The position numbers and the translations under genes are program-made. The notes beneath the pieces are model-generated. The model was given only the letters and a program-made list of their open reading frames with translations, had not been told where the DNA came from and did not search any database. Below, piece after piece: positions 1 through 64,000 of a stretch of DNA of 64,000 bases; position 1 is the first letter of the stretch; every line of letters starts with the position of its first letter. The DNA is taken from NCBI RefSeq assembly GCF_013745115.1, contig NZ_CP051151.1, positions 558,001 through 622,000 on the forward strand. Direction: 5' to 3'. This DNA comes from Hujiaoplasma nucleasis. Its GTDB lineage: Bacteria; Bacillota_I; Bacilli_A; Izemoplasmatales; Hujiaoplasmataceae.

Positions 1-51
1 TATTTCAGGATCATAGATATATCCACATACGTCACAAACATATTTTTGCAT
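1..51 (-). CDS. Rubredoxin, N-terminal fragment (runs off window)
   Basis: The complement of the first 51 bases starts with ATG at 51 and gives seventeen residues, MQKYVCDVCGYIYDPEI. This is the N-terminal iron-binding knuckle of rubredoxin (CxxCGYxYDP), where two of four cysteines ligate one iron atom for small electron transfers. A strong ribosome binding site, AGGAGG, lies just upstream at about 57-62. The second cysteine pair would lie outside the window, so a stand-alone rubredoxin cannot be told from a rubredoxin domain at the start of a larger protein such as a rubrerythrin-like or flavoprotein fusion. Confidence 0.85.
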   Translation of the reverse strand, partial: MQKYVCDVCGYIYDPEI

Positions 52-142
52 ATTATTTCCTCCTTTTTTATTTATCTTAATAGTATTATATCAAATAAAA
101 ACTATTATTTCATTATCCTTTTTACTTTTTATTAATTTTATC

Positions 143-661
143 TTATTTGATGACCAATCGATAGACCAATTGGTCCTTATCTGGTTTTAAAGAAATATCA
201 TCATGTTCAATTAACTTAAAGCCAATTGATTGATATATACCGATTAGATTCTTATTCTTATCAGTAGTAAGGATATCAATGCTTCTAATTTCAGTAGTGA
301 TCCTTGCGTAATTAATCACGTGGTTTAACATATGTTCTTCAGTCCCTATACCTAAATAGTCCTTCAAGACATTAATATCTAAAACAACATTACCTTCGAG
401 TGACTTATCTCTATGATAGATACCTCCACTGGCAACGATTTGATTTTTCACTTTTCCAATAAATAGTTTTGAGGTAACTTTATTCTTTAATTCAGTTAAA
501 TAAGTTTCTTGTTCCTCAAGAGTTTTATGCAAACCAGAATCCTTAAGTACAATAAATTCATTTTCTTCTTGGACTTGACTTAAAAACACCAATAAATCTT
601 TGGCATCTTTAACCTTAGCTTCAGCTATATCTAAAATTTGATTGTCTTTTAAAAACTTCAT
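143..661 (-). CDS. GNAT-family N-acetyltransferase
   Basis: A 172-residue protein with the size and layout of a single GNAT domain, which transfers an acetyl group from acetyl-CoA to an amine. The central strands (SKLFIGKVKNQIVASGGIY, then VVLDINVLKDYLGIGTEE) match the beta4/motif A region, where the acetyl-CoA pyrophosphate loop normally is Q/RxxGxG/A; here the loop reads YLGIGTEE. The C-terminal NLIGIYQSIGFKLIEHD is the usual GNAT 'Y-x-x-x-GF' ending. AAGGAG lies about 7 bases before the ATG. It stands alone between the rubredoxin and the sigma-factor operon, so the substrate cannot be guessed. Confidence 0.75.
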   Translation of the reverse strand: MKFLKDNQILDIAEAKVKDAKDLLVFLSQVQEENEFIVLKDSGLHKTLEEQETYLTELKNKVTSKLFIGKVKNQIVASGGIYHRDKSLEGNVVLDINVLKDYLGIGTEEHMLNHVINYARITTEIRSIDILTTDKNKNLIGIYQSIGFKLIEHDDISLKPDKDQLVYRLVIK

Positions 662-730
662 AAATCGCTCCTTTCACCAGCCATATTATAACCTAAAAAT
701 AAATATATTTCAATAATCAATCCAAAGATG

Positions 731-766
731 AAAAAACAGAAATCCCAAATAGGAATTTCTGTTTTT
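731..766 (-). terminator. Rho-independent terminator after the sigma/anti-sigma operon
   Basis: AAAAACAGAAAT(CC) pairs with (GG)AATTTCTGTTTTT across a short A-rich loop, with one bulged base. Flanking A/T runs give a U-tract on either strand. It lies about 40 bases after the stop of the membrane protein gene at 808 and probably ends that minus-strand transcript. Confidence 0.7.
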
Positions 767-807
767 AAGAGGAATTTATGTCAACTCGCTAGCGAGATTG
801 TCATACC

Positions 808-1983
808 TTATTTACCATTATTGCTTTTGTCTTCTTTGTCATCTTTGTCTTTGTCTTCTTTATATTCATCTTCGGTGTTTTCAGTGACTTGACTTGAAGG
901 TTCATCTTCTTCTTCATCTTCACCATCTACGTCATTTTCATCTTCATCATCATCTTCGTCATCATCATCTTCGTCATCAATATCATCATCTTTAGGTTCA
1001 TTAGCTTTTTTATCATCATCGAATTCATATTCTTCTTCAATGTCACCCTCTTCAATCATATAACGATAAATGATTTGTCCATCGACAATAGATTCAGTAA
1101 TTCTTCCTTCACCCTCAACACCATCAATATCATATTCTAGTTTATAGGTAATTGTATCACCAATTTCTTTTGTTAACTCATAAGAGTTTTCGTTTTCTAT
1201 CATTTCTAATTTGACTTCATTATTTTCATACTTTAAGTCAATTTCTATATTCCTAAATATACCATTGATCATTTCTTCTATTTGATATTCTTTTTTGCTT
1301 TCATCTGATTCTATCTTTGATTCATATGCTATTTTGATATAGTCTTGTCCAGATTCAGCTAAGATTTCAACCTCTAAAGACTCATCATCTTTTTCTATTT
1401 TACCAGTGACATTTAATGTGATATCTCTAACAATCATTTGCCCAATAATTGATGTTGAATTTAAATGCGAATATTTAAATGAATAGGTTTCTTCTTGAAC
1501 TTGATAATTAATTTGATAATCATAAGTATCATCTTCAAGTTCTATAACTTCAAAAGTAGAAAAGTCTTCTTGGTCAATAAAAGGCTTTAACATTTGAAAA
1601 TATTGATCAAAACTTTGAGAATAATCTTTAAACTTAGTACTCAATTCATAATAAGCCATAGCGCTTATTGAAGGTTGTAAGCTATTCACAATAATATTTC
1701 CTGAAAGATAAGTTGTTTCCACAATTTTTTGTTGGTCTTCATGACTCATTTCAACCACAGATACCACAGGGTTTGGTTGAGGTTTATCAGGTTGATCAAA
1801 CAATGAAATTCCTATGACTATCATTATAATGAAAGAGAAAATTGATAAAATTAGTTTAAATCTAACTTGAGTGAAGATAGAAAAAATACTTTTCTTTTCT
1901 TCAATATGATTAAGAACATAGTCCATGTTTCTAATTTTAGCTTCATGAATTTTATGTTCATCTATATCTCTATTATATTTCAT
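808..1983 (-). CDS. Putative membrane-anchored anti-sigma factor with acidic extracellular tail
   Basis: 391 residues: a short cytoplasmic N-terminus (1-41), one transmembrane segment (about 42-62, LILSIFSFIIMIVIGISLF), a beta-rich outer region and a very acidic Asp/Glu tail from about residue 318. The ATG overlaps the end of the ECF sigma gene by 11 bases, so the two are almost certainly co-translated; that arrangement is typical for a sigma factor and its membrane anti-sigma factor. A good Shine-Dalgarno sequence (AAGGAGGT) precedes it. I see no recognisable zinc anti-sigma motif, so the role rests on context. About 110 residues (roughly 215-315) are clearly paralogous to the lipoprotein at 2666-3907, for example YKLEYDIDGVEGE against YKLEYNVDGVEGE. 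Confidence 0.6.
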   Translation of the reverse strand: MKYNRDIDEHKIHEAKIRNMDYVLNHIEEKKSIFSIFTQVRFKLILSIFSFIIMIVIGISLFDQPDKPQPNPVVSVVEMSHEDQQKIVETTYLSGNIIVNSLQPSISAMAYYELSTKFKDYSQSFDQYFQMLKPFIDQEDFSTFEVIELEDDTYDYQINYQVQEETYSFKYSHLNSTSIIGQMIVRDITLNVTGKIEKDDESLEVEILAESGQDYIKIAYESKIESDESKKEYQIEEMINGIFRNIEIDLKYENNEVKLEMIENENSYELTKEIGDTITYKLEYDIDGVEGEGRITESIVDGQIIYRYMIEEGDIEEEYEFDDDKKANEPKDDDIDDEDDDDEDDDEDENDVDGEDEEEDEPSSQVTENTEDEYKEDKDKDDKEDKSNNGK

Positions 1984-2521
1984 TGCTCTCCACCTCCTTC
2001 TTCACCTTTTCCACAGATGATTTAATGGCCTTGTATACTGTTTTTAATGGCACCCCCATGGTCTCTGAAATTTCATTAGCAGATAAATCAGAAAAATAAT
2101 GTAGGGACATGATTTGATAATGTTTTGGTTTTAATACTTTTTCCATTGCTTTGATAATACGGTTAATTTGATCTTCTTTAATGGATTTTTCTTCAACGTC
2201 ATCTTTTCCTTGATTGATGGAATCATCATATTCATAGGTATATTGATTAAATTTATTTGATTTTTTATTTAAAAAATTTAAAGTATGGTTGGCTGATATC
2301 CGATAAATCCATGTTCTAAAAGATGCTTTATCATTGTTAAATTTATGTAAATTTTTATAAATTTTCATAAATATTTCTTGTAATAAATCTTCTGTACTTT
2401 CATAAGAAGAAGTCATATTATAAATATACTTGAAAAGTTCTTTATAATATCGATCCATCAATAATGCATAGTCATTCTTATTTCCAGCAAGTATTTGTTT
2501 TATGATTTGAATGTCATCCAT
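1973..2521 (-). CDS. ECF-type RNA polymerase sigma factor
   Basis: 182 residues from the ATG at 2521, chosen because AAGGAGAG lies just before it; an in-frame start at 2596 has no ribosome binding site and adds a segment unlike the family. Region 2 spans about residues 15-85 (DYALLMDRYYKELFKYIYN, then EDLLQEIFMKIYKNL and ASFRTWIYRISANHTLNFL). Region 4 is about 118-175 (LKPKHYQIMSLHYFSDLSAN, then a helix-turn-helix in ETMGVPLKTVYKAIKSSVEK). It would direct RNA polymerase to a small surface-stress-type regulon. It overlaps the putative anti-sigma gene by 11 bases. A terminator at 2633-2656 separates it from the lipoprotein upstream, so its promoter must lie within about 110 bases before the start. 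Confidence 0.9.
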   Translation of the reverse strand: MDDIQIIKQILAGNKNDYALLMDRYYKELFKYIYNMTSSYESTEDLLQEIFMKIYKNLHKFNNDKASFRTWIYRISANHTLNFLNKKSNKFNQYTYEYDDSINQGKDDVEEKSIKEDQINRIIKAMEKVLKPKHYQIMSLHYFSDLSANEISETMGVPLKTVYKAIKSSVEKVKKEVESNEI

Positions 2522-2632
2522 GGCTTCTCTCCTTAAGTAATATTCTATCATAAAGCCTTGGATATAACCACTTGCTTGTATCACATATATATACAATATA
2601 TATTTTATTTTTTCTCAATAATTTTTAAAAAT

Positions 2633-2656
2633 ATACCCTAGATTTCTCTAGGGTAT
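2633..2656 (-). terminator. Rho-independent terminator after acidic lipoprotein gene
   Basis: A perfect 10-bp stem (ATACCCTAGA / TCTAGGGTAT) with a TTTC loop. On the minus strand it is followed by TATTTTTAAAAATT. It sits 9 bases after the stop of the gene at 2666 and isolates it from the sigma operon. Confidence 0.8.
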
Positions 2657-2665
2657 AAGATTCTA

Positions 2666-3907
2666 TTAAATTTCCTCTTCCTCTGTCACTTCATCATCGT
2701 CATCTTCATCGTCATCATCTTCACCGTCGTCATCTTCATCGTCGTCATCTTCATCATCAAATTCATCTTCTTTATCTATAATGCGTTTTTCTCCATCTTC
2801 TTCAATTTCATAACGATAAACAAGATTTCCTTGATCATCCATGGTTTCTTCAATTTTGATTTCACCTTCGACACCATCAACATTGTATTCTAACTTATAT
2901 TCAACTTCATCATCATCTGACTCCATTTTAAACTCATATGAATCTAAGCCATCAAGTATTTCAACTTTATATTCGTCATTTTCAACTTTGATTTCTACTT
3001 GAATTTCACTTAAAAGGCCGTTAATATCTTTAGAGATGGTAAATTGAGTTTTTTCCTCATCTTCTTCAGACTTGAATTCATAAGATATTCTAATTGTATC
3101 TTCACCATTCACAGCTATCAAAGTCATTTCTTTTTTAACTTCTTCATCCTCTTCATCTTCATCGTCGTCATCATCTTCACTTAATAGAGATAATCCTAGA
3201 TTTGATGTTGATGAAGTTTGTGTTGGTTCTTCTGTAGGATTAGAACTTTTACTCTCTTCTTGTGTTGCTTCTTCTGTTTCAACTTCAGTTGCTTCTTCTG
3301 TATCTACTTCAGTTTCGTCTTCTGTTTCAACTTCAGTTGTTTCTTCTGTTTCAACTTCAGTTTGTTCTTCTGTTTCAACTTCAGTTGCTTCTTCAGTGTT
3401 TTCTTCATCAACTAAGTTAAAATCACCAAAATCATTTAAAGAAGAATGAGCAATAATTTCATATTCGACACCTTCAAGTATAAAGATACCGGTGATTTCT
3501 TGATTAACAACGTCTACATTATAATACAATAGATATTGATTGTCTTGAACACCCATGACTAATAAATAATCATATTCAGGTCTATCAGATGTTTGATCTT
3601 GAACTTGAGCAAATGATTCAGGTCCATTTTCTATAAATGATTTCAATAAAGAAAAATATTCATTGACCTCATCTAATGTTTCATCTGTAAAAGAAGTTTG
3701 TTTTTCAACAGATAATTTTGTTGTTTGTGCTGTTGAATCCTTAGCTTCCATACTTAGGAAACCACTTGATAAATAAGATAGGGTGGCTAGTGAATCTTTA
3801 CTAGATAATTCGCCTATACTTAGAGACTCATTAATTGGGTCGCTTGAGCAAGATAAAAACGCGATTCCTGACAAGCTTAATATGACTAATGCTAATAATT
3901 TTTTCAT
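2666..3907 (-). CDS. Acidic lipoprotein, paralogue of the anti-sigma extracellular domain
   Basis: 413 residues from the ATG at 3907; AAGGAGG lies 9 bases upstream, and the longer reading frame to 3949 has no such site. Signal peptide MKKLLALVILSLSGIAFLSC with the lipobox cysteine at residue 20. A beta-rich domain follows, then a low-complexity linker with repeats of the type TEVETEEATEVETEE (about 165-225), a second domain, and an extremely acidic tail (about 375-413). The second domain aligns with the putative anti-sigma protein at 808 (RISYEFKSEEDEE..., EYKLEYNVDGVEGE...). It is probably displayed on the cell surface and may be in the regulon of the neighbouring sigma factor or sense the same stimulus; both are inferences. 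The enzymatic role, if any, is unknown. Confidence 0.75.
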   Translation of the reverse strand: MKKLLALVILSLSGIAFLSCSSDPINESLSIGELSSKDSLATLSYLSSGFLSMEAKDSTAQTTKLSVEKQTSFTDETLDEVNEYFSLLKSFIENGPESFAQVQDQTSDRPEYDYLLVMGVQDNQYLLYYNVDVVNQEITGIFILEGVEYEIIAHSSLNDFGDFNLVDEENTEEATEVETEEQTEVETEETTEVETEDETEVDTEEATEVETEEATQEESKSSNPTEEPTQTSSTSNLGLSLLSEDDDDDEDEEDEEVKKEMTLIAVNGEDTIRISYEFKSEEDEEKTQFTISKDINGLLSEIQVEIKVENDEYKVEILDGLDSYEFKMESDDDEVEYKLEYNVDGVEGEIKIEETMDDQGNLVYRYEIEEDGEKRIIDKEDEFDDEDDDDEDDDGEDDDDEDDDDEVTEEEEI

Positions 3908-3986
3908 AATAAAATCCTCCTTGTGTTTGTCTTGTGCACATATATACAAAGACCAAGGAGGATTTTCTCAAAAATATTAATTTAAT

Positions 3987-5651
3987 TTATTCTTCTTCTC
4001 TTAAATATATTGGCAACAATAAATAATCTAAATCATCAAATTGATCAAAAGTTTCTACAGTCATTTCTTCATAACCTTTATATAAGTGTTCGAGAATATG
4101 AACACCATAAGAATAATATACACCTTGACCAGGGACAGTCACTGAATAATATTCAACGATATCCATTACCATACAACCATCATTTAATTCGCCTGCTTGA
4201 GGATTATCATAATCAATAGGAGAACCATCCATATAAGTACAATCCTCTGTATAATTTTTAAACTCAACTTGAGTTAAAACACGATATATTTCATTTCTAT
4301 AGGCTACTTGATAACCATTTAAGGTAAAAGACGCCGCTAAAGCTTGTCCTCCGACCATTTCTTTTGATCCAGAATAAACATAGACTTGATCAACTTCTTC
4401 ATAGCTTGCGGTAAAAGAAAATAAATCATAGTCTTTGGCATATAATAAATATATTTCATCTTCATAAATCATATTCCCATAATATGCATCATCTAACTTG
4501 GCTTGAAGACTAATGTAATTGATACCAACTGAACCCATAGATTCAGACTCAATGGTAAAATACATTTGATAATTACTTACGCCATACATTAAATCAGGAT
4601 GATTTGCTAAATCTACTTGATATAATCCTTGTTCGTATGAATCATAGGAACTTTCATCTGATGAATCAAAGACTAGAATTGATTTTATTTGATCATTATT
4701 GGCCGATAATCCTTCTAAGAAATATACTTTTAAAGCTGTATCTTCTGTAAAAGAAGCTTCATCAATTTGAATACTTAAATTGACAGAGTCTGGTTGCCAA
4801 ACATGAGAAAATTCAAAGCGATTATAGGCTTCATTTTCTGTTTCAACATTGGCATAAAAATAAGCTTCTTTTCCTGCTTCCTTTTGTGAAAAGACGATAC
4901 TTGTATCTATGCAATACCTTGATACTTGTTTACAAGGAATCCATTGGTTGCTTAAAGTATCTTTGACTATATGTTTAGGCATATAGCCTAAAGGAATTTT
5001 CAATCCATTCACTTCATGGATAGCTGGATTGTCTCTATTAGGAACAAAGCCAATGATTTGATTGACTAAATCAACTTCATAGAATATCACTTGTTTTAAA
5101 TTCGTTTGTTTAGATAAATCAGGTAAAAAGGTAATTGTATCAGGAATGAATAGTTTTTCTATATCATTTCTATCTTTTAAAATATCACCTTCTTGAAAAT
5201 TATTCCAAGCCCCATAAAAAGCTGGAATCACTAAGGTTGTTGATTCACCTATATAAGCACCTTCAATACCAGGAGATTGCAAAGAAAATACATCCCTAAT
5301 CAAGTTAAACACTGGTTCTAAGTTTGTCATATCTTCTGTAACAATTTCATAACCTAAAAACAAATCCTCACCATTAGACCAACCAGCAAACACATAATGA
5401 TATTGTTCTTCATGGGTCAAGACTGGTAAAAAGATGGTATCACCAATCTTAGTTTCATAGACTTCTACATGATCTTCAGAATAATGAAGATTGACATTAA
5501 CACTGGCTAAGTCTGTTGTTAGATCTGTCGTTGGTTCTTCGGTAGATATTTGAGTAAGTTGGTCAGTTACTTCTAAAGTCGTTGGTTCATCTGAACAAGA
5601 ACCTAAAATAAAAATCATTAAAAAAATAAATAAAAATTTGTGTAATCGCAT
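3987..5651 (-). CDS. Surface lipoprotein with InlB-like repeat
   Basis: 554 residues from the ATG at 5651 (AGGAGG, five-base spacing; a GTG two codons earlier overlaps that site). Signal peptide with lipobox ILGSC, Cys19, then a Thr/Glu linker. Residues about 50-100 contain an InlB/Flg_new-like repeat ending in YVFAGWSNGEDLFLGYE, a fold used for surface adhesion and spacing in Listeria internalin B and many Mollicute lipoproteins. The rest is beta-rich. Near the C-terminus is a motif shared with the lipoproteins at 20270-21435 and 25087-27729: CTYMDGSP...NPQAGELNDGC...VPGQGVYYSYGV. The function is unknown; adhesion or substrate capture at the membrane surface is plausible. Confidence 0.75.
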   Translation of the reverse strand: MRLHKFLFIFLMIFILGSCSDEPTTLEVTDQLTQISTEEPTTDLTTDLASVNVNLHYSEDHVEVYETKIGDTIFLPVLTHEEQYHYVFAGWSNGEDLFLGYEIVTEDMTNLEPVFNLIRDVFSLQSPGIEGAYIGESTTLVIPAFYGAWNNFQEGDILKDRNDIEKLFIPDTITFLPDLSKQTNLKQVIFYEVDLVNQIIGFVPNRDNPAIHEVNGLKIPLGYMPKHIVKDTLSNQWIPCKQVSRYCIDTSIVFSQKEAGKEAYFYANVETENEAYNRFEFSHVWQPDSVNLSIQIDEASFTEDTALKVYFLEGLSANNDQIKSILVFDSSDESSYDSYEQGLYQVDLANHPDLMYGVSNYQMYFTIESESMGSVGINYISLQAKLDDAYYGNMIYEDEIYLLYAKDYDLFSFTASYEEVDQVYVYSGSKEMVGGQALAASFTLNGYQVAYRNEIYRVLTQVEFKNYTEDCTYMDGSPIDYDNPQAGELNDGCMVMDIVEYYSVTVPGQGVYYSYGVHILEHLYKGYEEMTVETFDQFDDLDYLLLPIYLREEE

Positions 5652-5745
5652 AAACACCTCCTATTCCATTATAAAGAATCATAAATATAATATCAAGTTC
5701 ATATCATTAATAAATAAATTTTATGATAAAAGATTATATAATAGA

Positions 5746-5774
5746 AAAACCAGCCCTCTATTTAAGCTGGTTTT
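5746..5774 (-). terminator. Rho-independent terminator after acyltransferase gene
   Basis: AAAACCAGC / GCTGGTTTT forms a 9-bp stem with an 11-base loop, followed on the minus strand by TTTTTCTATTATAT. It lies 11 bases after the acyltransferase stop codon. Confidence 0.75.
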
Positions 5775-5784
5775 GAACATCTTT

Positions 5785-6477
5785 TCAATTATATCCTAGT
5801 TCATTTATCACATTTTTAAAAAAATCAGAGATAAGACTTCGATGATCTGTGGATTTAAAATCCTTTAAAAAATATTGTTTACCCACTCTGACTTCTGCTT
5901 TTTCTTTATGATAATATAAAGGAATGATTGGAATATGTTTCTCTTTTACTTGATAGTATTTTTGAGCTAAATAGACAAAACCTGAATGAAACTTCTTAAT
6001 TTCTTCTTCATAGCCATCTTCACTATCTTCAGGAAAAATTAATAAAGAATTACCGACTTCTAAATGTTCTATAGACTTACTAATAGAATGTCTTAGTCTT
6101 AAATCAGTGTAAGTAGGTATTAATTGTACACCCTTATATAATATTTTAGAAATTAAGCCAAATAAAGTCGCTAATATAAAAGATCTAAATTTTGAATACT
6201 TAAGTTTTTGTTGGTAAAAAACATAATATAAGTATTTCCACCTATGCTTATAATTCTCTGTCATCGGATGAGCTCCCCAGGGCACTAAGTATTTGGGGAA
6301 ATACATAGATAAGGTTAATGGTCCAGCTGCCCCAGAATGATTGGCGATATAAATAGCTTGCTCTGGTAGTTGTAATTCTTCCATAATTAATTTAGGTCTT
6401 TTCTTAAAGGTTTTTAAAATTGCTTTTATCAACCTTAAAAACCAATTGTGTTTAACAATCTTTTTTGCTTTTTTCAT
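5785..6477 (-). CDS. Lysophospholipid acyltransferase-like protein (PlsC family)
   Basis: 230 residues, a usual size for 1-acyl-glycerol-3-phosphate acyltransferases, which put the second fatty acid on phosphatidic acid at the inner face of the membrane. Motif I is IANHSGAAGPL: the His of the NHx4D block is present but the Asp position is Gly. Motif III is LLIFPEDSEDGYEEE (FPEG-like, here FPED) and motif IV is HIPIIPLYY. The missing catalytic Asp suggests a variant acceptor or chemistry, so glycerolipid synthesis is likely but not certain. The gene is monocistronic, with terminators on both sides, and is preceded by a GGGAAGGG ribosome binding site. Confidence 0.7.
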   Translation of the reverse strand: MKKAKKIVKHNWFLRLIKAILKTFKKRPKLIMEELQLPEQAIYIANHSGAAGPLTLSMYFPKYLVPWGAHPMTENYKHRWKYLYYVFYQQKLKYSKFRSFILATLFGLISKILYKGVQLIPTYTDLRLRHSISKSIEHLEVGNSLLIFPEDSEDGYEEEIKKFHSGFVYLAQKYYQVKEKHIPIIPLYYHKEKAEVRVGKQYFLKDFKSTDHRSLISDFFKNVINELGYN

Positions 6478-6559
6478 GATTACCCTTCCCTGTGTCTATA
6501 AGTAATCTTATTTTATAATAATTAAAGATAATTTACAATATGGTCTCAAAACATTTAAA

Positions 6560-6590
6560 AAGCCTTCACCCAATCGATGAGTGAAGGCTT
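6560..6590 (-). terminator. Rho-independent terminator after giant lipoprotein gene
   Basis: AAGCCTTCAC / GTGAAGGCTT is a perfect 10-bp stem with an 11-base loop. On the minus strand it is followed by TTTTAAATGTTTTG. It lies about 9 bases after the stop codon at 6599. Confidence 0.8.
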
Positions 6591-6598
6591 ATAATAAT

Positions 6599-9500
6599 TT
6601 AATTATTGCTTGTAGTTAATTCACTTAAAACAACATTATCAATAAAGATTGACGTAGCCGCAAAATGATCTGTTAAGGCTAACCAGAATTGTAAACGCAC
6701 TAGGTCTGTAGGCTCATAAAATGTGAATGAGTATGAATAAGTTTGTTTTACCGTGTCTAACATAAAATCTTCAGCATAGGCATCTGTCAATGAAATCCTA
6801 ATATCTCTAGGAATTAACGCATAGGCATCAAAAGATAATTGATAGCTTTGTCCTTGTACCAATTCAATACCATTTTGCATCAACATGATGGACCATCCAA
6901 AGGTTCCAGAAGATGTCACATCTATTTGAGCTTCACCATTTGTCACTGAGAATGTAGCGTAAGCATTATCCCATGTTCCTTCGTAATAATACCAAATACC
7001 AGGTCCTGTAATATCTGCGTTACCATTTTCAGGTGTGTCTTGTACGAACGGTATGATAGTGGTTGTATTGGTAAAATCACCATCAATAATTTTTCCTGTT
7101 GGCGCAAAGAAAAATTCTAAGACTTCTACTTGTATGGTTTCTTCTGTGTAATTACCTAAAGAATCTTCTACATAGTAAATAACATCATAGAAACCTGGCG
7201 TATTAATATCCACATTATTGGTAATGTTAAGATTTGAGTTATTGATCCAGCCTTCGTGTGAATCATAGACATAAATATTATCTAGTGGGTTAAAGTATGA
7301 TCCTAGTTCAATAATATAATCTTGCAAACCATAAATGATAGGCGGATCTAAATCCGTACTTCTAGGAACTGGAATCATTTGGATATCATCATAATAAATG
7401 ACATTAGCACCTTCATCACCATTGATGGTCCCTTGGAAGAATAAGATTGATAAAGCCCTATCTGAGACATTCATATTATAAGTAAAGCTAAAGCTTTGAT
7501 ATTGGTCACTTAAATCAAAATAGAATAATTCAGGTGAATATATTATGATATTTACCGTATCTATATAACCTAAAGCAACCCTAATGGTTCTAGGTGTATC
7601 TGCCTTAGCAGAGAAAGTAATTTCATAAGACGCACCATGAATCATCCAAATAGCATCAGAGAATAATATGGGACCACTTTCTCCTTGTGAAGGTTTAGTT
7701 ATTGTCACAAGCATTTCTTCATTAATAACTTGGTAATAACCAGCTGCGTTTTCTATTTCTCTTTGATCAAAATTCCAATTGTTATTTAATTGAGTAAAAT
7801 CACCATTAGGAACCAAGTTACTATTAAAGACTGATAAATATCCATACATTCCATCAATATTGCCATCTGTAAACTCTAAGAGGACATAATAATTAGCATC
7901 TTGTGTTAAACCACTAATATATATCCAAGATGGATCTAAATCATCTATATTTGGATATATCTCAACAAATCCATTATCAAGACTAAAGACCCTAACATTT
8001 TGTAAAGAACTATAGTAATTATCCCTATAGTATATTTCAAATTGTAATGCATCAAAGTTTTCATGGACTTGATAGTATTCAATAATACTATAGGTAAATA
8101 GATTAGATTCGATGACCTGATCATAGTCATTACCATTATTATAATATCCTCGAACTATGAGTTGGTAATCCCCTAAAGATATTTCTTGCCCATTTGCATT
8201 AAAACCATTAAAGTTAGGTATCAATTGGTCAATGATTAAGTCTTCATTTGATAAAACAATATCCACATGACCCACCACATCTTCATATGAAAGAATATCA
8301 TCATTATACATTTGTAGGGTGTAAGTGAAATATTCATATTTAGGATTAGTAAAACCATCAATATTAAATGATAATGATGTTGTAGAAGCATCCCATAAGC
8401 CAATATTAATTAATTGACTATTGGCATTAGATAGATAACCATACAATCCATCAATATTACCATCCGCAAATTCTAAGAAGACATAATATGTAGCGTCTTG
8501 TGTTAAACCATCGATGAATATCCAAGATGGATCTGAATCATTGATACTTGGGTAAATCTCAGTATATCCATTATCAACACTAAAGACTCTAACGTTTAGT
8601 AAACTACTATCATAATTATCTCTATAGTAAACTTCAAATTGTAACTCATCGATGTTTTCATGAACCTGATAGTTTTCAACAATACTATAGGTCATAAAAT
8701 TAGATTCAATGACCTCATCATAGTCATTACCATTATTATAGTAACCTCTAACAATGAGTTGATAGTCTCCTAAAGATATATACTGTCCACTAGCATCAAA
8801 ACCATTAAAACTAGGTTTCAATTGGTCAATAAGCAAGTTTTCATTTAATAAATCAATTTCAACATGACCCAAGACATTCTCATAAGCACTTGAATCATCA
8901 TTGAACATTTGTAAGGTGTAAGTAAAATATTCGTATTTAGGATTGGTAAAACCATCTATATGGAAATATAAGGAACTTGTAGACATATCCCAAAGTTCAA
9001 TATCAATCATATCAACTTCAACACCATTAATTACTTCTATTTCACCGTTTAAAGCTGATTCTATGGCATTGAATGACCAATACTCTCTTCGTAAAGTTCC
9101 TAAATGATCCGTATATTCAACCAATATTTCAGGGATTGTTGTATCGATACCCCAGTTAAGTTGGAAACCTAAACGGTTATCAGATGAAAATACCCCTAAG
9201 AAAGAAGCCGCATCCAATAAATTCCCTTGAATACCACCCACAGCTAAATCAAAGTCACCCGTAAACATATGATTATAATAGATATCAGGGAACCCTATAC
9301 CTTGTACATTGACTTGTATTCTAGTAAAGTATGTATTGGATACAAAGTTAGTTTCAAAAGCATTCTTTATAAAATCACCTAAATCAAGATTATATGGATT
9401 GGTATTCATCACATATAAGTCTAATTCAATAATATGCCATTGATTTGATGTTCCAGGTGTATATACACCTTGATCAATCAAGTTTTCTAAGGCCTGATCA

Positions 9501-12500
9501 AATAAGACAGAAGCTAAGCCAGGATTATAGAATGGCATTAAGTTGTTACCAACAGATAAACCTTGGTTTGTATACCTATAAGTGATTCCGTCTTCGATAG
9601 TCACATAATATGCTGTTGTGAAAGGATAATATCCTGGTAGACCTCTTAAAACAGATTGATCTACCAAGGCTTGCCTATCTAAAGCATGATACATAGCTAG
9701 TTTAAAATCAACTTGACCTAAAATAGGTTCAGGTAGCCATGATGAACCTGGGAATAGACTTTGTTGACTTGCTAAATCACCAGTCCCATTGATATTTAAA
9801 GTGAAGGTTGAACCTGTTGGGGTTTGATAGAAATGAGGATCATTTCTATAATTAATGATTTCAGTCGCCGGTACATTTACCTTATCCAAATAACCATTAA
9901 CAAATGCATTAAAGATATTATTAGGATCAGGAATAATCATAACTTGATATCCTGTGTAATGATATTTGTTTGGACTATGGAAATTAGGGTTTTTAACCAT
10001 GTGAATGGCAGTACCAGTCACATAGTTATCTATCATATAAGGTCCACAATAAGCCACTGAATCAGGACTAGACCCATAAGCAGAACCTAATAAATTAAAG
10101 AGGTCTACATGAATAGGCGTAAAATCAGATATATTTAATAAATATTTGACATCCCATGCAGAAATTTCTTTAGAAAAAGCAATTTCAATGGTTAAAGGAT
10201 CAATGACTGTCATAGATATAAGTCCATATTCACTATCCACTAAGTAATAAGACCCTGACCACCCTTCTTGTATACCTAAATTAAAGGTATCCACAAAATC
10301 ATAGGCATTAATGATTTGATGGTCGACAGGTAATCCTGAAATATCTGTTTGAGGATGATAAGTCCATATTAAATTTGATTTAATAGGTACTTGCCATAGA
10401 TTAGAAAGAACCTTACCATAGATGTTTGTTTGAGGATTGATTGCTAGTGGGTCTCCATCAGCCAATGAAGGGTTTAAATGAAGACTTTGACCTAGAGTAT
10501 CATATTCAAACTCATATAAAGAATCTATATAATAAGTCCTTAATTGATTATCATCTGCCATTTCTCTTGTATACATCGGATTGAATGATTGAGGATCTCT
10601 TGCTAGATAAGTTCTAAATGTATAGTCACCTACCTGACCATAATGACCATCATACATTAATAAAGTTGAATCATCACTTGTGAGTGAAGCATATAAATCA
10701 CCATATTGCATTAAAGGTGAATATATTTGACTAGGAAGATCAACCCTAGATGAATAAATGATCGGATTGGCATTGACATATAAAGGTATACCACCGGTCA
10801 TGGTATTCATCAACCATTGTTCAGCCGCAGCCATAAAATCTAACCTTAAGGCTTGATTGGCTTGTGAGAAGTCATAGATACCATTGGCGTAGGTTGTGAC
10901 TAGATTAGAGACGGTAAAGTCTATTGAAAGACTATCAGATAAACCATGAGAATCTTCTACATAGTAATTGATGGTATAAGTGCCTTCAATGGTCATATCA
11001 ACATTGCCACCATAAGTTATGGATGAAGATATATCTCCATCCTCATAATCTGTAGCTGATACATAAGCCATTGGATCAAAAATTGAATTCAATAATAGAC
11101 TGGTATTAAAAGTATCTTGAAGCAGTTTTGGTGCTTGATTAAAATATCCATAGACTTGTAAATCATAAGCAGGCATATGTGTTAAGTTTAAAGGTGTGGT
11201 ATAGGTATCATCCATATACCAATCCATAAAGGTAAAGTTTGGATAACCATATAAGGATCCTTTTTCGTATCCACTTAAGTCCAATATTTCACCTTCAACA
11301 AGGCTAATTTGATCATAATAGACACCATTGCCATAAATACTTAAGTTATAGGCTTGACTATAAGTTGCTTTTAGTGTTGGGTTTGGATTTTGTTCTAAAG
11401 CTTCAAAGTCAATATTCCATTCTTTAAAGACCATATCCCCTTCATTAGGTAGGTTCGGTAATACAAGGGTATCTTCAATGGTAAATCTAATCACATCAAT
11501 GACTTGATTATTATAGTCTAATAAAGTCACTTCATAGACTTTAGGTATAAACCTAGCATATAAAGTTATATCCTTATAAACCAAATCATCATTATAGAAT
11601 TGCCTATCAGAAACACCTTCACCTGTAAACCAACCTATAAATTCATAGGCAAATTTACTTGGAATAGGTAATTCTATCATTTGTCCATAATCCACAAAGA
11701 CAGAAGGAATTTCTTCTTCAGCCACAAAATCCACTTGGAATTGATGAATCATATAAGTTGGATAAATAATGGTATTGGCTGAAATATATGAAAAATCTTC
11801 ACTCCAACCCGTAAAATCATAACCAATTCTATGTGGAGTTTCTGGTGCTACGGCAGAGTGACCTGCCATAACCAATTGAATATCAATAATATAATTATTA
11901 TAATCCTTAAATACAACACTATAGATGGTTAGAATTGGTCCTAGATTAACTTCACTATCATCTGAGTATTTAAAGATTAACTCACCTAAATCATTAATAT
12001 CTAAACCAACCACATAATTTACATCAGGTACTAATAATTTTAAGTCTAAGAGATTAATCCATGTTGTCTCTCCAAGATATTGCCATTGTAAAACATAATT
12101 GTCTACACGAATGATAATCTCTCTTCCATCTTGTCCAGGTAAACCTTGAGGTCCCCGAACAGTTTCTAACCATTCTTCATAAGTGCCTGTAAAAGCTTGA
12201 GCTTCTACAGCCAAATTATAAATATAGGTTAATTGTTTGACCAAATCATCTTCAGAAGTCTCTTCTCCACTAGTTACTTCTACTGTCGTAGGGACTTCAG
12301 TTGGTATTTCAGTGGGTACTTCAATTGTTGTAGGAATTTCTGTTGTAACTTCTATGGTTGTAGGAACATTTGTTTGCTCTTCCATGGTTGTAATTTGTTC
12401 TAAAGTTGTTTCTTGCCCAGCAAGGGTTGTAGGTTCATTGGTAAGCCCATTAGTTGTTAATCCGCTTGGTATGTCCAAGCCATCGCAGCCAATCAATGTA

Positions 12501-12544
12501 AGGGTTGCGAGAATAAATAGCATGAACTTAAATAACCTTCTCAT
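6599..12544 (-). CDS. Giant multidomain surface lipoprotein with an extracellular solute-binding (family 5) domain
   Basis: 1981 residues, starting behind GGGAGG. Domains in order: signal peptide with lipobox LIGC (Cys20); Thr/Glu/Pro linker (30-98); a GTYEEWLETVRGPQGLPGQD collagen-like block (120-140); InlB-like repeats (about 208-470, with YDFTGW, YEFIGWF and FMDWYM); an Ig-like domain (about 471-546, ending INYYVEDSHGLSDS). About 555-1165 is an SBP_bac_5/OppA-type domain (SFNPMYTREM, VAYCGPYMI, FKLAMYHALDRQALVDQ). Then come two tandem 200-residue repeats (about 1180-1577), a CBM-like beta-sandwich (NLVPNGDF, to about 1726), a second Ig-like domain and a second CBM-like domain to the end. 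It should bind peptides or sugars outside the cell, tethered by lipid. No ABC permease or ATPase genes are adjacent. The solute-binding domain sits in the middle, whereas normal OppA is about 540-600 residues with the domain directly after the lipid anchor. Confidence 0.8.
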   Translation of the reverse strand: MRRLFKFMLFILATLTLIGCDGLDIPSGLTTNGLTNEPTTLAGQETTLEQITTMEEQTNVPTTIEVTTEIPTTIEVPTEIPTEVPTTVEVTSGEETSEDDLVKQLTYIYNLAVEAQAFTGTYEEWLETVRGPQGLPGQDGREIIIRVDNYVLQWQYLGETTWINLLDLKLLVPDVNYVVGLDINDLGELIFKYSDDSEVNLGPILTIYSVVFKDYNNYIIDIQLVMAGHSAVAPETPHRIGYDFTGWSEDFSYISANTIIYPTYMIHQFQVDFVAEEEIPSVFVDYGQMIELPIPSKFAYEFIGWFTGEGVSDRQFYNDDLVYKDITLYARFIPKVYEVTLLDYNNQVIDVIRFTIEDTLVLPNLPNEGDMVFKEWNIDFEALEQNPNPTLKATYSQAYNLSIYGNGVYYDQISLVEGEILDLSGYEKGSLYGYPNFTFMDWYMDDTYTTPLNLTHMPAYDLQVYGYFNQAPKLLQDTFNTSLLLNSIFDPMAYVSATDYEDGDISSSITYGGNVDMTIEGTYTINYYVEDSHGLSDSLSIDFTVSNLVTTYANGIYDFSQANQALRLDFMAAAEQWLMNTMTGGIPLYVNANPIIYSSRVDLPSQIYSPLMQYGDLYASLTSDDSTLLMYDGHYGQVGDYTFRTYLARDPQSFNPMYTREMADDNQLRTYYIDSLYEFEYDTLGQSLHLNPSLADGDPLAINPQTNIYGKVLSNLWQVPIKSNLIWTYHPQTDISGLPVDHQIINAYDFVDTFNLGIQEGWSGSYYLVDSEYGLISMTVIDPLTIEIAFSKEISAWDVKYLLNISDFTPIHVDLFNLLGSAYGSSPDSVAYCGPYMIDNYVTGTAIHMVKNPNFHSPNKYHYTGYQVMIIPDPNNIFNAFVNGYLDKVNVPATEIINYRNDPHFYQTPTGSTFTLNINGTGDLASQQSLFPGSSWLPEPILGQVDFKLAMYHALDRQALVDQSVLRGLPGYYPFTTAYYVTIEDGITYRYTNQGLSVGNNLMPFYNPGLASVLFDQALENLIDQGVYTPGTSNQWHIIELDLYVMNTNPYNLDLGDFIKNAFETNFVSNTYFTRIQVNVQGIGFPDIYYNHMFTGDFDLAVGGIQGNLLDAASFLGVFSSDNRLGFQLNWGIDTTIPEILVEYTDHLGTLRREYWSFNAIESALNGEIEVINGVEVDMIDIELWDMSTSSLYFHIDGFTNPKYEYFTYTLQMFNDDSSAYENVLGHVEIDLLNENLLIDQLKPSFNGFDASGQYISLGDYQLIVRGYYNNGNDYDEVIESNFMTYSIVENYQVHENIDELQFEVYYRDNYDSSLLNVRVFSVDNGYTEIYPSINDSDPSWIFIDGLTQDATYYVFLEFADGNIDGLYGYLSNANSQLINIGLWDASTTSLSFNIDGFTNPKYEYFTYTLQMYNDDILSYEDVVGHVDIVLSNEDLIIDQLIPNFNGFNANGQEISLGDYQLIVRGYYNNGNDYDQVIESNLFTYSIIEYYQVHENFDALQFEIYYRDNYYSSLQNVRVFSLDNGFVEIYPNIDDLDPSWIYISGLTQDANYYVLLEFTDGNIDGMYGYLSVFNSNLVPNGDFTQLNNNWNFDQREIENAAGYYQVINEEMLVTITKPSQGESGPILFSDAIWMIHGASYEITFSAKADTPRTIRVALGYIDTVNIIIYSPELFYFDLSDQYQSFSFTYNMNVSDRALSILFFQGTINGDEGANVIYYDDIQMIPVPRSTDLDPPIIYGLQDYIIELGSYFNPLDNIYVYDSHEGWINNSNLNITNNVDINTPGFYDVIYYVEDSLGNYTEETIQVEVLEFFFAPTGKIIDGDFTNTTTIIPFVQDTPENGNADITGPGIWYYYEGTWDNAYATFSVTNGEAQIDVTSSGTFGWSIMLMQNGIELVQGQSYQLSFDAYALIPRDIRISLTDAYAEDFMLDTVKQTYSYSFTFYEPTDLVRLQFWLALTDHFAATSIFIDNVVLSELTTSNN
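7800..9010 (-). repeat. Two tandem ~600-bp repeats inside the giant lipoprotein gene
   Basis: The coding sequence holds two units of about 200 codons, roughly 8405-9010 and 7800-8405. They share long stretches such as GFTNPKYEYFTYTLQM, ISLGDYQLIVRGYYNNGNDY and DGNIDG(L/M)YGYLS. The DNA is similar as well, so the duplication is fairly recent. Such units can change copy number by recombination. Confidence 0.85.
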
Positions 12545-12680
12545 TCTTATATCCTCCCAGATATTTATTTTATACCTTAATATTATCCAAAGAGTCTATC
12601 TTTAACAATCTATATTATTTTCATAAGTATAAAAATCTAAAAAATAATATAAATTTTTATCTTTTTTTATCTTAAAATGT

Positions 12681-12708
12681 AAAAAACCTTACAATTGTAA
12701 GGTTTTTT
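12681..12708. terminator. Bidirectional rho-independent terminator
   Basis: A perfect 12-bp inverted repeat, AAAAAACCTTAC / GTAAGGTTTTTT with an AATT loop, lies 13 bases after the stop of the membrane protein gene at 12722. It provides a U-run in both directions and also insulates the promoter of the giant lipoprotein gene. Confidence 0.85.
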
Positions 12709-12721
12709 CTATAATCATACT

Positions 12722-13174
12722 TTATAAACTTTTAAACACTATATAAAAAATCGCAAAAGTTAAATAAAAAACAAAGATAAGACCTAAACCCACCAAAGCT
12801 AAAAATAAGATGCCAGGTGCATCTTGCCTATCGGCTAATACATATAAGAAAGGCAAGGCAACAATCACTAAGCCTGATAAAATTAAGAACAAATCTCTTG
12901 TTTGCTTAAACAATGAAATCGTATGGTCATTGACATATTGCTCTTTATGAAAATAATTCAATAATAGGTTGGCTTTTACAATAATGATTGTATAAGGAAC
13001 CGCCATCAAATATACCATGACCATTAAGATGATTTCAATATAATCCATTGATATATCACCATTGATCCAATGGAATACTTGATAGGGAAAATAGAACATA
13101 CAAATAAATATAATTGGTAAAATCATAGATGCAAAGACGCCTCTTAAGATATTGGTTAAAAACTTAATATTCAT
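12722..13174 (-). CDS. Four-helix membrane protein (DUF2975-like)
   Basis: 150 residues from the ATG at 13174; GGAGG lies 4-5 bases upstream, and a TTG start four codons earlier would sit on top of that site. Four hydrophobic segments are visible (starting near MILPIIFICMFYFPY, then IEIILMVMVYLMAVPYTII, LFLILSGLVIVALPFLYVL and ILFLALVGLGLIFVFYL). The LLNYFHKEQYVNDH loop between the second and third helices resembles DUF2975 membrane proteins, which often sit beside small XRE regulators; no such regulator is here. Its ATG overlaps the stop of the DUF1801 gene (ATGA), making it the last gene of a three-gene operon. The function is unknown. Confidence 0.65.
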   Translation of the reverse strand: MNIKFLTNILRGVFASMILPIIFICMFYFPYQVFHWINGDISMDYIEIILMVMVYLMAVPYTIIIVKANLLLNYFHKEQYVNDHTISLFKQTRDLFLILSGLVIVALPFLYVLADRQDAPGILFLALVGLGLIFVFYLTFAIFYIVFKSL

Positions 13175-13548
13175 GTTTGCCTCCAAAAATGATCTTCATT
13201 CATTTTATCATTTATATTGTATTCTATCATTTTTTTTATTAATTGATAATTGATTTCTTTTTTCCAAGGGAAACGAATGATCATTTTTGAATGCTCATAA
13301 CCTGAATCTATAATTTCATTAGAAAAAACTTGGATGGTTTTTTGTTCAGGAGACAAGGCAAAATGATGTTTGGATAAAGACAAACCAATAATATAAGTCC
13401 CATGGTGGGTAAACATGGGCTGATTCCACTTGATTACCGCTTCTAGTTCAGGATAATCATCTTGTATTTGCTTTAGCAAGTCATTGATGACCTGTCTTTT
13501 CTCATCATCTTGAATTTGATTTATGAAATCATTAAAGACATCAATCAT
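13171..13548 (-). CDS. DUF1801 / YdhG-like protein (frataxin-fold)
   Basis: 125 residues. The pattern matches DUF1801 (YdhG/frataxin-like) proteins: an N-terminal helix, then YPELEAVIKWNQPMFTHHGTYIIGLSLSKHHFALSP, and a final KMIIRFPWKKEINYQLIKKM helix. One Bacillus member has been proposed as an iron chaperone, while others are uncharacterised. It overlaps the upstream membrane gene by 8 bases and the downstream one by 4, so it is translated in a tight operon with two membrane proteins. A role in metal handling is possible but not shown by any metal-binding motif I can see. Confidence 0.75.
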   Translation of the reverse strand: MIDVFNDFINQIQDDEKRQVINDLLKQIQDDYPELEAVIKWNQPMFTHHGTYIIGLSLSKHHFALSPEQKTIQVFSNEIIDSGYEHSKMIIRFPWKKEINYQLIKKMIEYNINDKMNEDHFWRQT

Positions 13549-14029
13549 GTTTGAACCTCCTATAGACTAAAAATATAAGTATACAAATGCTTATCAAAAG
13601 AAATAACCACTTAAGTAAAGAAAAACCTTGCATCAGATAAACTAAGAAAGGTAATTCTTTAGGATACATGCCAACAGTCACAGTAGCCAATATATTTTCT
13701 ATATAGTCAAAGCCAATCCCTAGTAAAGGATAGATTAATAAAGTCTTCTTCTGACTAAGATATAAAATCCAAGTTAAGAAATACAAACCATAAACCAAAG
13801 GATATACTAAATCAAATGTCCACCTAAGGATGATGTATAAGGACCTTTGTTCATGGCCATAAGATTCAATTAATCCATAAAAACGATCAGAAGAATAAAA
13901 AAGCATGGTATCAGGCCAAGCATGTGGATTAAGACTTTGAATCAGTGGTAATACCACAAGCATAAATAGGATAAATATAAGACTTATGATTACTCTTAAA
14001 GTCTTGTTATTCAAAAGTGTTAAAATCAT
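13541..14029 (-). CDS. Multi-pass membrane protein of unknown function
   Basis: 162 residues with about four membrane helices (starting near residues 10, 66, 90 and 125) and a large loop between the first two (NPHAWPDTMLFYSSDRFYG). Start supported by GAGGAAAA before the ATG. First gene of a three-gene operon with DUF1801 and DUF2975-like proteins, overlapping the next gene by 8 bases. I do not recognise the family. The loop residues and the FDYIENILATVTVGMYP segment between helices three and four would be the best handles for a profile search. Confidence 0.6.
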   Translation of the reverse strand: MILTLLNNKTLRVIISLIFILFMLVVLPLIQSLNPHAWPDTMLFYSSDRFYGLIESYGHEQRSLYIILRWTFDLVYPLVYGLYFLTWILYLSQKKTLLIYPLLGIGFDYIENILATVTVGMYPKELPFLVYLMQGFSLLKWLFLLISICILIFLVYRRFKHD

Positions 14030-14055
14030 TGTTAATTTTCCTCAACTAAAATTTG

Positions 14056-14074
14056 ATTTACAAAAATTGTAAAT
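14056..14074. promoter_or_regulatory. Inverted repeat upstream of three-gene operon
   Basis: ATTTACAA(AAA)TTGTAAAT, a perfect 8-bp inverted repeat, lies about 27 bases before the start codon at 14029 and 10 bases after the stop of the DUF4301 gene. It could be a weak terminator hairpin for the latter or an operator for the operon. No U-tract follows on the minus strand, which favours an operator slightly. Confidence 0.4.
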
Positions 14075-14084
14075 GCTCTATTAT

Positions 14085-15434
14085 TTATTTTTTTTGATGT
14101 CCTTGTCTTAATAAATCATTGACTGTTTTGACAGGGTTAAAAGTGCTTAATGGGACTTCCACAAAGACACTGTTCCAATGGTGCATAGCCCCATTCCATA
14201 AACCAGGATGTTCTAAAGCCTTGATAGCTTTTCCATGATATGATTTTTCAGAAATAAAATACCTATTTTCTTCAACAAAGTCTAACAAATTAAATTTTTC
14301 ATTCTTATAGTCTTTTACAAAACATACCAAATCTACAGGATTAAAATAAGAGGAAGAATTTAAAATATGTAAAGACCTTGGATCATTAAGGTTAATTTCT
14401 GATTTTTCACAGATTTGTAAATCTGTGTAATCACCATGATCAACCACAAAAGGTCCACCACCAGGTTCTCCTGTATTTTTAACCATACCACAAACCCTTA
14501 AAGGCCTATTTAAAAAGGCTAAAGCCATGGCTTTGGTCAAATCTTTTTTATGTTTGATATGTAGTTTTTTTCTTAAAAATAATTCAATTTCATTTAAGTC
14601 ATATTCATCCTTGTTTAAAGCCATTATATAAGCATCCATTTGTTCTTTTATCTTTAAACCAATAGAAGCTAACTTTCTTTTAGATTCAATGGTAGCTTCA
14701 ACATGATCTCTATGAACAACATTATCTATGTTTTTAATAAAAATGATATCTGCTTCAATATCATTTAAGTTTTCTATTAATGACCCATGACCACCAGCCC
14801 TATATAAATAAGACCCATCTTCTAAGATAAAAGGATTGTTTTCCATATCAACAGCTAAAGTATTGGTTTTATCTTTTTGAAATGAATATTCAATAGATAA
14901 GTAAGGTTTTTGTTTTAATATAGGTTTTATATATGCATTAAATAAATCTTCATGTTCTTTTGATATAGTAAAATGTAACCTTACCTTGTCTTTATTTAAA
15001 TATTGTTCACCTTCATAAATATGTTCATCGATAGGGGTTGATATTTCATTGTCATAAGCATGCATTTTTATTAATGCTTTAGGTAAGGAACCATAGTTTA
15101 ATTTATCCTTTAAAATAGAATAAATCATTTCAACCCGATCTCCTAATCTGGTTTTATCATAATCTAATTCTTTAATATCATGATAAAAAGCAAAGTCTTC
15201 TAAATAATCAAAGAATGTTTTAATAAAGTCGGTTTCTCTTTGTTCATTTAAATACTGATATAAGTCTTTAAACATACGGGTAGCTGCCCCAGAAGCAGGA
15301 ATAAATTTGATACAATCCTTACTTAAATAATCTAATGATAAGTCAGAATCATCATGCAAATCATCAGAGTTAACTGAAGAAACAATTTGAACATATTGAG
15401 TTCCTTTTTCAAATTTATCAATAAATTGTTTCAT
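14085..15434 (-). CDS. DUF4301 family protein
   Basis: 449 residues, near full length for DUF4301. Diagnostic features are KFIPASGAATRMFKDLYQYL near residue 45, which resembles the nucleotide-binding loop of nucleotidyltransferase folds, and the glycine-rich block NTGEPGGGPFVVDHGDYTDL (about 321-340). The family is best known from Bacteroidota and its reaction has not been established; a sugar-nucleotide or phosphoryl transfer role is guessed from the ASGAATR loop. A GGGGG ribosome binding site lies directly before the ATG. It is flanked by unrelated genes, so the context gives no help. Confidence 0.7.
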   Translation of the reverse strand: MKQFIDKFEKGTQYVQIVSSVNSDDLHDDSDLSLDYLSKDCIKFIPASGAATRMFKDLYQYLNEQRETDFIKTFFDYLEDFAFYHDIKELDYDKTRLGDRVEMIYSILKDKLNYGSLPKALIKMHAYDNEISTPIDEHIYEGEQYLNKDKVRLHFTISKEHEDLFNAYIKPILKQKPYLSIEYSFQKDKTNTLAVDMENNPFILEDGSYLYRAGGHGSLIENLNDIEADIIFIKNIDNVVHRDHVEATIESKRKLASIGLKIKEQMDAYIMALNKDEYDLNEIELFLRKKLHIKHKKDLTKAMALAFLNRPLRVCGMVKNTGEPGGGPFVVDHGDYTDLQICEKSEINLNDPRSLHILNSSSYFNPVDLVCFVKDYKNEKFNLLDFVEENRYFISEKSYHGKAIKALEHPGLWNGAMHHWNSVFVEVPLSTFNPVKTVNDLLRQGHQKK

Positions 15435-15516
15435 AAAACCCCCTTATTACTTTTATTATAAATGATTCAAAGTATTTTAACTACAATTTTGCAAAAATTA
15501 TCAAATGAATCATTAT

Positions 15517-18500
15517 TTATTTTAATTTTTGTTTAATTTCTCTTAAAACCTTATGAGCATCCTCATACCAGTTCATATGGAATACCCGATAAACCTTCCA
15601 GCCTCTAGCCATTAAGAACCTTTCTTGATGTAAAAGTTCCTTTCTAGCTGTAAAGGTCCTATCATCATTTAAATCACAGATAATAGCGAGTTTATAAGCA
15701 TTATACTCTTCATCATAAATAGCTAAGTCAATTATAAACTGACCAATCCCTATATTTTCATTAACTAGGTATCCAGACTTCAATAATCTATGTTTTATAT
15801 CTTCTTTCATAAAGGAATGTGTATGTTTTTGAGTCATGGATTCTTTTTTATATAGACTTAACAATACTTCTTGAGCCATGTCTTGTTTTTGATTTGAGAT
15901 ATAAAAACAATATCTCATAAAATCCTTTAAAAGTTTTGGTCCTTGACCAGATAAGTCATCCACTTTTAAAGCTTCTGGATATATGGATGATACAAAATAT
16001 ATTTTCTTTCTGGCCCTTGTAATGGCGACATTTAATCTGTTTTGTCCACCCTCATGATTTAACCAACCAAATCGACGTTTAATCACACCAGATTCATCTT
16101 GGCCATAAGCCATGGAAAAGATTATTATGTCTCTTTCATCCCCTTGAACATTTTCAATGTTCTTAACAAATAAGGATTGGTCTCCTTCAGGGACTTTTCT
16201 AAAGACTTCTTTTTCTAAGCGTTTTTGATGGATGGATTTTTTAAATAAGACTTCATCCATTAAATTCAAGATACAATCCCTTTGGGTTGAATTAAAAGTA
16301 ATGATACCGATAGACTCTTCAGGTGATTTATCCTTTAACACTTTCTTTAATAACTTAATCACTGCTTTAGCTTCTTCTAGATTATGTTTTTTTATAAATT
16401 GACCCTTCTTGACATAAAGATAAGAAATAGGTGGTTGATCAGGTGTTTTAACATTGGGTGAAATAATAAGTTTGCCTTGATAAAAAGCATGATTAGAAAA
16501 CTCTATTAATTCCTGGTATTGAGACCTATAATGATAGTTTAATAAGGCTTCTTTATAACGATACCTGGCTAGGTCTAATAAACTTTTAGCATCATAAGTA
16601 ACATTCTTTAATATTTCATCTTCTTCAAAAGGATCTTCTTCTAAAACCCGACCCATACCTAAAGAGGAAGGTCTTAATTGCTTAGGATCACCAGCAATCA
16701 CAACTTTCTTAGCCCGATATATGGAAGGTATACCTTTTTCAACATACATTTGACTGGCTTCATCAAAAATAACCAAATCAAATAAGTTAAAGTCTAGGGG
16801 TAAGATACTTGAGACCACTTCTGGTGTTAATAACCATACTTTAACATTAGAAAATAATTCAGAATGAAACATATCAAAGAAAGCTTTGATACTAGGTTTC
16901 TTTTGTCTCTCTAAGATTCTTTTGATGTCCATAATTCTTTTGGTATTGGCAAAATCTAAGGCATGAGAAAATAATTTCATTTCAAAAGACTCTCTAGCCA
17001 CATGTCTTTTTTCATCCATGAATGCTTTTAATTTATCCATATGCTTTTCATAGTCATTAAGAATATATAAATACTTTTGATTCATCGCCTTGAAGTTTTC
17101 TAAGAAACCTGTCATATAAGCATCAAAGATATAAGTTCTTAATTTTGGGTTTTTATGTAAGACTTGTAAATCATGATCATGGATGATTAGATTTAAAAAT
17201 TCAATCTCATAAGCTGATAATTTATCGTAATTTACCTTCATTTTATTAAGTTTCTTAATGTTTGTTTGTAAATAAGTTCTTAAGTATGAATCTTCCATCA
17301 AAGCTTTTAATAATTTCTTATGAATTGATTTTTTAGCTGACAAATATTGAAGATTAGTTTGATGTCTTAAATAAAATTTCCTCTTAAGTTTTCTTCTTTT
17401 AAAAAACCAAGCATGCTTCTGAGCTTCTAAATACCTACTTAAATCATTCATAAAGGTTTCAAATTCAATGATTGAAGATCTTGATATCTTGGTTTCAAGT
17501 TTTTGAAACCAAGGATAAGAACTGATGACATAATGATGATTTAAATAATCATTTAATTTTTGGTCTTTATCAAAGGTATTCTCTAAATTTTCTATGTCCT
17601 TAAAATCGACTTGGTCTAAGGCTTGATTGATGAGTTTATATACTTTTTTAGGTGTTAAGTCTTCTAAGATGTCCTTATCCTGTAAATAACGATTATAAAA
17701 CTCAGATAGGGGTTTATATTGTTTATTCTTTTTATACAAAAGCTTGAGTGCTTGATTAAAGGTTTTATCTAAAGCTTTAATCTCTTCTTCTAACCTATAG
17801 ATATCATTATTATGTAATCTTGAAGGAGGACTTTGTTCAATAAAGCCTGATAATTGAGTGTAAAAAACATTTTTATCAGAAGCGTCATCAATAAACATGG
17901 TATGTTTAGAAGCTTGTCCTAGACGGTGATAAATCACGTCTAGGGCAACTTTCTTTTCTGATACTAATAAGACATTTTCATTTCTTAAGACTTGATGGGC
18001 AATTAAGGATGTGATGGTTTGACTTTTGCCTGTCCCTGGAGGCCCCCATATAACAATTTTCTTTTCTTTATCTATTAAATCTAATACTTTCTCTTGAGAA
18101 AAATTAATGTCATTAATATAAACCAAACCTGATTCATTGACATCTTCATTACTTGTGTGTAAGTCTAGGGATTGTTCTTGATCATATAGATGTTCTTCAT
18201 CAATTAAGCCTTCTAGTAACTCATTATAGGTGTTTGATTCAATGATTTGTCCCATGTCTTTTTGAATCATGGATGAAAAGAGTTGATAACGGCCAAAAGT
18301 AATATAGGGTTTTAAGTTAAAACCCTTGGGTTTACTTTTAATAAATTGATCTTTTAAAAGACTTTTAAAAGCTATAAATTCTTGTTTTTTAGGACACTTA
18401 AGATTTAATCCATAAGCATTGTAATATGGAATTAATAGTTCTTTCAAAGTTTTATAAGATAAATCTTCTAAGTCAGGTGCCTTTGTTTCTTGAAGACTAG

Positions 18501-19209
18501 GCTCAAGTTTTAATAAAGTAAGGATTAAGTCTCTATTAATAACAATATCTTTTTCTTTATTAAAGGATAATTGATATTTTTTTTGCTTTCTTTCTAAGAC
18601 CACTGGCATGTATGCCAGTGGTGCTTTGATCGGAAAGTCTTCTTTCTTATCGAGGGCCTCTACATAAGGGTAAGCTAAATATAGATGATAAGTCCCTTGG
18701 TCTTTATAGTCTTTATTGATTTGTCTGTATAAAGTTGTCATATGGTTAAAAACAAGTTCATCTGCATCATCGAAACTTAAGAATTTTTTCTTTAAGGAAA
18801 TAAAGTCTATTAAGTCATTGGTCTTACTTTCATCAAACAAATCAAAATTTCTAGTCTTTTCAATTCTCCCTGTATAAATATTAGGGTTTGTTTTTGATAT
18901 ATCTGTTAAACGGTCTTTATAATGATCTAAAACATGTGATGCATGCATAGAGAACTTTACTTTTTTAACATCTTGAGCTGTATAATCATAGAGTGCTTTT
19001 AAGAAATGGTGGGCAAATCTTTCGAGAAAGTCAGAATCTAAGCCAGGTATGGCTAAAAAATCACTTAAACGTGATGGTTTCATTTTTGCCATTTGTTGGA
19101 TGGCTTCATCCGTACAAATGACTTTAGCTTCACCTTCATCTAGAAGTTTTGATCTTAATGTGTCCCTTAAATCATAGAGGTTTTCTAATAAAGGATTTCT
19201 TCTTGCCAT
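15517..19209 (-). CDS. Superfamily 1 DNA/RNA helicase with C-terminal Vsr-like nuclease domain
   Basis: 1230 residues from the ATG at 19209, which has a GAGG site; the 27 extra residues of a longer frame are hydrophobic and unlike the family. Walker A is IVIWGPPGTGKSQTITSL (about residue 388), Walker B VIFDEASQM (about 814), and later motifs include GDPKQLRPSSLGMGR, NYHYRSQ and QGDERDIIIFSMAYG with NRLNVAITRARKKIYF. The last 80 residues fit the REase_MTES_1575/DUF559-type nuclease domain (IIDLAIYDEEYNAYKLAIIC, then ARKELLHQERFLMARGWKVY). The family's ECD triad reads ICD here, so the nuclease may be weakened. Large proteins of this type act in DNA repair or phage defence. Confidence 0.8.
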   Translation of the reverse strand: MARRNPLLENLYDLRDTLRSKLLDEGEAKVICTDEAIQQMAKMKPSRLSDFLAIPGLDSDFLERFAHHFLKALYDYTAQDVKKVKFSMHASHVLDHYKDRLTDISKTNPNIYTGRIEKTRNFDLFDESKTNDLIDFISLKKKFLSFDDADELVFNHMTTLYRQINKDYKDQGTYHLYLAYPYVEALDKKEDFPIKAPLAYMPVVLERKQKKYQLSFNKEKDIVINRDLILTLLKLEPSLQETKAPDLEDLSYKTLKELLIPYYNAYGLNLKCPKKQEFIAFKSLLKDQFIKSKPKGFNLKPYITFGRYQLFSSMIQKDMGQIIESNTYNELLEGLIDEEHLYDQEQSLDLHTSNEDVNESGLVYINDINFSQEKVLDLIDKEKKIVIWGPPGTGKSQTITSLIAHQVLRNENVLLVSEKKVALDVIYHRLGQASKHTMFIDDASDKNVFYTQLSGFIEQSPPSRLHNNDIYRLEEEIKALDKTFNQALKLLYKKNKQYKPLSEFYNRYLQDKDILEDLTPKKVYKLINQALDQVDFKDIENLENTFDKDQKLNDYLNHHYVISSYPWFQKLETKISRSSIIEFETFMNDLSRYLEAQKHAWFFKRRKLKRKFYLRHQTNLQYLSAKKSIHKKLLKALMEDSYLRTYLQTNIKKLNKMKVNYDKLSAYEIEFLNLIIHDHDLQVLHKNPKLRTYIFDAYMTGFLENFKAMNQKYLYILNDYEKHMDKLKAFMDEKRHVARESFEMKLFSHALDFANTKRIMDIKRILERQKKPSIKAFFDMFHSELFSNVKVWLLTPEVVSSILPLDFNLFDLVIFDEASQMYVEKGIPSIYRAKKVVIAGDPKQLRPSSLGMGRVLEEDPFEEDEILKNVTYDAKSLLDLARYRYKEALLNYHYRSQYQELIEFSNHAFYQGKLIISPNVKTPDQPPISYLYVKKGQFIKKHNLEEAKAVIKLLKKVLKDKSPEESIGIITFNSTQRDCILNLMDEVLFKKSIHQKRLEKEVFRKVPEGDQSLFVKNIENVQGDERDIIIFSMAYGQDESGVIKRRFGWLNHEGGQNRLNVAITRARKKIYFVSSIYPEALKVDDLSGQGPKLLKDFMRYCFYISNQKQDMAQEVLLSLYKKESMTQKHTHSFMKEDIKHRLLKSGYLVNENIGIGQFIIDLAIYDEEYNAYKLAIICDLNDDRTFTARKELLHQERFLMARGWKVYRVFHMNWYEDAHKVLREIKQKLK

Positions 19210-19312
19210 ACAATCACATCCTCTTATATTCTTCTTATAGTATAACAATAAAACCATAAACATAAAAGAAAAGGAATGAAAAAATTTCATTCCAATATTT
19301 TATGTATAATCT

Positions 19313-20164
19313 TTATTTAATTCTTCTTGCTACGTAAGCAATCATATCAGGACCTGTATGTACTCCAAGGACAGGAGTTAATTGAACGAGGTCTAAATTT
19401 CTAATATTTAAAACTGGTTTTAGCTTATCAGCTAAATCTTTAGCCACATCTTCATTATTACCATAATGAATGATTAAATCAATTAAATCATCTTTAAATT
19501 CATCCAATAAGATGGTTTTCATTTTTAATAAAGATCTTTTTAAACCAAAGGCTTTGGATAAAGTCACATAAACTCCTTCTTCATTGACTGTCACAATAGG
19601 TTTAATATGTAATAAGTCACCAATGGTTCCTTCAACTTTTCCGATTCTTCCACCAGCTTTTAAATACTTTAAGGTATTAATGGTATAAAAAGCTAAAGAA
19701 TCTTTAAACCTTAATGTTTTTAATAAAGGTAGAATCTCTCCTACAGATTTATTTTGATCAATCAATTCTAAGGCGTATTCAACAATAAATGCTTGTCCAC
19801 CACCTAAGGTTAAAGTATCAAATTGACTAACCTTTAATTCTTTTTCATTTTCCAATAACAATCTAAAAGAATTAAAGGTTCCAGATAAACCTGAAGATAT
19901 ATTGATAACCAATAAATCCGTGTAACCTTCTGCTTTTATCTTATTTAATGTGTCTTCTAAATCAGAAGCTGCAGGTAATGATGTTTTTACTGAGTGTGTA
20001 TCTAATTTAGCATAAACATCATTGGCTTTAATTTCAATTTGATCCCTAAACTCTTTTCCATCCACAACAATCATTAATGGAACAACAAATAAATTCTTAT
20101 GTTCTTTTACAAAGCCTTCTTTTAAGTTTGAACCTGAATCGGTTATAACAGCTATTTTTTTCAT
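19313..20164 (-). CDS. DegV family fatty-acid-binding protein
   Basis: 283 residues, normal for the family. DegV/FakB proteins hold a fatty acid so that the kinase FakA can phosphorylate it for phospholipid synthesis. Seen here: the N-terminal KIAVITDSGSNL, the loop VKTSLPAASDLEDTL, VINISSGLSGTFNSFRLL (the Ser/Thr-rich carboxylate-binding site), FDTLTLGGGQAFIVEYAL, LKYLKAGGRIGKVEG and the C-terminal TPVLGVHTGPDMIAYV. A FakA-like kinase is not in this window. The gene has its own promoter at 20205-20233, flanked by an unusual 13-bp inverted repeat, and AAAGGGAG before the ATG. Confidence 0.9.
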   Translation of the reverse strand: MKKIAVITDSGSNLKEGFVKEHKNLFVVPLMIVVDGKEFRDQIEIKANDVYAKLDTHSVKTSLPAASDLEDTLNKIKAEGYTDLLVINISSGLSGTFNSFRLLLENEKELKVSQFDTLTLGGGQAFIVEYALELIDQNKSVGEILPLLKTLRFKDSLAFYTINTLKYLKAGGRIGKVEGTIGDLLHIKPIVTVNEEGVYVTLSKAFGLKRSLLKMKTILLDEFKDDLIDLIIHYGNNEDVAKDLADKLKPVLNIRNLDLVQLTPVLGVHTGPDMIAYVARRIK

Positions 20165-20183
20165 TATTAAAATCTCCCTTTAA

Positions 20184-20262
20184 TTTTACTCTATCACACA
20201 TAGTAGTTTACCAATTAATATTTCATTAGTCAAGAAATATTACTTTGCCTGATAGAGTAAAA
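20184..20262 (-). promoter_or_regulatory. degV promoter flanked by a 13-bp inverted repeat
   Basis: On the minus strand TTGACT (20228-20233) and TAAACT (20205-20210) are 17 bases apart, a good sigma-A promoter. TTTTACTCTATCA (20184-20196) and its exact inverse TGATAGAGTAAAA (20250-20262) lie on either side, close to the expected start point and upstream of -35. This looks like a paired operator for a DNA-looping or dimeric regulator rather than a terminator, because the loop would be 53 bases. Confidence 0.5.
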
Positions 20263-20269
20263 AAAAGTT

Positions 20270-21435
20270 TTAAATTATATCAGGGTGATTGAAAGGATAT
20301 ATGATTAACTGTAAATGGTCATTATCATATGACCATTCACCGCTTTGTTCATATTGTTTAGGATACGAATACAATATACCATTAATAGATTGCATGTTTT
20401 CATGGTTTTTAATATCAATATACTTCACAGAACCACCAATGTGAAAATATTCAGGTTCAATATGACCATCGTCACCATCAATCACAAGTCTTTCTTCATT
20501 GGTAAAGACAAAGATTAAATGACGTTCTTCGTTTGCCTCTATAAAAATCTTATTATCTTCTATCTCATAACCTTCAAGTTGATCTAAGTCTAAGACTTCA
20601 AGCGATTCATATCGACTTATATTGGATAAGGTCTGTATAAAAACATAAGTCACTTGCGAAAAAGACATATATTCAATAGTATTATATGGTAAAGCTGAAA
20701 GATTATTAACTGAGGAAAAATCGTTTTCCACCACTAAATCATAGGTATTAGTTGTCCCTTTGCCTAGTACAGGAACAACTGAATCATCATTGCGTTTAAT
20801 TAAGGCTTTGATTTCACAATCTTCATTAAACAAACCTGGACTTGCTTGGTCTATATTAAAGGCTTGCCCATCAACATAGGTACATGTAGAAATTTCATTT
20901 TCAAAAATAGAACCAGGATATTGCGTCTGACGTTCTAAACCCATATAATGACCATAAAAACATAATCCGTTAGATTATTTAAACGATTATATAGTTTTAC
21001 ACTATTAGGGATAAAGAGTTTTTTTTCATTTAAGTTCTTAGAAGAAAAACCAACCACTAAATAGTCATTCCAATAAGCAGGTAACTCAACAATATTTGAA
21101 TTTCCATGATAGTTTAGTAGATTAACTTGTCCTCAAGACACTTCCACTTTAGAAAAAACCGATTCTATCGGTTCATAAGCAGGACTTAAGGTCACTTCTG
21201 TTTCAAGGACTTCTGTTAAACCAGCATAATAGTCTTCACCATCAGTCCAGCCGATAAAGACATAGTCATCTTTACTTAATTGAGGAAGTACTACTTTATC
21301 ACCGATAGAACCCTTAATCTCTATATCTTCATTTGGGTATTCTAAAATAAAAACACCTATATCCTCATCTACTTCATTTTGACAGCTAAGAAGCAATAAA
21401 AAAGATGCAATCAACATCAATAATTTAAATTTCAT
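20270..21435 (-). pseudogene. Broken InlB-like surface lipoprotein gene
   Basis: The N-terminal part (21133-21435) has a lipoprotein signal, MKFKLLMLIASFLLLLSC, and the InlB-like DYVFIGWTDGEDYYAGLTE, closely matching the intact gene at 25087-27729. Frame is lost twice. A TGA stands at 21133-21135 where the homologue has Leu (VS-stop-GQVNL against VSLGQVSL). A one-base shift near 20940-20965 then moves the reading into the frame of 20270-20944. The second part keeps the shared CTYVDGQ...SPGLFNEDC...GKGTTNTYDLV motif. It ends much earlier than the homologue, before the leucine-rich-repeat-like half. The decay is recent, because similarity remains along the whole length. Confidence 0.8.
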
Positions 21436-21585
21436 AGATATAAACTCCCTTCTTCTATATTTGCATTATACAAGAAAAAAATGATTTTCAATAGACTAAG
21501 GAAAACTAAGTAAATGATGCAATATGATGCACAATACACCAAGGCATTATTGTTGTGCCAAAGTTTTTAAACAATCATATAATGA

Positions 21586-21654
21586 TGAAAGAGGGCAGTT
21601 CATTTCATTATCAGGGTTTTTATTTTGTCAAGGTACTTACTGTTTGACGCTTAC
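21586..21654 (+). mobile_element. IS66-type terminus remnant abutted by an IS3-like end
   Basis: Bases 21602-21654 are the inverse of the IS66-type end at 28292-28340 continued at 30056-30062, with one difference in 53, and end in the IS66-typical CGCTTAC. Directly next to it 21591-21601 reads GAGGGCAGTTC, close to the terminal repeat of the IS3-type element at 28341 (GGGGGCAGTTCA). No transposase gene remains. The rest of 21436-21825, apart from the terminator, holds nothing recognisable. Confidence 0.65.
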
Positions 21655-21722
21655 CTTCTTACCAACTTTTTTAGCTGTTTGTTTAAATAACTCTGGATTG
21701 GTTAACTTTCTCCATATAAGAA

Positions 21723-21752
21723 AAGATGCTAGTATTTATTAACTAACATCTT
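21723..21752 (-). terminator. Probable terminator of the BspA-like lipoprotein gene
   Basis: AAGATGCTAGT pairs with ACTAACATCTT (one mismatch, 8-base loop). On the minus strand it is followed by TTTTCTTATATGG. It lies about 75 bases after the stop codon at 21826. Confidence 0.55.
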
Positions 21753-21825
21753 ATGTCTTATTCTCTTGTTTACAACGTTTTACTTTTGTATAAACTTTTA
21801 AGGGTTAGTGCATTTGCAACCTCTT

Positions 21826-24468
21826 TTAACTATTTAAAATAGGTTCATCATCTATTAGTCTCCATTCATTAGACCAATATATATCTCTATAACTACTACT
21901 CGAACTTCCATTATAGGAACTGTATCCAAAGTAATAATCCCAGCTTGATGGTTGACTACTTGCATAAGAGTAGATTTTTATATACCTATAATAAGTAATT
22001 GCTCTTTCTTCTAGATAAGTCAATGTTGCAGGTAATACAATTTTCATTGGATATGAATAATTTCCAGAAGTATATTTAATCGCATGGGTTTTAATTCCAA
22101 CAACATCGTAACCACCAAGTTCCGTTGGAATGACAAGCGTTTCACTGTAGTTCCATTCACCTGTATAAGCTAAAATATACGCTCCATTATTATTGATCAT
22201 AAACAAATAATCATTTTCAATGCCAAAATCACTAATTGATTGTCCCCAAACAACTGAATCAACATCCTCATACCATGATGAATCCCAATTGTCCGGTTTA
22301 GAATCATGTTCAACAAAAATCGTTGCATTATCAGAGTAAAACGCTTGATAATTAACTGCAGATACAGATTCAGGTATAAATACATATTGTAATTCGTTTG
22401 ATATAAATGCTTGAGATGAAATAAACATTATTCCATCACCTATTTGAATAAAATTTACTCGACCAAACGGGTCATAAAAAGCTCTTGATTTTATCCTAGT
22501 AATTGGTTTATCGTTATAAGTTACCGGCACATTTATTGTATCAGTTATTTCCTTAATCATCAGTATCTCAACTGTGGTCGAATTTTCTAAGTACACCATT
22601 TGATCATCTTGCTTAATTTCATCTTTTGTGTACCCAAAACCATACCGGATCCAACCATAATCACTGATAGAATTTGATCCCAAATTCATATCAACTAAGT
22701 TATTTTCAAATATAATAATCGGAGCTGGGACATACCCTATTTCATTATTAAATGAATCATACTTAGCAAATGTCCGGTCACTTATATCTACAATAGATGA
22801 AGGAACATATAAGATTTGGAGTTGTCGCATACCAGTAAATGCATAAAATCCAATTGATGTCAAAGTGTTAGGCAAATTGATGCGCGTTAAATGATTATCA
22901 GCAACAAAAGCATTATGCTCTACAAGATTAACATTCTTGCCATTAAACTGACTTGGTACATCTATTTCAGTTAGTTCTCCAGTGTAGTTCAATAATCCAA
23001 CATAAGTCGAACGATCAACATACCAATAGCCATCTTCAGTATTCTTTACATTTTTATGAAAATAAGAACTTATAAAATCCACATCTGAATTTCCTCTATA
23101 GTAAATAGAGAATTCTTGAGGAAAAGCTTTTTCACCAATCGTTGTCACAGACTCTGGTAAAACTATGAACGATTCATCTGATATACTATAACCTATATCA
23201 TCTTCAATAATCATCATCCCCTTAACAAAATCTACATTAGAAGAGTAGGAATTATTATAAAATGCATAAGTCCCAATTGAAGTGATGTTTTTGAAATCAA
23301 TACCGGTAAATAACACTTTTGTGTTATAAAAAGCATAATCGCCAATAGATGTAATATGTTCGTAATTTAGTATTTCTTTCAGTTGAGTAGCATCTCTAAA
23401 AGCATTACTTGACATTGAATCTATATTCGCATGGTTAAAATCAAATGATTCTAAAAACTCATAATCCTCAAAAGAAGGTATTGATGTAAGATAGCGACTA
23501 ATTGATAGAGATGTGATATTTGAAGGTAAAGCATTCTGTCTAATAGAAATAACTTTTTCACCAAAGATCTCATTAGGAATAATGATATCTGTATCATTAC
23601 CATTATAAGCAGATACTTCGTACCCTGCTACACCATCTTTGACCATCAAATTAAAATACAAACCATCTGTTCCTACTCTATCCATATTTTTAGTAAAACC
23701 AGTGGGGATACCTGTATCTTCTTCTCCAATCCACCAATGTCCATTGTCTCCAATATATGGTGTTAGTCCATCCTCGCCTTGAGGTCCAGACAAAGCATCA
23801 ACAGAAACAATATTATAATATTGATCAGTCCCTAAATATTTCCACTGAATATAACCATCTATAACATCAATTACTACTTCTTTACCATCGCTTCCATTTC
23901 CACCAGTCAATAATGATAAATCAATCAATTGATGCCATTCTTCTTCGTCTACATATCTCCAAACAATATATCCTTCAACAATATCAAACTCGACATTAGA
24001 TGCATCGTTGCCAGACAAGAAATCAATATCTACTAAATGATTCCAAGAAGAATCATCCGTATACTTCCACATGATTGAGTTATCAATCATATCTAATTCT
24101 ATCTCTGCACCATCATTACCATCTAAACCATTAGAACCTTCAATCAGAGACAAATCAAAAAGGTCAACCCAGGTGTCTTCTCCTTCATACATCCACTGTA
24201 ATAAAAGGCCATCAACTTGAAATAACACTTCCCTTCCATCACTTCCACTAGGTCCTTGAATAGATTCCAACCATTCTTCATAAGAGCCATCAAATATTTC
24301 TGACTCTAAAGCTAGTTGATAAATTCCATGAATCTTTTCATACAGTTCATCTTCAGCCGTTAGTTCATATGTTGTATCTTCAATAGATGTAAGTATATCA
24401 TCTCCATTACAACCTAAAACGCCTGTAAAAACAAGTAAGATAAATACACTATAAACAAATCTTTTCAT
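21826..24468 (-). CDS. BspA-like leucine-rich-repeat surface lipoprotein with collagen-like/WKY repeats
   Basis: 880 residues. Signal peptide with lipobox GVLGC (Cys20). Residues 60-78 carry the SYEEWLESIQGPSGSDG motif also present in the giant lipoprotein. It is followed by four repeats of about 38 residues (78-115, 120-155, 158-195, 196-232) of the form DGxEVxxDVxDGYIxWKYxx...WxxLIDLSLLSG. From about 265 onward there are BspA/LRR_5-type repeats (TSIGDYAFYNTK, TSIGTYAFYN, TTIGEKAFP, LTSIGFYAFTGM), used for adhesion or matrix binding in many host-associated bacteria. It has its own promoter at 24528-24556. The ribosome binding site is poor: AAAGGGG lies about 37 bases from the ATG, with only GGCAAAA near it, so translation may be weak or structured. 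Confidence 0.8.
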   Translation of the reverse strand: MKRFVYSVFILLVFTGVLGCNGDDILTSIEDTTYELTAEDELYEKIHGIYQLALESEIFDGSYEEWLESIQGPSGSDGREVLFQVDGLLLQWMYEGEDTWVDLFDLSLIEGSNGLDGNDGAEIELDMIDNSIMWKYTDDSSWNHLVDIDFLSGNDASNVEFDIVEGYIVWRYVDEEEWHQLIDLSLLTGGNGSDGKEVVIDVIDGYIQWKYLGTDQYYNIVSVDALSGPQGEDGLTPYIGDNGHWWIGEEDTGIPTGFTKNMDRVGTDGLYFNLMVKDGVAGYEVSAYNGNDTDIIIPNEIFGEKVISIRQNALPSNITSLSISRYLTSIPSFEDYEFLESFDFNHANIDSMSSNAFRDATQLKEILNYEHITSIGDYAFYNTKVLFTGIDFKNITSIGTYAFYNNSYSSNVDFVKGMMIIEDDIGYSISDESFIVLPESVTTIGEKAFPQEFSIYYRGNSDVDFISSYFHKNVKNTEDGYWYVDRSTYVGLLNYTGELTEIDVPSQFNGKNVNLVEHNAFVADNHLTRINLPNTLTSIGFYAFTGMRQLQILYVPSSIVDISDRTFAKYDSFNNEIGYVPAPIIIFENNLVDMNLGSNSISDYGWIRYGFGYTKDEIKQDDQMVYLENSTTVEILMIKEITDTINVPVTYNDKPITRIKSRAFYDPFGRVNFIQIGDGIMFISSQAFISNELQYVFIPESVSAVNYQAFYSDNATIFVEHDSKPDNWDSSWYEDVDSVVWGQSISDFGIENDYLFMINNNGAYILAYTGEWNYSETLVIPTELGGYDVVGIKTHAIKYTSGNYSYPMKIVLPATLTYLEERAITYYRYIKIYSYASSQPSSWDYYFGYSSYNGSSSSSYRDIYWSNEWRLIDDEPILNS

Positions 24469-24527
24469 ATTATTATTTTGCCAAATCGCTATAGCAAATT
24501 CCCCTTTCGTAAATTGTTTTCTAACTT

Positions 24528-24556
24528 ATTATATATAATCATTTAATGATAATCAA
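24528..24556 (-). promoter_or_regulatory. Sigma-A promoter of the BspA-like lipoprotein gene
   Basis: TTGATT (24551-24556) and TATAAT (24528-24533) are spaced by 17 bases on the minus strand. The spacer holds the palindrome ATCATTAAATGAT, a possible repressor site. The start point would be near 24521, about 50 bases before the ATG. Confidence 0.6.
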
Positions 24557-24599
24557 TGCAATACCAGGTTTTTGTGAAAACAATTGTCAAACTATAATT

Positions 24600-25086
24600 A
24601 TAGTATAGAACTGTATGTACCTTGACACATAACAAACCAGTTCTGTTTTTAACATATGATTACTATTTTTTTACCAAATGCCTTTGAAAACCTATCCTTT
24701 TAGATAACTAAGAATACTCTTGTTTTTATAGTTAAAAAATCTCTAAGCGATAAATCTTATGCCACCAAAACCAATAGAATTATTATCTACATTTTCAATC
24801 GCCACTTTTATACATTTTTTAGTTGACATTTACATCATCTTTAGAAATTTGATATCCATCGTTATCATATTTTCCTAATGGCCATTTCTTCAAGTTCTTG
24901 TTCATAAGTTCAATGTAGTGTTTCAGTATATTTAAACTCTACCTCACATTGTTAGTTGAGATTCCCCATAGTCAGTTGAAGAATAAATCTTACAAGAATT
25001 TCACCGATAAGATTAATATCTTCCCGACCGCAAGTAAAAAGTTAAACACTTAAACATAGCACTTAACTTTTCAAACAATATTATAA
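24600..25086 (-). other. Gene-poor region with a possible decayed coding fragment
   Basis: The 618 bases between the two lipoprotein genes hold no intact gene. On the minus strand about 24840-24955 reads NILKHYIELMNKNLKKWPLG and then KYDNDGYQISKDDVNVN before a stop. After a frame change KKCIKVAIENVDNNSIGFGG follows (about 24765-24830). This may be the end of a dead gene; I do not recognise the family. AGAACTG...CAGTTCT near 24606-24644 could fold as a hairpin. Confidence 0.3.
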
Positions 25087-27729
25087 TTATTCAATCACTC
25101 TGATTTCATAAAAAGACCAAAATGGATGATCTTGATATTGTGATAGGACCGAATCATCGACATAAATAATTAAACCTATACTGTTAAAATAGTAAGCATA
25201 ATTTTCTTCATCAAAAGTTCCAACATCGATTATATGATCACCCCTAATGGTTAGGGTTTCTAAAGACTCAATTGAAAATATTTCTTCAGGTAGGGTTTGC
25301 AAACTTGATGATAATGTTAGATCAGTAATCGGTAAAGATGCATGAAACAAATATGGGTTAATCTCTTCAATGGAATCAGGTATTTCATAGGCTCCTTCTT
25401 GACCGATAAAACCGAGTAACACTTTGCCATCAAGGGTAGTTAAAAGAGCATTATTTTGATCATAATAAGGTGAATCTTCATGAATGCTGATGTGATTTAA
25501 ATATCTTGTATACAAAATAAAATCATCTGCATGTAAATACGAAATCCCATCGATATCATCTATATACTCATAAAGAATTGGATATTCTTGTGGTAAATAA
25601 ATATCTGTGATTATATTTTGTGTATTGAATTGATATCTGTTTAATGGCTTTGTCATGGTTTCTGGTAAAAGCAAAGTATTTGATTGGTAATCTTCAGGAA
25701 CACATATTAATTCACTTAAATCTTTATTGTATAAAACTCCATCAACTGCTTGATAAAGTGGATTATTAGCATCAACAGTAATCGATTGAAGACTTGAAAC
25801 ATTACAGAGACTATTTAAACCCTTTGTAAGCTCTTCGTTAACATGGAAGTTGATTATATCGGCTAAAGGCGGAATATAACTCAAACCTTCCATATTCTTT
25901 GAATAAAGGATTTGATTATCTGTGATAAAGTAAGGGTTATCCGGATCAATGGAAATAGATTCTAAATGATGTAAACGGCCTAAAGTGACGTGAATATCAT
26001 CACTAGTAAATTGAGCGTTTAAATGAATAGACTTAATGTTATTCTTATAAGCTAAAACATTGGGTAACCCATCAAATGGTCTATAATTATCATAACCATC
26101 TTTTATATAGATATCTTGATAACTATCTAAGATATATAATACACTTGAGGATGTTTTACTATAGACAACACCATCTTCAATATACATATAAGGATTATCA
26201 TCCTCAATCGTTATTTCATAAAGATCAGGAGCATAATGAATTTCACGGAAAAAAGTCTCATCAACATCCTTGCCAATATGCAAATGTGGCAAGTCTCTAT
26301 TAACAAGTCTACTTAAGGAAATATTTTCTTCAATCACCAATCTTTCAACACTTTGATTTACAAAAAAAATCATTGTTTTATCTTTATCATAAATAACACC
26401 ATCTTCTTCTATAAAGATATCGTGTGTCCCATCAAGGTGGATATGACTCATATTTGGAAAAACAAGTAACAATTGATTCAAGTTAGAAAAAGTTTCATTG
26501 AGCGTTACTGATTCAACATAGGTGTTATATACACCCTGATGAATAAGGGTAACGTTTTCAGGTAAAGTGAATGATGTTTGCGTTTTTCCATTGGGATATG
26601 CCACCAGTCTAATGAAAGTATTTGAGTCACTTACTGAACCTGAATTATTGTTGAATCGATAATAAAGAATACCATCAATGGTAAAAAAATCATCGGAGTT
26701 TTTAACATCAATTTCTTTTAGATGACCATAAATATAGGTGTATTCATCCCATAAATCATAACGACTTGCATCAATAGTTAATAAGTCATCATCGCTGTAA
26801 ACAAAGGATAAGAATTGTTCATCATCAGAACCAATAACAATTTGATTATCCATAACTGTATAATCATCTTTTTGAAAATCATTTAAGTGAAAAACTTCTA
26901 AATCATTCTTACCTGTTAGAATCGGATGATTTACAAATAATTGAACAGGTGCATAAGCAAATGATAGATAACGCAAAGTTGAACTATAAAGATTATAATC
27001 AGTATATGCCGGATCAAAATTTCTTATGACATCATATGCATATAAGATTCCTTTGCCTGGTACAGTAATTGCTGAATCATCATCACGTCTAATCAGTTGT
27101 TTGATAACACAGGCATCATTGAAATATCCTGGTTGAGGGTCATTGATATCGAAGGTCGATCCATCTTTATAAGTACATCCAGCAATTTTTTTAGCAAAAG
27201 ATATACCATCCATGACCTCATCACGTATTAAGGTTAATGGACTGTCATACACCTTAAAATCCGTTAAGTATAAATGATAATCTGTGTTTTGAATTCCGCT
27301 TGGCAAAAATAATTTCTCAATCTTCGAATCTAAAGCAGAAAAGCCAGCAATCATATAACCTCTCCAATATACTGGAACACCAACAATCTTTGAATCACCT
27401 TTATATCCTACTAAAGATACTTGTCCCAGAGAGACAACCACTTTTTCAAAAACATCCTCTATGGCAATATAAGCAGGTGTTAATGTTAAGGACGAATTTT
27501 TGATTTCAGTTAGGCCAGCATAATATTCGCTACCATCTGTCCATCCTATAAAAATATAATCATCTTTAACAGCCTCTGGAATAATAACATTTTCACCGAT
27601 CTGGCCCTCGATTTTAACAGTTTCATGCGGATATTCTAAGATAAATACCCCTAGATCAGTTGTCTCTTCTTTTTGACAACCATTGAGAAAAAACATAAAA
27701 AGAATAACGAATAAAATTTTGAATTTCAT
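25087..27729 (-). CDS. InlB-like/LRR surface lipoprotein
   Basis: 880 residues with a GAGGAGG site before the ATG. Signal peptide with lipobox FLNGC (Cys18). An InlB-like repeat occupies about 25-95 (DYIFIGWTDGSEYYAGLTE), followed by VSLGQVSLVGYKGDSKIVGV and IEKLFLPSG. The family motif CTYKDGS...DPQPGYFNDAC...VPGKGILYAYDV lies near 185-235. The C-terminal two thirds contain degenerate BspA-type repeats (IHLNAQFTS, LHHLESISIDPDNPYFITDN, LQSITVDANNPLYQAVDGVL, NPYLFHASLPITDLTLSSSL). It is the intact homologue of the pseudogene at 20270-21435. Surface adhesion or polymer binding is likely. The last lipoprotein before the IS nest. Confidence 0.8.
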   Translation of the reverse strand: MKFKILFVILFMFFLNGCQKEETTDLGVFILEYPHETVKIEGQIGENVIIPEAVKDDYIFIGWTDGSEYYAGLTEIKNSSLTLTPAYIAIEDVFEKVVVSLGQVSLVGYKGDSKIVGVPVYWRGYMIAGFSALDSKIEKLFLPSGIQNTDYHLYLTDFKVYDSPLTLIRDEVMDGISFAKKIAGCTYKDGSTFDINDPQPGYFNDACVIKQLIRRDDDSAITVPGKGILYAYDVIRNFDPAYTDYNLYSSTLRYLSFAYAPVQLFVNHPILTGKNDLEVFHLNDFQKDDYTVMDNQIVIGSDDEQFLSFVYSDDDLLTIDASRYDLWDEYTYIYGHLKEIDVKNSDDFFTIDGILYYRFNNNSGSVSDSNTFIRLVAYPNGKTQTSFTLPENVTLIHQGVYNTYVESVTLNETFSNLNQLLLVFPNMSHIHLDGTHDIFIEEDGVIYDKDKTMIFFVNQSVERLVIEENISLSRLVNRDLPHLHIGKDVDETFFREIHYAPDLYEITIEDDNPYMYIEDGVVYSKTSSSVLYILDSYQDIYIKDGYDNYRPFDGLPNVLAYKNNIKSIHLNAQFTSDDIHVTLGRLHHLESISIDPDNPYFITDNQILYSKNMEGLSYIPPLADIINFHVNEELTKGLNSLCNVSSLQSITVDANNPLYQAVDGVLYNKDLSELICVPEDYQSNTLLLPETMTKPLNRYQFNTQNIITDIYLPQEYPILYEYIDDIDGISYLHADDFILYTRYLNHISIHEDSPYYDQNNALLTTLDGKVLLGFIGQEGAYEIPDSIEEINPYLFHASLPITDLTLSSSLQTLPEEIFSIESLETLTIRGDHIIDVGTFDEENYAYYFNSIGLIIYVDDSVLSQYQDHPFWSFYEIRVIE

Positions 27730-27854
27730 AACAATCCTCCTCTATATAATGATATTTCTAAACATATATATACTTAAGTCTTTTGTTCATTATAATTTTT
27801 TTATTAATTCTTTTCAATAGATGTTCTAATAATCAATCGTTTTTTGAGTGATTC

Positions 27855-28291
27855 TTGATCAAGAGCGTTTTTAAAAGACTATAAGGGTTATTTAGTCGGT
27901 GATGATTATGCTGGGTATAATCATATACCTAATGTCACACTTCAAAAGTATTTCGTTCATGCCAAGAGAAATTTTGTCTATATTTATAAGGCGAATAAAG
28001 ATCCTAAGCTTTTAGAAATTATCGATTTAGCAGATAAAATTTTTAAAGTTTATAGAGGATTCAGGGATAATGAATTATCTCCAAAAGACATACATCATAG
28101 AAGAAACCAAGATAGTTATCTAAGAATATTAGATGGATATTTTAACTGCCTTAAACAGACCCACTATTCACCAAATTCAGTCACAGGTAAGTCGGTCGCT
28201 TACTCAGTGAAACTAGAGCGTGAATTAAAGACTTATTTGAAAAGCGGTCATATTCCAATGGATAATAACTTAGCAGAAAGATGTGTTAAAC
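27855..28291 (+). pseudogene. IS66 transposase (TnpC) fragment
   Basis: The plus strand encodes about 145 residues of IS66-type TnpC without start: FLKDYKGYLVGDDYAGYNHI, LQKYFVHAKRNFVYIYKANK and the family-typical SGHIPMDNNLAERCVK. Normal TnpC continues with a PFVIGRKNW-like block. Here the frame is cut exactly where another IS66-type terminus (GTAAGCGTC) begins at 28292. It differs in sequence from the second TnpC fragment at 30086, so two distinct IS66 elements met here. Confidence 0.75.
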
Positions 28292-28381
28292 GTAAGCGTC
28301 AAACGGTAAGTACCTTGACAAAATAAAAACCCTGATAATGTGAACTGCCCCCTGTCAAGTAGACACGGTAAATAAATAAAA

Positions 28382-29184
28382 TTAATATTGTATTAAATCT
28401 AAGGCTTGATTCCTAAGTTCCATAGGAGTTAAGCCTTTTAATACTGGTTGATAACGATGGTTATTGTAGAATACTATATATTCTTCAATAGCCATTTTTA
28501 ATTGCTCGATAGATCTGAATTCATTCAGTTTATACATTTCAACTTCCATAACACCCCAAAATGCTTCCATTGGTCCATTATCAATACAACGTCCAACTCT
28601 AGACATGCTTTGTATAAACTTAACGTTATCTAACTTTTTCTTAAATGTTTTATTTGTGTATTGGAATCCTCGATCACTGTGAAACAATATATTTTCACAA
28701 CCAGTATATGTCTTAATCGAATCATCGAATGTTTTAAAGACTAAATCGTTATTATTAGAAGTTCCCATACGATAAGCGATAATACTATTATCATATAGAT
28801 CTAGAATCGCGCTTAGGTAAAGTTTTTAGTTGGACCTATAATCTTATATTCAGTCACATCTGTAAGCCATTTTTCATTAGGTTTCGAAGCTTTGAATTCT
28901 CTATTTAATACATTTTCTCCTACTTGCTCTGGCTTGTAACTCAAGTAATTCTTTCTTTTCCTACGGATTGCTGATGCAACACTTAATTCTCTCATATGTC
29001 TTCTTATACGTTTGATATTATACTTAAGTTCAAAGACACGATTCATGAATAATGTCATTCTTCTGTAGCCTAATATGCCGTTAAATAAGTCATGAAAGTT
29101 TAGAATGGTGTCTTTGATCCATTCATCTTCTTGATTAATATTATTTTTGCGTTTCAGCCATTTGTAATAAGAACTTCGATTCAT
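28382..29184 (-). pseudogene. IS3-type transposase OrfB (rve integrase), frameshifted
   Basis: The first part (28813-29184) has the OrfB start MNRSSYYKWLKRK, a HTH_21-like YRRMTLFMNRVFELKYNIKR and the first catalytic Asp in NEKWLTDVTEYKI. The frame breaks after IIGPTK at a run of five A (about 28822-28826) where six would restore KKLYLSAILDLYDNSIIAYR. The second part (28382-28768) holds the second Asp (FHSDRGFQYTN) and the Glu (CIDNGPMEAFWGVME). The DDE set is therefore complete apart from one missing base. Upstream, the OrfB frame extends to KEQEKIYKAIFELSETYPV before a stop. Confidence 0.8.
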
Positions 29185-29194
29185 TTCATATAAA

Positions 29195-29959
29195 TCACAT
29201 AAACTCTTTACTGGATATGTTTCGCTTAATTCGAAAATCGCTTTGTAGATTTTCTCTTGCTCTTTCTACTATCTCCCGCCTTTCGATTTCTTCCAACTTT
29301 TTTAAAGCTGCGTTCTCCATTTCTAAGTACTTATTACGAGCTTGTTCTTTCTTTAACTGATGTCTTAATTTTTCCTCAACTGTCATTTCAGATTCAGTTT
29401 TCTTTCGTCCTCGTTTATCCGTTAATCCTTCTTCACCATTCTCTTTATACTTTTTTACCCATACATATACTTGGGCGTAATTTACGCCATATTTAACTGC
29501 TGTTTCTTTATAGTTTAACTCGTGCTCTAAACAATATTTTACTATGTCTATTCTTTCTTCATATGTTGTTTTTCTTGACTTTGCCATATAGACCTCCGGT
29601 TTAGGATCGTAATCCTTAGTTTCTATATGACTATTATACTTGTTTAACCAATTTATTAACACTGACTTAGATGAAATTCCATATTTGTTTACGGTCATCT
29701 CCATCGAATCTTCTCCGTTAAGGTAATCACTTATTGCTGCCAACTTTAGTTTTTTACTATATGTTTTGTTCTTATCCGTAGTATTAAATGCACTTTCACC
29801 TAAAGCTTCATACTTGTGTCTCCATTCAAGTATCATTCTCTCGGGATACTTCACACCTATTGAAAACTCTTGTGATAACTTTGTTGCGCTTTCTCCTTCT
29901 ATATATCTTCTTACAATTTCTAACTTTGCTTCCTTACTATATTTCAGTTTTCTTCCCAT
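29195..29959 (-). CDS. IS3-type transposase OrfA (HTH protein)
   Basis: 254 residues, longer than most OrfA proteins because it carries three successive helix-turn-helix units (near residues 1-50, 70-115 and 125-175: KLEIVRRYIEGESATKLSQE, LAAISDYLNGEDSMEMTVNK and IVKYCLEHELNYKETAVKYG), then a coiled coil (LRHQLKKEQARNKYLEMENA). It binds the terminal repeats of the element. TTA AAA AAG at 29297-29305 is a classic A-AAA-AAG slippery site for programmed -1 frameshifting into OrfB. In this copy OrfB lies in the +1 frame, so at least one more base has been lost between them. Confidence 0.85.
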   Translation of the reverse strand: MGRKLKYSKEAKLEIVRRYIEGESATKLSQEFSIGVKYPERMILEWRHKYEALGESAFNTTDKNKTYSKKLKLAAISDYLNGEDSMEMTVNKYGISSKSVLINWLNKYNSHIETKDYDPKPEVYMAKSRKTTYEERIDIVKYCLEHELNYKETAVKYGVNYAQVYVWVKKYKENGEEGLTDKRGRKKTESEMTVEEKLRHQLKKEQARNKYLEMENAALKKLEEIERREIVERARENLQSDFRIKRNISSKEFM

Positions 29960-30085
29960 ATAAAAATACCTCCAAAGTATCTTCCATAATAAATACTCAT
30001 AATCATTTTGATTATTTTCTTTTTTTATAGTGTCTACTTTAGAGGTATCATATCAATGAAATCAGAGTTTGAGGTTTGTTAGGTT

Positions 30086-30782
30086 TTAACTTATATAATT
30101 CCATGGTAATAGACTTTCGATTTCTGTTTCTTGATTAATGGTCATATTAGCTAACTTGGTTAAAGTATCACTTAAATAATTATAAGGATTCACATTATTT
30201 ATTAAACACGTCTGTACAATTGAATATAATCTAGCTGAGGCTTGTGCACCAGATACAGATTGATTGAATAGCCAGTTCTTTCTTCCAATCACAAATGGCT
30301 TAATTGATCTTTCAGCCCGATTATTGTCAATGTCAAGTTCAGCCTTGTCTAAGTAATGCATAAGGTTAGGCATTTGATTCAGTGCATAAGTTACTGCCTT
30401 TCCATACTTAGATTGTGGTAACGCATTGATAGATGCTTGATTAAGCCATGTTGAAAATTCATCAAATATAGGTTTGATCTTTTCTTGTTTAAAAGCATAT
30501 CGTTCTTCAATTTCTAACTTTTTAGATTCTCTATCTAAATCAAATAACTTATTACAATAGGCTAATCCCTTAGCTGTATTTGATTTTTTAGCATCCTCAG
30601 TATTTTCAATGAGTTTATAAGCATCATTGAAATATCTTCTAACATGCGCTAAACAGCCTACTAATGTTACGTTATCTATATGATTATAACCACTATAACC
30701 ATCCACATGTAAATAACCAGAAAAGTCTTTTAAGAACTCTCTTGGTATCTTACCTGATCTAGATGAATGGTAATCATAAATG
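30086..30782 (-). pseudogene. IS66 transposase TnpC, C-terminal fragment
   Basis: About 232 codons remain of a protein normally near 500. Seen: DYHSSRSGKIPREFLKDFSG, HVDGYSGYNHIDNVTLVGC, LAHVRRYFNDAYK, AVTYALNQMPNLMHYL, LDIDNNRAERSIKPFVIGRK and NWLFNQSVSGAQASARLYSI, all signatures of the IS66 DDE transposase and its C-terminal domain, ending LPWNYIS. The N-terminal leucine zipper, zinc-binding and first catalytic parts are missing, so it cannot work. Confidence 0.85.
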
Positions 30783-30784
30783 AC

Positions 30785-31152
30785 AAAGTGCTAGAAATCA
30801 AGCCTTATATAAGTTTAAACAAAAACAAGTCAGGGTCTTAGTAGCAACGGGTGTTGCTTCTAGAGGTATTGATATAGATGAACTATCTTTAGTCATCAAT
30901 TATAATCTACCTGATGTGTCTGAAACCTATATCCATAGAATAGGTCGTACAGGTAGTGCCAATCATAAAGGTCAAACTATATCATATATATGTGAAGAAG
31001 ATTATTTTCTATTAAAAGATATACAAAAACATATTAAAATGGAAATAGCTGTTAATAAAGAACATCCATATGATATAGAATTAAAAGGTATTAAAGCAAT
31101 CATCAATTCAAATAATGCTCAATTGACACAACATAGAAAAAAGAAAAAGTAA
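30785..31152 (+). pseudogene. DEAD-box RNA helicase, C-terminal fragment
   Basis: An open frame reading toward 31152 begins inside helicase domain 2: ARNQALYKFKQKQVRVLVAT (motif IVa/V region), GVASRGIDIDELSLVINYNL (motif V) and SETYIHRIGRTGSANHKGQT (motif VI), ending in a basic tail (QHRKKKK). Motifs Q, I, II (DEAD) and III are missing because the IS66 remnant replaced them. A full-length helicase of this type would act in cold-induced rRNA and mRNA remodelling; this fragment has lost the ATPase core. Confidence 0.85.
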
Positions 31153-31262
31153 AACCATAAGAATACACCAAGAAAATACCATCCAAAAAGTAAAAAGAAT
31201 GCACAATAAAAAATGATACATTAATACTATAGAGAAGTGATATTTTCACGAATAAAAACTAT

Positions 31263-31317
31263 AAGCCTAATAATCTAAATCATATTTGATTAAAGATTAA
31301 AATTATTGGGCTTTTTC
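31263..31317 (+). terminator. Terminator downstream of the helicase fragment
   Basis: AGCCTAATAAT and ATTATTGGGCT can pair (one G-U) around a 27-base AT-rich loop, followed by TTTTTCT. It lies about 110 bases after the helicase stop on the same strand and is likely the original terminator of that gene. Confidence 0.55.
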
Positions 31318-31379
31318 TATAGAACTAATTTAAAAGATTTTTATTAAATATTGACATATTCTATATTTCAGTTAGAATT

Positions 31380-31500
31380 GTTGAAGTTGATAATAAAGAT
31401 GTGTTGATCCGTCTGAAATAACTGTCGGTTCGCTGAAACACTTAACCTTGAACATAGTCTTTTCTTGCCGCCCCCAACAGTGTGCACTGTTATTTTTGAT
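31380..31500. repeat. Island repeat copy 1 (most diverged)
   Basis: Core ACTGTCGGTTCGCTGAAAC at 31421-31439 continues as ACTTAACCTTGAAC (to 31453). It is the leftmost of eight copies of the intergenic repeat described in the findings. A hairpin AACAGTG/CACTGTT (31476-31491) followed by ATTTTTGATAC reads out on the plus strand. The remainder of the 31153-31540 interval holds only the helicase terminator. Confidence 0.7.
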
Positions 31501-31540
31501 ACTTTTTCTATGGACTAGATCTATATTAAGATTAACTATA

Positions 31541-32035
31541 TTAATCACTCATAATAAATTCATTTAATTCGTTTTCATCTACTTTAAGCCACTCTATTCT
31601 AAGTAGTCCAGATTCTAGTGCATAGTCAAAATCTCTATAAAATCGTTGCTTAACTACAGGTGTTAATTTTTCATCAACATATCTAAGAACAAGTAGTAGC
31701 GATGATGGAACATTATTTCTTTTGGAAAATAGTATAACCTTGTTTAACATATAATAGAATCTTTCGAAATACATAATGGATATACTTGGATTAGATAAAA
31801 ATAGAACCTCTATAAAATATACTCCATTAATATTTTGTACCATACCATCAAAAACAGGTGATTTACTTGATATAAAATCATTTACGCTAGATTTATCAGA
31901 TAATTTTATGTTATATCGTATAGATGAAGTAGAACCAAAATATTTCAAAGAATTCGTTTCTAAATAATCAAAAGTTCTTTTTTCTAATTCCTCTCTAAAC
32001 TTTCTATGGTCAATTCTTCTGTTAAAACGTTCCAT
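31541..32035 (-). CDS. Uncharacterised protein, possibly PD-(D/E)XK-like (module 1)
   Basis: 164 residues, family not recognised. The core FDGMVQNINGVYFIEVLFLS has the spacing of a PD-(D/E)XK nuclease active site (Asp, a turn, then E-V-x), but the usual Lys two residues after the Glu is Leu, so it may be inactive or a look-alike. The N-terminus is basic and helical (RFNRRIDHRKFREELEKR) and the C-terminus acidic. The ATG directly follows the stop of the upstream membrane protein gene with no gap, so the two form one operon. The operon is enclosed by the island repeats at 31380 and 32640, suggesting transfer as a unit. Confidence 0.6.
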   Translation of the reverse strand: MERFNRRIDHRKFREELEKRTFDYLETNSLKYFGSTSSIRYNIKLSDKSSVNDFISSKSPVFDGMVQNINGVYFIEVLFLSNPSISIMYFERFYYMLNKVILFSKRNNVPSSLLLVLRYVDEKLTPVVKQRFYRDFDYALESGLLRIEWLKVDENELNEFIMSD

Positions 32036-32461
32036 TTATTTATCCTCCTCAAATTCATTATCAGCAATGTCTTCTTCTAGTTGTTCAAAAAATTCATCTT
32101 TCTCTTTAATTTCTTCCTCAGTAGCTGATTCAACTGGATTTTTTGCAACAGAGGGAAAACTAACATTCATCATTTGCAAATTTTGATTATGCAAATTATT
32201 TCTTAAATTAATATTTTCCGCTCTTAGTTCTTTATTTTCATTCATTTTATCTTCTAATGTATTTGAAATTGTAAATAGCTTACCAATTGAAAAATTATTA
32301 AATTTATTACTCAGTGTTAAAGTGACTAAAATTAGGACTAATATCACGTCTTCTGAAGATATCTTATAAGAATTACTACAAAAGTTAATTACAACTAAAC
32401 AAGAGACGCCGATGTAAAGAATAATTAACAATAGATCATATAACCAAGAGTATTTTTTCAT
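32036..32461 (-). CDS. Two-helix membrane protein with cytoplasmic coiled coil (module 1)
   Basis: 141 residues. Two transmembrane helices (about 7-27, YDLLLIILYIGVSCLVVINF, and 37-52, EDVILVLILVTLTLS) are followed by a coiled coil (LEDKMNENKELRAENINLRN NLHN, roughly 68-95) and an acidic tail. Both termini are probably cytoplasmic. It starts a two-gene operon with the protein at 31541, which it could anchor at the membrane. Two-helix plus coiled-coil proteins next to nuclease-like proteins recur in defence modules, but this pairing is not one I recognise. Confidence 0.65.
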   Translation of the reverse strand: MKKYSWLYDLLLIILYIGVSCLVVINFCSNSYKISSEDVILVLILVTLTLSNKFNNFSIGKLFTISNTLEDKMNENKELRAENINLRNNLHNQNLQMMNVSFPSVAKNPVESATEEEIKEKDEFFEQLEEDIADNEFEEDK

Positions 32462-32639
32462 TTTTTTCTCCCTAAATTTTAATATTCACAATTTACTACT
32501 ACGACATTTTTCCAAGAAAATATTATACTCAATACTTAATAAATATGTTTTGCTTTTAATTTAGATTGTAATAGTTTGATCAATATCATTATTACCATAA
32601 GTCTAATAAATCTTTTATTTCACTAAAACACATCACTTT

Positions 32640-33000
32640 GAATATGTTTTTTTTCGAAAATCAAAACATTATTTAATATCTCTATTAAGAGCAAAAGTCA
32701 AGTATTTTTTATCAAAAGTTCCAAACCCCTCAATTCCAAGTCTCAGTCCTGCTTTAACAACTGTCGGTTTCGCTGAAACCCTTCACTTTGAACCTATTTT
32801 TGCGTGTTGATCCTACACTTTGAACTATCATTTTATAGTTTTTTTCTTCAAATTGAAACACCATTTAACAGCATAATAAAGAGCAAAAGTCAAGGTCGTT
32901 TTATCTAAAGTTCAAATTCCCTCGACTCCATGTCGTAGTCCTAGTGAAATGACTGTCGGTTTCAATGAACCCCTTCACTTTGAACACAATGTCTCTTATG
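32640..33000. repeat. Island repeat copies 2 and 3 in tandem
   Basis: Cores at 32761-32794 and 32953-32986. Each is preceded by AAGAGCAAAAGTCAAG and then (A/T)CAAAAGTTCAAAT...CCCTCGACTCCA-like sequence. Copy 2 is followed by AACTAT(CATTTT)ATAGTTTTTTT (32824-32846), a hairpin with a T-tract on the plus strand. The rest of 32462-33250 has no gene I can support. AACTTCAA/TTGAAGTT (33113-33120, 33143-33150) can also pair. Confidence 0.8.
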
Positions 33001-33069
33001 GTCTAAACAAAGACTTTATCGGGTTTCTATAAAAATTATGAAGAATCAATTTTCACCACCGTCATTAAT

Positions 33070-33099
33070 GGCCCTTGTCCCTTTAGTATATACTGTCAT
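33070..33099. repeat. Second intergenic repeat family, copy 1
   Basis: GGCCCTTGTCCCTTTAGTAT (33070-33089) followed by ATACTGTCAT is almost identical to 39911-39940. AGTATATACT is palindromic. Both copies lie at the edge of a module between the main repeat and the first gene. Confidence 0.65.
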
Positions 33100-33250
33100 T
33101 TAGTATAATTTAAACTTCAAAAAAAACATTGATGAAAAAATCTTGAAGTTAACCTTTTATTTTAAACATACTTTTGTATGCTAACCCTTTAGTAATTATT
33201 GTAGATATGTTATTTATTTTAGCGCAAATTTAAAAGAAAGAATATTGTAA

Positions 33251-35101
33251 TCAATTAGCATCTAAAATGGCATTAAATTTTTCTTTCATCTCATATAATT
33301 TTGGATCCCTCTGTAAGGAAATTTCAAAATGTTTTCCTCTATCCTTTAGATGATTCAATAAGTCTTCCTCGTCTCTTAACAAATCATCTAATTCAAAATA
33401 CCTAGTCACATTCTCCTTTGAAATATTAAATGGCGTTGCTGTAAAATTAAAAATATCATTCCATATAGCACTTATAATTTCTTCTTGTCTCTTTTCCAGG
33501 CCAAACATTCCATTTTTAATATAATTTTTAAGAGTTTTATTTAGAACAATAGAGGAATCACTTTCTAAAATCAATACTTTTTCGTTTATATCTTTATTAG
33601 CTAATTTTTCATTAATCACTTGAGTGGTTAAAGTTAGATTTTTAATGGTTGCATTATCAGTATCACCATCATCGCTTATCAAGTGTTCTATAGTTAAATT
33701 AGTGGAATCAAGACTAGAGTCTTTTTGCTCTTTTTGCAGATAATTCAATAAAACATATTTTACAAGTCTTGAATTTCTTTTTAAACGAGATTCCTTATTA
33801 GAATATCTTAACGATGGATTCATTGGAAAATTTTTCGTAAAATTGTCTTCATCAACATATTCCGAAACCCGTATAAAAAATTGTGTCATATTAAAAAGAT
33901 AATCATTAATACAGTTTGAATAATATATTCTATAAGCAAATTCAGATACTATTTTGTCTATTCTATTACTTGTTTGCTGTGTGACATTAAAGATAAAAAC
34001 AAAATTACGAAGATTTTTTATGGTCTTTTCAAAAACATCATTATCAATAACCCCATCCAATCGCTTTAACTCTATGGATGTTAGAAGAGATCTAATTTGC
34101 TGATTTCTTTTTATATCGAAATACTCTATAACTAATGAGCTGTGTTGTTTTGGACTTATATTCTTATAAGCAGTTGAAAATCTTAATAAATCATCTAAAA
34201 GATTTGATAACTTTTCTAATGGAATTTCATTTTTTATAAGTTTATAAACAGAATTCGAGTTCTCAGCACTCTTTTCAATATAACATTTTGCAAAATGATT
34301 AATCATATCATCGACATTATTTAAATGATTTGAATTTAATATAATGCTATTCCATTTATCTTTTGCTTCATCAATAAACTTGTCATCTCTAGGTTGAATG
34401 TATTTCATTAAATGATTTTTAAGAAGTTCTATTTGTTTTAACTTTTGTCCCCTAGCATTTAACACTTCGAATATATTGTAAATCTCCTCTTCTTGGTTTG
34501 ATACAATCTCAACAATTTTAATATCAAGTAACCTTTCCAAAAATGCATCTAATTTATTTAAATCATAGTTTTTTAACTCTAAGTATAGATAATTAACTAA
34601 GTTATATAATTTATTTGATTTTTTAACTCTATTTATTTCGGTAGTTTTATCAAGTATTTCTTTAATATCTCTATCAAGTTCGTCATTGTCAATCATAATT
34701 ACTTTTTCAGAGTCAGTCGATAATGATGTAATAAAAGTATTATTAATATAGTCAGCCCGTTTCAAAGATTTATCAGTTTGCATTTCCATAAAAAGTGATT
34801 TAATTGTTGCTAGCAATAAATATACAGTGGTAATCCGCTGTTGTCCATCTATTATTTCATAATCATCAATTCCAGATATTTTTTCACTTTGTTTTTTACT
34901 TGTCTCTGTACTTAATACTATTGCTCCTAAAAAATGAGACCATAAGTCGTGTTGGTTGATCATTGTGAATCTAATATCAGATAATAGTTCACTCCAATTA
35001 TTTTTTTGCCAGACATAACTCCTTTGATATCTAGGAATTATATATCTCGACGATCTTTGAAATACCTCTGAAATACTTCTTGTTTCAGTCTTAAAAGACA
35101 T
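33251..35101 (-). CDS. DUF262/DUF1524 (GmrSD-like) protein, putative phage-restriction factor
   Basis: 616 residues from the ATG at 35101, chosen over a GTG three codons earlier because the GGGGTGGGG site fits it. The N-terminal DUF262 domain has IIPRYQRSYVWQKNNWSELL (about 21-40), FLGAIVLS and the nucleotide-binding YEIIDGQQRITTVYLLLATI (about 81-100), plus EVLNARGQKLKQIELLKNHL. The C-terminal part has NLTIEHLISDDGDTDNATIK, resembling DUF1524, whose HNH motif is normally a His-x-x-P type; here only the His is evident. GmrSD-type proteins cleave modified phage DNA using NTP. It follows a 65-residue protein in the same direction and is enclosed by island repeats. Confidence 0.75.
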   Translation of the reverse strand: MSFKTETRSISEVFQRSSRYIIPRYQRSYVWQKNNWSELLSDIRFTMINQHDLWSHFLGAIVLSTETSKKQSEKISGIDDYEIIDGQQRITTVYLLLATIKSLFMEMQTDKSLKRADYINNTFITSLSTDSEKVIMIDNDELDRDIKEILDKTTEINRVKKSNKLYNLVNYLYLELKNYDLNKLDAFLERLLDIKIVEIVSNQEEEIYNIFEVLNARGQKLKQIELLKNHLMKYIQPRDDKFIDEAKDKWNSIILNSNHLNNVDDMINHFAKCYIEKSAENSNSVYKLIKNEIPLEKLSNLLDDLLRFSTAYKNISPKQHSSLVIEYFDIKRNQQIRSLLTSIELKRLDGVIDNDVFEKTIKNLRNFVFIFNVTQQTSNRIDKIVSEFAYRIYYSNCINDYLFNMTQFFIRVSEYVDEDNFTKNFPMNPSLRYSNKESRLKRNSRLVKYVLLNYLQKEQKDSSLDSTNLTIEHLISDDGDTDNATIKNLTLTTQVINEKLANKDINEKVLILESDSSIVLNKTLKNYIKNGMFGLEKRQEEIISAIWNDIFNFTATPFNISKENVTRYFELDDLLRDEEDLLNHLKDRGKHFEISLQRDPKLYEMKEKFNAILDAN

Positions 35102-35167
35102 TTTCCCCACCCCATATTATTATAAGTTTCTCCATTAAATAATGCGAACTACATATTTACAGCATCA

Positions 35168-35365
35168 TTACTTAATTTTAACTTTATACCAGTCATTACC
35201 TTTAGAAATATATGGCTTTTCTAGAACTTCTCTTTCTAGAAGTCGGTTATTATTAGTAAATAAATCTCTAATAGAGCCTTCAAATAAAACAGTATCATCA
35301 CTGTCAATAACTATTGCATTCATGTTTGAACTTTTTTCTTCTAAGCTTTCACGTAATGTAATCAT
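35168..35365 (-). CDS. Small protein upstream of the DUF262 gene (module 2)
   Basis: 65 residues from the ATG at 35365, with AAGGAG nine bases upstream; an upstream in-frame start at 35386 overlaps this site. Sequence features: ITLRESLEEKSSNMNAIVID, DSDDTVLFEGSIRDLF and a last strand DWYKVKIK. The pattern 'V-D-x-D-x-x-VLFEG-x-x-x-DL' resembles small phage-type proteins of unknown function in Bacillota. It lies 66 bases before the DUF262 gene and behind its own promoter, so it is the first gene of module 2 and may regulate or inhibit its neighbour. Confidence 0.6.
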   Translation of the reverse strand: MITLRESLEEKSSNMNAIVIDSDDTVLFEGSIRDLFTNNNRLLEREVLEKPYISKGNDWYKVKIK

Positions 35366-35390
35366 ACAAATAATCTCCTTATACAAAAAT

Positions 35391-35419
35391 ATTAGAATTT
35401 TTCCTTAAAAAATCTTCAA
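35391..35419 (-). promoter_or_regulatory. Probable promoter of module 2
   Basis: TTGAAG (35414-35419) and TCTAAT (35391-35396) are 17 bases apart on the minus strand and precede the small protein gene. The start point would be near 35384, about 20 bases before the ATG. Confidence 0.45.
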
Positions 35420-35439
35420 ACTTACTTTTGCATACATTT

Positions 35440-35710
35440 TATGCTATATAGTCGAGAAAAGTAGCAGTCCCATCAGTTTCAATGAAACCTTCACTTTGAA
35501 CAAAATTTTGCGTGTAGACCTTACACTTTAACACACACAACTGTGTGTTTTTTTTAAAACGTTGCAAGCTGAGTTGACGTCTATATGTCAACATTTGCAG
35601 GCAAACTGTTACAGTTTTCATACAGTTTCTCGCATTTATGTCCAGGCCCTGCACTTACAACTGTCGGTTTCGTTGAAACCCTGCACTTTGAACATAGTGA
35701 TAGTTATGTT
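35440..35710. repeat. Island repeat copies 4 and 5
   Basis: Cores at 35471-35501 and 35660-35693 (CTGTCGGTTTCGTTGAAACC). Between them are AACACACA/TGTGTGTT with a T-tract (35530-35555), GTTGACGTCTATATGTCAAC (35573-35592) and AAACTGTTACAGTTT (35603-35617). The rest of 35387-35913 contains no gene I can support; the 71-codon frame across the repeats is judged non-coding. Confidence 0.8.
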
Positions 35711-35913
35711 CTAGACAAGACGTTATCAGTTATTTAGCGAAAAACTATAAGTTTTTCTTTTTACTATTGTTAATATTTACCGATTAACTTGTACTATCGA
35801 GTCTTGATTTTGTTCCTCAAACTCGATATTTTGATTGTTCAAAACCTTTATGTAATCGATAATTATAATCTAAAAATACATTTATTTCATAAAAAGCAAT
35901 TGATCAATACTTA

Positions 35914-36327
35914 TTATAAATAATGAATCATTTCAGTATTATCACTATTAGAAGTTAATTGAAAATTGAGAGATTTCCAAAACCCAATAGAATTTAGTGC
36001 GTTGACCCTAATTATCTTTACACCAATCTTTTTCATTTCAGAAATACATTTATTCATTATTCTTGTCCCATTCATATTTTTTTTATAAATCACTTCAAAG
36101 TGGTCAATCTCTATTAACTGTTTTTCTCTTTCAAGGTAATAAGATATTAGAGCTTCTATAACATTATTTTCGTCTCTAATAATTTCAAATTCATACTCTT
36201 CCCAATCCAGTTTTAGATTTGAAGATAAAAGAAATGCTTCATCTTTTCCTGACAAAGATTCCCAAGAGCTAGATTTTAGGTTTGTTATTTTTGTTAAATC
36301 GATATTTTCATTTATTATGTTTTTCAT
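35914..36327 (-). CDS. GNAT-like acetyltransferase (module 3)
   Basis: 137 residues. The C-terminal half has the GNAT signature layout: LIEIDHFEVIYKKNMNGTRI (beta4 and the CoA loop, here NMNGTRI), MNKCISEMKKIGVKIIRVNA, then LNSIGFWKSLNFQLTSN (the FWxxLGF-like ending). It is small for the family but keeps the core. It would transfer an acetyl group from acetyl-CoA; the substrate is unknown. It is the last gene of the minus-strand module 3, 88 bases after the DUF3307 gene, so it is likely co-transcribed. Whether it belongs to the signalling system or is a hitch-hiker is unclear. Confidence 0.6.
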   Translation of the reverse strand: MKNIINENIDLTKITNLKSSSWESLSGKDEAFLLSSNLKLDWEEYEFEIIRDENNVIEALISYYLEREKQLIEIDHFEVIYKKNMNGTRIMNKCISEMKKIGVKIIRVNALNSIGFWKSLNFQLTSNSDNTEMIHYL

Positions 36328-36415
36328 AGTGTTATCATCCCAAGTGTTTTATACGCTAATATATCATGATAAAATTGTTTCATATCAATTGTTTTTAACA
36401 TTTCTTTTGTAATAA

Positions 36416-37171
36416 TTATAAAAGTTCCATAAAAGTATAATAATACAGTATTCCGATGAACACCATTAACAATGATAAGAGATTTCCGATAATAAAAGCA
36501 TTTCTATTTATTATCTTAGATTCTTCTCGTTTAAAGTCAGAAAAAACTTTTAAACCTAAGACAACTATCAATACTTCATAAACACCAATAATAATTGTTG
36601 GTGTTATTAATAATCGTTCTAGTATTCCTATATACTTTGCTAATTTGAAATTTTCATCATGCACATACTCTTTTAGTATACAGTTCATTGAAAGTTTTAT
36701 AAACTCATGGCCAAAGAATGTCGCTATTAAGACAGCATTAACAATTATAATAATTTGTTGATCAATAGTTGATATATCATCTATAATAAACAACTCTAAT
36801 AAGAGTAAAATACTAAATACATGGACTAGTTGATCATAAATCAATATCCATATATTAAACTTCTCGTTTTTAATGTTTTTTACATATGGAATCTTTGTTT
36901 TAATTTTAACAAAATAAGATTTAAATAAATCAATTAAAAAATGCATTAAAGCGAGTATACCTAACTTCAAAACGTAAACAAACAACAATTCAAAATTACC
37001 TGGATTCACAATAAGCCAAAAAACTGTCAGCATAACAATATAGGAAACATACGTTTTAAGTGCATGAAGAACACTTCCAATAAAAGGTTTATTACTTCTC
37101 GTGGCTACATCATTATCATTTTGAATAATAAAGTCACCAATCAAATGAAACATTAACAATAGATGAAACAT
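36416..37171 (-). CDS. DUF3307 multi-pass membrane protein, putative effector (module 3)
   Basis: 251 residues with about seven hydrophobic segments. The start LLLMFHLIGDFIIQNDNDVA, then GSVLHALKTYVSYIVMLTVF, LIDLFKSYFVKI and IYDQLVHVFSILLLLELFII match DUF3307, a membrane family with conserved His/Asp residues in its helices (the HxxxDFxxQ and HxxxD patterns). DUF3307 genes are often found near SatD-type or other signalling genes; the biochemical role is not known. Here it follows two nucleotide cyclase homologues with 3 bases between it and the nearer one, so it is a candidate membrane effector or receptor of a cyclic-nucleotide signal. The last about 60 residues are a cytoplasmic segment and a final helix. 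Confidence 0.7.
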   Translation of the reverse strand: MFHLLLMFHLIGDFIIQNDNDVATRSNKPFIGSVLHALKTYVSYIVMLTVFWLIVNPGNFELLFVYVLKLGILALMHFLIDLFKSYFVKIKTKIPYVKNIKNEKFNIWILIYDQLVHVFSILLLLELFIIDDISTIDQQIIIIVNAVLIATFFGHEFIKLSMNCILKEYVHDENFKLAKYIGILERLLITPTIIIGVYEVLIVVLGLKVFSDFKREESKIINRNAFIIGNLLSLLMVFIGILYYYTFMELL

Positions 37172-37174
37172 TTT

Positions 37175-37756
37175 TTATCTCCTTTTTAATGATTTTATTC
37201 TATAAGCACTAATACCAGATTTTTCCTTACACTTATAAAGCTCTTCGAAACCCTCTTTTGAAAGCAGGTTATTTATTGTTTTTGTAGTAAGTATACCATC
37301 AAAAATAAACTCTTTGTGTTCTAGGGATGTCCGATTATGATAATATGCATACTTTGTTGCAGTATTAATGGATTGTCCGATTAAAAATTCTGATTTATGG
37401 ATATTTGATTCTAACTTAATTATTTTAACCGGTGATTTTTGCATTCCAATGCCGTATCCCAATTTTAAATTTGGATACGCTAAAGCTAAATTTTTGATAT
37501 ATGAAATAACTTCTGTAATTAATTTATTTAGTATTTTATAAGACTTTAAGAATTTTTCTGTTTCATAAATTAAAATATATCCATCACCTGTCGATTTAGA
37601 AAAAACAACACTTCCTTTATTATCATGGATTAAATTATTAAACTCTAATATAATTTTTTCTGCTAATCTCACATCATTATCATCATTTATTAAATTTGAA
37701 GAATTCCTCATATCAATAACAACTGTTATAGCATTATTAATAATTAATGACTCCAT
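37175..37756 (-). CDS. Class III nucleotidyl cyclase-like protein B (module 3)
   Basis: 193 residues, a minimal cyclase catalytic domain without sensor parts. Both metal-binding aspartates are present: Asp15 in ITVVIDMRNSSNL and Asp58 in SKSTGDGYILIYE. GYGIGMQ (100-106) corresponds to the beta4 strand and IGQSINTATKY (126-136) to the transition-state segment, keeping Asn131 with Lys135 at the Arg position. Class III enzymes work as dimers with active sites at the interface. It lies only 31 bases after the related cyclase A gene and 3 bases before DUF3307. Product nucleotide (cAMP, cUMP, cCMP) cannot be read from the sequence. SatD-type proteins, which are also linked to DUF3307, are an alternative family label. 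Confidence 0.65.
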   Translation of the reverse strand: MESLIINNAITVVIDMRNSSNLINDDNDVRLAEKIILEFNNLIHDNKGSVVFSKSTGDGYILIYETEKFLKSYKILNKLITEVISYIKNLALAYPNLKLGYGIGMQKSPVKIIKLESNIHKSEFLIGQSINTATKYAYYHNRTSLEHKEFIFDGILTTKTINNLLSKEGFEELYKCKEKSGISAYRIKSLKRR

Positions 37757-37787
37757 AAAATACCCCTATCTTTTTCTAAGCATAAAA

Positions 37788-38513
37788 CTAAATATTACTA
37801 TCTATCCAATTATTCATTTCAGTTTTAATTGAATTACTCGTGAAATAATCTTGATAAGGATGTTTTTTCAATAATTCTTCATTATTACTAAACTCTTTAA
37901 TATTAATATATGAAGTGTTACTTATTGCAATACTTGAAGATGTTGTCTCATTTCCATAATTTTTACAAGTTACTTTTGACAGATAATCTGCTTTCGCCAA
38001 GGCTTCACCTATCCAGACTTTTTCATTGATTCCACTACCTTTTTTCCCAGCTTTAATGATCAAATCTTCAGATGTAGCCATCCCGATACCAGCCCTTACA
38101 GGATTAAGGCTTTTCTTCTTAAGTAGTTTATTTAGCATTTTTATATATGTGTTTAGCCAAACACAAAGATTAAAAAGTTCATTTTCTGTTTGTTTATTTG
38201 GTGAACTGAAAACACCATAAACACAATCTCCTCTAACGCCTATTTCTCTCACTAAAGTCGATGATTTCATTATTTCAATTATTTCTGATGAATAAGCTCT
38301 GATTGTTCTTGCTACATCTTCTTTTTTTGTTTTTGCAAAAAATTCTGTAGATCCTCTTAAGTCAACAAAAATTGCTGTAACCCAACTTTTAATCCCGTTA
38401 TCGTAAGTCCATCTACTTTCATCTTTAGGAATACTATCTACATTCTCAACAGATGTGCTAATATCAAGAATGCTTTCTACTCTTTGTTTTCCTTTTTCAT
38501 AATCATAACCCAT
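37788..38513 (-). CDS. Class III nucleotidyl cyclase A, Pycsar-like (module 3)
   Basis: 241 residues. AIFVDLRGSTEFFAKTKKED carries metal Asp51, and VRGDCVYGVFSSP carries metal Asp96. VRAGIGMATSEDLIIKAGKK with GSGINEKVWIGEALAKADYL strongly resembles the clade of uridylate/cytidylate cyclases of Pycsar phage defence (PycC), which have an IKAGxKGSGIN block and a WxGDVVNxAA-like helix. At the position of the transition-state Asn there is Ala173, and at the Arg/Lys position Tyr177, so this subunit may need a partner. The neighbouring cyclase B keeps the Asn. Possible system: phage signal, cyclic nucleotide made at the A/B interface, effector activation. Confidence 0.75.
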   Translation of the reverse strand: MGYDYEKGKQRVESILDISTSVENVDSIPKDESRWTYDNGIKSWVTAIFVDLRGSTEFFAKTKKEDVARTIRAYSSEIIEIMKSSTLVREIGVRGDCVYGVFSSPNKQTENELFNLCVWLNTYIKMLNKLLKKKSLNPVRAGIGMATSEDLIIKAGKKGSGINEKVWIGEALAKADYLSKVTCKNYGNETTSSSIAISNTSYINIKEFSNNEELLKKHPYQDYFTSNSIKTEMNNWIDSNI

Positions 38514-38557
38514 TTACTCATCCACTCCTTGAAAAATATCTCTTTAAAAAAATCCCT

Positions 38558-39868
38558 TTATGAAGTACCTATTAGTGATATTCTATATAGTTTATCCATT
38601 TGATAACTGACTTCAAATAACTCGTTTAATGCATTAAATAATTTTATAGTTGCGCTACAAAATTCTAGATAATCCATCTCAATTTCACTTACTCTTCCAC
38701 GATGAGAATCTTTAAAAATAATAGTGTTTTTATCAATGTTAAAGTCTCGATCGAAATGTCCTTCTGCATTTCTTATTTTGTTCGAAATCAATCCCGTGTA
38801 AGGTAAACTAAATGTATCAAAAACGCACAATAAACTAGATAATTTCATATATTTCGAATTAAAAGAGTTAATTACGTTATCAAACCCAACCTTTGCTGAA
38901 GACACACAAAATAAATTACAATTTCCTCTTACAGTTATGTTGTTTAAACCTATAATCAAATCAATTTTGTCGCAAAACAGTTCATATGCTTTAGCATAAA
39001 AAGCAGTTAGCAATGCTACATGTTTTGTAGTAACTGTATATTTACCACTAGTAATGTCGGTTTTCAGTTCATCCATCGAGTTTAAGAGTGGGATAAAATC
39101 CGGTAAAATTTCCATGTACTGCAAAGTTATTTCATGCATTCTTTTTTCAAAGTCAATATAATACTTCTTATCTCCTAGTAACTTTGATAAGTTAACAATC
39201 TTCTGGTGTTCAGAAGAATTAATTATTTTATTAAACGTAGTTGGGTAGTCGAGAATTCTATTTCTTCTATTTTTCTCAATAAATGGTGATAGTAAAAAAA
39301 CTCTCGACTGGTGAACAACCATTAACATTTCTAGTTCATTGGTAATCTTAAAGGCTTTTGGTTTTTTCCAAGTATCAATCATTAACCTAGTTAGTGACAT
39401 CTCGTTTAATTTTATAATTAATGTTCTAAATTTCTCACTGTTCCATAGATTTGAAATTATCGTATATTCATTTTTATATTTAAATAATCTAATTAAAGCG
39501 TTTTTCAACCTGATTAAATTATCAATTCCTTGTTTCCCATATGAAGCAAATGATCTGATAAACGGAGTTGGTTGAAAATAATCATCATCCTTAACAACTT
39601 TTTGTTGTAAAAATTCTGATGATAACTCTACTACAAAATCAGCTAAATCATTCGTAGAATTAAATACCTCTGCATTATTAACTAAAAATTCAATGCCAAG
39701 ATTTTTCATTTCAGGTTTAGGTTCACTAGGTATTGTTACCAGCCCAGTGATTTGCGTATGACAATTTGGACAATTAAAATTGATAGTAATATTCGAGAAG
39801 CCAATTTGAGTTCGCAATCTAAAACTAGTGTTACATACTGAACATTTAATATAATTATTACTTACCAT
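38558..39868 (-). CDS. Zinc-ribbon HEPN-type protein (module 3)
   Basis: 436 residues, first gene of module 3. An N-terminal zinc ribbon has Cys9 and Cys12 (IKCSVCNTSF) and Cys33 and Cys36 (FNCPNCHTQ). The middle is almost all helical. Near the C-terminus NKIRNAEGHFDRDF contains R366-N-A-E-G-H371, the R-x4-H motif of HEPN ribonucleases, followed by a helix SEIEMDYLEFCSATIKLFNA as in HEPN domains of abortive-infection proteins. It could therefore be a toxin RNase controlled by the cyclases downstream, or a sensor; both are inferences. It is 44 bases upstream of the cyclase A gene and behind island repeats. Confidence 0.65.
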   Translation of the reverse strand: MVSNNYIKCSVCNTSFRLRTQIGFSNITINFNCPNCHTQITGLVTIPSEPKPEMKNLGIEFLVNNAEVFNSTNDLADFVVELSSEFLQQKVVKDDDYFQPTPFIRSFASYGKQGIDNLIRLKNALIRLFKYKNEYTIISNLWNSEKFRTLIIKLNEMSLTRLMIDTWKKPKAFKITNELEMLMVVHQSRVFLLSPFIEKNRRNRILDYPTTFNKIINSSEHQKIVNLSKLLGDKKYYIDFEKRMHEITLQYMEILPDFIPLLNSMDELKTDITSGKYTVTTKHVALLTAFYAKAYELFCDKIDLIIGLNNITVRGNCNLFCVSSAKVGFDNVINSFNSKYMKLSSLLCVFDTFSLPYTGLISNKIRNAEGHFDRDFNIDKNTIIFKDSHRGRVSEIEMDYLEFCSATIKLFNALNELFEVSYQMDKLYRISLIGTS

Positions 39869-39905
39869 AATTTTAAACTCCCAATTAAATATACTATCTA
39901 TTAAC

Positions 39906-39945
39906 TACAAGGGCCTTGTCCCTTTAGTATGTACTGTCATACTAA
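39906..39945. repeat. Second intergenic repeat family, copy 2
   Basis: GGGCCTTGTCCCTTTAGTAT (39911-39930) then GTACTGTCAT (to 39940) repeats 33070-33099. ACAAGGGCCTTGT (39906-39918) is a perfect palindrome around a G. It lies just upstream of the first gene of module 3, so it may hold its operator. Confidence 0.65.
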
Positions 39946-39984
39946 CCCTTTAGGTTAGACTGTTGAGGTTAATATTCTACTTTT

Positions 39985-40535
39985 AAAACACAAAAGTGTT
40001 GTTTTTTTAGAGCGTGTTGAATGTGGACTTTTCATCTAAACTAAGATCATAACTGTGTGTCAAAATCCGAAGTTTAAATCCCCTCAAATACGTTGTCGCA
40101 GGCCTAGTGAAACAACTGTCGGTTTCGCTGAAACCCTTCACTTTGAACCTAATTTTGCGAGTTGACCCTACACTATGGACTGTCATTTTATAGTTTTTTT
40201 TCAACAAACTAAAACATCGCTTAACATCTCAACTAAGAGCAAAAGTCAAGTTATTTTTATCAAAAGTTTAAATCCCCTCGACTCCATGCCTTAGTCCTAG
40301 TGAAATGACTGTCGGTTTCTATGAACCCCTTCACTTTGAACATAATTTTACGTGTGACCCTATACTTTAACACACACAATTTTTTGTTTTTTGAAAAACA
40401 TTGCAAGGTGAGTTGACGTCTATATGTCGACATTTGCGGCAAAATGTTACAGTTTTCATACAGTTATGTGCCCGGTTGTCGCAGTCCTTCTGAAACAACT
40501 GCCGATTCTATGAAACCCTTTACTTCAAACACACT
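39985..40535. repeat. Island repeat copies 6, 7 and 8
   Basis: Cores at 40115-40148, 40308-40341 and 40498-40530. Hairpins with T-tracts on the plus strand lie at 39987-40008 (AACAC/GTGTT) and 40179-40200 (ACTGT/ATAGT); a decayed one lies at 40371-40396. GTTGACGTCTATATGTCGAC (40412-40431) and AATGTTACAGTTT match the second type of block also present at 35573-35617. The two short frames across these repeats (60 and 66 codons) look non-coding. Confidence 0.8.
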
Positions 40536-40544
40536 ATTTTAAAT

Positions 40545-41530
<986 letters not shown>

Positions 41531-41577
41531 TTTAGATGACCTCATCTAAATTATACAATTAGTGAACATCTATGACA

Positions 41578-43038
41578 CTAATAATAGTTATTTAAATCCT
41601 TCCATAACTTGTAAACTTTCTTATAGTATATGAAAATCAAAGCAACTCCGCCGATGCAAGCTAGTAAGATAGATTCAAGAATACTACCTATATATATTTC
41701 AATTGGCAAAAGCATTTTAATTTGCAACATTAAAATCCCTATAATAATAGTTATTACTAGAATTATAAACATATCCTTCCAAGGAAATAGACTCGAAAAA
41801 TTAATTTTAGTCAACTTACTTGTAACAATTAGTTGAACTAACTGCATTAAAAAAACGGATACTAAAGTAGCAATTGCAGGTCCAATAAAACCAAATAATC
41901 TATAAAAGGCAATATTTAAAATAAGGTTTACTACTAATGTGAAAATAGAACTGTATAAAATAAACTTAGTTTTTCCTAAGGCATTTAATATCATTCCAAA
42001 GTATGTGAACCTCATTAATAATAATAATGAATAAAGTCTAAAAACTAGAACTCCATCAATATATTTATCTGAATATAATAAAGTAATTACATCTGGAGCA
42101 AAAACAAAGATTCCGACAGTAAAATATGCTAAAAATAAAAATGAGATGATAATGATTTTTTTCCAAAGTAGTATTGCTTTTTCAACTTCATTTTTATGGA
42201 TAAAACTAATTATCACTGGTAATCCAACCGAAGTAAATGCTAACGCGATGAAAGTAACGGGTAATTCTTTAGCTGCATTAGTGAATATGGCCATTTCCTT
42301 AACACTAAAATATCTTCCAACTATTAGTTTGTCCATTTGCTTGTTTATTGTTCCTACTAAAGATGCTAGTCCTATTGGGACCGAATAAGCAAAAATCATT
42401 TTTAAATACGCAAATTCCATACTGAAATGAAACTTTTGAATTTTTTTGCTAACAATCAAGTAAACAATAAAGGTAAATAATAATTCTACAAAAACAAATA
42501 ATATCATATAATAAAAAAACTCAAGGTTTAGTAACTGAACTATGATTATAATAAATATTAATCCTATACCATTTGAAATTTTATATATGATTAATTTGTT
42601 AGAACTATTATATACTATTAATATTTTACTAACACTAGATATAATTAGTTTTGACCATGGATAAAACGCTAAAACAAACCAAAATGTTTTTAACATGGGA
42701 TTATTGAAGTATTCAACAATAAGATTTGTAGATAAAATTAATATTAAACCTATCAAGAGTCCTAGAATAGTAGAAAAAACAAAATATGTGGATAAAAATT
42801 TATCCCTTTCAAATTGATTAGTTGCTCTTGATAAGAAATAATTTATACTATTAGGCAAGCCTAACATCAATAATGTCATAGCCAAATTGGTGATTAATAA
42901 TATTTGAGAGTATGTACCATATTCTTCGAGGGTTCTAAATCTCGATAATAACATAGCAGAAATCATAGATATTGTTAGTGTGAATATTTCAGAAAAAGAT
43001 AACTTCGCTGTGTCTTTTCCTATTGCTCTGTTAGACAT
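41578..43038 (-). CDS. Wzx-like polysaccharide repeat-unit flippase
   Basis: 486 residues, almost entirely transmembrane (about 14 helices), matching the polysaccharide biosynthesis/MATE-fold exporters. The N-terminus KLSFSEIFTLTISMISAMLL with SRFRTLEEYGTYSQILLI is typical: the first helix pair and the conserved LxxYGxYxQ. FAYSVPIGLASLVGTINKQM opens the second half, with the DKLIVGRYFSVKEMAIFTNA block. It should flip undecaprenyl-linked repeat units across the membrane for a Wzy polymerase (48992-50224). Last functional gene of the locus, 51 bases after the epimerase gene. The Wzx/Wzy pair indicates block-wise polymerisation. Confidence 0.85.
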   Translation of the reverse strand: MSNRAIGKDTAKLSFSEIFTLTISMISAMLLSRFRTLEEYGTYSQILLITNLAMTLLMLGLPNSINYFLSRATNQFERDKFLSTYFVFSTILGLLIGLILILSTNLIVEYFNNPMLKTFWFVLAFYPWSKLIISSVSKILIVYNSSNKLIIYKISNGIGLIFIIIIVQLLNLEFFYYMILFVFVELLFTFIVYLIVSKKIQKFHFSMEFAYLKMIFAYSVPIGLASLVGTINKQMDKLIVGRYFSVKEMAIFTNAAKELPVTFIALAFTSVGLPVIISFIHKNEVEKAILLWKKIIIISFLFLAYFTVGIFVFAPDVITLLYSDKYIDGVLVFRLYSLLLLMRFTYFGMILNALGKTKFILYSSIFTLVVNLILNIAFYRLFGFIGPAIATLVSVFLMQLVQLIVTSKLTKINFSSLFPWKDMFIILVITIIIGILMLQIKMLLPIEIYIGSILESILLACIGGVALIFIYYKKVYKLWKDLNNYY

Positions 43039-43089
43039 AGTACACCTCTCTTTTAATTAACTTATTGGATATATATACCATAAGACTAT

Positions 43090-44193
43090 TTACATTTCTT
43101 CACATAATATATCTACTATTTTTTTACTTGAGAATCCATCTCCATATGGATTATCAGCTTTAGCCATTCTATCATAATCAGATTGATTAGAAATAAGATT
43201 TTTAATATTTTTGTATATATTCTCAAAGTTTGTACCGACTAATTTTAAAGTTCCTGCTGTAACACCTTCAGGTCTTTCAGTGGTATCTCTCATAACTAAA
43301 ACAGGAATCCCCAAACTTGGAGCTTCTTCTTGAATCCCTCCACTATCTGTTAATATTAAATAAGACTTTGACATGATATTATGAAAATCTATAACTCCAA
43401 GTGGTTCTATTATTTTAATTCTATCAAAATTATCAAAGATTTTTTTCGCAGTTTCACGTACAATTGGGTTCATATGAATAGGATATACAACTTTTATGTC
43501 GCTGTTCTCTTCGAGTATTTTTTTTATCGCACCGAACATGTTTTCCATTGGGGCACCAAGGTTTTCACGTCTATGTGCGGTCAATAATATTAATTTAGAA
43601 TCGCCAACCCATTCAATTAAATAATGCTTGTAACTATTCCTTATAGTTGTTTTTAGTGCATCTATTACAGTATTCCCAGTAATATAAATTGAAGATGGTT
43701 TTTTCATTTCATTTTGTAAGTTTTTAGCAGTTTGTAATGTTGGAGTAAAATTATATTTCGCTATTAATCCAACAGCTTGTCTGTTAAACTCTTCAGGGAA
43801 TGGTGAACTTAAATTATAAGTTCTTAATCCTGCCTCTACATGACCAACTGGAATTTGTAAATAAAAACATGCAAGTGACGTTACAAAAGTAGTAGATGTA
43901 TCACCATGAACTAGAACAACATCAGGTTTTTCTTGCAATAGTACGCTTCTGATTTGTTTTAATATATGAGTAGTAATATCAAACAAATCCTGTCTAGGTT
44001 TCATGATGTCCAAATCATAATCTGGAAGTATATTGAACACCTCCAATACTTGATCAAGCATTTCTCTATGCTGAGCAGTAACTGTTACAATAGTTTTGAT
44101 ATTTTCCCTTGTCTTTAACTCTTTTACAACTGGACACATTTTGATTGCCTCAGGTCTTGTACCAAAAACAACCATTATTTTTTTATTTTTCAT
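43090..44193 (-). CDS. wecB: UDP-N-acetylglucosamine 2-epimerase (non-hydrolysing)
   Basis: 367 residues from the ATG at 44193 (GGTG seven bases upstream); a GTG two codons earlier has no site. It converts UDP-GlcNAc to UDP-ManNAc. Visible: MVVFGTRPEAIKMCPVVKEL, TAQHREMLDQVLEVFNI, VLVHGDTSTTFVTSLACFYL, VGHVEAGLRTYNLSSPFPEE (active site), the LTAHRRENLG loop, and YLILTDSGGIQEEAPSLGIP with VLVMRDTTERPE, all hallmark blocks. The length is normal. The dehydrogenase gene directly upstream ends 15 bases before it, so UDP-ManNAc is oxidised to UDP-ManNAcA by the partner enzyme. Confidence 0.95.
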   Translation of the reverse strand: MKNKKIMVVFGTRPEAIKMCPVVKELKTRENIKTIVTVTAQHREMLDQVLEVFNILPDYDLDIMKPRQDLFDITTHILKQIRSVLLQEKPDVVLVHGDTSTTFVTSLACFYLQIPVGHVEAGLRTYNLSSPFPEEFNRQAVGLIAKYNFTPTLQTAKNLQNEMKKPSSIYITGNTVIDALKTTIRNSYKHYLIEWVGDSKLILLTAHRRENLGAPMENMFGAIKKILEENSDIKVVYPIHMNPIVRETAKKIFDNFDRIKIIEPLGVIDFHNIMSKSYLILTDSGGIQEEAPSLGIPVLVMRDTTERPEGVTAGTLKLVGTNFENIYKNIKNLISNQSDYDRMAKADNPYGDGFSSKKIVDILCEEM

Positions 44194-44208
44194 CTTCACA
44201 CACCATTT

Positions 44209-45429
44209 CTATAGAGTATACTTGTCACTAACACTTAAAACATTTTTAGTATCTAAAATTAACAATTTTGAAATTTTCTTTTGATTTTCTTTTATATGTG
44301 TATGTCCTACCATAACAACTAACAAATCGATATTACTTATAAATTCATCAAAATCAAGAATTTGGTTATCAACTATTTTTTTATTTACATGAGGATCATA
44401 TACTTTAATACCAAAAGAAAGATGGTTATTCATTTTTTCTAATAGTTGTAAGGTTGGACTCTCTCTAACATCATCAACATCTTCTTTGTATGTTATTCCG
44501 TATAAACCTATTTTGGTTATGTCACGAATGTTTTTCTCTTGCATTATAGTTCTTATTCTTTTCAAAACATGATCAGGCATAGAGTCATTAATTTTACGTG
44601 CAGTCAAAATAAGATTTGTTAAATCTGGATAATCTCCAACTAAGAACCATGGATCCACCGATATACAGTGTCCTCCTACTCCTGGACCAGGCTGTAATAT
44701 ATTCACTCTTGGATGCATATTAGCAATTCTAATTATCTCATAAACATCCATATTATCTGCACGACAAATCATTGCCAATTCATTTGCAAATGCAATATTT
44801 ATATCTCTAAAAGTATTTTCTACTACTTTTGACATTTCTGCCGACCTTATATCTGTTACTACGATATCTGATTTACAAAAATGTGAATATAGTTTTTTTA
44901 TTTTTTCACCTACATTAAAATTATCTGCTCCGATTGTCCTAGAATTGTGTTCAAGTTCATAAATCATATTCCCTGGTATTATTCTTTCAGGAGCATGTAC
45001 GAGATGTAGGTCTTTTCCTAATTCAAATCCCCTTTTTATAATTTCAGGTTTAACATATCTATCAATTGAGCCAGGTGAAACTGTAGATTCAATGACTACT
45101 ATCGAGCCTTTTTCACAAACATCCATAACTTTATTAATGGCAGAAATCACAAACTTCGGATCAAGTTTTTTACTTTGCTTAATATAAGGCGTTGGTACAG
45201 CTATAATATAAGTACTTGTTTTTTGATAATCAGTGGTAAACAAAATTCCGTTTTCTATGGCTTTATCAAACAGTTCTTGTAACCCTTTTTCTTCAAATGT
45301 GATCTTTCCTCCAGATAGGGTATTTACGAGATCATCGCTCAAATCTGTTCCCACAACCTTAAAACCTGCTTTAGCAAACATGAGCGCTGTAGGTAATCCA
45401 ATATATCCCATTCCTATTACATTAATCAT
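44209..45429 (-). CDS. wecC: UDP-N-acetyl-D-mannosamine dehydrogenase
   Basis: 406 residues. Rossmann start INVIGMGYIGLPTALMFAKA, central SAEMSKVVENTFRDINIAFA, and the catalytic Cys in GPGVGGHCISVDPWFLVGDY, characteristic of the nucleotide sugar dehydrogenases that make two NAD-dependent oxidations of C6. The pairing with WecB 15 bases downstream and the VGGHCISVDPWF variant point to UDP-ManNAc as substrate rather than UDP-glucose; this assignment is inferred. ManNAcA is a component of enterobacterial common antigen-like and capsule polymers. The C-terminal domain includes KIGLYGITYKEDVDDVRESP. Confidence 0.9.
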   Translation of the reverse strand: MINVIGMGYIGLPTALMFAKAGFKVVGTDLSDDLVNTLSGGKITFEEKGLQELFDKAIENGILFTTDYQKTSTYIIAVPTPYIKQSKKLDPKFVISAINKVMDVCEKGSIVVIESTVSPGSIDRYVKPEIIKRGFELGKDLHLVHAPERIIPGNMIYELEHNSRTIGADNFNVGEKIKKLYSHFCKSDIVVTDIRSAEMSKVVENTFRDINIAFANELAMICRADNMDVYEIIRIANMHPRVNILQPGPGVGGHCISVDPWFLVGDYPDLTNLILTARKINDSMPDHVLKRIRTIMQEKNIRDITKIGLYGITYKEDVDDVRESPTLQLLEKMNNHLSFGIKVYDPHVNKKIVDNQILDFDEFISNIDLLVVMVGHTHIKENQKKISKLLILDTKNVLSVSDKYTL

Positions 45430-45466
45430 AATTACTCTCCTCTTTTAGTCATTTGAATAATTTATT

Positions 45467-46804
45467 CTACATCAAATTAAGGTATTTCTTTATTATAACA
45501 CTATAATCAAATTCATTTAAATAAGATTCGTTCAGTATATTATATTGGTTATCAAGTAAATAACTAAACAAAAATTCTTCAAGAATATTCTCTGAAAAAT
45601 CATTCGATTCATCTAGAGAAACACCTATATTAGCTTTTTTTATCATTTTTGAAACTTCACTATTAGCTCCGCTACCATTTATAACTGCTATTATTCTTTT
45701 TCTTAGCATAAAAGCTTCATATATTTTTCCAGGCACAACTCCTACATCATTTTTAGTATTCCAAGTTGAAATAATAACAAAATCAGCTAAATTTTGGATG
45801 TTTATTGACTCAGTTCTTGTCACGTAATTTAAATCAAGTAAAATGCTTTCAACATTATACTCTTTTGCCTGTCCATACAATACTTCAAAGTCATGTCCCA
45901 TATATATAAATTGGCAATCCTCTGTATCCAAAACTTCTTTATTAATTAATTTATTAATGATTTTAAATATTATGCTTACATCTCTCTTTCCATCATATAA
46001 AGACCCAGAATAAACCAACTTTAATTTAGCATTCAGTTTAATTTTATCTAAGTTACTATTATTAATATTTTTCTTTTTTATTAACATCATATCATCTAAA
46101 TCGTAACCATTTGGAATGTATTCAAATTTATTATCACAAAATCTAGAAGTATTGAGCAACTTTTCTTTTAAGTGTGAGGAAACTGTCGTTACTTTATCTG
46201 CTTTGTTAATAATTGCATTTTGAAGTTTTAACAATTTATCGTAATTCTTCTTTCTTCCTAAATACTCATAAACTATCGGGTCTCTGAATTCGGCAATCCA
46301 TTTTTTTGCAATTTTCTTATTTATAGAATATTTTGCTACATCATGAGTAAAAACCCTAGGTGATGATGATATAACATAATCAAAACTATATTTTTTAAAT
46401 TTTTTAATTTTCTTTTTTGCTAAATGAATCCACATTGTATGTTCTATAAAAAAATACAACTTTTTTATTGTTTTTTTGAAAATAGATCTTATGTTTTTTT
46501 TAGTTTTTATATTATTTTTATAATTAGTTTTAGTATCACCATCAATAACAGATTTTTTGGTTTTTAATTGATACTTACTTTCTAAAAAAGAAAATATTCT
46601 AAAATTTCCTACTCTAAAAATGTTTATTTTCTCATGCTCAATACAAAGTAAATTATTGTCAATTATACTGTTTAAAGGGATCATTTTTGTAATCAATGTA
46701 ACTTCTACATCTTGTCTAACAAAATATTTAATCAGTTTTGAAATTCTAATAGTTCCTATTGCATTTTGCGGAGCAAATGTAGATGATATAAAAAGTATTT
46801 TCAT
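45467..46804 (-). CDS. Glycosyltransferase family 4-like
   Basis: 445 residues with a GT-B plan. The N-terminal domain begins KILFISSTFAPQNAIGTIRI, with a basic insertion rich in Lys near residues 85-110. The interdomain ADKVTTVSSHLKEKLLN is followed by FEYIPNGYDLDDMM, the typical GT4 linker. In the C-terminal domain LKLVYSGSLYDGKRDVSIIF and VGVVPGKIYEAFMLRKRIIA (the Glu-x7-Glu-like region) fit nucleotide-sugar binding. It probably transfers one sugar of the repeat unit at the cytoplasmic membrane face. It is 37 bases upstream of wecC in the operon. Confidence 0.8.
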   Translation of the reverse strand: MKILFISSTFAPQNAIGTIRISKLIKYFVRQDVEVTLITKMIPLNSIIDNNLLCIEHEKINIFRVGNFRIFSFLESKYQLKTKKSVIDGDTKTNYKNNIKTKKNIRSIFKKTIKKLYFFIEHTMWIHLAKKKIKKFKKYSFDYVISSSPRVFTHDVAKYSINKKIAKKWIAEFRDPIVYEYLGRKKNYDKLLKLQNAIINKADKVTTVSSHLKEKLLNTSRFCDNKFEYIPNGYDLDDMMLIKKKNINNSNLDKIKLNAKLKLVYSGSLYDGKRDVSIIFKIINKLINKEVLDTEDCQFIYMGHDFEVLYGQAKEYNVESILLDLNYVTRTESINIQNLADFVIISTWNTKNDVGVVPGKIYEAFMLRKRIIAVINGSGANSEVSKMIKKANIGVSLDESNDFSENILEEFLFSYLLDNQYNILNESYLNEFDYSVIIKKYLNLM

Positions 46805-46860
46805 AAAATATTATGTCATCTTGAATTTTCAATGACTTTCCTACCTTTCAATATTAGTAT

Positions 46861-47985
46861 TTATTTTACAGTCTGTTTAATTCCTTCGATAATGACTTCA
46901 TTATGACTTTCACATCTTAAAAAATTCAGAATTTTAAGAAGTTTTTGTTCGTCATAATATTTTTTTAATAAGAATCCTTTAAAAAATTTATCATCTACTT
47001 TAATAAAGAATTTACTTATCCCACTAAATCCGGCAAGATATCTTCTTATATTATTCGTTGCAAATTTTGAAAACTCCTTTTCAACAAAGCCGTCTCTTGT
47101 GATATTAAATGATCTATCTAGAAACCTTTCCAAAACCTTTTCTTTTTGTATTCCTTTTAAGGCTTCTATTCCTTGTGAAGTGACTTTATAAGGAACAAAA
47201 GATAAAGAAGGATTTTCATCGACTAATATTTTAATTAGCATTCCTGTATCCCAATATTCATTATTATATTTATTAAAAATAAAATTACCTTGACCATATA
47301 TAATATTTGCGCCATTATATTCTTCCATTGAACCTATACAATGACTATGCTGGCATACAACTATATCAGCTCCTGAATCAACCATTCTTCTAGTAGACTT
47401 CATAAGGTTTGGAGTCGGGTATCTATAATGTTCAATTCCAGCATGATATAGAACAATTAGGAAATCAACTTCATTTTTGAGATTTTCGATATCGCTAAAT
47501 GTCTTAAAAGAATCATAGCCATTCGCTCCATAACTATTACTTTCTGAAATGGAAAATTCATTTTCAGCGCAAGAATAAAATCCTACTTTTTTTCTATCTT
47601 TTTTTAAAATATACGATCTATACTTTACATGATTATTATGATTAATTCCAATGTATGGAATTTTATTTTCATCCATGATGCGCATAGTATCTAATAATCC
47701 TTGTTGATCATAATCTAAAATGTGATTATTTGCTAATGATATTATTGAGGGATTAAATTTTTTTATTCCTTTTATACATTTTGGATTAATCTTTAAATGT
47801 GGCCCAGATTTTTTAATTTTACTTTCGTTAGTTGTTATTGGTCCTTCTAGATTAAAAATTCTAAAATCAGCGTTTAACCATTCACTTTTTAATGATTTAT
47901 CAATTACATTATCAATTTCTCCTGACTCAAATAAATCACTATTATTTTTAGTAGGAATAAAATCTCCACCTATTATTATTTCCAT
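46861..47985 (-). CDS. CapA-family protein (poly-gamma-glutamate/capsule-type metallophosphatase)
   Basis: 374 residues. Metal-binding blocks of the PGA_cap/CapA family: EIIIGGDFIPTKNN, RIFNLEGPIT, IISLANNHILDYDQQGLLDT, FLIVLYHAGIEHYRYPTPNL, DIVVCQHSHCIGSMEEYNGA and IIYGQGNFIFNKYN. Bacillus CapA takes part in gamma-glutamyl polymer export, but several relatives act in polysaccharide loci. No CapB or CapC is present, so a glutamate polymer is unlikely. No signal peptide is visible. Its start overlaps the ATP-grasp gene by 10 bases, suggesting joint work in adding an amino-acid or peptide group to the polymer. Confidence 0.8.
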   Translation of the reverse strand: MEIIIGGDFIPTKNNSDLFESGEIDNVIDKSLKSEWLNADFRIFNLEGPITTNESKIKKSGPHLKINPKCIKGIKKFNPSIISLANNHILDYDQQGLLDTMRIMDENKIPYIGINHNNHVKYRSYILKKDRKKVGFYSCAENEFSISESNSYGANGYDSFKTFSDIENLKNEVDFLIVLYHAGIEHYRYPTPNLMKSTRRMVDSGADIVVCQHSHCIGSMEEYNGANIIYGQGNFIFNKYNNEYWDTGMLIKILVDENPSLSFVPYKVTSQGIEALKGIQKEKVLERFLDRSFNITRDGFVEKEFSKFATNNIRRYLAGFSGISKFFIKVDDKFFKGFLLKKYYDEQKLLKILNFLRCESHNEVIIEGIKQTVK

Positions 47986-48995
47986 TTAACATTAAACTCC
48001 TTTTTTTTATCAACTTTAGAGATAAGCCATTTTACCCAAAGCTCTTGTGGCCAGTAATGTCCTTTTATGAAATCATTAACTGTTCCGTCTTCTGAAATAT
48101 AGAAATAACCATTTGAATTTCTAACAGCTATATCCGAATATCCATATGACATTTCAATTATATAAAAATTTCCTTTTTCATCAAACAGTATATCATAAGC
48201 CATCGAATCAAAATTATTATCTTTATTAATCTTAGCACAATACTCAATGATGGATTTATCAACTGGTGTGTTATAGTCTATAAGACCACTTCCACTGGCT
48301 CTAAAATCATTATTTCTGTTTGTTCTCCAAAACCAAAATGCATATTTGTCTCCTATTACTGTAATTCTTAAATCTTTTAAATTATTCTTCAAAAACTTTT
48401 GAGCATAAAAATATCCAAAATTATCATGCTTAGTGTTCAATATATGATTTTTAAATTTATTGAATATGAAATGATTATCAATTTTCCTAATTAATTTTTT
48501 CTTGCTTTTACATAAAGAGACACCAGTGCTACCAGCGCCATTCGATTTTTTAACTACAATCGGATAGTCAAGATTATTTGCGATTCTTATCGACTCATTA
48601 TAATCAAAAGAAGTGTAAGTTTTTACAACTTTAGCATTTATATGATCAAAAATATAACTTTGTGCTATTTTACTATCAAAATGCCATACTGTTTCATAAT
48701 TTGGAATGATTATCTTTTTTAAAATATGTTGAATAAAATACACTTTTTCCTTAAAAAATTGGGAACTTTCATTACCCATAAACTTCGGTTTCCATATAAT
48801 TAAATCGTATTGTTTAATATTTTTTATCCAATCTAATCTATCGATATAAACAGTATCATATGGAATATTATATTTCTTGAAAAAACATTCGAATTTTACT
48901 GACCAATCTACTGTAGCAAGTTTATCATATATTTTTTGTTTAATAATACTATTGGGATTAACTTGTTCATGGCTTATACAGATACATATTTTCAT
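47976..48995 (-). CDS. ATP-grasp ligase-like protein
   Basis: 339 residues. The ATP-grasp core is readable: DYPIVVKKSNGAGSTGVSLC (ATP-binding strand and glycine loop), DLRITVIGDKYAFWFWRTNR, and MAYDILFDEKGNFYIIEMSY with the Mg-binding Asp/Glu set. RimK-like and related enzymes join a carboxylate to an amine through an acyl phosphate. The acceptor is not clear. It overlaps the CapA gene by 10 bases and starts at an ATGA overlap with the polymerase gene. Such a ligase within a polysaccharide cluster suggests amide-linked decoration of uronic acids, of which this locus makes two. Confidence 0.75.
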   Translation of the reverse strand: MKICICISHEQVNPNSIIKQKIYDKLATVDWSVKFECFFKKYNIPYDTVYIDRLDWIKNIKQYDLIIWKPKFMGNESSQFFKEKVYFIQHILKKIIIPNYETVWHFDSKIAQSYIFDHINAKVVKTYTSFDYNESIRIANNLDYPIVVKKSNGAGSTGVSLCKSKKKLIRKIDNHFIFNKFKNHILNTKHDNFGYFYAQKFLKNNLKDLRITVIGDKYAFWFWRTNRNNDFRASGSGLIDYNTPVDKSIIEYCAKINKDNNFDSMAYDILFDEKGNFYIIEMSYGYSDIAVRNSNGYFYISEDGTVNDFIKGHYWPQELWVKWLISKVDKKKEFNVKWK

Positions 48996-50224
48996 AATTT
49001 TTCCTCACTATCTAGCTTCTTCTGCTTTTTATTCTCTCGATTATTTACTATGGTGTATGAAGTACTTATAAAAAGTATAAAGGTTATATGTTTGCTGTCA
49101 TAAAAAACCATTGCAGATGATAATGCAAAATATCCAAAAATAACATATAAAAGAGAATATCTAATATCTTGTGTAATTTGATTCTTATTAAAGATTAGAT
49201 TTTTAATTGCGCCTAAGTAATACATCAAATATAAAAATAATCCGACTATACCAACACCAACCAATAACTCTATAAAATTGTTATGAGAATACTTGGCTTC
49301 GAAAAAGGTATTGCCATAAAGCACTCGGTAATTATCAATTCCATAACCAAGTAATGGTTTGCTTAAAAACCAATCGAACCCATAAGAAGTCATTCTTGCT
49401 CTAGAAATTATTGATCCTTCTGAAGTTTCTCCACTACTTAAGTAATAGTACAAATTTTCGAGTCTTTGACCGATAATATTATAAAAAATTTCAATACTAA
49501 ATACTGCAAAAATAAAGATAACAATAATTAAAGTTGTAATAAACAAAGTTTTTAGTAATTGAGAAATATTTGATTTATTTTTCATAAATACTATAAACAA
49601 AAAACCTAACATTAAAAATATAGTGGCTTTTCTCGATCCTGTCAGTAATACAATAGTAATAAATAGCGGGAGTGGCAAAATCCACTTAAACTTGTGTGAA
49701 TATAAGTAAAAACTAAGTGAAAATATGGATGATGTAGCAATAATCATACCAATAGTATTTTCGTTTCCTAAAACATCACCAAATCTTCTGATATTATCTA
49801 AATCAATGTTCAATAAAACATAAATAGCAGCAAACAAACCACCATAAACAAAACTTTTAAGGGCAAAATAAATTTTCTCAATTCTATCAAAATAATTGAT
49901 CAATGCAAAAGAAACTATAAACAACTGAAATAATGTAAATGTTTTTTGCATCGTTAATGATATGTTTAAGGCGTAGATTGTAGAAATCAGACACATAAAA
50001 GTAAAGAGAAAAAAATATAACAAGGAATTATTAAAAACAATTTTTTTTGATAATAATATTTTAATTAATATTAAACCCACAAATAACATTGCTAAAATGT
50101 TACTTATAATGTTTAAACCTTCTCGAAAAGTAAAAATGTATAAACTTTGTATGTACAAAAACAAAGTCGTTTGAATAATAATTTCGTAACTATTATTATG
50201 CTTTTTGCTTCTATTAAAATTCAT
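48992..50224 (-). CDS. O-antigen ligase/polymerase-like membrane protein (Wzy)
   Basis: 410 residues with about eleven hydrophobic helices. The conserved outside loop of the O-antigen ligase domain is visible: KPLLGYGIDNYRVLYGNTFF, then EAKYSHNNFIELLVGVGIVG with the His of the HNxxxE motif. It would polymerise lipid-linked repeat units on the outer face. The first half includes LLTGSRKATIFLMLGFLFIV, the usual central Gly-Ser-Arg. The stop overlaps the ATP-grasp start by 4 bases (ATGA). Together with the Wzx-like flippase it defines a Wzx/Wzy pathway. Confidence 0.8.
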   Translation of the reverse strand: MNFNRSKKHNNSYEIIIQTTLFLYIQSLYIFTFREGLNIISNILAMLFVGLILIKILLSKKIVFNNSLLYFFLFTFMCLISTIYALNISLTMQKTFTLFQLFIVSFALINYFDRIEKIYFALKSFVYGGLFAAIYVLLNIDLDNIRRFGDVLGNENTIGMIIATSSIFSLSFYLYSHKFKWILPLPLFITIVLLTGSRKATIFLMLGFLFIVFMKNKSNISQLLKTLFITTLIIVIFIFAVFSIEIFYNIIGQRLENLYYYLSSGETSEGSIISRARMTSYGFDWFLSKPLLGYGIDNYRVLYGNTFFEAKYSHNNFIELLVGVGIVGLFLYLMYYLGAIKNLIFNKNQITQDIRYSLLYVIFGYFALSSAMVFYDSKHITFILFISTSYTIVNNRENKKQKKLDSEEKL

Positions 50225-50254
50225 TCTATCAGCTCCATTACATATAGGGCATAT

Positions 50255-51460
50255 TTATTCTAAAACACTTGTAAATTTTGAATAAAAAATATTTAAATCA
50301 AAATTTCTAGCACGTGATAATGAAAGGTTCTTAAGTGAATTTCTAATGTCTTGATTCAATATTAAAAATTCAATCGCTTTAAATAAATCGATTTCTGTAC
50401 CAGACAATTTCCTATTCATTGTAAAATCAGAAACCACATTAAAAGTATTAATTAAAATGCCATATTTGGCTAAAAAATAGCCGTTTGAATTAATCTTAAT
50501 AGGATCCCCTTCATTTAAAATTTCTAATGGGCCAGTTGGACAATTTGTCGAAATCACAGGCAAACCACATGCCATAGCCTCAAGAAGTGAATTAGGAAAA
50601 CCTTCCGAAATGGATGGTAAAATAAAGAAATCACAATTAGACAATATATTATAAGGATTGCTTTGGTAACCAAGAAAAATTATATCATTATAAAATTCTG
50701 ATTCTTTTGCTAAATTTGATATTTCTTTTTCTAAATCACCTCTATGTCCTATAAAAATCAAACTAATATTATTGTAATAGTTCCTCAAATTATTAAAAAC
50801 CCTAACTACATGATCAAATCCTTTTTCAGCCTTAAAAGCACCCATCACACACATTTTAATGTTTTTTGTTTGAAGTTTTTTTGAAGTATTTACATCCAAA
50901 GGTAATTTTGACTTAATATTTATTTGTTGTAAATCGAAGGGATTTGAAATAACTTTAATTTTTCGAGATAATTTTTCAGGTAAATTATGATCTCTTACTA
51001 TATCATTTTTCAGTCTATCTGTTTGTACTATTAATTTATCAATTTTGTTAAGAAATCTAACATAAAGTTTGCCATATTTTTCATACTCTTTATATCCTCT
51101 TATTGTCAATATTTTTTTTGACTTTCCTACTGAATAGTAATTAACAACATTTGCAGCATATAAAAAACTTATTACATAGTCTATATTATACTTTTTTTTT
51201 ATCAAGCTTAACTTAACTATTCTGAAAAGTCTAATAAAAACTTTTAAAAAGAGAGATTTCGAAGATTTTAAATTCATGTTTATTAAATCTCCATATGTTT
51301 TATAACTTATATTTTCATTATCAAATAACAGTATTTTAACAGAATGACCATTTAAAAATAAGATCTTAGAAAGTAAAGCAGTTACTCTCTCTGCACCACC
51401 AGATTGAAGATGCGGAATAAGCAACGCAATATTTAACACATTATTCTTGTGAGTTTTCAA
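50255..51460 (-). CDS. Glycosyltransferase family 4
   Basis: 401 residues, GT-B fold. ALLIPHLQSGGAERVTALLS is the typical GT4 N-terminus with the GGAERV loop; the linker is KVISNPFDLQQINI; the C-terminal domain has NIKMCVMGAFKAEKGFDHVV and FFILPSISEGFPNSLLEAMA with CGLPVISTNCPTGPLEIL, the E-x7-E nucleotide-sugar site. A retaining transferase acting on the lipid-linked repeat unit is likely. Its start overlaps the acetyltransferase gene by 20 bases. Length is normal. Confidence 0.88.
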   Translation of the reverse strand: MKTHKNNVLNIALLIPHLQSGGAERVTALLSKILFLNGHSVKILLFDNENISYKTYGDLINMNLKSSKSLFLKVFIRLFRIVKLSLIKKKYNIDYVISFLYAANVVNYYSVGKSKKILTIRGYKEYEKYGKLYVRFLNKIDKLIVQTDRLKNDIVRDHNLPEKLSRKIKVISNPFDLQQINIKSKLPLDVNTSKKLQTKNIKMCVMGAFKAEKGFDHVVRVFNNLRNYYNNISLIFIGHRGDLEKEISNLAKESEFYNDIIFLGYQSNPYNILSNCDFFILPSISEGFPNSLLEAMACGLPVISTNCPTGPLEILNEGDPIKINSNGYFLAKYGILINTFNVVSDFTMNRKLSGTEIDLFKAIEFLILNQDIRNSLKNLSLSRARNFDLNIFYSKFTSVLE

Positions 51461-51971
51461 TATTTTTTCTACTCCTTATCAGTTTGGCTGGATTTCCTGC
51501 AACAATTGTATAAGGTTTCACATCTTTTGTCACAATAGCGCCTGCACCAATAATAGCTCCCTCACCTATAACAACACCAGGCAAAATTATAACTCTTCTC
51601 CCAATCCAAACATCATTTCCAATTGTTACAGGTTCAATTTCACTATACCCCTGTTTTTGCATTGGGATATCGGTTCTTCTAAATTCATGATTCTGTGTGT
51701 ATACAATTACCTCTGGTCCCATGTTTACAAAATCACCAATCTCAACTGGTCCTAATATTTCACAATTAACACCAATACCAGAATTATCTCCTAAGGACAC
51801 TAAATGATTGAATACGGCGCCTTTTTCGATATTTATATTCTTACCAGCTTGTTTCAATATACATCTTCCAAAAATTCCTCTTAAAAATTTTGCAAACTTC
51901 ATGTGTCTTGATAGAGGTAGGTTTTTAGCAAATATATAATATAAAACTAAACATATTTTTATTCTAAACAT
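51441..51971 (-). CDS. Hexapeptide-repeat O-acetyltransferase (WcaF/Maa-like)
   Basis: 176 residues of left-handed beta-helix repeats. LGDNSGIGVNCEILGPVEIG, then FVNMGPEVIVYTQNHEFRRT with the catalytic His, and VTIGNDVWIGRRVIILPGVV, GEGAIIGAGAIVTKDVKPYT and AGNPAKLIR, a complete acetyl-CoA-dependent sugar acetyltransferase. It should put O-acetyl groups on the surface polysaccharide. A short hydrophobic N-terminus (ICLVLYYIFAKNL) is common in capsule-type members. The gene overlaps the following glycosyltransferase by 20 bases. Confidence 0.9.
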   Translation of the reverse strand: MFRIKICLVLYYIFAKNLPLSRHMKFAKFLRGIFGRCILKQAGKNINIEKGAVFNHLVSLGDNSGIGVNCEILGPVEIGDFVNMGPEVIVYTQNHEFRRTDIPMQKQGYSEIEPVTIGNDVWIGRRVIILPGVVIGEGAIIGAGAIVTKDVKPYTIVAGNPAKLIRSRKNIENSQE

Positions 51972-51988
51972 TTCAACACCTTCTTTGT

Positions 51989-53032
51989 TTAAAAAATATT
52001 TCTTGTAATAATCTTTATTGCTTCGGATGATGTGTATTCCTTAGCTTTTTGAATACAATTATTTCTTAATTTAAAAAGTTTATTTTGATTTTGAAGTAAA
52101 AATAGCAACTTTCTATGAAAGTCAATTTCATCATTAAAAGCGAACGTAATTCCGGTTATATTTTCATCAATTACATCTTTATGCGATTCCCATTTCGATG
52201 CTAATACAGGAACACCAGCCAAAAAACTGTCTACTATTGTTCCAGGAAATCCCTCGGTATAATATTTTGTCGGAAATAACAGAAGATCATAATTTTTTAT
52301 AGTCTTAACTGTATCATCATATTCCAGTATTCCTTTATATTTTACTTCATTTCCACTATTTTTTAGTTGTTCAGCAAAAATTATTTTATAAGTTTTTTCA
52401 ATGGGTCCATAAATATCAAGATATATTTTCTTTTCAAATAAATTTTCGTTAATTCTATTCACTACTTGTATTGCATCACTTACACCTTTTTTTTCGTTTA
52501 TTCTAGAAAGAATACAAACACTTAAAAAATCTTTTTTAAATTCAGAAACTTTTTCAGTTATGTCAATCGGATTAATTGATTTAAAATTTTTAAAAACAAT
52601 AATTCTTTTATTTGTGACAATTTTCATTAAATTTGTTTTTAATGTTTCAGTTTGAACATATATGTAGTCGATTTTATTCATTTTAGATATTAACCATTTG
52701 TTTTTCTGCAATTCATCCTTCAACCATGCTCCCACAACAATATAATGAACTTTAAGTTTAAATATTTTTCTTAAGCTCACAAACAATGGAATGAATACCT
52801 TTATGCCATTTTGAGCTGGCAATATTATAATGTGTTTAGATTTTATAGCTAACATAAGCGATTTGAAGAATAATTTTATTGGTTTTTTTTTCCAATCACT
52901 TGTATCAACAATACTAATGTTTTGTTCCCCATATACTTTTTTTAGTTCATCTGTAATAATCCTTGTTTTAATTGTCTGACCGCCAATTGCATTTTTTCCT
53001 GAGTTGAAGTGTCCGCAAACTCCTATTCTCAT
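51989..53032 (-). CDS. Glycosyltransferase family 4-like
   Basis: 347 residues from the ATG at 53032, whose first base overlaps the stop of the epimerase gene (TAATG), with AGGAAA upstream. A longer frame to 53065 adds residues unlike the family. The start MRIGVCGHFNSGKNAIGGQT gives the GT-B glycine-rich loop. The C-terminal donor domain includes KDFLSVCILSRINEKKGVSD and LLFPTKYYTEGFPGTIVDSF with LAGVPVLASKWESHKDVI. A sugar transferase for the repeat unit; linkage unknown. Confidence 0.85.
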   Translation of the reverse strand: MRIGVCGHFNSGKNAIGGQTIKTRIITDELKKVYGEQNISIVDTSDWKKKPIKLFFKSLMLAIKSKHIIILPAQNGIKVFIPLFVSLRKIFKLKVHYIVVGAWLKDELQKNKWLISKMNKIDYIYVQTETLKTNLMKIVTNKRIIVFKNFKSINPIDITEKVSEFKKDFLSVCILSRINEKKGVSDAIQVVNRINENLFEKKIYLDIYGPIEKTYKIIFAEQLKNSGNEVKYKGILEYDDTVKTIKNYDLLLFPTKYYTEGFPGTIVDSFLAGVPVLASKWESHKDVIDENITGITFAFNDEIDFHRKLLFLLQNQNKLFKLRNNCIQKAKEYTSSEAIKIITRNIF

Positions 53033-54018
53033 TAAAATTGTTTTCCTAAATTTTGAATATACCATAATATTGATTCCTTAAGTCCCTCTTCAAAAGGCCA
53101 ACTCGGTTTATAATTTAGCATTTTTTTTGCTTTAGTGATATCAGCATTACTGTGCATAATATCTCCTTTTCGTTCAGGTCCAAAGTTAGGTTTAATATTT
53201 TTGTTTAATACTTCCAAAAGAAAATTGTAGACATCAATCAAATATTCTCTGCTACCATATGCAATATTAAACACTTCGCCAGCGAACTTTGATGGGGCTA
53301 GACATGCTTTAAGATTAGCTTCAACAACATTTTCAATATAAGTGAAATCTCTGCTTTGATTCCCACTTCCATCTATAGTTGGTCGCTCATCGTTTAACAA
53401 CTGCTTTATAAATTTTGGAATTACTGCAGCATATTGGCCTTTAGGGTCTTGTCGCTTTCCAAAAACATTAAAATACCTTAATCCAAAAGTATCTAATCCG
53501 TATATGTTTGAATAAAGTCTTGCATATTTTTCGTTCACCATTTTTGTTAAAGCATATGGAGATAGCAAATTACCTTCTTTACCCTCTACTTTAGGCAAAG
53601 CCATTTCATCACCATACACCGATGAACTAGATGCGTAAACAAATTTTTTTACTCCATTTTGTCTTGCTGCTTCTAACATATTTAAGGTTCCTTTAATATT
53701 AATCTCTTCATATAGTAATGGAAACTCAATACTCCTAGGAACGCTTCCCCAAGCAGCTTGATGGAGTATATAGGTAACGTCTTTTGAAGCTTTTAAACAT
53801 GTATCATAATTTCTAATGTCACCATTTATAAACTCATAATTAGAATTATTAAGAAACATATCAACGTGTGCCTTTTTTCCTGTAGATAAATTATCAAGGC
53901 ACTTTACCTTATAACCCATATTCAACAACGTTTCACATAAATTTGAACCAATAAACCCCGCTCCACCAGTAACCAAAAAAACGCTACTTCTATCAAACTT
54001 TATATTCTCATATCCCAT
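53032..54018 (-). CDS. UDP-N-acetylglucosamine 4-epimerase (WbpP/TviC type)
   Basis: 328 residues, short-chain dehydrogenase fold. VFLVTGGAGFIGSNLCETLL gives the NAD-binding loop. HQAAWGSVPRSIEFPLLYEE is the SVPRSI signature of UDP-GlcNAc epimerases of the WbpP/TviC group; ASSSSVYGD and YALTKMVNE give the catalytic Ser and Tyr-x3-Lys; RYFNVFGKRQDPKGQYAAVI is also group-specific. It interconverts UDP-GlcNAc and UDP-GalNAc, or their uronic forms, with the adjacent dehydrogenase (16 bases upstream), as in Vi-antigen synthesis. It shares one base with the next gene. Confidence 0.9.
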   Translation of the reverse strand: MGYENIKFDRSSVFLVTGGAGFIGSNLCETLLNMGYKVKCLDNLSTGKKAHVDMFLNNSNYEFINGDIRNYDTCLKASKDVTYILHQAAWGSVPRSIEFPLLYEEINIKGTLNMLEAARQNGVKKFVYASSSSVYGDEMALPKVEGKEGNLLSPYALTKMVNEKYARLYSNIYGLDTFGLRYFNVFGKRQDPKGQYAAVIPKFIKQLLNDERPTIDGSGNQSRDFTYIENVVEANLKACLAPSKFAGEVFNIAYGSREYLIDVYNFLLEVLNKNIKPNFGPERKGDIMHSNADITKAKKMLNYKPSWPFEEGLKESILWYIQNLGKQF

Positions 54019-54034
54019 TTGTTAAACCATCCTT

Positions 54035-55354
54035 CTACAGTCTCCAATACTTATAACCTTCATTTTCAAAGGCCTGTCTACTAAATATTCCTTTTATGTC
54101 TATTAACACCTTGTTTTTACTTGAATTTTTTTTGAACATAGCATCAATGTCTTTAAACGCAAGTTCCAAAAACTGATTGTGTCCAACTGCGACAACTATT
54201 GCATCCATATTTCGGATTTCTGACATAGCATGAAAATCAATACCGTACTCCTTATTGGCCTCCTCAGTATCAGCTTCAGGATCCGCAATAACTGGAATTA
54301 TACCGTATTCTTTAAGTTCATGTACAATATCTATTACTCTAGTATTTCTAGTATCAGGACAATTTTCTTTAAAGGTGAACCCTAAAATTGCTACTTTTGC
54401 ATCTTTTACCGGGATATCTGCGTTTATTATGTTTTTTATCAAATTTTCTACAACATATTTACCCATATCGTCATTTATTCTTCTACCAGATAGTATTATC
54501 TGAGAATGATATCCCAATTGTTCTGCTTTATATGTTAAATAATACGGGTCAACTCCAATGCAGTGTCCACCTACAAGTCCTGGAAAAAAATTTAAAAAAT
54601 TCCATTTAGTTCCCGCAGCTTCCAGTACCGCCTTAGTATCAATATTCATTTTATTGAAAATTATTGATAATTCATTCATGAAAGCTATATTTATATCTCT
54701 CTGAGAATTTTCAATTACTTTAGCTGCTTCAGCAACTTTAATCGATTGAGCTTTGTAAACTCCCGCATCAACTACTAACTCATATACTTTAGAAATTGTT
54801 TCGAGAGAATCCTTATCCATGCCTGACACCACTTTAGTAATTGTTTCAAGTCTATGAACTTTATCACCTGGATTTATGCGTTCTGGCGAATATCCAACCT
54901 TAAAGTCTATCCCACACCTTAACCCAGACTCTTCTTCAAGAATAGGCACGCATATATCTTCAGTTACACCAGGATATACGGTTGACTCAAAAACAACAAT
55001 TGATCCTTTTCTTAGATTTCTACCTACAATTTTACTTGCAGATTCCACAGGTGTTAAATCGGGTGTATGATCGGATTTTACTGGAGTTGGAACTGCAATA
55101 ATGTGAAACTTAGCTTCTCTTAATTTTTTCTCATCTGAAGTAAAATCAACTTTCGTATTTTTTAATGCTTCATTACCAACTTCTTTAGTTAAATCAAAAC
55201 CATTTTTGTATGAATCAATCTTTTCATTGTTAATATCGAATCCTACTACATCTACTTTCTTTGCAAAAGCAACAGCTATAGGCATACCAACATAGCCTAA
55301 ACCTACAATAGAAATTCTTTCTTTTTTGTTTACAATATCATTAAATAAGCTCAT
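54035..55354 (-). CDS. UDP-N-acetyl-hexosamine 6-dehydrogenase (TviB/WbpO type)
   Basis: 439 residues. RISIVGLGYVGMPIAVAFAK is the NAD-binding start; VPTPVKSDHTPDLTPVESAS, GYSPERINPGDK, EAAKVIENSQRDINIAFMNE and the catalytic-cysteine loop FFPGLVGGHCIGVDPYYLTY are those of TviB, VipA and WbpO rather than the UDP-glucose or ManNAc enzymes. It oxidises C6 of UDP-GlcNAc or UDP-GalNAc to the uronate with two NAD. With the epimerase next to it, the pathway product is UDP-GalNAcA. It starts with an ATGA overlap at the end of the GT2 gene. Confidence 0.9.
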   Translation of the reverse strand: MSLFNDIVNKKERISIVGLGYVGMPIAVAFAKKVDVVGFDINNEKIDSYKNGFDLTKEVGNEALKNTKVDFTSDEKKLREAKFHIIAVPTPVKSDHTPDLTPVESASKIVGRNLRKGSIVVFESTVYPGVTEDICVPILEEESGLRCGIDFKVGYSPERINPGDKVHRLETITKVVSGMDKDSLETISKVYELVVDAGVYKAQSIKVAEAAKVIENSQRDINIAFMNELSIIFNKMNIDTKAVLEAAGTKWNFLNFFPGLVGGHCIGVDPYYLTYKAEQLGYHSQIILSGRRINDDMGKYVVENLIKNIINADIPVKDAKVAILGFTFKENCPDTRNTRVIDIVHELKEYGIIPVIADPEADTEEANKEYGIDFHAMSEIRNMDAIVVAVGHNQFLELAFKDIDAMFKKNSSKNKVLIDIKGIFSRQAFENEGYKYWRL

Positions 55355-56271
55355 TTTCTTTCTCCTTCTCTCTTCTTTCTTATATTGTATAAAAATTTAT
55401 ATAATTCTCTAATAAAAATAATTGGGTATAAGATTACTGTTTTAATTGAGGAAATCAAAAACATTATGTATTTTTTATTTCTTTTGTATGCAATTGCTAG
55501 TACTGCATTATGTCTAAATTTAATATATGATATTTCTTTTTTATTTAAATAACTAAAATACTCTTTTTTAAATCTATATAGATCATTCTCACCCTTAATT
55601 TTAGCTTCACTAAAGGAAATACCGCCATCATTTAACTTAAAGGCAATAACATCCGATTTATCCAAGTGGCCAATTTTCAATTTTGCATTTATAGACTTGA
55701 GCATTAAGTAAAATTCTTGTCCCATATTTACATTATCAAACATTCCTATTCTTTTAAGGCAATCTGATTTATACATGAACGTTGGAGTTCCTGTTAAATG
55801 ATGCATTAAATGCTGCTTAAGTAAATTTTTTTCAGAAAAATCCTTTATCCAAGAAAAATTTCGAAAATCAACTAATTTTCCATTCTTATTATGGAATATT
55901 AAATTAGTAAAACAGAGGTCTAAATCATTTACTTTCATATATAATATCTGGTTTTTTACTTTATTTTCTAGATATATGTCATCATCATCTAAAAAAGTAA
56001 CGTAATCCCCATTCGATAACTCAATACCCTTATTTCTTGATAAAGCACCTCCTAGATTATTTTCATTCTTAAAGTATATAACCCTGGGGTCATTTAGCAT
56101 TCTTACTTTATTCTTAATATCATAATATTTCTTTTCACTGGTTATGTTATCATCAATAATTATAATTTCAATATTTTTGTAAGTTTGATTCAATACGGAC
56201 TCTATAGCTCTGCTTAATATATTAAACTCCCGTTTATAGGTTGGTATTATTATCGACACTAGATCATTCAA
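55351..56271 (-). CDS. Glycosyltransferase family 2
   Basis: 306 residues. The GT-A start LVSIIIPTYKREFNILSRAI, with ESVLNQTYKNIEIIIIDDN, and the DxD-type YVTFLDDDDIYLENKVKNQI are typical. NLGGALSRNKGIELSNGDYV completes the UDP-sugar site. The C-terminal 60 residues contain a hydrophobic helix near 270-295 (MFLISSIKTVILYPIIFIRE) that may hold it at the membrane. It probably adds the second sugar after the initiating transferase, which lies 26 bases upstream of it. Its stop overlaps the dehydrogenase start by 4 bases. Confidence 0.88.
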   Translation of the reverse strand: MNDLVSIIIPTYKREFNILSRAIESVLNQTYKNIEIIIIDDNITSEKKYYDIKNKVRMLNDPRVIYFKNENNLGGALSRNKGIELSNGDYVTFLDDDDIYLENKVKNQILYMKVNDLDLCFTNLIFHNKNGKLVDFRNFSWIKDFSEKNLLKQHLMHHLTGTPTFMYKSDCLKRIGMFDNVNMGQEFYLMLKSINAKLKIGHLDKSDVIAFKLNDGGISFSEAKIKGENDLYRFKKEYFSYLNKKEISYIKFRHNAVLAIAYKRNKKYIMFLISSIKTVILYPIIFIRELYKFLYNIRKKREGERK

Positions 56272-56297
56272 AGTACCTACTCCTTAATGTTACATTT

Positions 56298-56984
56298 TCA
56301 AAAATCTATAAAAATACTCATTGTCTTAAACAATATTATTAAATCTCTACCTAAACTAAAATTTCTTAAGTATTTTGTGTTGTACTCCATTTTTTTCGGT
56401 AGTATATTTTTTATATATGCATCATCAATTTCTTTTTCATTTAGATTATCTAGCTGACTAGCCTCATCTCTATAATATATACTAGCTTCAGAGGTAACAC
56501 CTGCAGGCAATAGTAATGTTGATAACATTTCAGGTGTGTAAAATTTGACATATTTCTCTACTTCTGGTCGTGTTCCAACAAATGTCATTTCACCCTTTAT
56601 AATATTAATTAATTGCGGTAACTCATCAATTCTAAACTTACGCAAAAACTTTCCAATTTTTGTTACACGATTATCCATTTTTGTAGTTAATTGTTGTTTT
56701 AAGTCCGAATTCATTTTCATTGTTCTAAACTTAATAATTTTAAATTTATTGCCATAAATCGTAATTCTTTCTTGTTTAAAAAAAACCGTTCCAGGTGATG
56801 AAGTTTTTATAGCAATAGCTATTATTATCATCACAGGTAAAGTAAGAATCAACAATAACACAGAAAATACTATGTCAAATAATCTTTTTAATCTAATTTG
56901 ATGTTTTCTTTTCCTTAATATTTCATAATACTCTTTTACATGATTATTTTTCATCTTATTAGGTAATTTTTCCCATGATAGCAT
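56298..56984 (-). CDS. Initiating sugar-phosphate transferase (undecaprenyl-phosphate glycosyl-1-phosphate transferase)
   Basis: 228 residues, one N-terminal re-entrant helix (FDIVFSVLLLILTLPVMIII) and the conserved cytoplasmic PGT domain: SSPGTVFFKQERITIYGNKF, KIIKFRTMKM, KFLRKFRIDELPQLINIIKG with the Asp-Glu catalytic pair, and FVGTRPEVEKYVKFYTPEML. It loads the first sugar-1-phosphate onto undecaprenyl phosphate. The size matches short PglC-like members that have no CapD-like part. It is coupled to the aminotransferase gene at the same base (56984), so the first sugar may be an amino-deoxy sugar. Confidence 0.9.
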   Translation of the reverse strand: MLSWEKLPNKMKNNHVKEYYEILRKRKHQIRLKRLFDIVFSVLLLILTLPVMIIIAIAIKTSSPGTVFFKQERITIYGNKFKIIKFRTMKMNSDLKQQLTTKMDNRVTKIGKFLRKFRIDELPQLINIIKGEMTFVGTRPEVEKYVKFYTPEMLSTLLLPAGVTSEASIYYRDEASQLDNLNEKEIDDAYIKNILPKKMEYNTKYLRNFSLGRDLIILFKTMSIFIDF

Positions 56985-58210
56985 TAATTAATACCTCTAC
57001 TCTTGATATTATTAACAACTTCATTCAAACTAGTTGCTATATATATAATTTCATCTTCTGACAGGGTAGAATAAAGAGGTAAAGAGATTTCATTAACATA
57101 TTTCTTGTAAGCTTGTGGGTAGTCATCAATATTAAAACCTAAAGCCTTATATGCAGAAAACAAAGGTAATGGTTTGTAGTGGACATTGGTTGAAATACCT
57201 CTACTTGCCATTTCAAAAATCACTTTATTTCTTTCTTCAAGCGTGAAATCAATTAAGTTGCACAAAAGTAAGTGTCCTGAACTTTTAAAATCACTTCCTG
57301 TATGTTTTATTGTGTCTATTAGTTTTTTATCAATAAACTTTTCATAAATTTTTATAATATTTTGTCTTTTTATCAGCAAATCATCGTACCTTTTCAGCTG
57401 TACAAGACCTATTGCTGCTAATACATCAGTCATATTTGTTTTGTAACCAAGATAAATTATATCGTACTCCCAAGCTCCTTTTTGAGTTTTTGAAAACGCA
57501 TCCTTTGACTGACCATGTAAACTATACAGCATGAACTCTTTGTAAAATTCTTCATCCGTCATACCAAAAGTATTAGTCCAAACTACCGCTCCGCCTTCAG
57601 CAGTGGTCAAATTCTTAACTGCATGAAAAGAGAAACAACTTATGTCTGCAAATTGACCAGACCTTTTTCCTTTGTGTAATGCTCCAAGTGAATGTGCGGC
57701 ATCTGCAAGTATTGCTACTCTACCTATAGACTTTTGCTTACTATTATTGGCCTTGAACAAGTATTTTTTTTCATTTACAATACTAATAATTTTATTGTAA
57801 TCACACATAACACCTGCTATGTCCACCGGAATAATAACTTTTGTTTTTTCAGTAATTGCATCTTTTAATTTATAATAATCCATTTCAAATGAATTTGGTG
57901 CAGTATCGACTAATACAATTTTTGCACCAACATGATGAATTACAGAAGCTGATGCAGTATATGTATATGCCGAGGTTATAACTTCATCTCCAGGACCAAT
58001 ACCTAAAATACGTAGAGATAGTTCCATTGCTGCAGTTGCTGAATTCAGACAGACGGCTTTTTTGACACCGACATATTCTGCTAATTTTTTTTCCAAAGCT
58101 TTTGTTTTAGGACCAGTAGTAATCCAACCAGAACTTAATGTATCCTTTACTTCACTTATTTCTTCTTCAGTTATATCTGGAGGAGAAAAAGGTATATTTC
58201 TTTCTATCAT
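56984..58210 (-). CDS. DegT/DnrJ/EryC1/StrS aminotransferase
   Basis: 408 residues from the ATG at 58210 (GAAGGTGA five bases upstream); the longer frame to 58243 adds unlike residues. PLP enzyme that aminates a 4-keto or 3-keto nucleotide sugar. NIPFSPPDITEEEISEVKDT and SGWITTGPKTKALEKKLAEY are the start blocks; AILADAAHSLGALHKGKRSG has the PLP-binding Asp and FADISCFSFHAVKNLTTAEG the Schiff-base Lys. The partner 4,6-dehydratase is not in the window, so it must be elsewhere or the substrate is different. The downstream sugar transferase starts at the same base where this gene ends. Confidence 0.9.
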   Translation of the reverse strand: MIERNIPFSPPDITEEEISEVKDTLSSGWITTGPKTKALEKKLAEYVGVKKAVCLNSATAAMELSLRILGIGPGDEVITSAYTYTASASVIHHVGAKIVLVDTAPNSFEMDYYKLKDAITEKTKVIIPVDIAGVMCDYNKIISIVNEKKYLFKANNSKQKSIGRVAILADAAHSLGALHKGKRSGQFADISCFSFHAVKNLTTAEGGAVVWTNTFGMTDEEFYKEFMLYSLHGQSKDAFSKTQKGAWEYDIIYLGYKTNMTDVLAAIGLVQLKRYDDLLIKRQNIIKIYEKFIDKKLIDTIKHTGSDFKSSGHLLLCNLIDFTLEERNKVIFEMASRGISTNVHYKPLPLFSAYKALGFNIDDYPQAYKKYVNEISLPLYSTLSEDEIIYIATSLNEVVNNIKSRGIN

Positions 58211-58223
58211 ATATTCACCTTCT

Positions 58224-58847
58224 TTAATTATTAAAAAATTCAATTATTTTACTGTCATCATAATTTATAGTTTTTAATTTATCAGTTATTTTATTGTGAT
58301 GAGTATAACTTGATATTAATATCCCATCATGTCTAAAATGAATAATTTCTTTTAAACTTATAATAGGCTTGTTTAATAATAAATTGCCTTGTTTACGTGG
58401 ATCATCATCAATAACTGCCGCAATTGATAGTAGCAAGTTTTTTTCAGATCCAACAACATCTAACATTAATTCAGCAACCTCTCCAGCTCCATATAACAAA
58501 ATGTTATTAATTCCTTTATTGTAGACTTGGTTTAAAAATAATACAATATTTTCTTTAGCTGAATTATATATGTTTTGTGAAGCATTTAAATATTCGATAT
58601 TTAACAGTTTCCTTCTTTCCATCCCTTTATTAGTGATAAAATACTCTACAGTTTTTGTAGAGTGTTTCTTTTTTTTGATAAGCCCTTTTTCCACAAAATT
58701 CTCGATATAAGCATTCGTCATTGAGACAGCCACTCCAATGGTTTTACTTATTTCCCTTTGGGTAATATTAGCATCTTTTTCAATGAGATCTAATATCATA
58801 AATTCCTTATACAAAAGCGTTGGCTTGAAAAACGAGTTATCACTCAT
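58224..58847 (-). CDS. Winged-helix regulator fused to a Rossmann sugar-nucleotide-type domain
   Basis: 207 residues from the ATG at 58847 (GGTGA upstream; an earlier ATG at 58862 has no site). The N-terminal winged helix (about 10-75: MILDLIEKDANITQREISKT, IGVAVSMTNAYIENFVEKGL and a basic wing IKKKKHSTKTVEYFI) resembles MarR-type. The C-terminal domain (about 110-205: NILLYGAGEVAELMLDVVGS, AVIDDDPRKQGNLLLNKPII) is like the CoA_binding_3/PglD N-terminal Rossmann domain. It may sense a nucleotide sugar and control the locus it heads. It starts the operon 14 bases before the aminotransferase gene. Its promoter lies at 58885-58913. Confidence 0.8.
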   Translation of the reverse strand: MSDNSFFKPTLLYKEFMILDLIEKDANITQREISKTIGVAVSMTNAYIENFVEKGLIKKKKHSTKTVEYFITNKGMERRKLLNIEYLNASQNIYNSAKENIVLFLNQVYNKGINNILLYGAGEVAELMLDVVGSEKNLLLSIAAVIDDDPRKQGNLLLNKPIISLKEIIHFRHDGILISSYTHHNKITDKLKTINYDDSKIIEFFNN

Positions 58848-58884
58848 GACTTCACCGTCCATTGTTCGATAATTGAATAATTCT

Positions 58885-58913
58885 ATTTTATATGATTATT
58901 AGTTGTTTTACAA
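58885..58913 (-). promoter_or_regulatory. Probable promoter of the polysaccharide operon
   Basis: TTGTAA (58908-58913) and TAAAAT (58885-58890) are 17 bases apart on the minus strand. TTGTTCG (58862-58868) and the inverse CGAACAA (58942-58948) lie on either side and may be operator halves for the winged-helix regulator. Confidence 0.5.
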
Positions 58914-58969
58914 GGGCAAATCAAAATTTTTGTTAAAAAAACGAACAAAAGTTTCAAAACTATTTCTCA

Positions 58970-59396
58970 TATTTTCAAAAAATGTAGCTTCCGTAAATTA
59001 GAGGTCCCCCTACGCGGTACCCTGGAGTATCATATTGAGATAATGGGGGAGGGGGTAAATTTACAATTATTTTCAAAATTTCTATTCTCTTGTGAGATAC
59101 TGAAGTTATTTACCAGTTGATAGGAGCAGCAATAATAACATTATCCTCTATAATAGCGAAATAAAGCCATTGATATATTTCACTAGACTAGTTTCAACTG
59201 GTAAGTCATAAGTTCAAAAACGTCAAAAAATGCTGACTTTATTAACCAGTTACTTACCTATTGCTTCAACCCCTAATATAAACGTGGTTGTTAGATGTAT
59301 TGAAACTGTATCTATCTTCTGACACTTCAATCATAGACTTTTTAGTCACTGTACATTCTCACTTACATTATGCATTGTAGATAAAACAATAAAAAA
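58970..59396. other. Gene-free region with a GC-rich patch and repeated ACCAGTT sites
   Basis: No gene seen. At 59003-59056 an unusually GC-rich patch contains GGTCCCCCTACGCGGTACC and, after 29 bases, GGGGGAGGGGG, which could pair in part. ttACCAGTTg (59110-59119), its inverse CAACTGGTAA (59195-59204) and TTAACCAGTTAC (59242-59253) form a set of related sites. It may contain the boundary between the polysaccharide locus and the mobile element. Confidence 0.4.
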
Positions 59397-59426
59397 AGCC
59401 AAAATATCAAATATGGTATTTTAGCT
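59397..59426 (-). terminator. Terminator after the DUF4373 gene
   Basis: AGCCAAAATATC pairs with GGTATTTTAGCT (one mismatch and a G-U) around a short loop. The minus strand continues TTTTTTTATTGTTTTATC. It lies about 10 bases after the stop codon. Confidence 0.65.
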
Positions 59427-59434
59427 TAAAGGTT

Positions 59435-60259
59435 TTAACTTCTTATTAAATCATTCATAAATTCTTCTATCGTTTGATTAGAATAATCTTTTATTGGTTT
59501 GGTTAATCGTTCCAAGTTATCTTTAATGGACTTTTCAAAGAACTGATATTTGTTTTCTATGAATACTGTTTTTCTTGATGCATAATTACAAAGATATCTT
59601 ACTGCTTTAAATACAGTATCTTGATCATAGCTTTTATAGAGTTCTTCGAATAGTTGGTTATATAAGTAAATATCTAGATCATAATCATCGATATATTTGT
59701 AGTTAATCAGACAAGATGTTAAGTAATGTTTATTAGGACCTTGTTCTTTGATTTTCTTCTTAATGGCTTCTTTTCTTTTAATGCGTTTCTTTTGTTCTTT
59801 ATTAAGATGTTGAAAATCTACTTCTTCAATAACAGGTTCTTCCTTTACTTTATCTTTTGTTACTTTAATAACTGGTTTACTGATCCAGTATTTTGTGTAA
59901 TCTTGGTCTTTTCTGCTTTTGGTCATTACGACAAATCTCTTTTGAATCCCTCTTGAAGTAATAACATGTTCTTTTAATAGATCTTTATCAATTAAATCAA
60001 TTTCTGCAAGATACAAAATAATTTCTTGAAGTTTATATTTACCAGATACATATTTACCATTAATCGTATTTAAGATAATATGGGCTAAGTCATCAATACT
60101 TGCTTCTAGGAAGTATCCTTTTTGATAGACGCTAATTAAGGTAATCAAATAACACATAACTCCTACAGGACCATATCGTTTGCTTAATTTGATAATCTTT
60201 GGATCATTAAAGAAATCTACATCAATATTGAAATAATCGAGTCCTGCTTTATTTGCCAT
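59435..60259 (-). CDS. DUF4373 (Lin1244/Lin1753-like) replication-type protein
   Basis: 274 residues from the ATG at 60259; the family starts just like MANKAGLDYFNIDVDFFNDP, so the longer frame to 60328 is rejected although the ribosome binding site is weak. LDYFNIDVDFFNDPKIIKLS, KRYGPVGVMCYLITLISVYQ and KGYFL make up the N-terminal domain, found in phage and mobile-element replication genes of Bacillota. A basic Lys-rich central linker (about 150-185) and a helical C-terminus (DQDTVFKAVRYLCNYASR) follow, DnaD-like in style. Its start overlaps the excisionase-like gene by 11 bases. It may recruit the helicase loader to an element origin; this is an inference. Confidence 0.75.
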   Translation of the reverse strand: MANKAGLDYFNIDVDFFNDPKIIKLSKRYGPVGVMCYLITLISVYQKGYFLEASIDDLAHIILNTINGKYVSGKYKLQEIILYLAEIDLIDKDLLKEHVITSRGIQKRFVVMTKSRKDQDYTKYWISKPVIKVTKDKVKEEPVIEEVDFQHLNKEQKKRIKRKEAIKKKIKEQGPNKHYLTSCLINYKYIDDYDLDIYLYNQLFEELYKSYDQDTVFKAVRYLCNYASRKTVFIENKYQFFEKSIKDNLERLTKPIKDYSNQTIEEFMNDLIRS

Positions 60260-60455
60260 GTTTAAATGCTCTCGCTTTATGTAATGTAATAAACTCTTCA
60301 ATATCTTTTTCTCTAAATCGCCATCCACTTGGTAATTTATAACCTTTTAACTTCCCTGCTTTTACATATTGATATACTGTTCTTTGTGATAACTGTAAAA
60401 AGTCTGCGACTTCTTTTAACCGATAACCTTGTAGGTTATTGTTGCCTTTCATCAT
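60249..60455 (-). CDS. Excisionase-type HTH protein (HTH_17)
   Basis: 68 residues, GYRLKEVADFLQLSQRTVYQ with YVKAGKLKGYKLPSGWRFRE and KDIEEFITLHKA, a complete MerR-like winged helix of the excisionase family (HTH_17). It directs integrase towards excision or controls expression. Gene order integrase, this gene, DUF4373 without gaps (its start follows the integrase stop directly) is typical for an integrative element. GGAGAAGAAG lies within the preceding gene as ribosome binding site; a second ATG one codon later is equally possible as start. Confidence 0.85.
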   Translation of the reverse strand: MMKGNNNLQGYRLKEVADFLQLSQRTVYQYVKAGKLKGYKLPSGWRFREKDIEEFITLHKARAFKHGK

Positions 60456-61412
60456 TTAATCTTCTTCTCCTTTTAATTGTTCTTGTTCTAACATATTTGC
60501 AATACGTTCTTCTGATAAATCTTCTATGCGTCTAATATTATGGGCATAGATCATGGTTGTTTCAATATTCTTATGTCTTAATAGTTGTTGGGTTGATTCA
60601 ATACTACCGCCATGTTTTAAGTTTAAATGAGCAACGGTATGTCTTAATGAATGTGGTGTTATCTTTGGGGAATCAATCCCTGCTTTTAACAACATCTTTT
60701 TAATCATCTTACCTATGAAGTCTCTTGATAATGGCTTATCATTTTCTTCTTTTTGGTGTCTTGTGAATAAGAACTTGTTTTTATCAGTTCTTTTTCTTTT
60801 ATATTCATTGATAGCATTTACGACAATCTCTGGCAACTTAACAAATTCATCTTTGCCATCTCGTCCTTTACCTTGAACATAAAGAATCGGTGTTTTTCCT
60901 TCTAAAATACTTATATCTTTAAGCTTCGCACGCGAAACTTCTACCGTTCTTAATCCAGTCACAATCATGAGTACAATCATCGCATGATTTCTTAACTCAA
61001 TGATATCACCCGTCTTTGGTTTCGACACTTCATAGAGTTCACCGACTTGTTCTAAGGATAAGGGTTCTTTACGGTAAATTTGTTCTACCTTAGCACCCTT
61101 AACCCCTTCAGAGATATCATTAATAAAACATTCATCTAATTTATGATAGCTTTGATTAAGTCTTGCCCATCTATAAAAGCTTTTAATCACCACCATATGT
61201 TTTTGAATGGAGGTGTTGGTTAATCCTTTATCATAAATATGGCTTCTATAATTTAAGACTTCACTTCTTCTTGGATATCTAATATTTCTACTTTTTAAAT
61301 AATGCGCATAATTCTTTAATATCCCTTGATAATTTTTAATACTTAATGTTTTTAAATCTAAGTTCTCTAAATATACTTCAATCGCTTGATCGATTGGATG
61401 ATGCTTAATCAT
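60456..61412 (-). CDS. Tyrosine recombinase/integrase (XerC/D-like)
   Basis: 318 residues from the ATG at 61412 (AGGTGA eight bases upstream); a GTG four codons earlier is less likely. SAM-like N-terminal core-binding domain (about 5-95, HPIDQAIEVYLENLDLKTLS). The catalytic set is complete: Arg in VTGLRTVEVSRAKL, Lys in VQGKGRDGKDEFVKLP, His-x-x-Arg in ITPHSLRHTVAHLNLKHG, His in QLLRHKNIETT and Tyr in MIYAHN. It overlaps the XRE gene by 8 bases. It could serve integration of a local element, but also resembles house-keeping Xer proteins; the neighbours favour an element. Confidence 0.9.
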   Translation of the reverse strand: MIKHHPIDQAIEVYLENLDLKTLSIKNYQGILKNYAHYLKSRNIRYPRRSEVLNYRSHIYDKGLTNTSIQKHMVVIKSFYRWARLNQSYHKLDECFINDISEGVKGAKVEQIYRKEPLSLEQVGELYEVSKPKTGDIIELRNHAMIVLMIVTGLRTVEVSRAKLKDISILEGKTPILYVQGKGRDGKDEFVKLPEIVVNAINEYKRKRTDKNKFLFTRHQKEENDKPLSRDFIGKMIKKMLLKAGIDSPKITPHSLRHTVAHLNLKHGGSIESTQQLLRHKNIETTMIYAHNIRRIEDLSEERIANMLEQEQLKGEED

Positions 61413-61656
61413 AACAACTCTCACCTACTTTCCCTTGTTGTTTTAAATAATCATATTCATATTGGTAAAACTCTTCTATGGATATATTAAGCGTGCTTGC
61501 TAGTTTATAAGCCATCATTAAAGAAAGTCTTAATCCACGTTTTCCAGATTCTATTAACTGGTAATGGTTATAACTCATACCTGCTCTTTCAGATACTGTA
61601 TCAATGGTATAATCATTGTCTTTTCTTAATGCTTTTAAATAAAATCTTTTAGACAT
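61405..61656 (-). CDS. XRE-family helix-turn-helix protein
   Basis: 83 residues. FYLKALRKDNDYTIDTVSER, AGMSYNHYQLIESGKRGLRL and LSLMMAYKLASTLNISIEEF form a Cro/C1-type HTH, with the recognition helix SYNHYQLIE. The start begins a four-gene minus-strand operon with integrase, excisionase-like and DUF4373 genes. It probably represses that operon. No clear Shine-Dalgarno is seen; GGGTAAAACCC, a short palindrome around 61660-61669, lies directly before the ATG and could be its own operator or a start-site hairpin. Confidence 0.8.
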   Translation of the reverse strand: MSKRFYLKALRKDNDYTIDTVSERAGMSYNHYQLIESGKRGLRLSLMMAYKLASTLNISIEEFYQYEYDYLKQQGKVGESCYD

Positions 61657-62276
61657 GGGTTTTACCCATAGGGCGATAGCCTTTTATCTTCTTTATCATT
61701 TTATCTTTTTACTTTCCTTTACTTTACTTTGTATGAAAAAACATTAATAATTGGTGTTTTTACCGGTTTTGCTAAACACCAAAAAGTTGACACTGTCAAC
61801 TAAGCTATCAAAGATTAAGGGAAATGTAAGCCATATCAAATCTAAGTTATCTATATCAACACATAGATAAACACATCAATGAAAACGGATTTTAATCTAA
61901 CCATTAGAACATGAAATTTTGGTGAAGATCAGATTATGGTTAAATATCTATAAGTTTTATTATGTGGTTTATGTCTTTCAAACCATTAACATTATCAGCT
62001 TAGAGACCTTTGCTCGAGCTAATACTAGTTTATCAAAATTATTTTAACGAAATGAAAGTATTTAATTTTTTTGCAAAAAGTGTCTAACTAGACGTGTCCA
62101 TTAGCAGAGAGCACAATTTTACTTAAAATTTCACTCTATTTTTTTGGCCTTAAATAAGCCATAAAAGGCAAATATGAACTTTTAGCATCATTTATAGTAA
62201 AGTTCATATAGAGGTAAAAGTGTCTAGCCAGGGTATTTGTATAATCTTTTTTACGGTATGTCAAATAACCGTATGC
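61657..62276. other. Divergent intergenic region of the mobile element
   Basis: 677 bases to 62333 without a gene I can support, between divergent transcripts. GGTGAAGATCAGA at 61921-61933 recurs at 63141-63153. TACGGT(ATGTCAAATA)ACCGTA (62252-62273) is an inverted repeat next to the promoter of the plus-strand regulator. The antisense frame at 62136-62363 runs across the operator and is rejected. Confidence 0.4.
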
Positions 62277-62300
62277 AAACTGTAACAGTTTTGATATAAT
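62277..62300 (+). promoter_or_regulatory. Operator and -10 of the plus-strand XRE regulator
   Basis: AAACTGTAACAGTTT (62277-62291) is a perfect 7-1-7 palindrome lying in the spacer directly before TATAAT (62295-62300). The -35 is poor (TATGCA region). It likely serves autorepression of the gene at 62334. The same palindrome, with T in the centre, is found inside the island repeat at 35603-35617. Confidence 0.55.
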
Positions 62301-62333
62301 TGTTTTGCACGCAAAAATTAACAGGAGAAAATA

Positions 62334-63086
62334 ATGGATAATAAAGAAAACGAATGGTATCAAAGATACTTTACAAAATACCCACGTATTGGTGGGACAC
62401 TTAGACGCAGGAAACGAGCTTATTACTCAGAAATAGTCGATGATTTCAAACATTTAGATGGTATGAGTTTATCATCCATTAAACGCTATGAACTAGGGAC
62501 ATCAGATTGTCCTGCATCAGTCATCTTTGCACTTGCTTCATATTACCAATGTAATATACAAGAACTATTTGATGATGATGCTTCATTTGGTAGAGATATT
62601 GACATGAGAAAAGATAATTTTCGCTTTAGTGAAATATCTTATAGAGAAACTCCAACAGGTCCTTCCTATACATACGCTGAAGAACTAAAAGGATATAGAC
62701 TAGACTATGGTCTTAAGTTAAACAAAGGTGACTATGACCTTGTTACACTAGAACATGATCATCAAAGTTTAAATTTACCAATAGGCGCCAAATTATTCTT
62801 CAGGGTAAAAGACGTTCGTAAGGAAAAGTGGGATGAACTTTTAAACCATGAAGAAAGAATCTACTTTGTTACACTTGAAACAAGATCAATTGAAACATTC
62901 CCTAAAAAGCATAAAACGAAAGATGGGACTGTCACCTTCATAACAAAAGCACGAGTAATTAGTGATGTATCTTCAAGTAAGATGGTCATGTATCAGTATG
63001 ATAACAAAACCAAACATATCACGTATCAAGCATTTAAAAGAGGTATTATTGGATTTGCAGAAAAAATAATTATTGATTTAGTTTGA
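62334..63086 (+). CDS. XRE-family regulator, element repressor-like
   Basis: 250 residues with ACAGGAG before the ATG. The N-terminal HTH is atypical: RIGGTLRRRKRAYYSEIVDD and FKHLDGMSLSSIKRYELGTS, then SVIFALASYYQCNIQELF (residues about 18-80). The C-terminal beta-rich domain (about 115-250, with LNLPIGAKLFFRVKDVRKEK and FKRGIIGFAEKIIIDLV) has the size and placement of the LexA/CI S24 domain, but I do not see the Ser/Lys active-site motif, so RecA-stimulated self-cleavage is not supported. It faces away from the integrase operon, as a lysogeny-type repressor would. Confidence 0.7.
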   Translation: MDNKENEWYQRYFTKYPRIGGTLRRRKRAYYSEIVDDFKHLDGMSLSSIKRYELGTSDCPASVIFALASYYQCNIQELFDDDASFGRDIDMRKDNFRFSEISYRETPTGPSYTYAEELKGYRLDYGLKLNKGDYDLVTLEHDHQSLNLPIGAKLFFRVKDVRKEKWDELLNHEERIYFVTLETRSIETFPKKHKTKDGTVTFITKARVISDVSSSKMVMYQYDNKTKHITYQAFKRGIIGFAEKIIIDLV

Positions 63087-63149
63087 TTTTACACACAAGT
63101 GTGTGTGTTCAAAACGATTTTTTTATATTACACTAATAGCGGTGAAGAT

Positions 63150-63198
63150 CAGAAATAGAACATGTTAGCTTAAATAAGCGATGCATGTTCTATTTCTT
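63150..63198 (+). terminator. Terminator after the XRE regulator
   Basis: AGAAATAGAACATG pairs with CATGTTCTATTTCT (14 bp) around a 19-base loop, followed by TTTTTTATT. Before it, ACACACA(AG)TGTGTGT at 63092-63107 can form another hairpin, similar to those ending the island repeats. Confidence 0.8.
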
Positions 63199-63296
63199 TT
63201 TTTATTGGCCCTTAACCCTTTAGATGTGCTAATTGACTTGATAATAGAGCCTTTACTAGGTAATATACATGCTAACAAAAAGGAGGTCTTCACCAA

Positions 63297-64000
63297 ATGA
63301 ATCAAACCATAGTAGAAATTATTGAACCTACACCTAGGTTTAAAGACTTAGAAACCAATCAAATATTAGAAAAGAAAAAAGTAGCGGCTTACGCCCGTGT
63401 CTCAACAGATGAAACTGATCAACTTCATTCTTATCAAAATCAAATTCAAGAATATACAGGACGTATCCAAAAAAATGAAGAATGGGAGTTTGCCGGCATG
63501 TATGCTGATGAAGGTATTACTGGGACTGACATGCGTAAACGTCCAAACTTTATGAAGATGATTCAAGCTGCTAAAGATGGACATATTGATATGATCATAA
63601 CCAAATCTATCTCAAGGTTTTCAAGAAATACCGTTGATATCTTAACCGTTATTAAAGAACTTAGAACCATCGGTGTTGAAATCTTTTTTGAAAAAGAAAA
63701 CATCTCTTCTACTGACCCTAAAATAGATTTAGTCTTAACCCTCATGTCATCAATTGCTCAAGAAGAATCAAGATCAATTAGCGAAAACACCAAATGGGGA
63801 ATCCAAAAGAGATTCCAACAAGGTAAACTCATAATGAACACTACCTGGTTTTTAGGTTATGACAAAGATGATGATGGAAACTTAATCGTTAATCATGAAC
63901 AGGCAGAAACTGTTAAATACATCTTTGACTTATATTTAAGAGGTATGGGTGTCACAGCACTTGCTAGACACTTACAATCCGAAAACATTAAAAATGGACG
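63297..64000 (+). CDS. Large serine recombinase, N-terminal part (runs off window)
   Basis: ATG at 63297 behind AAGGAGG. 234 residues are visible. KKVAAYARVSTDETDQLHSY has the catalytic Ser in the ARVSTD motif; YADEGITGTDMRKRPNFMKM, then MIITKSISRFSRNTVDIL and ISSTDPKIDLVLTLMSSIAQ with EESRSISENTKWGIQKRFQQ complete the resolvase domain; the Recombinase domain begins near VNHEQAETVKYIFDLYLRGM. Proteins of this type integrate phages and transposons site-specifically. Together with the tyrosine integrase on the other side of the repressor, it suggests either two elements or a composite one. Confidence 0.9.
   Translation, partial: MNQTIVEIIEPTPRFKDLETNQILEKKKVAAYARVSTDETDQLHSYQNQIQEYTGRIQKNEEWEFAGMYADEGITGTDMRKRPNFMKMIQAAKDGHIDMIITKSISRFSRNTVDILTVIKELRTIGVEIFFEKENISSTDPKIDLVLTLMSSIAQEESRSISENTKWGIQKRFQQGKLIMNTTWFLGYDKDDDGNLIVNHEQAETVKYIFDLYLRGMGVTALARHLQSENIKNG

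Follow-up and report, generated by a model that had tools for sequence, protein, structure and literature searches.

A repeat-bounded pair of orphan genes in Hujiaoplasma nucleasis as a candidate membrane-tethered phage-defence module

We describe two adjoining genes of Hujiaoplasma nucleasis, encoding a membrane protein of 141 residues and a soluble orphan protein of 164 residues, which together are best read as an exchangeable cassette of a repeat-bounded, mainly-defence hotspot. The window analyzed is a stretch of 64,000 nucleotides (contig NZ_CP051151.1, positions 558,001 to 622,000). The pair lies in it among known defence modules that have repeat boundaries in common, and the same slot holds an AriAB-like gene in the sister species G001, the one relative compared. 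As the pair occupies a slot of exchangeable anti-virus modules between repeats, it is probably an undescribed defence pair. The fuller reading, in which the two proteins form a membrane-tethered pair that serves in phage defence, has in our judgement about an even chance of being correct; the defensive role and the tethering are both features that we infer.

The repeat core CTGTCGGTTTCNNTGAAACCCTTCACTTTGAAC flanks the pair on both sides and recurs across the island. Repeat A (31408-31507, plus strand) forms one boundary of the pair, and repeat B (32632-33020, plus strand), which consists of two units with cores at 32760 and 32952, forms the other; the sequence-only reading had already put the pair between island repeats, and these are the copies in question. 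Repeat C (two units, 35473-35727, plus strand) and repeat D (three units, 40070-40541, plus strand) lie further along, and 277 bases of repeat D are 84% identical to repeat B. Five matches to the 20-base core are present in the window as compared with 0.00 expected in shuffled sequences. When repeat block B was searched against the whole genome by BLAST, it was found in at least eight places, all within 589-635 kb (40 of the 62 first-look candidates were scored). With up to three mismatches allowed, the core occurs at seven sites in the genome, all within the same 589-635 kb, and in three of the 89 other genomes of the order, while a reversed control pattern had sites in none of 90. More diverged copies were identified by local BLAST. 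Further copies in the same genome lie at L204 7782-7823, 11120-11175 and 14672-14850, and copies elsewhere lie in G001 (L216 7989-8091 and 10091-10697) as well as at L217 8719-8757 and L218 270-305. Some copies carry the short inverted repeat GGTTTC...GAAACC. Folded as RNA, all four repeats tested performed no better than shuffled sequences (z 0.00 to 0.80).

The interval that contains the pair measures 1.1 kb. Each of the four other short repeat-bounded intervals (2.4-4.4 kb) holds defence or toxin-antitoxin families. The earlier view of a linked two-gene module, here within a repeat-bounded, defence-rich island, is well supported. An interval of 2.5 kb contains a GmrSD-type (HEC-06/Orf5) protein encoded at 33251-35110 on the minus strand (Pfam GmrSD_N 3.4e-33; PADLOC Orf5 3.4e-47 and HEC-06 1e-45). 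The next, of 4.3 kb, holds a Pycsar-type stretch of five ORFs (35914-39868, minus strand) with a cyclase at 37788-38513 (PycC 5.9e-81). A further interval, of 3.3 kb, carries AbiE genes with a RelB-type antitoxin. In the other, of 3.5 kb, HipA is accompanied by an HTH gene and by an ORF that has no match in Pfam; what separates these two intervals is a weak copy of the repeat (E 0.001-0.002). An Mrr gene follows after the last repeat. The fifth interval, of 29 kb from repeat D to L204 7782-7823, contains mostly other cargo and was not counted as a module. In the part of it that was scanned, which leaves aside about 18 kb of ORFs after the polysaccharide-export gene, we found this gene, a reverse transcriptase resembling that of type VI retrons and two serine recombinases. 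Thus, the repeats bound more than defence genes.

The Pycsar-type stretch itself is unusual, and no obvious effector is seen among its five ORFs. Besides the cyclase it comprises a second, weakly cyclase-like ORF of 193 residues (PycC 2.8e-8), a DUF3307 ORF (4e-9), an ORF of 436 residues that matched nothing in Pfam or PADLOC, and one of 137 residues that matched nothing in Pfam. The genes for the two large serine recombinases, of 566 and 544 residues, overlap slightly and lie just beyond the window (L204 1297-4618); the reverse transcriptase (L204 4667-5653) matches the PADLOC type VI RT model at 3.8e-68.

For the comparison of the slot between species, a DEAD-box helicase gene of which the C-terminal part remains (30763-31197, plus strand) served as a marker. 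The remnant is 74% identical to codons 272-415 of the G001 gene, with three stops in the matched stretch. In G001 (one contig), the intact helicase gene and an ORF of 197 residues lie upstream, and only one ORF of at least 80 residues lies between the repeats at L216 7989-8091 and 10091-10697. It encodes an AAA-DUF4435 protein which matches the PADLOC AriAB model at 4.5e-70 (PARIS-like). Downstream of the slot, surface-polysaccharide genes are found in both species, recognised in G001 by eye and in H. nucleasis by a single Pfam match, and two of the G001 downstream ORFs have matches in this region, at 30-35%. The content of the slot therefore differs between H. nucleasis and this one relative. 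Transposase remnants of the rve/HTH_21 and IS66 types lie beside the helicase gene, here reduced to its last third, at 28382-31197.

Both genes of the pair are on the minus strand, the first (141 residues) at 32036-32461 and the second (164 residues) at 31541-32035. The two genes are in one frame, the TAA of the first abutting the ATG of the second with zero gap, and a Shine-Dalgarno sequence, GAGGAGG, lies within the first gene at 32044-32050, eight bases before the start of the second. This layout of the junction (32033-32050, minus strand) makes translational coupling of the two genes likely. Codon statistics were trained on 16 long ORFs of the window, and the called frame was compared with the other two frames of the minus strand. 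The per-codon coding log-likelihood is 0.179 for the first gene and 0.120 for the second in the called frame and negative in the others. The description of an abutting two-gene module thus stands: the ORFs are exactly contiguous, the second has a strong ribosome site, and both carry a coding signal. No further ORF of at least 90 residues is present between the flanking repeats. The number of promoter-like sites (8) did not exceed that expected from shuffled sequences (10.4).

The 141-residue protein has a clear N-terminal membrane helix at residues 8-28 (best 19-residue hydropathy 2.7) and a borderline second helix at residues 34-52 (hydropathy 1.62). A polar stretch containing leucines (residues 56-102) and an acidic tail with a net charge of -12 (residues 103-141) follow. 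If the second helix is real, both termini are probably cytoplasmic. The protein had been described as two helices plus a coiled coil. Of this, the first helix is borne out and the second is borderline, whereas the heptad pattern of the polar stretch is not above chance, as 795 of 5000 shuffled sequences were equally good. No Pfam or NCBIfam family matched above its cut-off, nor did any PADLOC model. Below threshold, residues 60-105 resemble YabA (E 0.039 in Pfam and 0.026 in NCBIfam); other weak matches were to EBV-NA3 (E 0.078) and to two PHROGs (E 0.13 and 0.82).

The 164-residue protein is without a membrane helix by hydropathy and nearly neutral in charge (24 K+R, 23 D+E). The stretch VFDGMVQNINGVYFIEVLF, in which a nuclease-like core had been seen, is present at residues 61-79. 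Within it, D63...E76-V-L78 resembles the PD-(D/E)XK core, D-(X)n-(D/E)-X-K; D63 and E76 are in place, and the position of the catalytic Lys is taken by Leu78. Searches at E<=1 gave no family in Pfam, NCBIfam or PADLOC, and no PDB sequence matched at E<=10. One PHROG of unknown function matched weakly (E 0.0052, residues 66-100). Single-sequence AF2 models had a mean pLDDT of 46 (entire protein) and 50 (residues 18-158), and Foldseek with these two low-confidence models gave best E values of 2.8 and 1.6, with no match at E<=0.001.

Furthermore, the protein was compared with Mrr-type nucleases, which it resembles by eye in the order of elements around the D...E. After 149 genomes of the class had been searched with PF04471, 35 domains from the resulting loci were made into an Mrr_cat profile, which was aligned with the protein by hhalign. 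The score of 10.9 is lower than both the top decoy score (18.1, among 150 frames) and the highest score among 60 shuffled sequences (18.5), the decoys being open frames rather than proven genes and the comparison being with their top scores. All 35 members, each scored with its own locus left out, reached 49.1-182.9; this control is generous, because the members were recruited by the same profile. Membership of the 164-residue protein in Mrr_cat is therefore excluded. A phage protein taken by eye for a PD-(D/E)XK nuclease scored 10.2, and the test thus covers Mrr_cat alone, not the wider superfamily. With no family, PDB or Mrr match and Leu at the catalytic Lys position, the nuclease label, which the sequence-only reading had attached to this protein, drops to a possibility.

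Relatives of both proteins were searched at E<=0.001 in 90 genomes of the order. The 141-residue protein was found in its own genome alone, and the 164-residue protein in its own genome and in G046, where the frame is broken by four stops. In a set of 61 genomes this broken frame was likewise the only match to the 164-residue protein besides its own genome, and one of 395 genomes of the class sample and one of 392 of the phylum sample had a match at the same threshold. Plasmids, phages and viral contigs contained no relatives of the 141-residue protein. For the 164-residue protein, viral contigs, genome contigs, plasmids and phages gave no credible match; in plasmids and phages the tblastn search extended to E 10, with one phage match at E 5. 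A looser search of the class returned 44 matches outside its own genome. Fourteen loci with weak matches were inspected (five from the order search and 12 of the 44 from the class search, three being in both); by eye these were unrelated genes, e.g. for a UPP synthase or a nucleotidyltransferase, or the match was not reproduced by local tblastn. At the sensitivity of single-sequence searches the pair is an orphan, and distant relatives could have been missed. The earlier remark that no known defence pair has such a composition agrees with our result that neither protein matched a known family or a model of a defence protein. Likewise, no such gene pair was found in those parts of the literature that were available, in which SNIPE and CoCoNuTs came nearest.

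The motif was also scanned for directly. Without the Lys, no stretch was found in viral contigs; with the Lys required, there were eight, one of them nuclease-like by eye (L053). The scan of genome contigs, in at least 120 loci, gave 35 motif-bearing frames (26 in 80 loci and 9 in the other 40), none of which adjoins a clear membrane coiled-coil gene by eye. A single one of the 35 was judged nuclease-like by eye. This frame (L156 3199-4383) encodes a Helicobacteraceae protein of 394 residues with the Lys-less motif FDGII...YFIEMT, has the look of a degenerate nuclease by eye, and is without a Pfam match above cut-off. BLASTP aligned it with the 164-residue protein over 19 residues at E 0.068, a value obtained after selection for the motif.

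If the pair is a defence module, the 141-residue protein would be the membrane anchor, its polar stretch and acidic tail would lie on the cytoplasmic side, and the 164-residue protein would dock there, the acidic tail contacting the partner. Most likely the two would then resemble a SNIPE divided between two proteins and act at the membrane, either on incoming phage DNA or in response to it; one chain would combine anchor and regulator, and the other would bind nucleic acid or be a degenerate, nuclease-like part. Taken alone, a direct attack on the phage DNA seems unlikely to us. We put forward only tentatively, and consider somewhat improbable, that the pair represents a new two-protein, membrane-tethered defence family, spread as a repeat-bounded cassette, whose acidic-tailed anchor would keep a nuclease-like protein with a degenerate catalytic site at the place of DNA entry. 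The reading as a defence module draws on the operon layout, on the repeats with the modules that they bound in this genome and its relatives, and on the membrane helix and acidic tail. Against it, neither protein yielded a relative, no catalytic family was recognised, the coiled coil is not above chance, and the 29-kb interval, the weak repeat copy between the AbiE and HipA intervals and the comparison of the slot in a single relative limit the argument from context.

RmuC combines a membrane helix, a coiled coil and a PD-(D/E)XK-type domain, and the order of parts is similar if the abutting, in-frame genes are read as a split protein. The pair differs from it in consisting of two chains without a Pfam RmuC match, and its second part is shorter than that of RmuC. 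SNIPE (PD-lambda-1) is a membrane-bound nuclease, which cleaves the DNA of phages while it is being injected, and 7% of its homologues have two membrane helices (PMC13190303). The likeness lies in a membrane anchor near the N-terminus, a cytoplasmic working part and a role in defence, features that in the pair are predicted or inferred; SNIPE, however, is one chain with DUF4041 and GIY-YIG, whereas the pair consists of two chains with no recognised nuclease. Pfam detected neither DUF4041 nor GIY-YIG in either protein. Among the systems considered, SNIPE is the nearest working analogue of the pair, though its defining domains are absent.

Three other explanations have to be weighed against a membrane-tethered defence module. 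The main rival is that the pair could act by abortive infection, the soluble 164-residue protein being a sensor that triggers oligomers of the small membrane protein, which then damage the membrane. RexAB is such a combination of a soluble sensor and a small membrane effector, and in general terms the two-gene logic would be alike. A small membrane protein with a soluble partner in a defence hotspot is consistent with this, and Leu at the Lys position would fit a sensor that only binds, but a pore should need no long acidic cytoplasmic tail and no effector family was matched; we regard abortive infection as rather unlikely. Alternatively, one protein may restrain the other in the manner of a toxin-antitoxin system, or the pair may be passive accessory cargo of the island, and would in neither case be anti-phage in itself. 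In favour of this, the hotspot also carries AbiE, HipA and RelB and one interval of other cargo, and one partner has an acidic tail; yet no toxin or antitoxin family was matched and the 164-residue protein is nearly neutral, which leaves this explanation improbable.

The remaining alternative is a true PD-(D/E)XK nuclease whose catalytic residue is displaced and which its partner tethers to the membrane. In the low-confidence model, a predicted hairpin contains D63 and E76, and helices and a strand come after it, an order of elements that looks right by eye, and the similar Lys-less motif of L156 lies in a protein that is nuclease-like by eye, albeit without a Pfam match and at a BLASTP E of 0.068. 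The replacement of Lys by Leu, the lack of family and Mrr matches and the uninformative AF2 and Foldseek results speak against it, and the motif alone is weak, as the yield of one nuclease-like frame in 35 from 120 loci illustrates. We consider a true nuclease unlikely as well.

Should the pair protect against phage, it would add a family overlooked by profile-based defence finders, which miss it because neither protein matched a model above cut-off. The repeat family of the genus would then be a pointer to undescribed defence cassettes, and any unknown gene enclosed by two closely spaced repeat copies would be a candidate. Within one order, four genomes have such repeats around or beside genes of defence or toxin-antitoxin systems. 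In G037, which belongs to another family, and in G004 the repeat core adjoins AbiE genes that are 91-95% identical to those of H. nucleasis. AbiE and RelB-type genes at L204 8684-10859 and L217 5700-7857, each near a repeat core, are 82-95% identical between genomes of different families, which suggests recent transfer.
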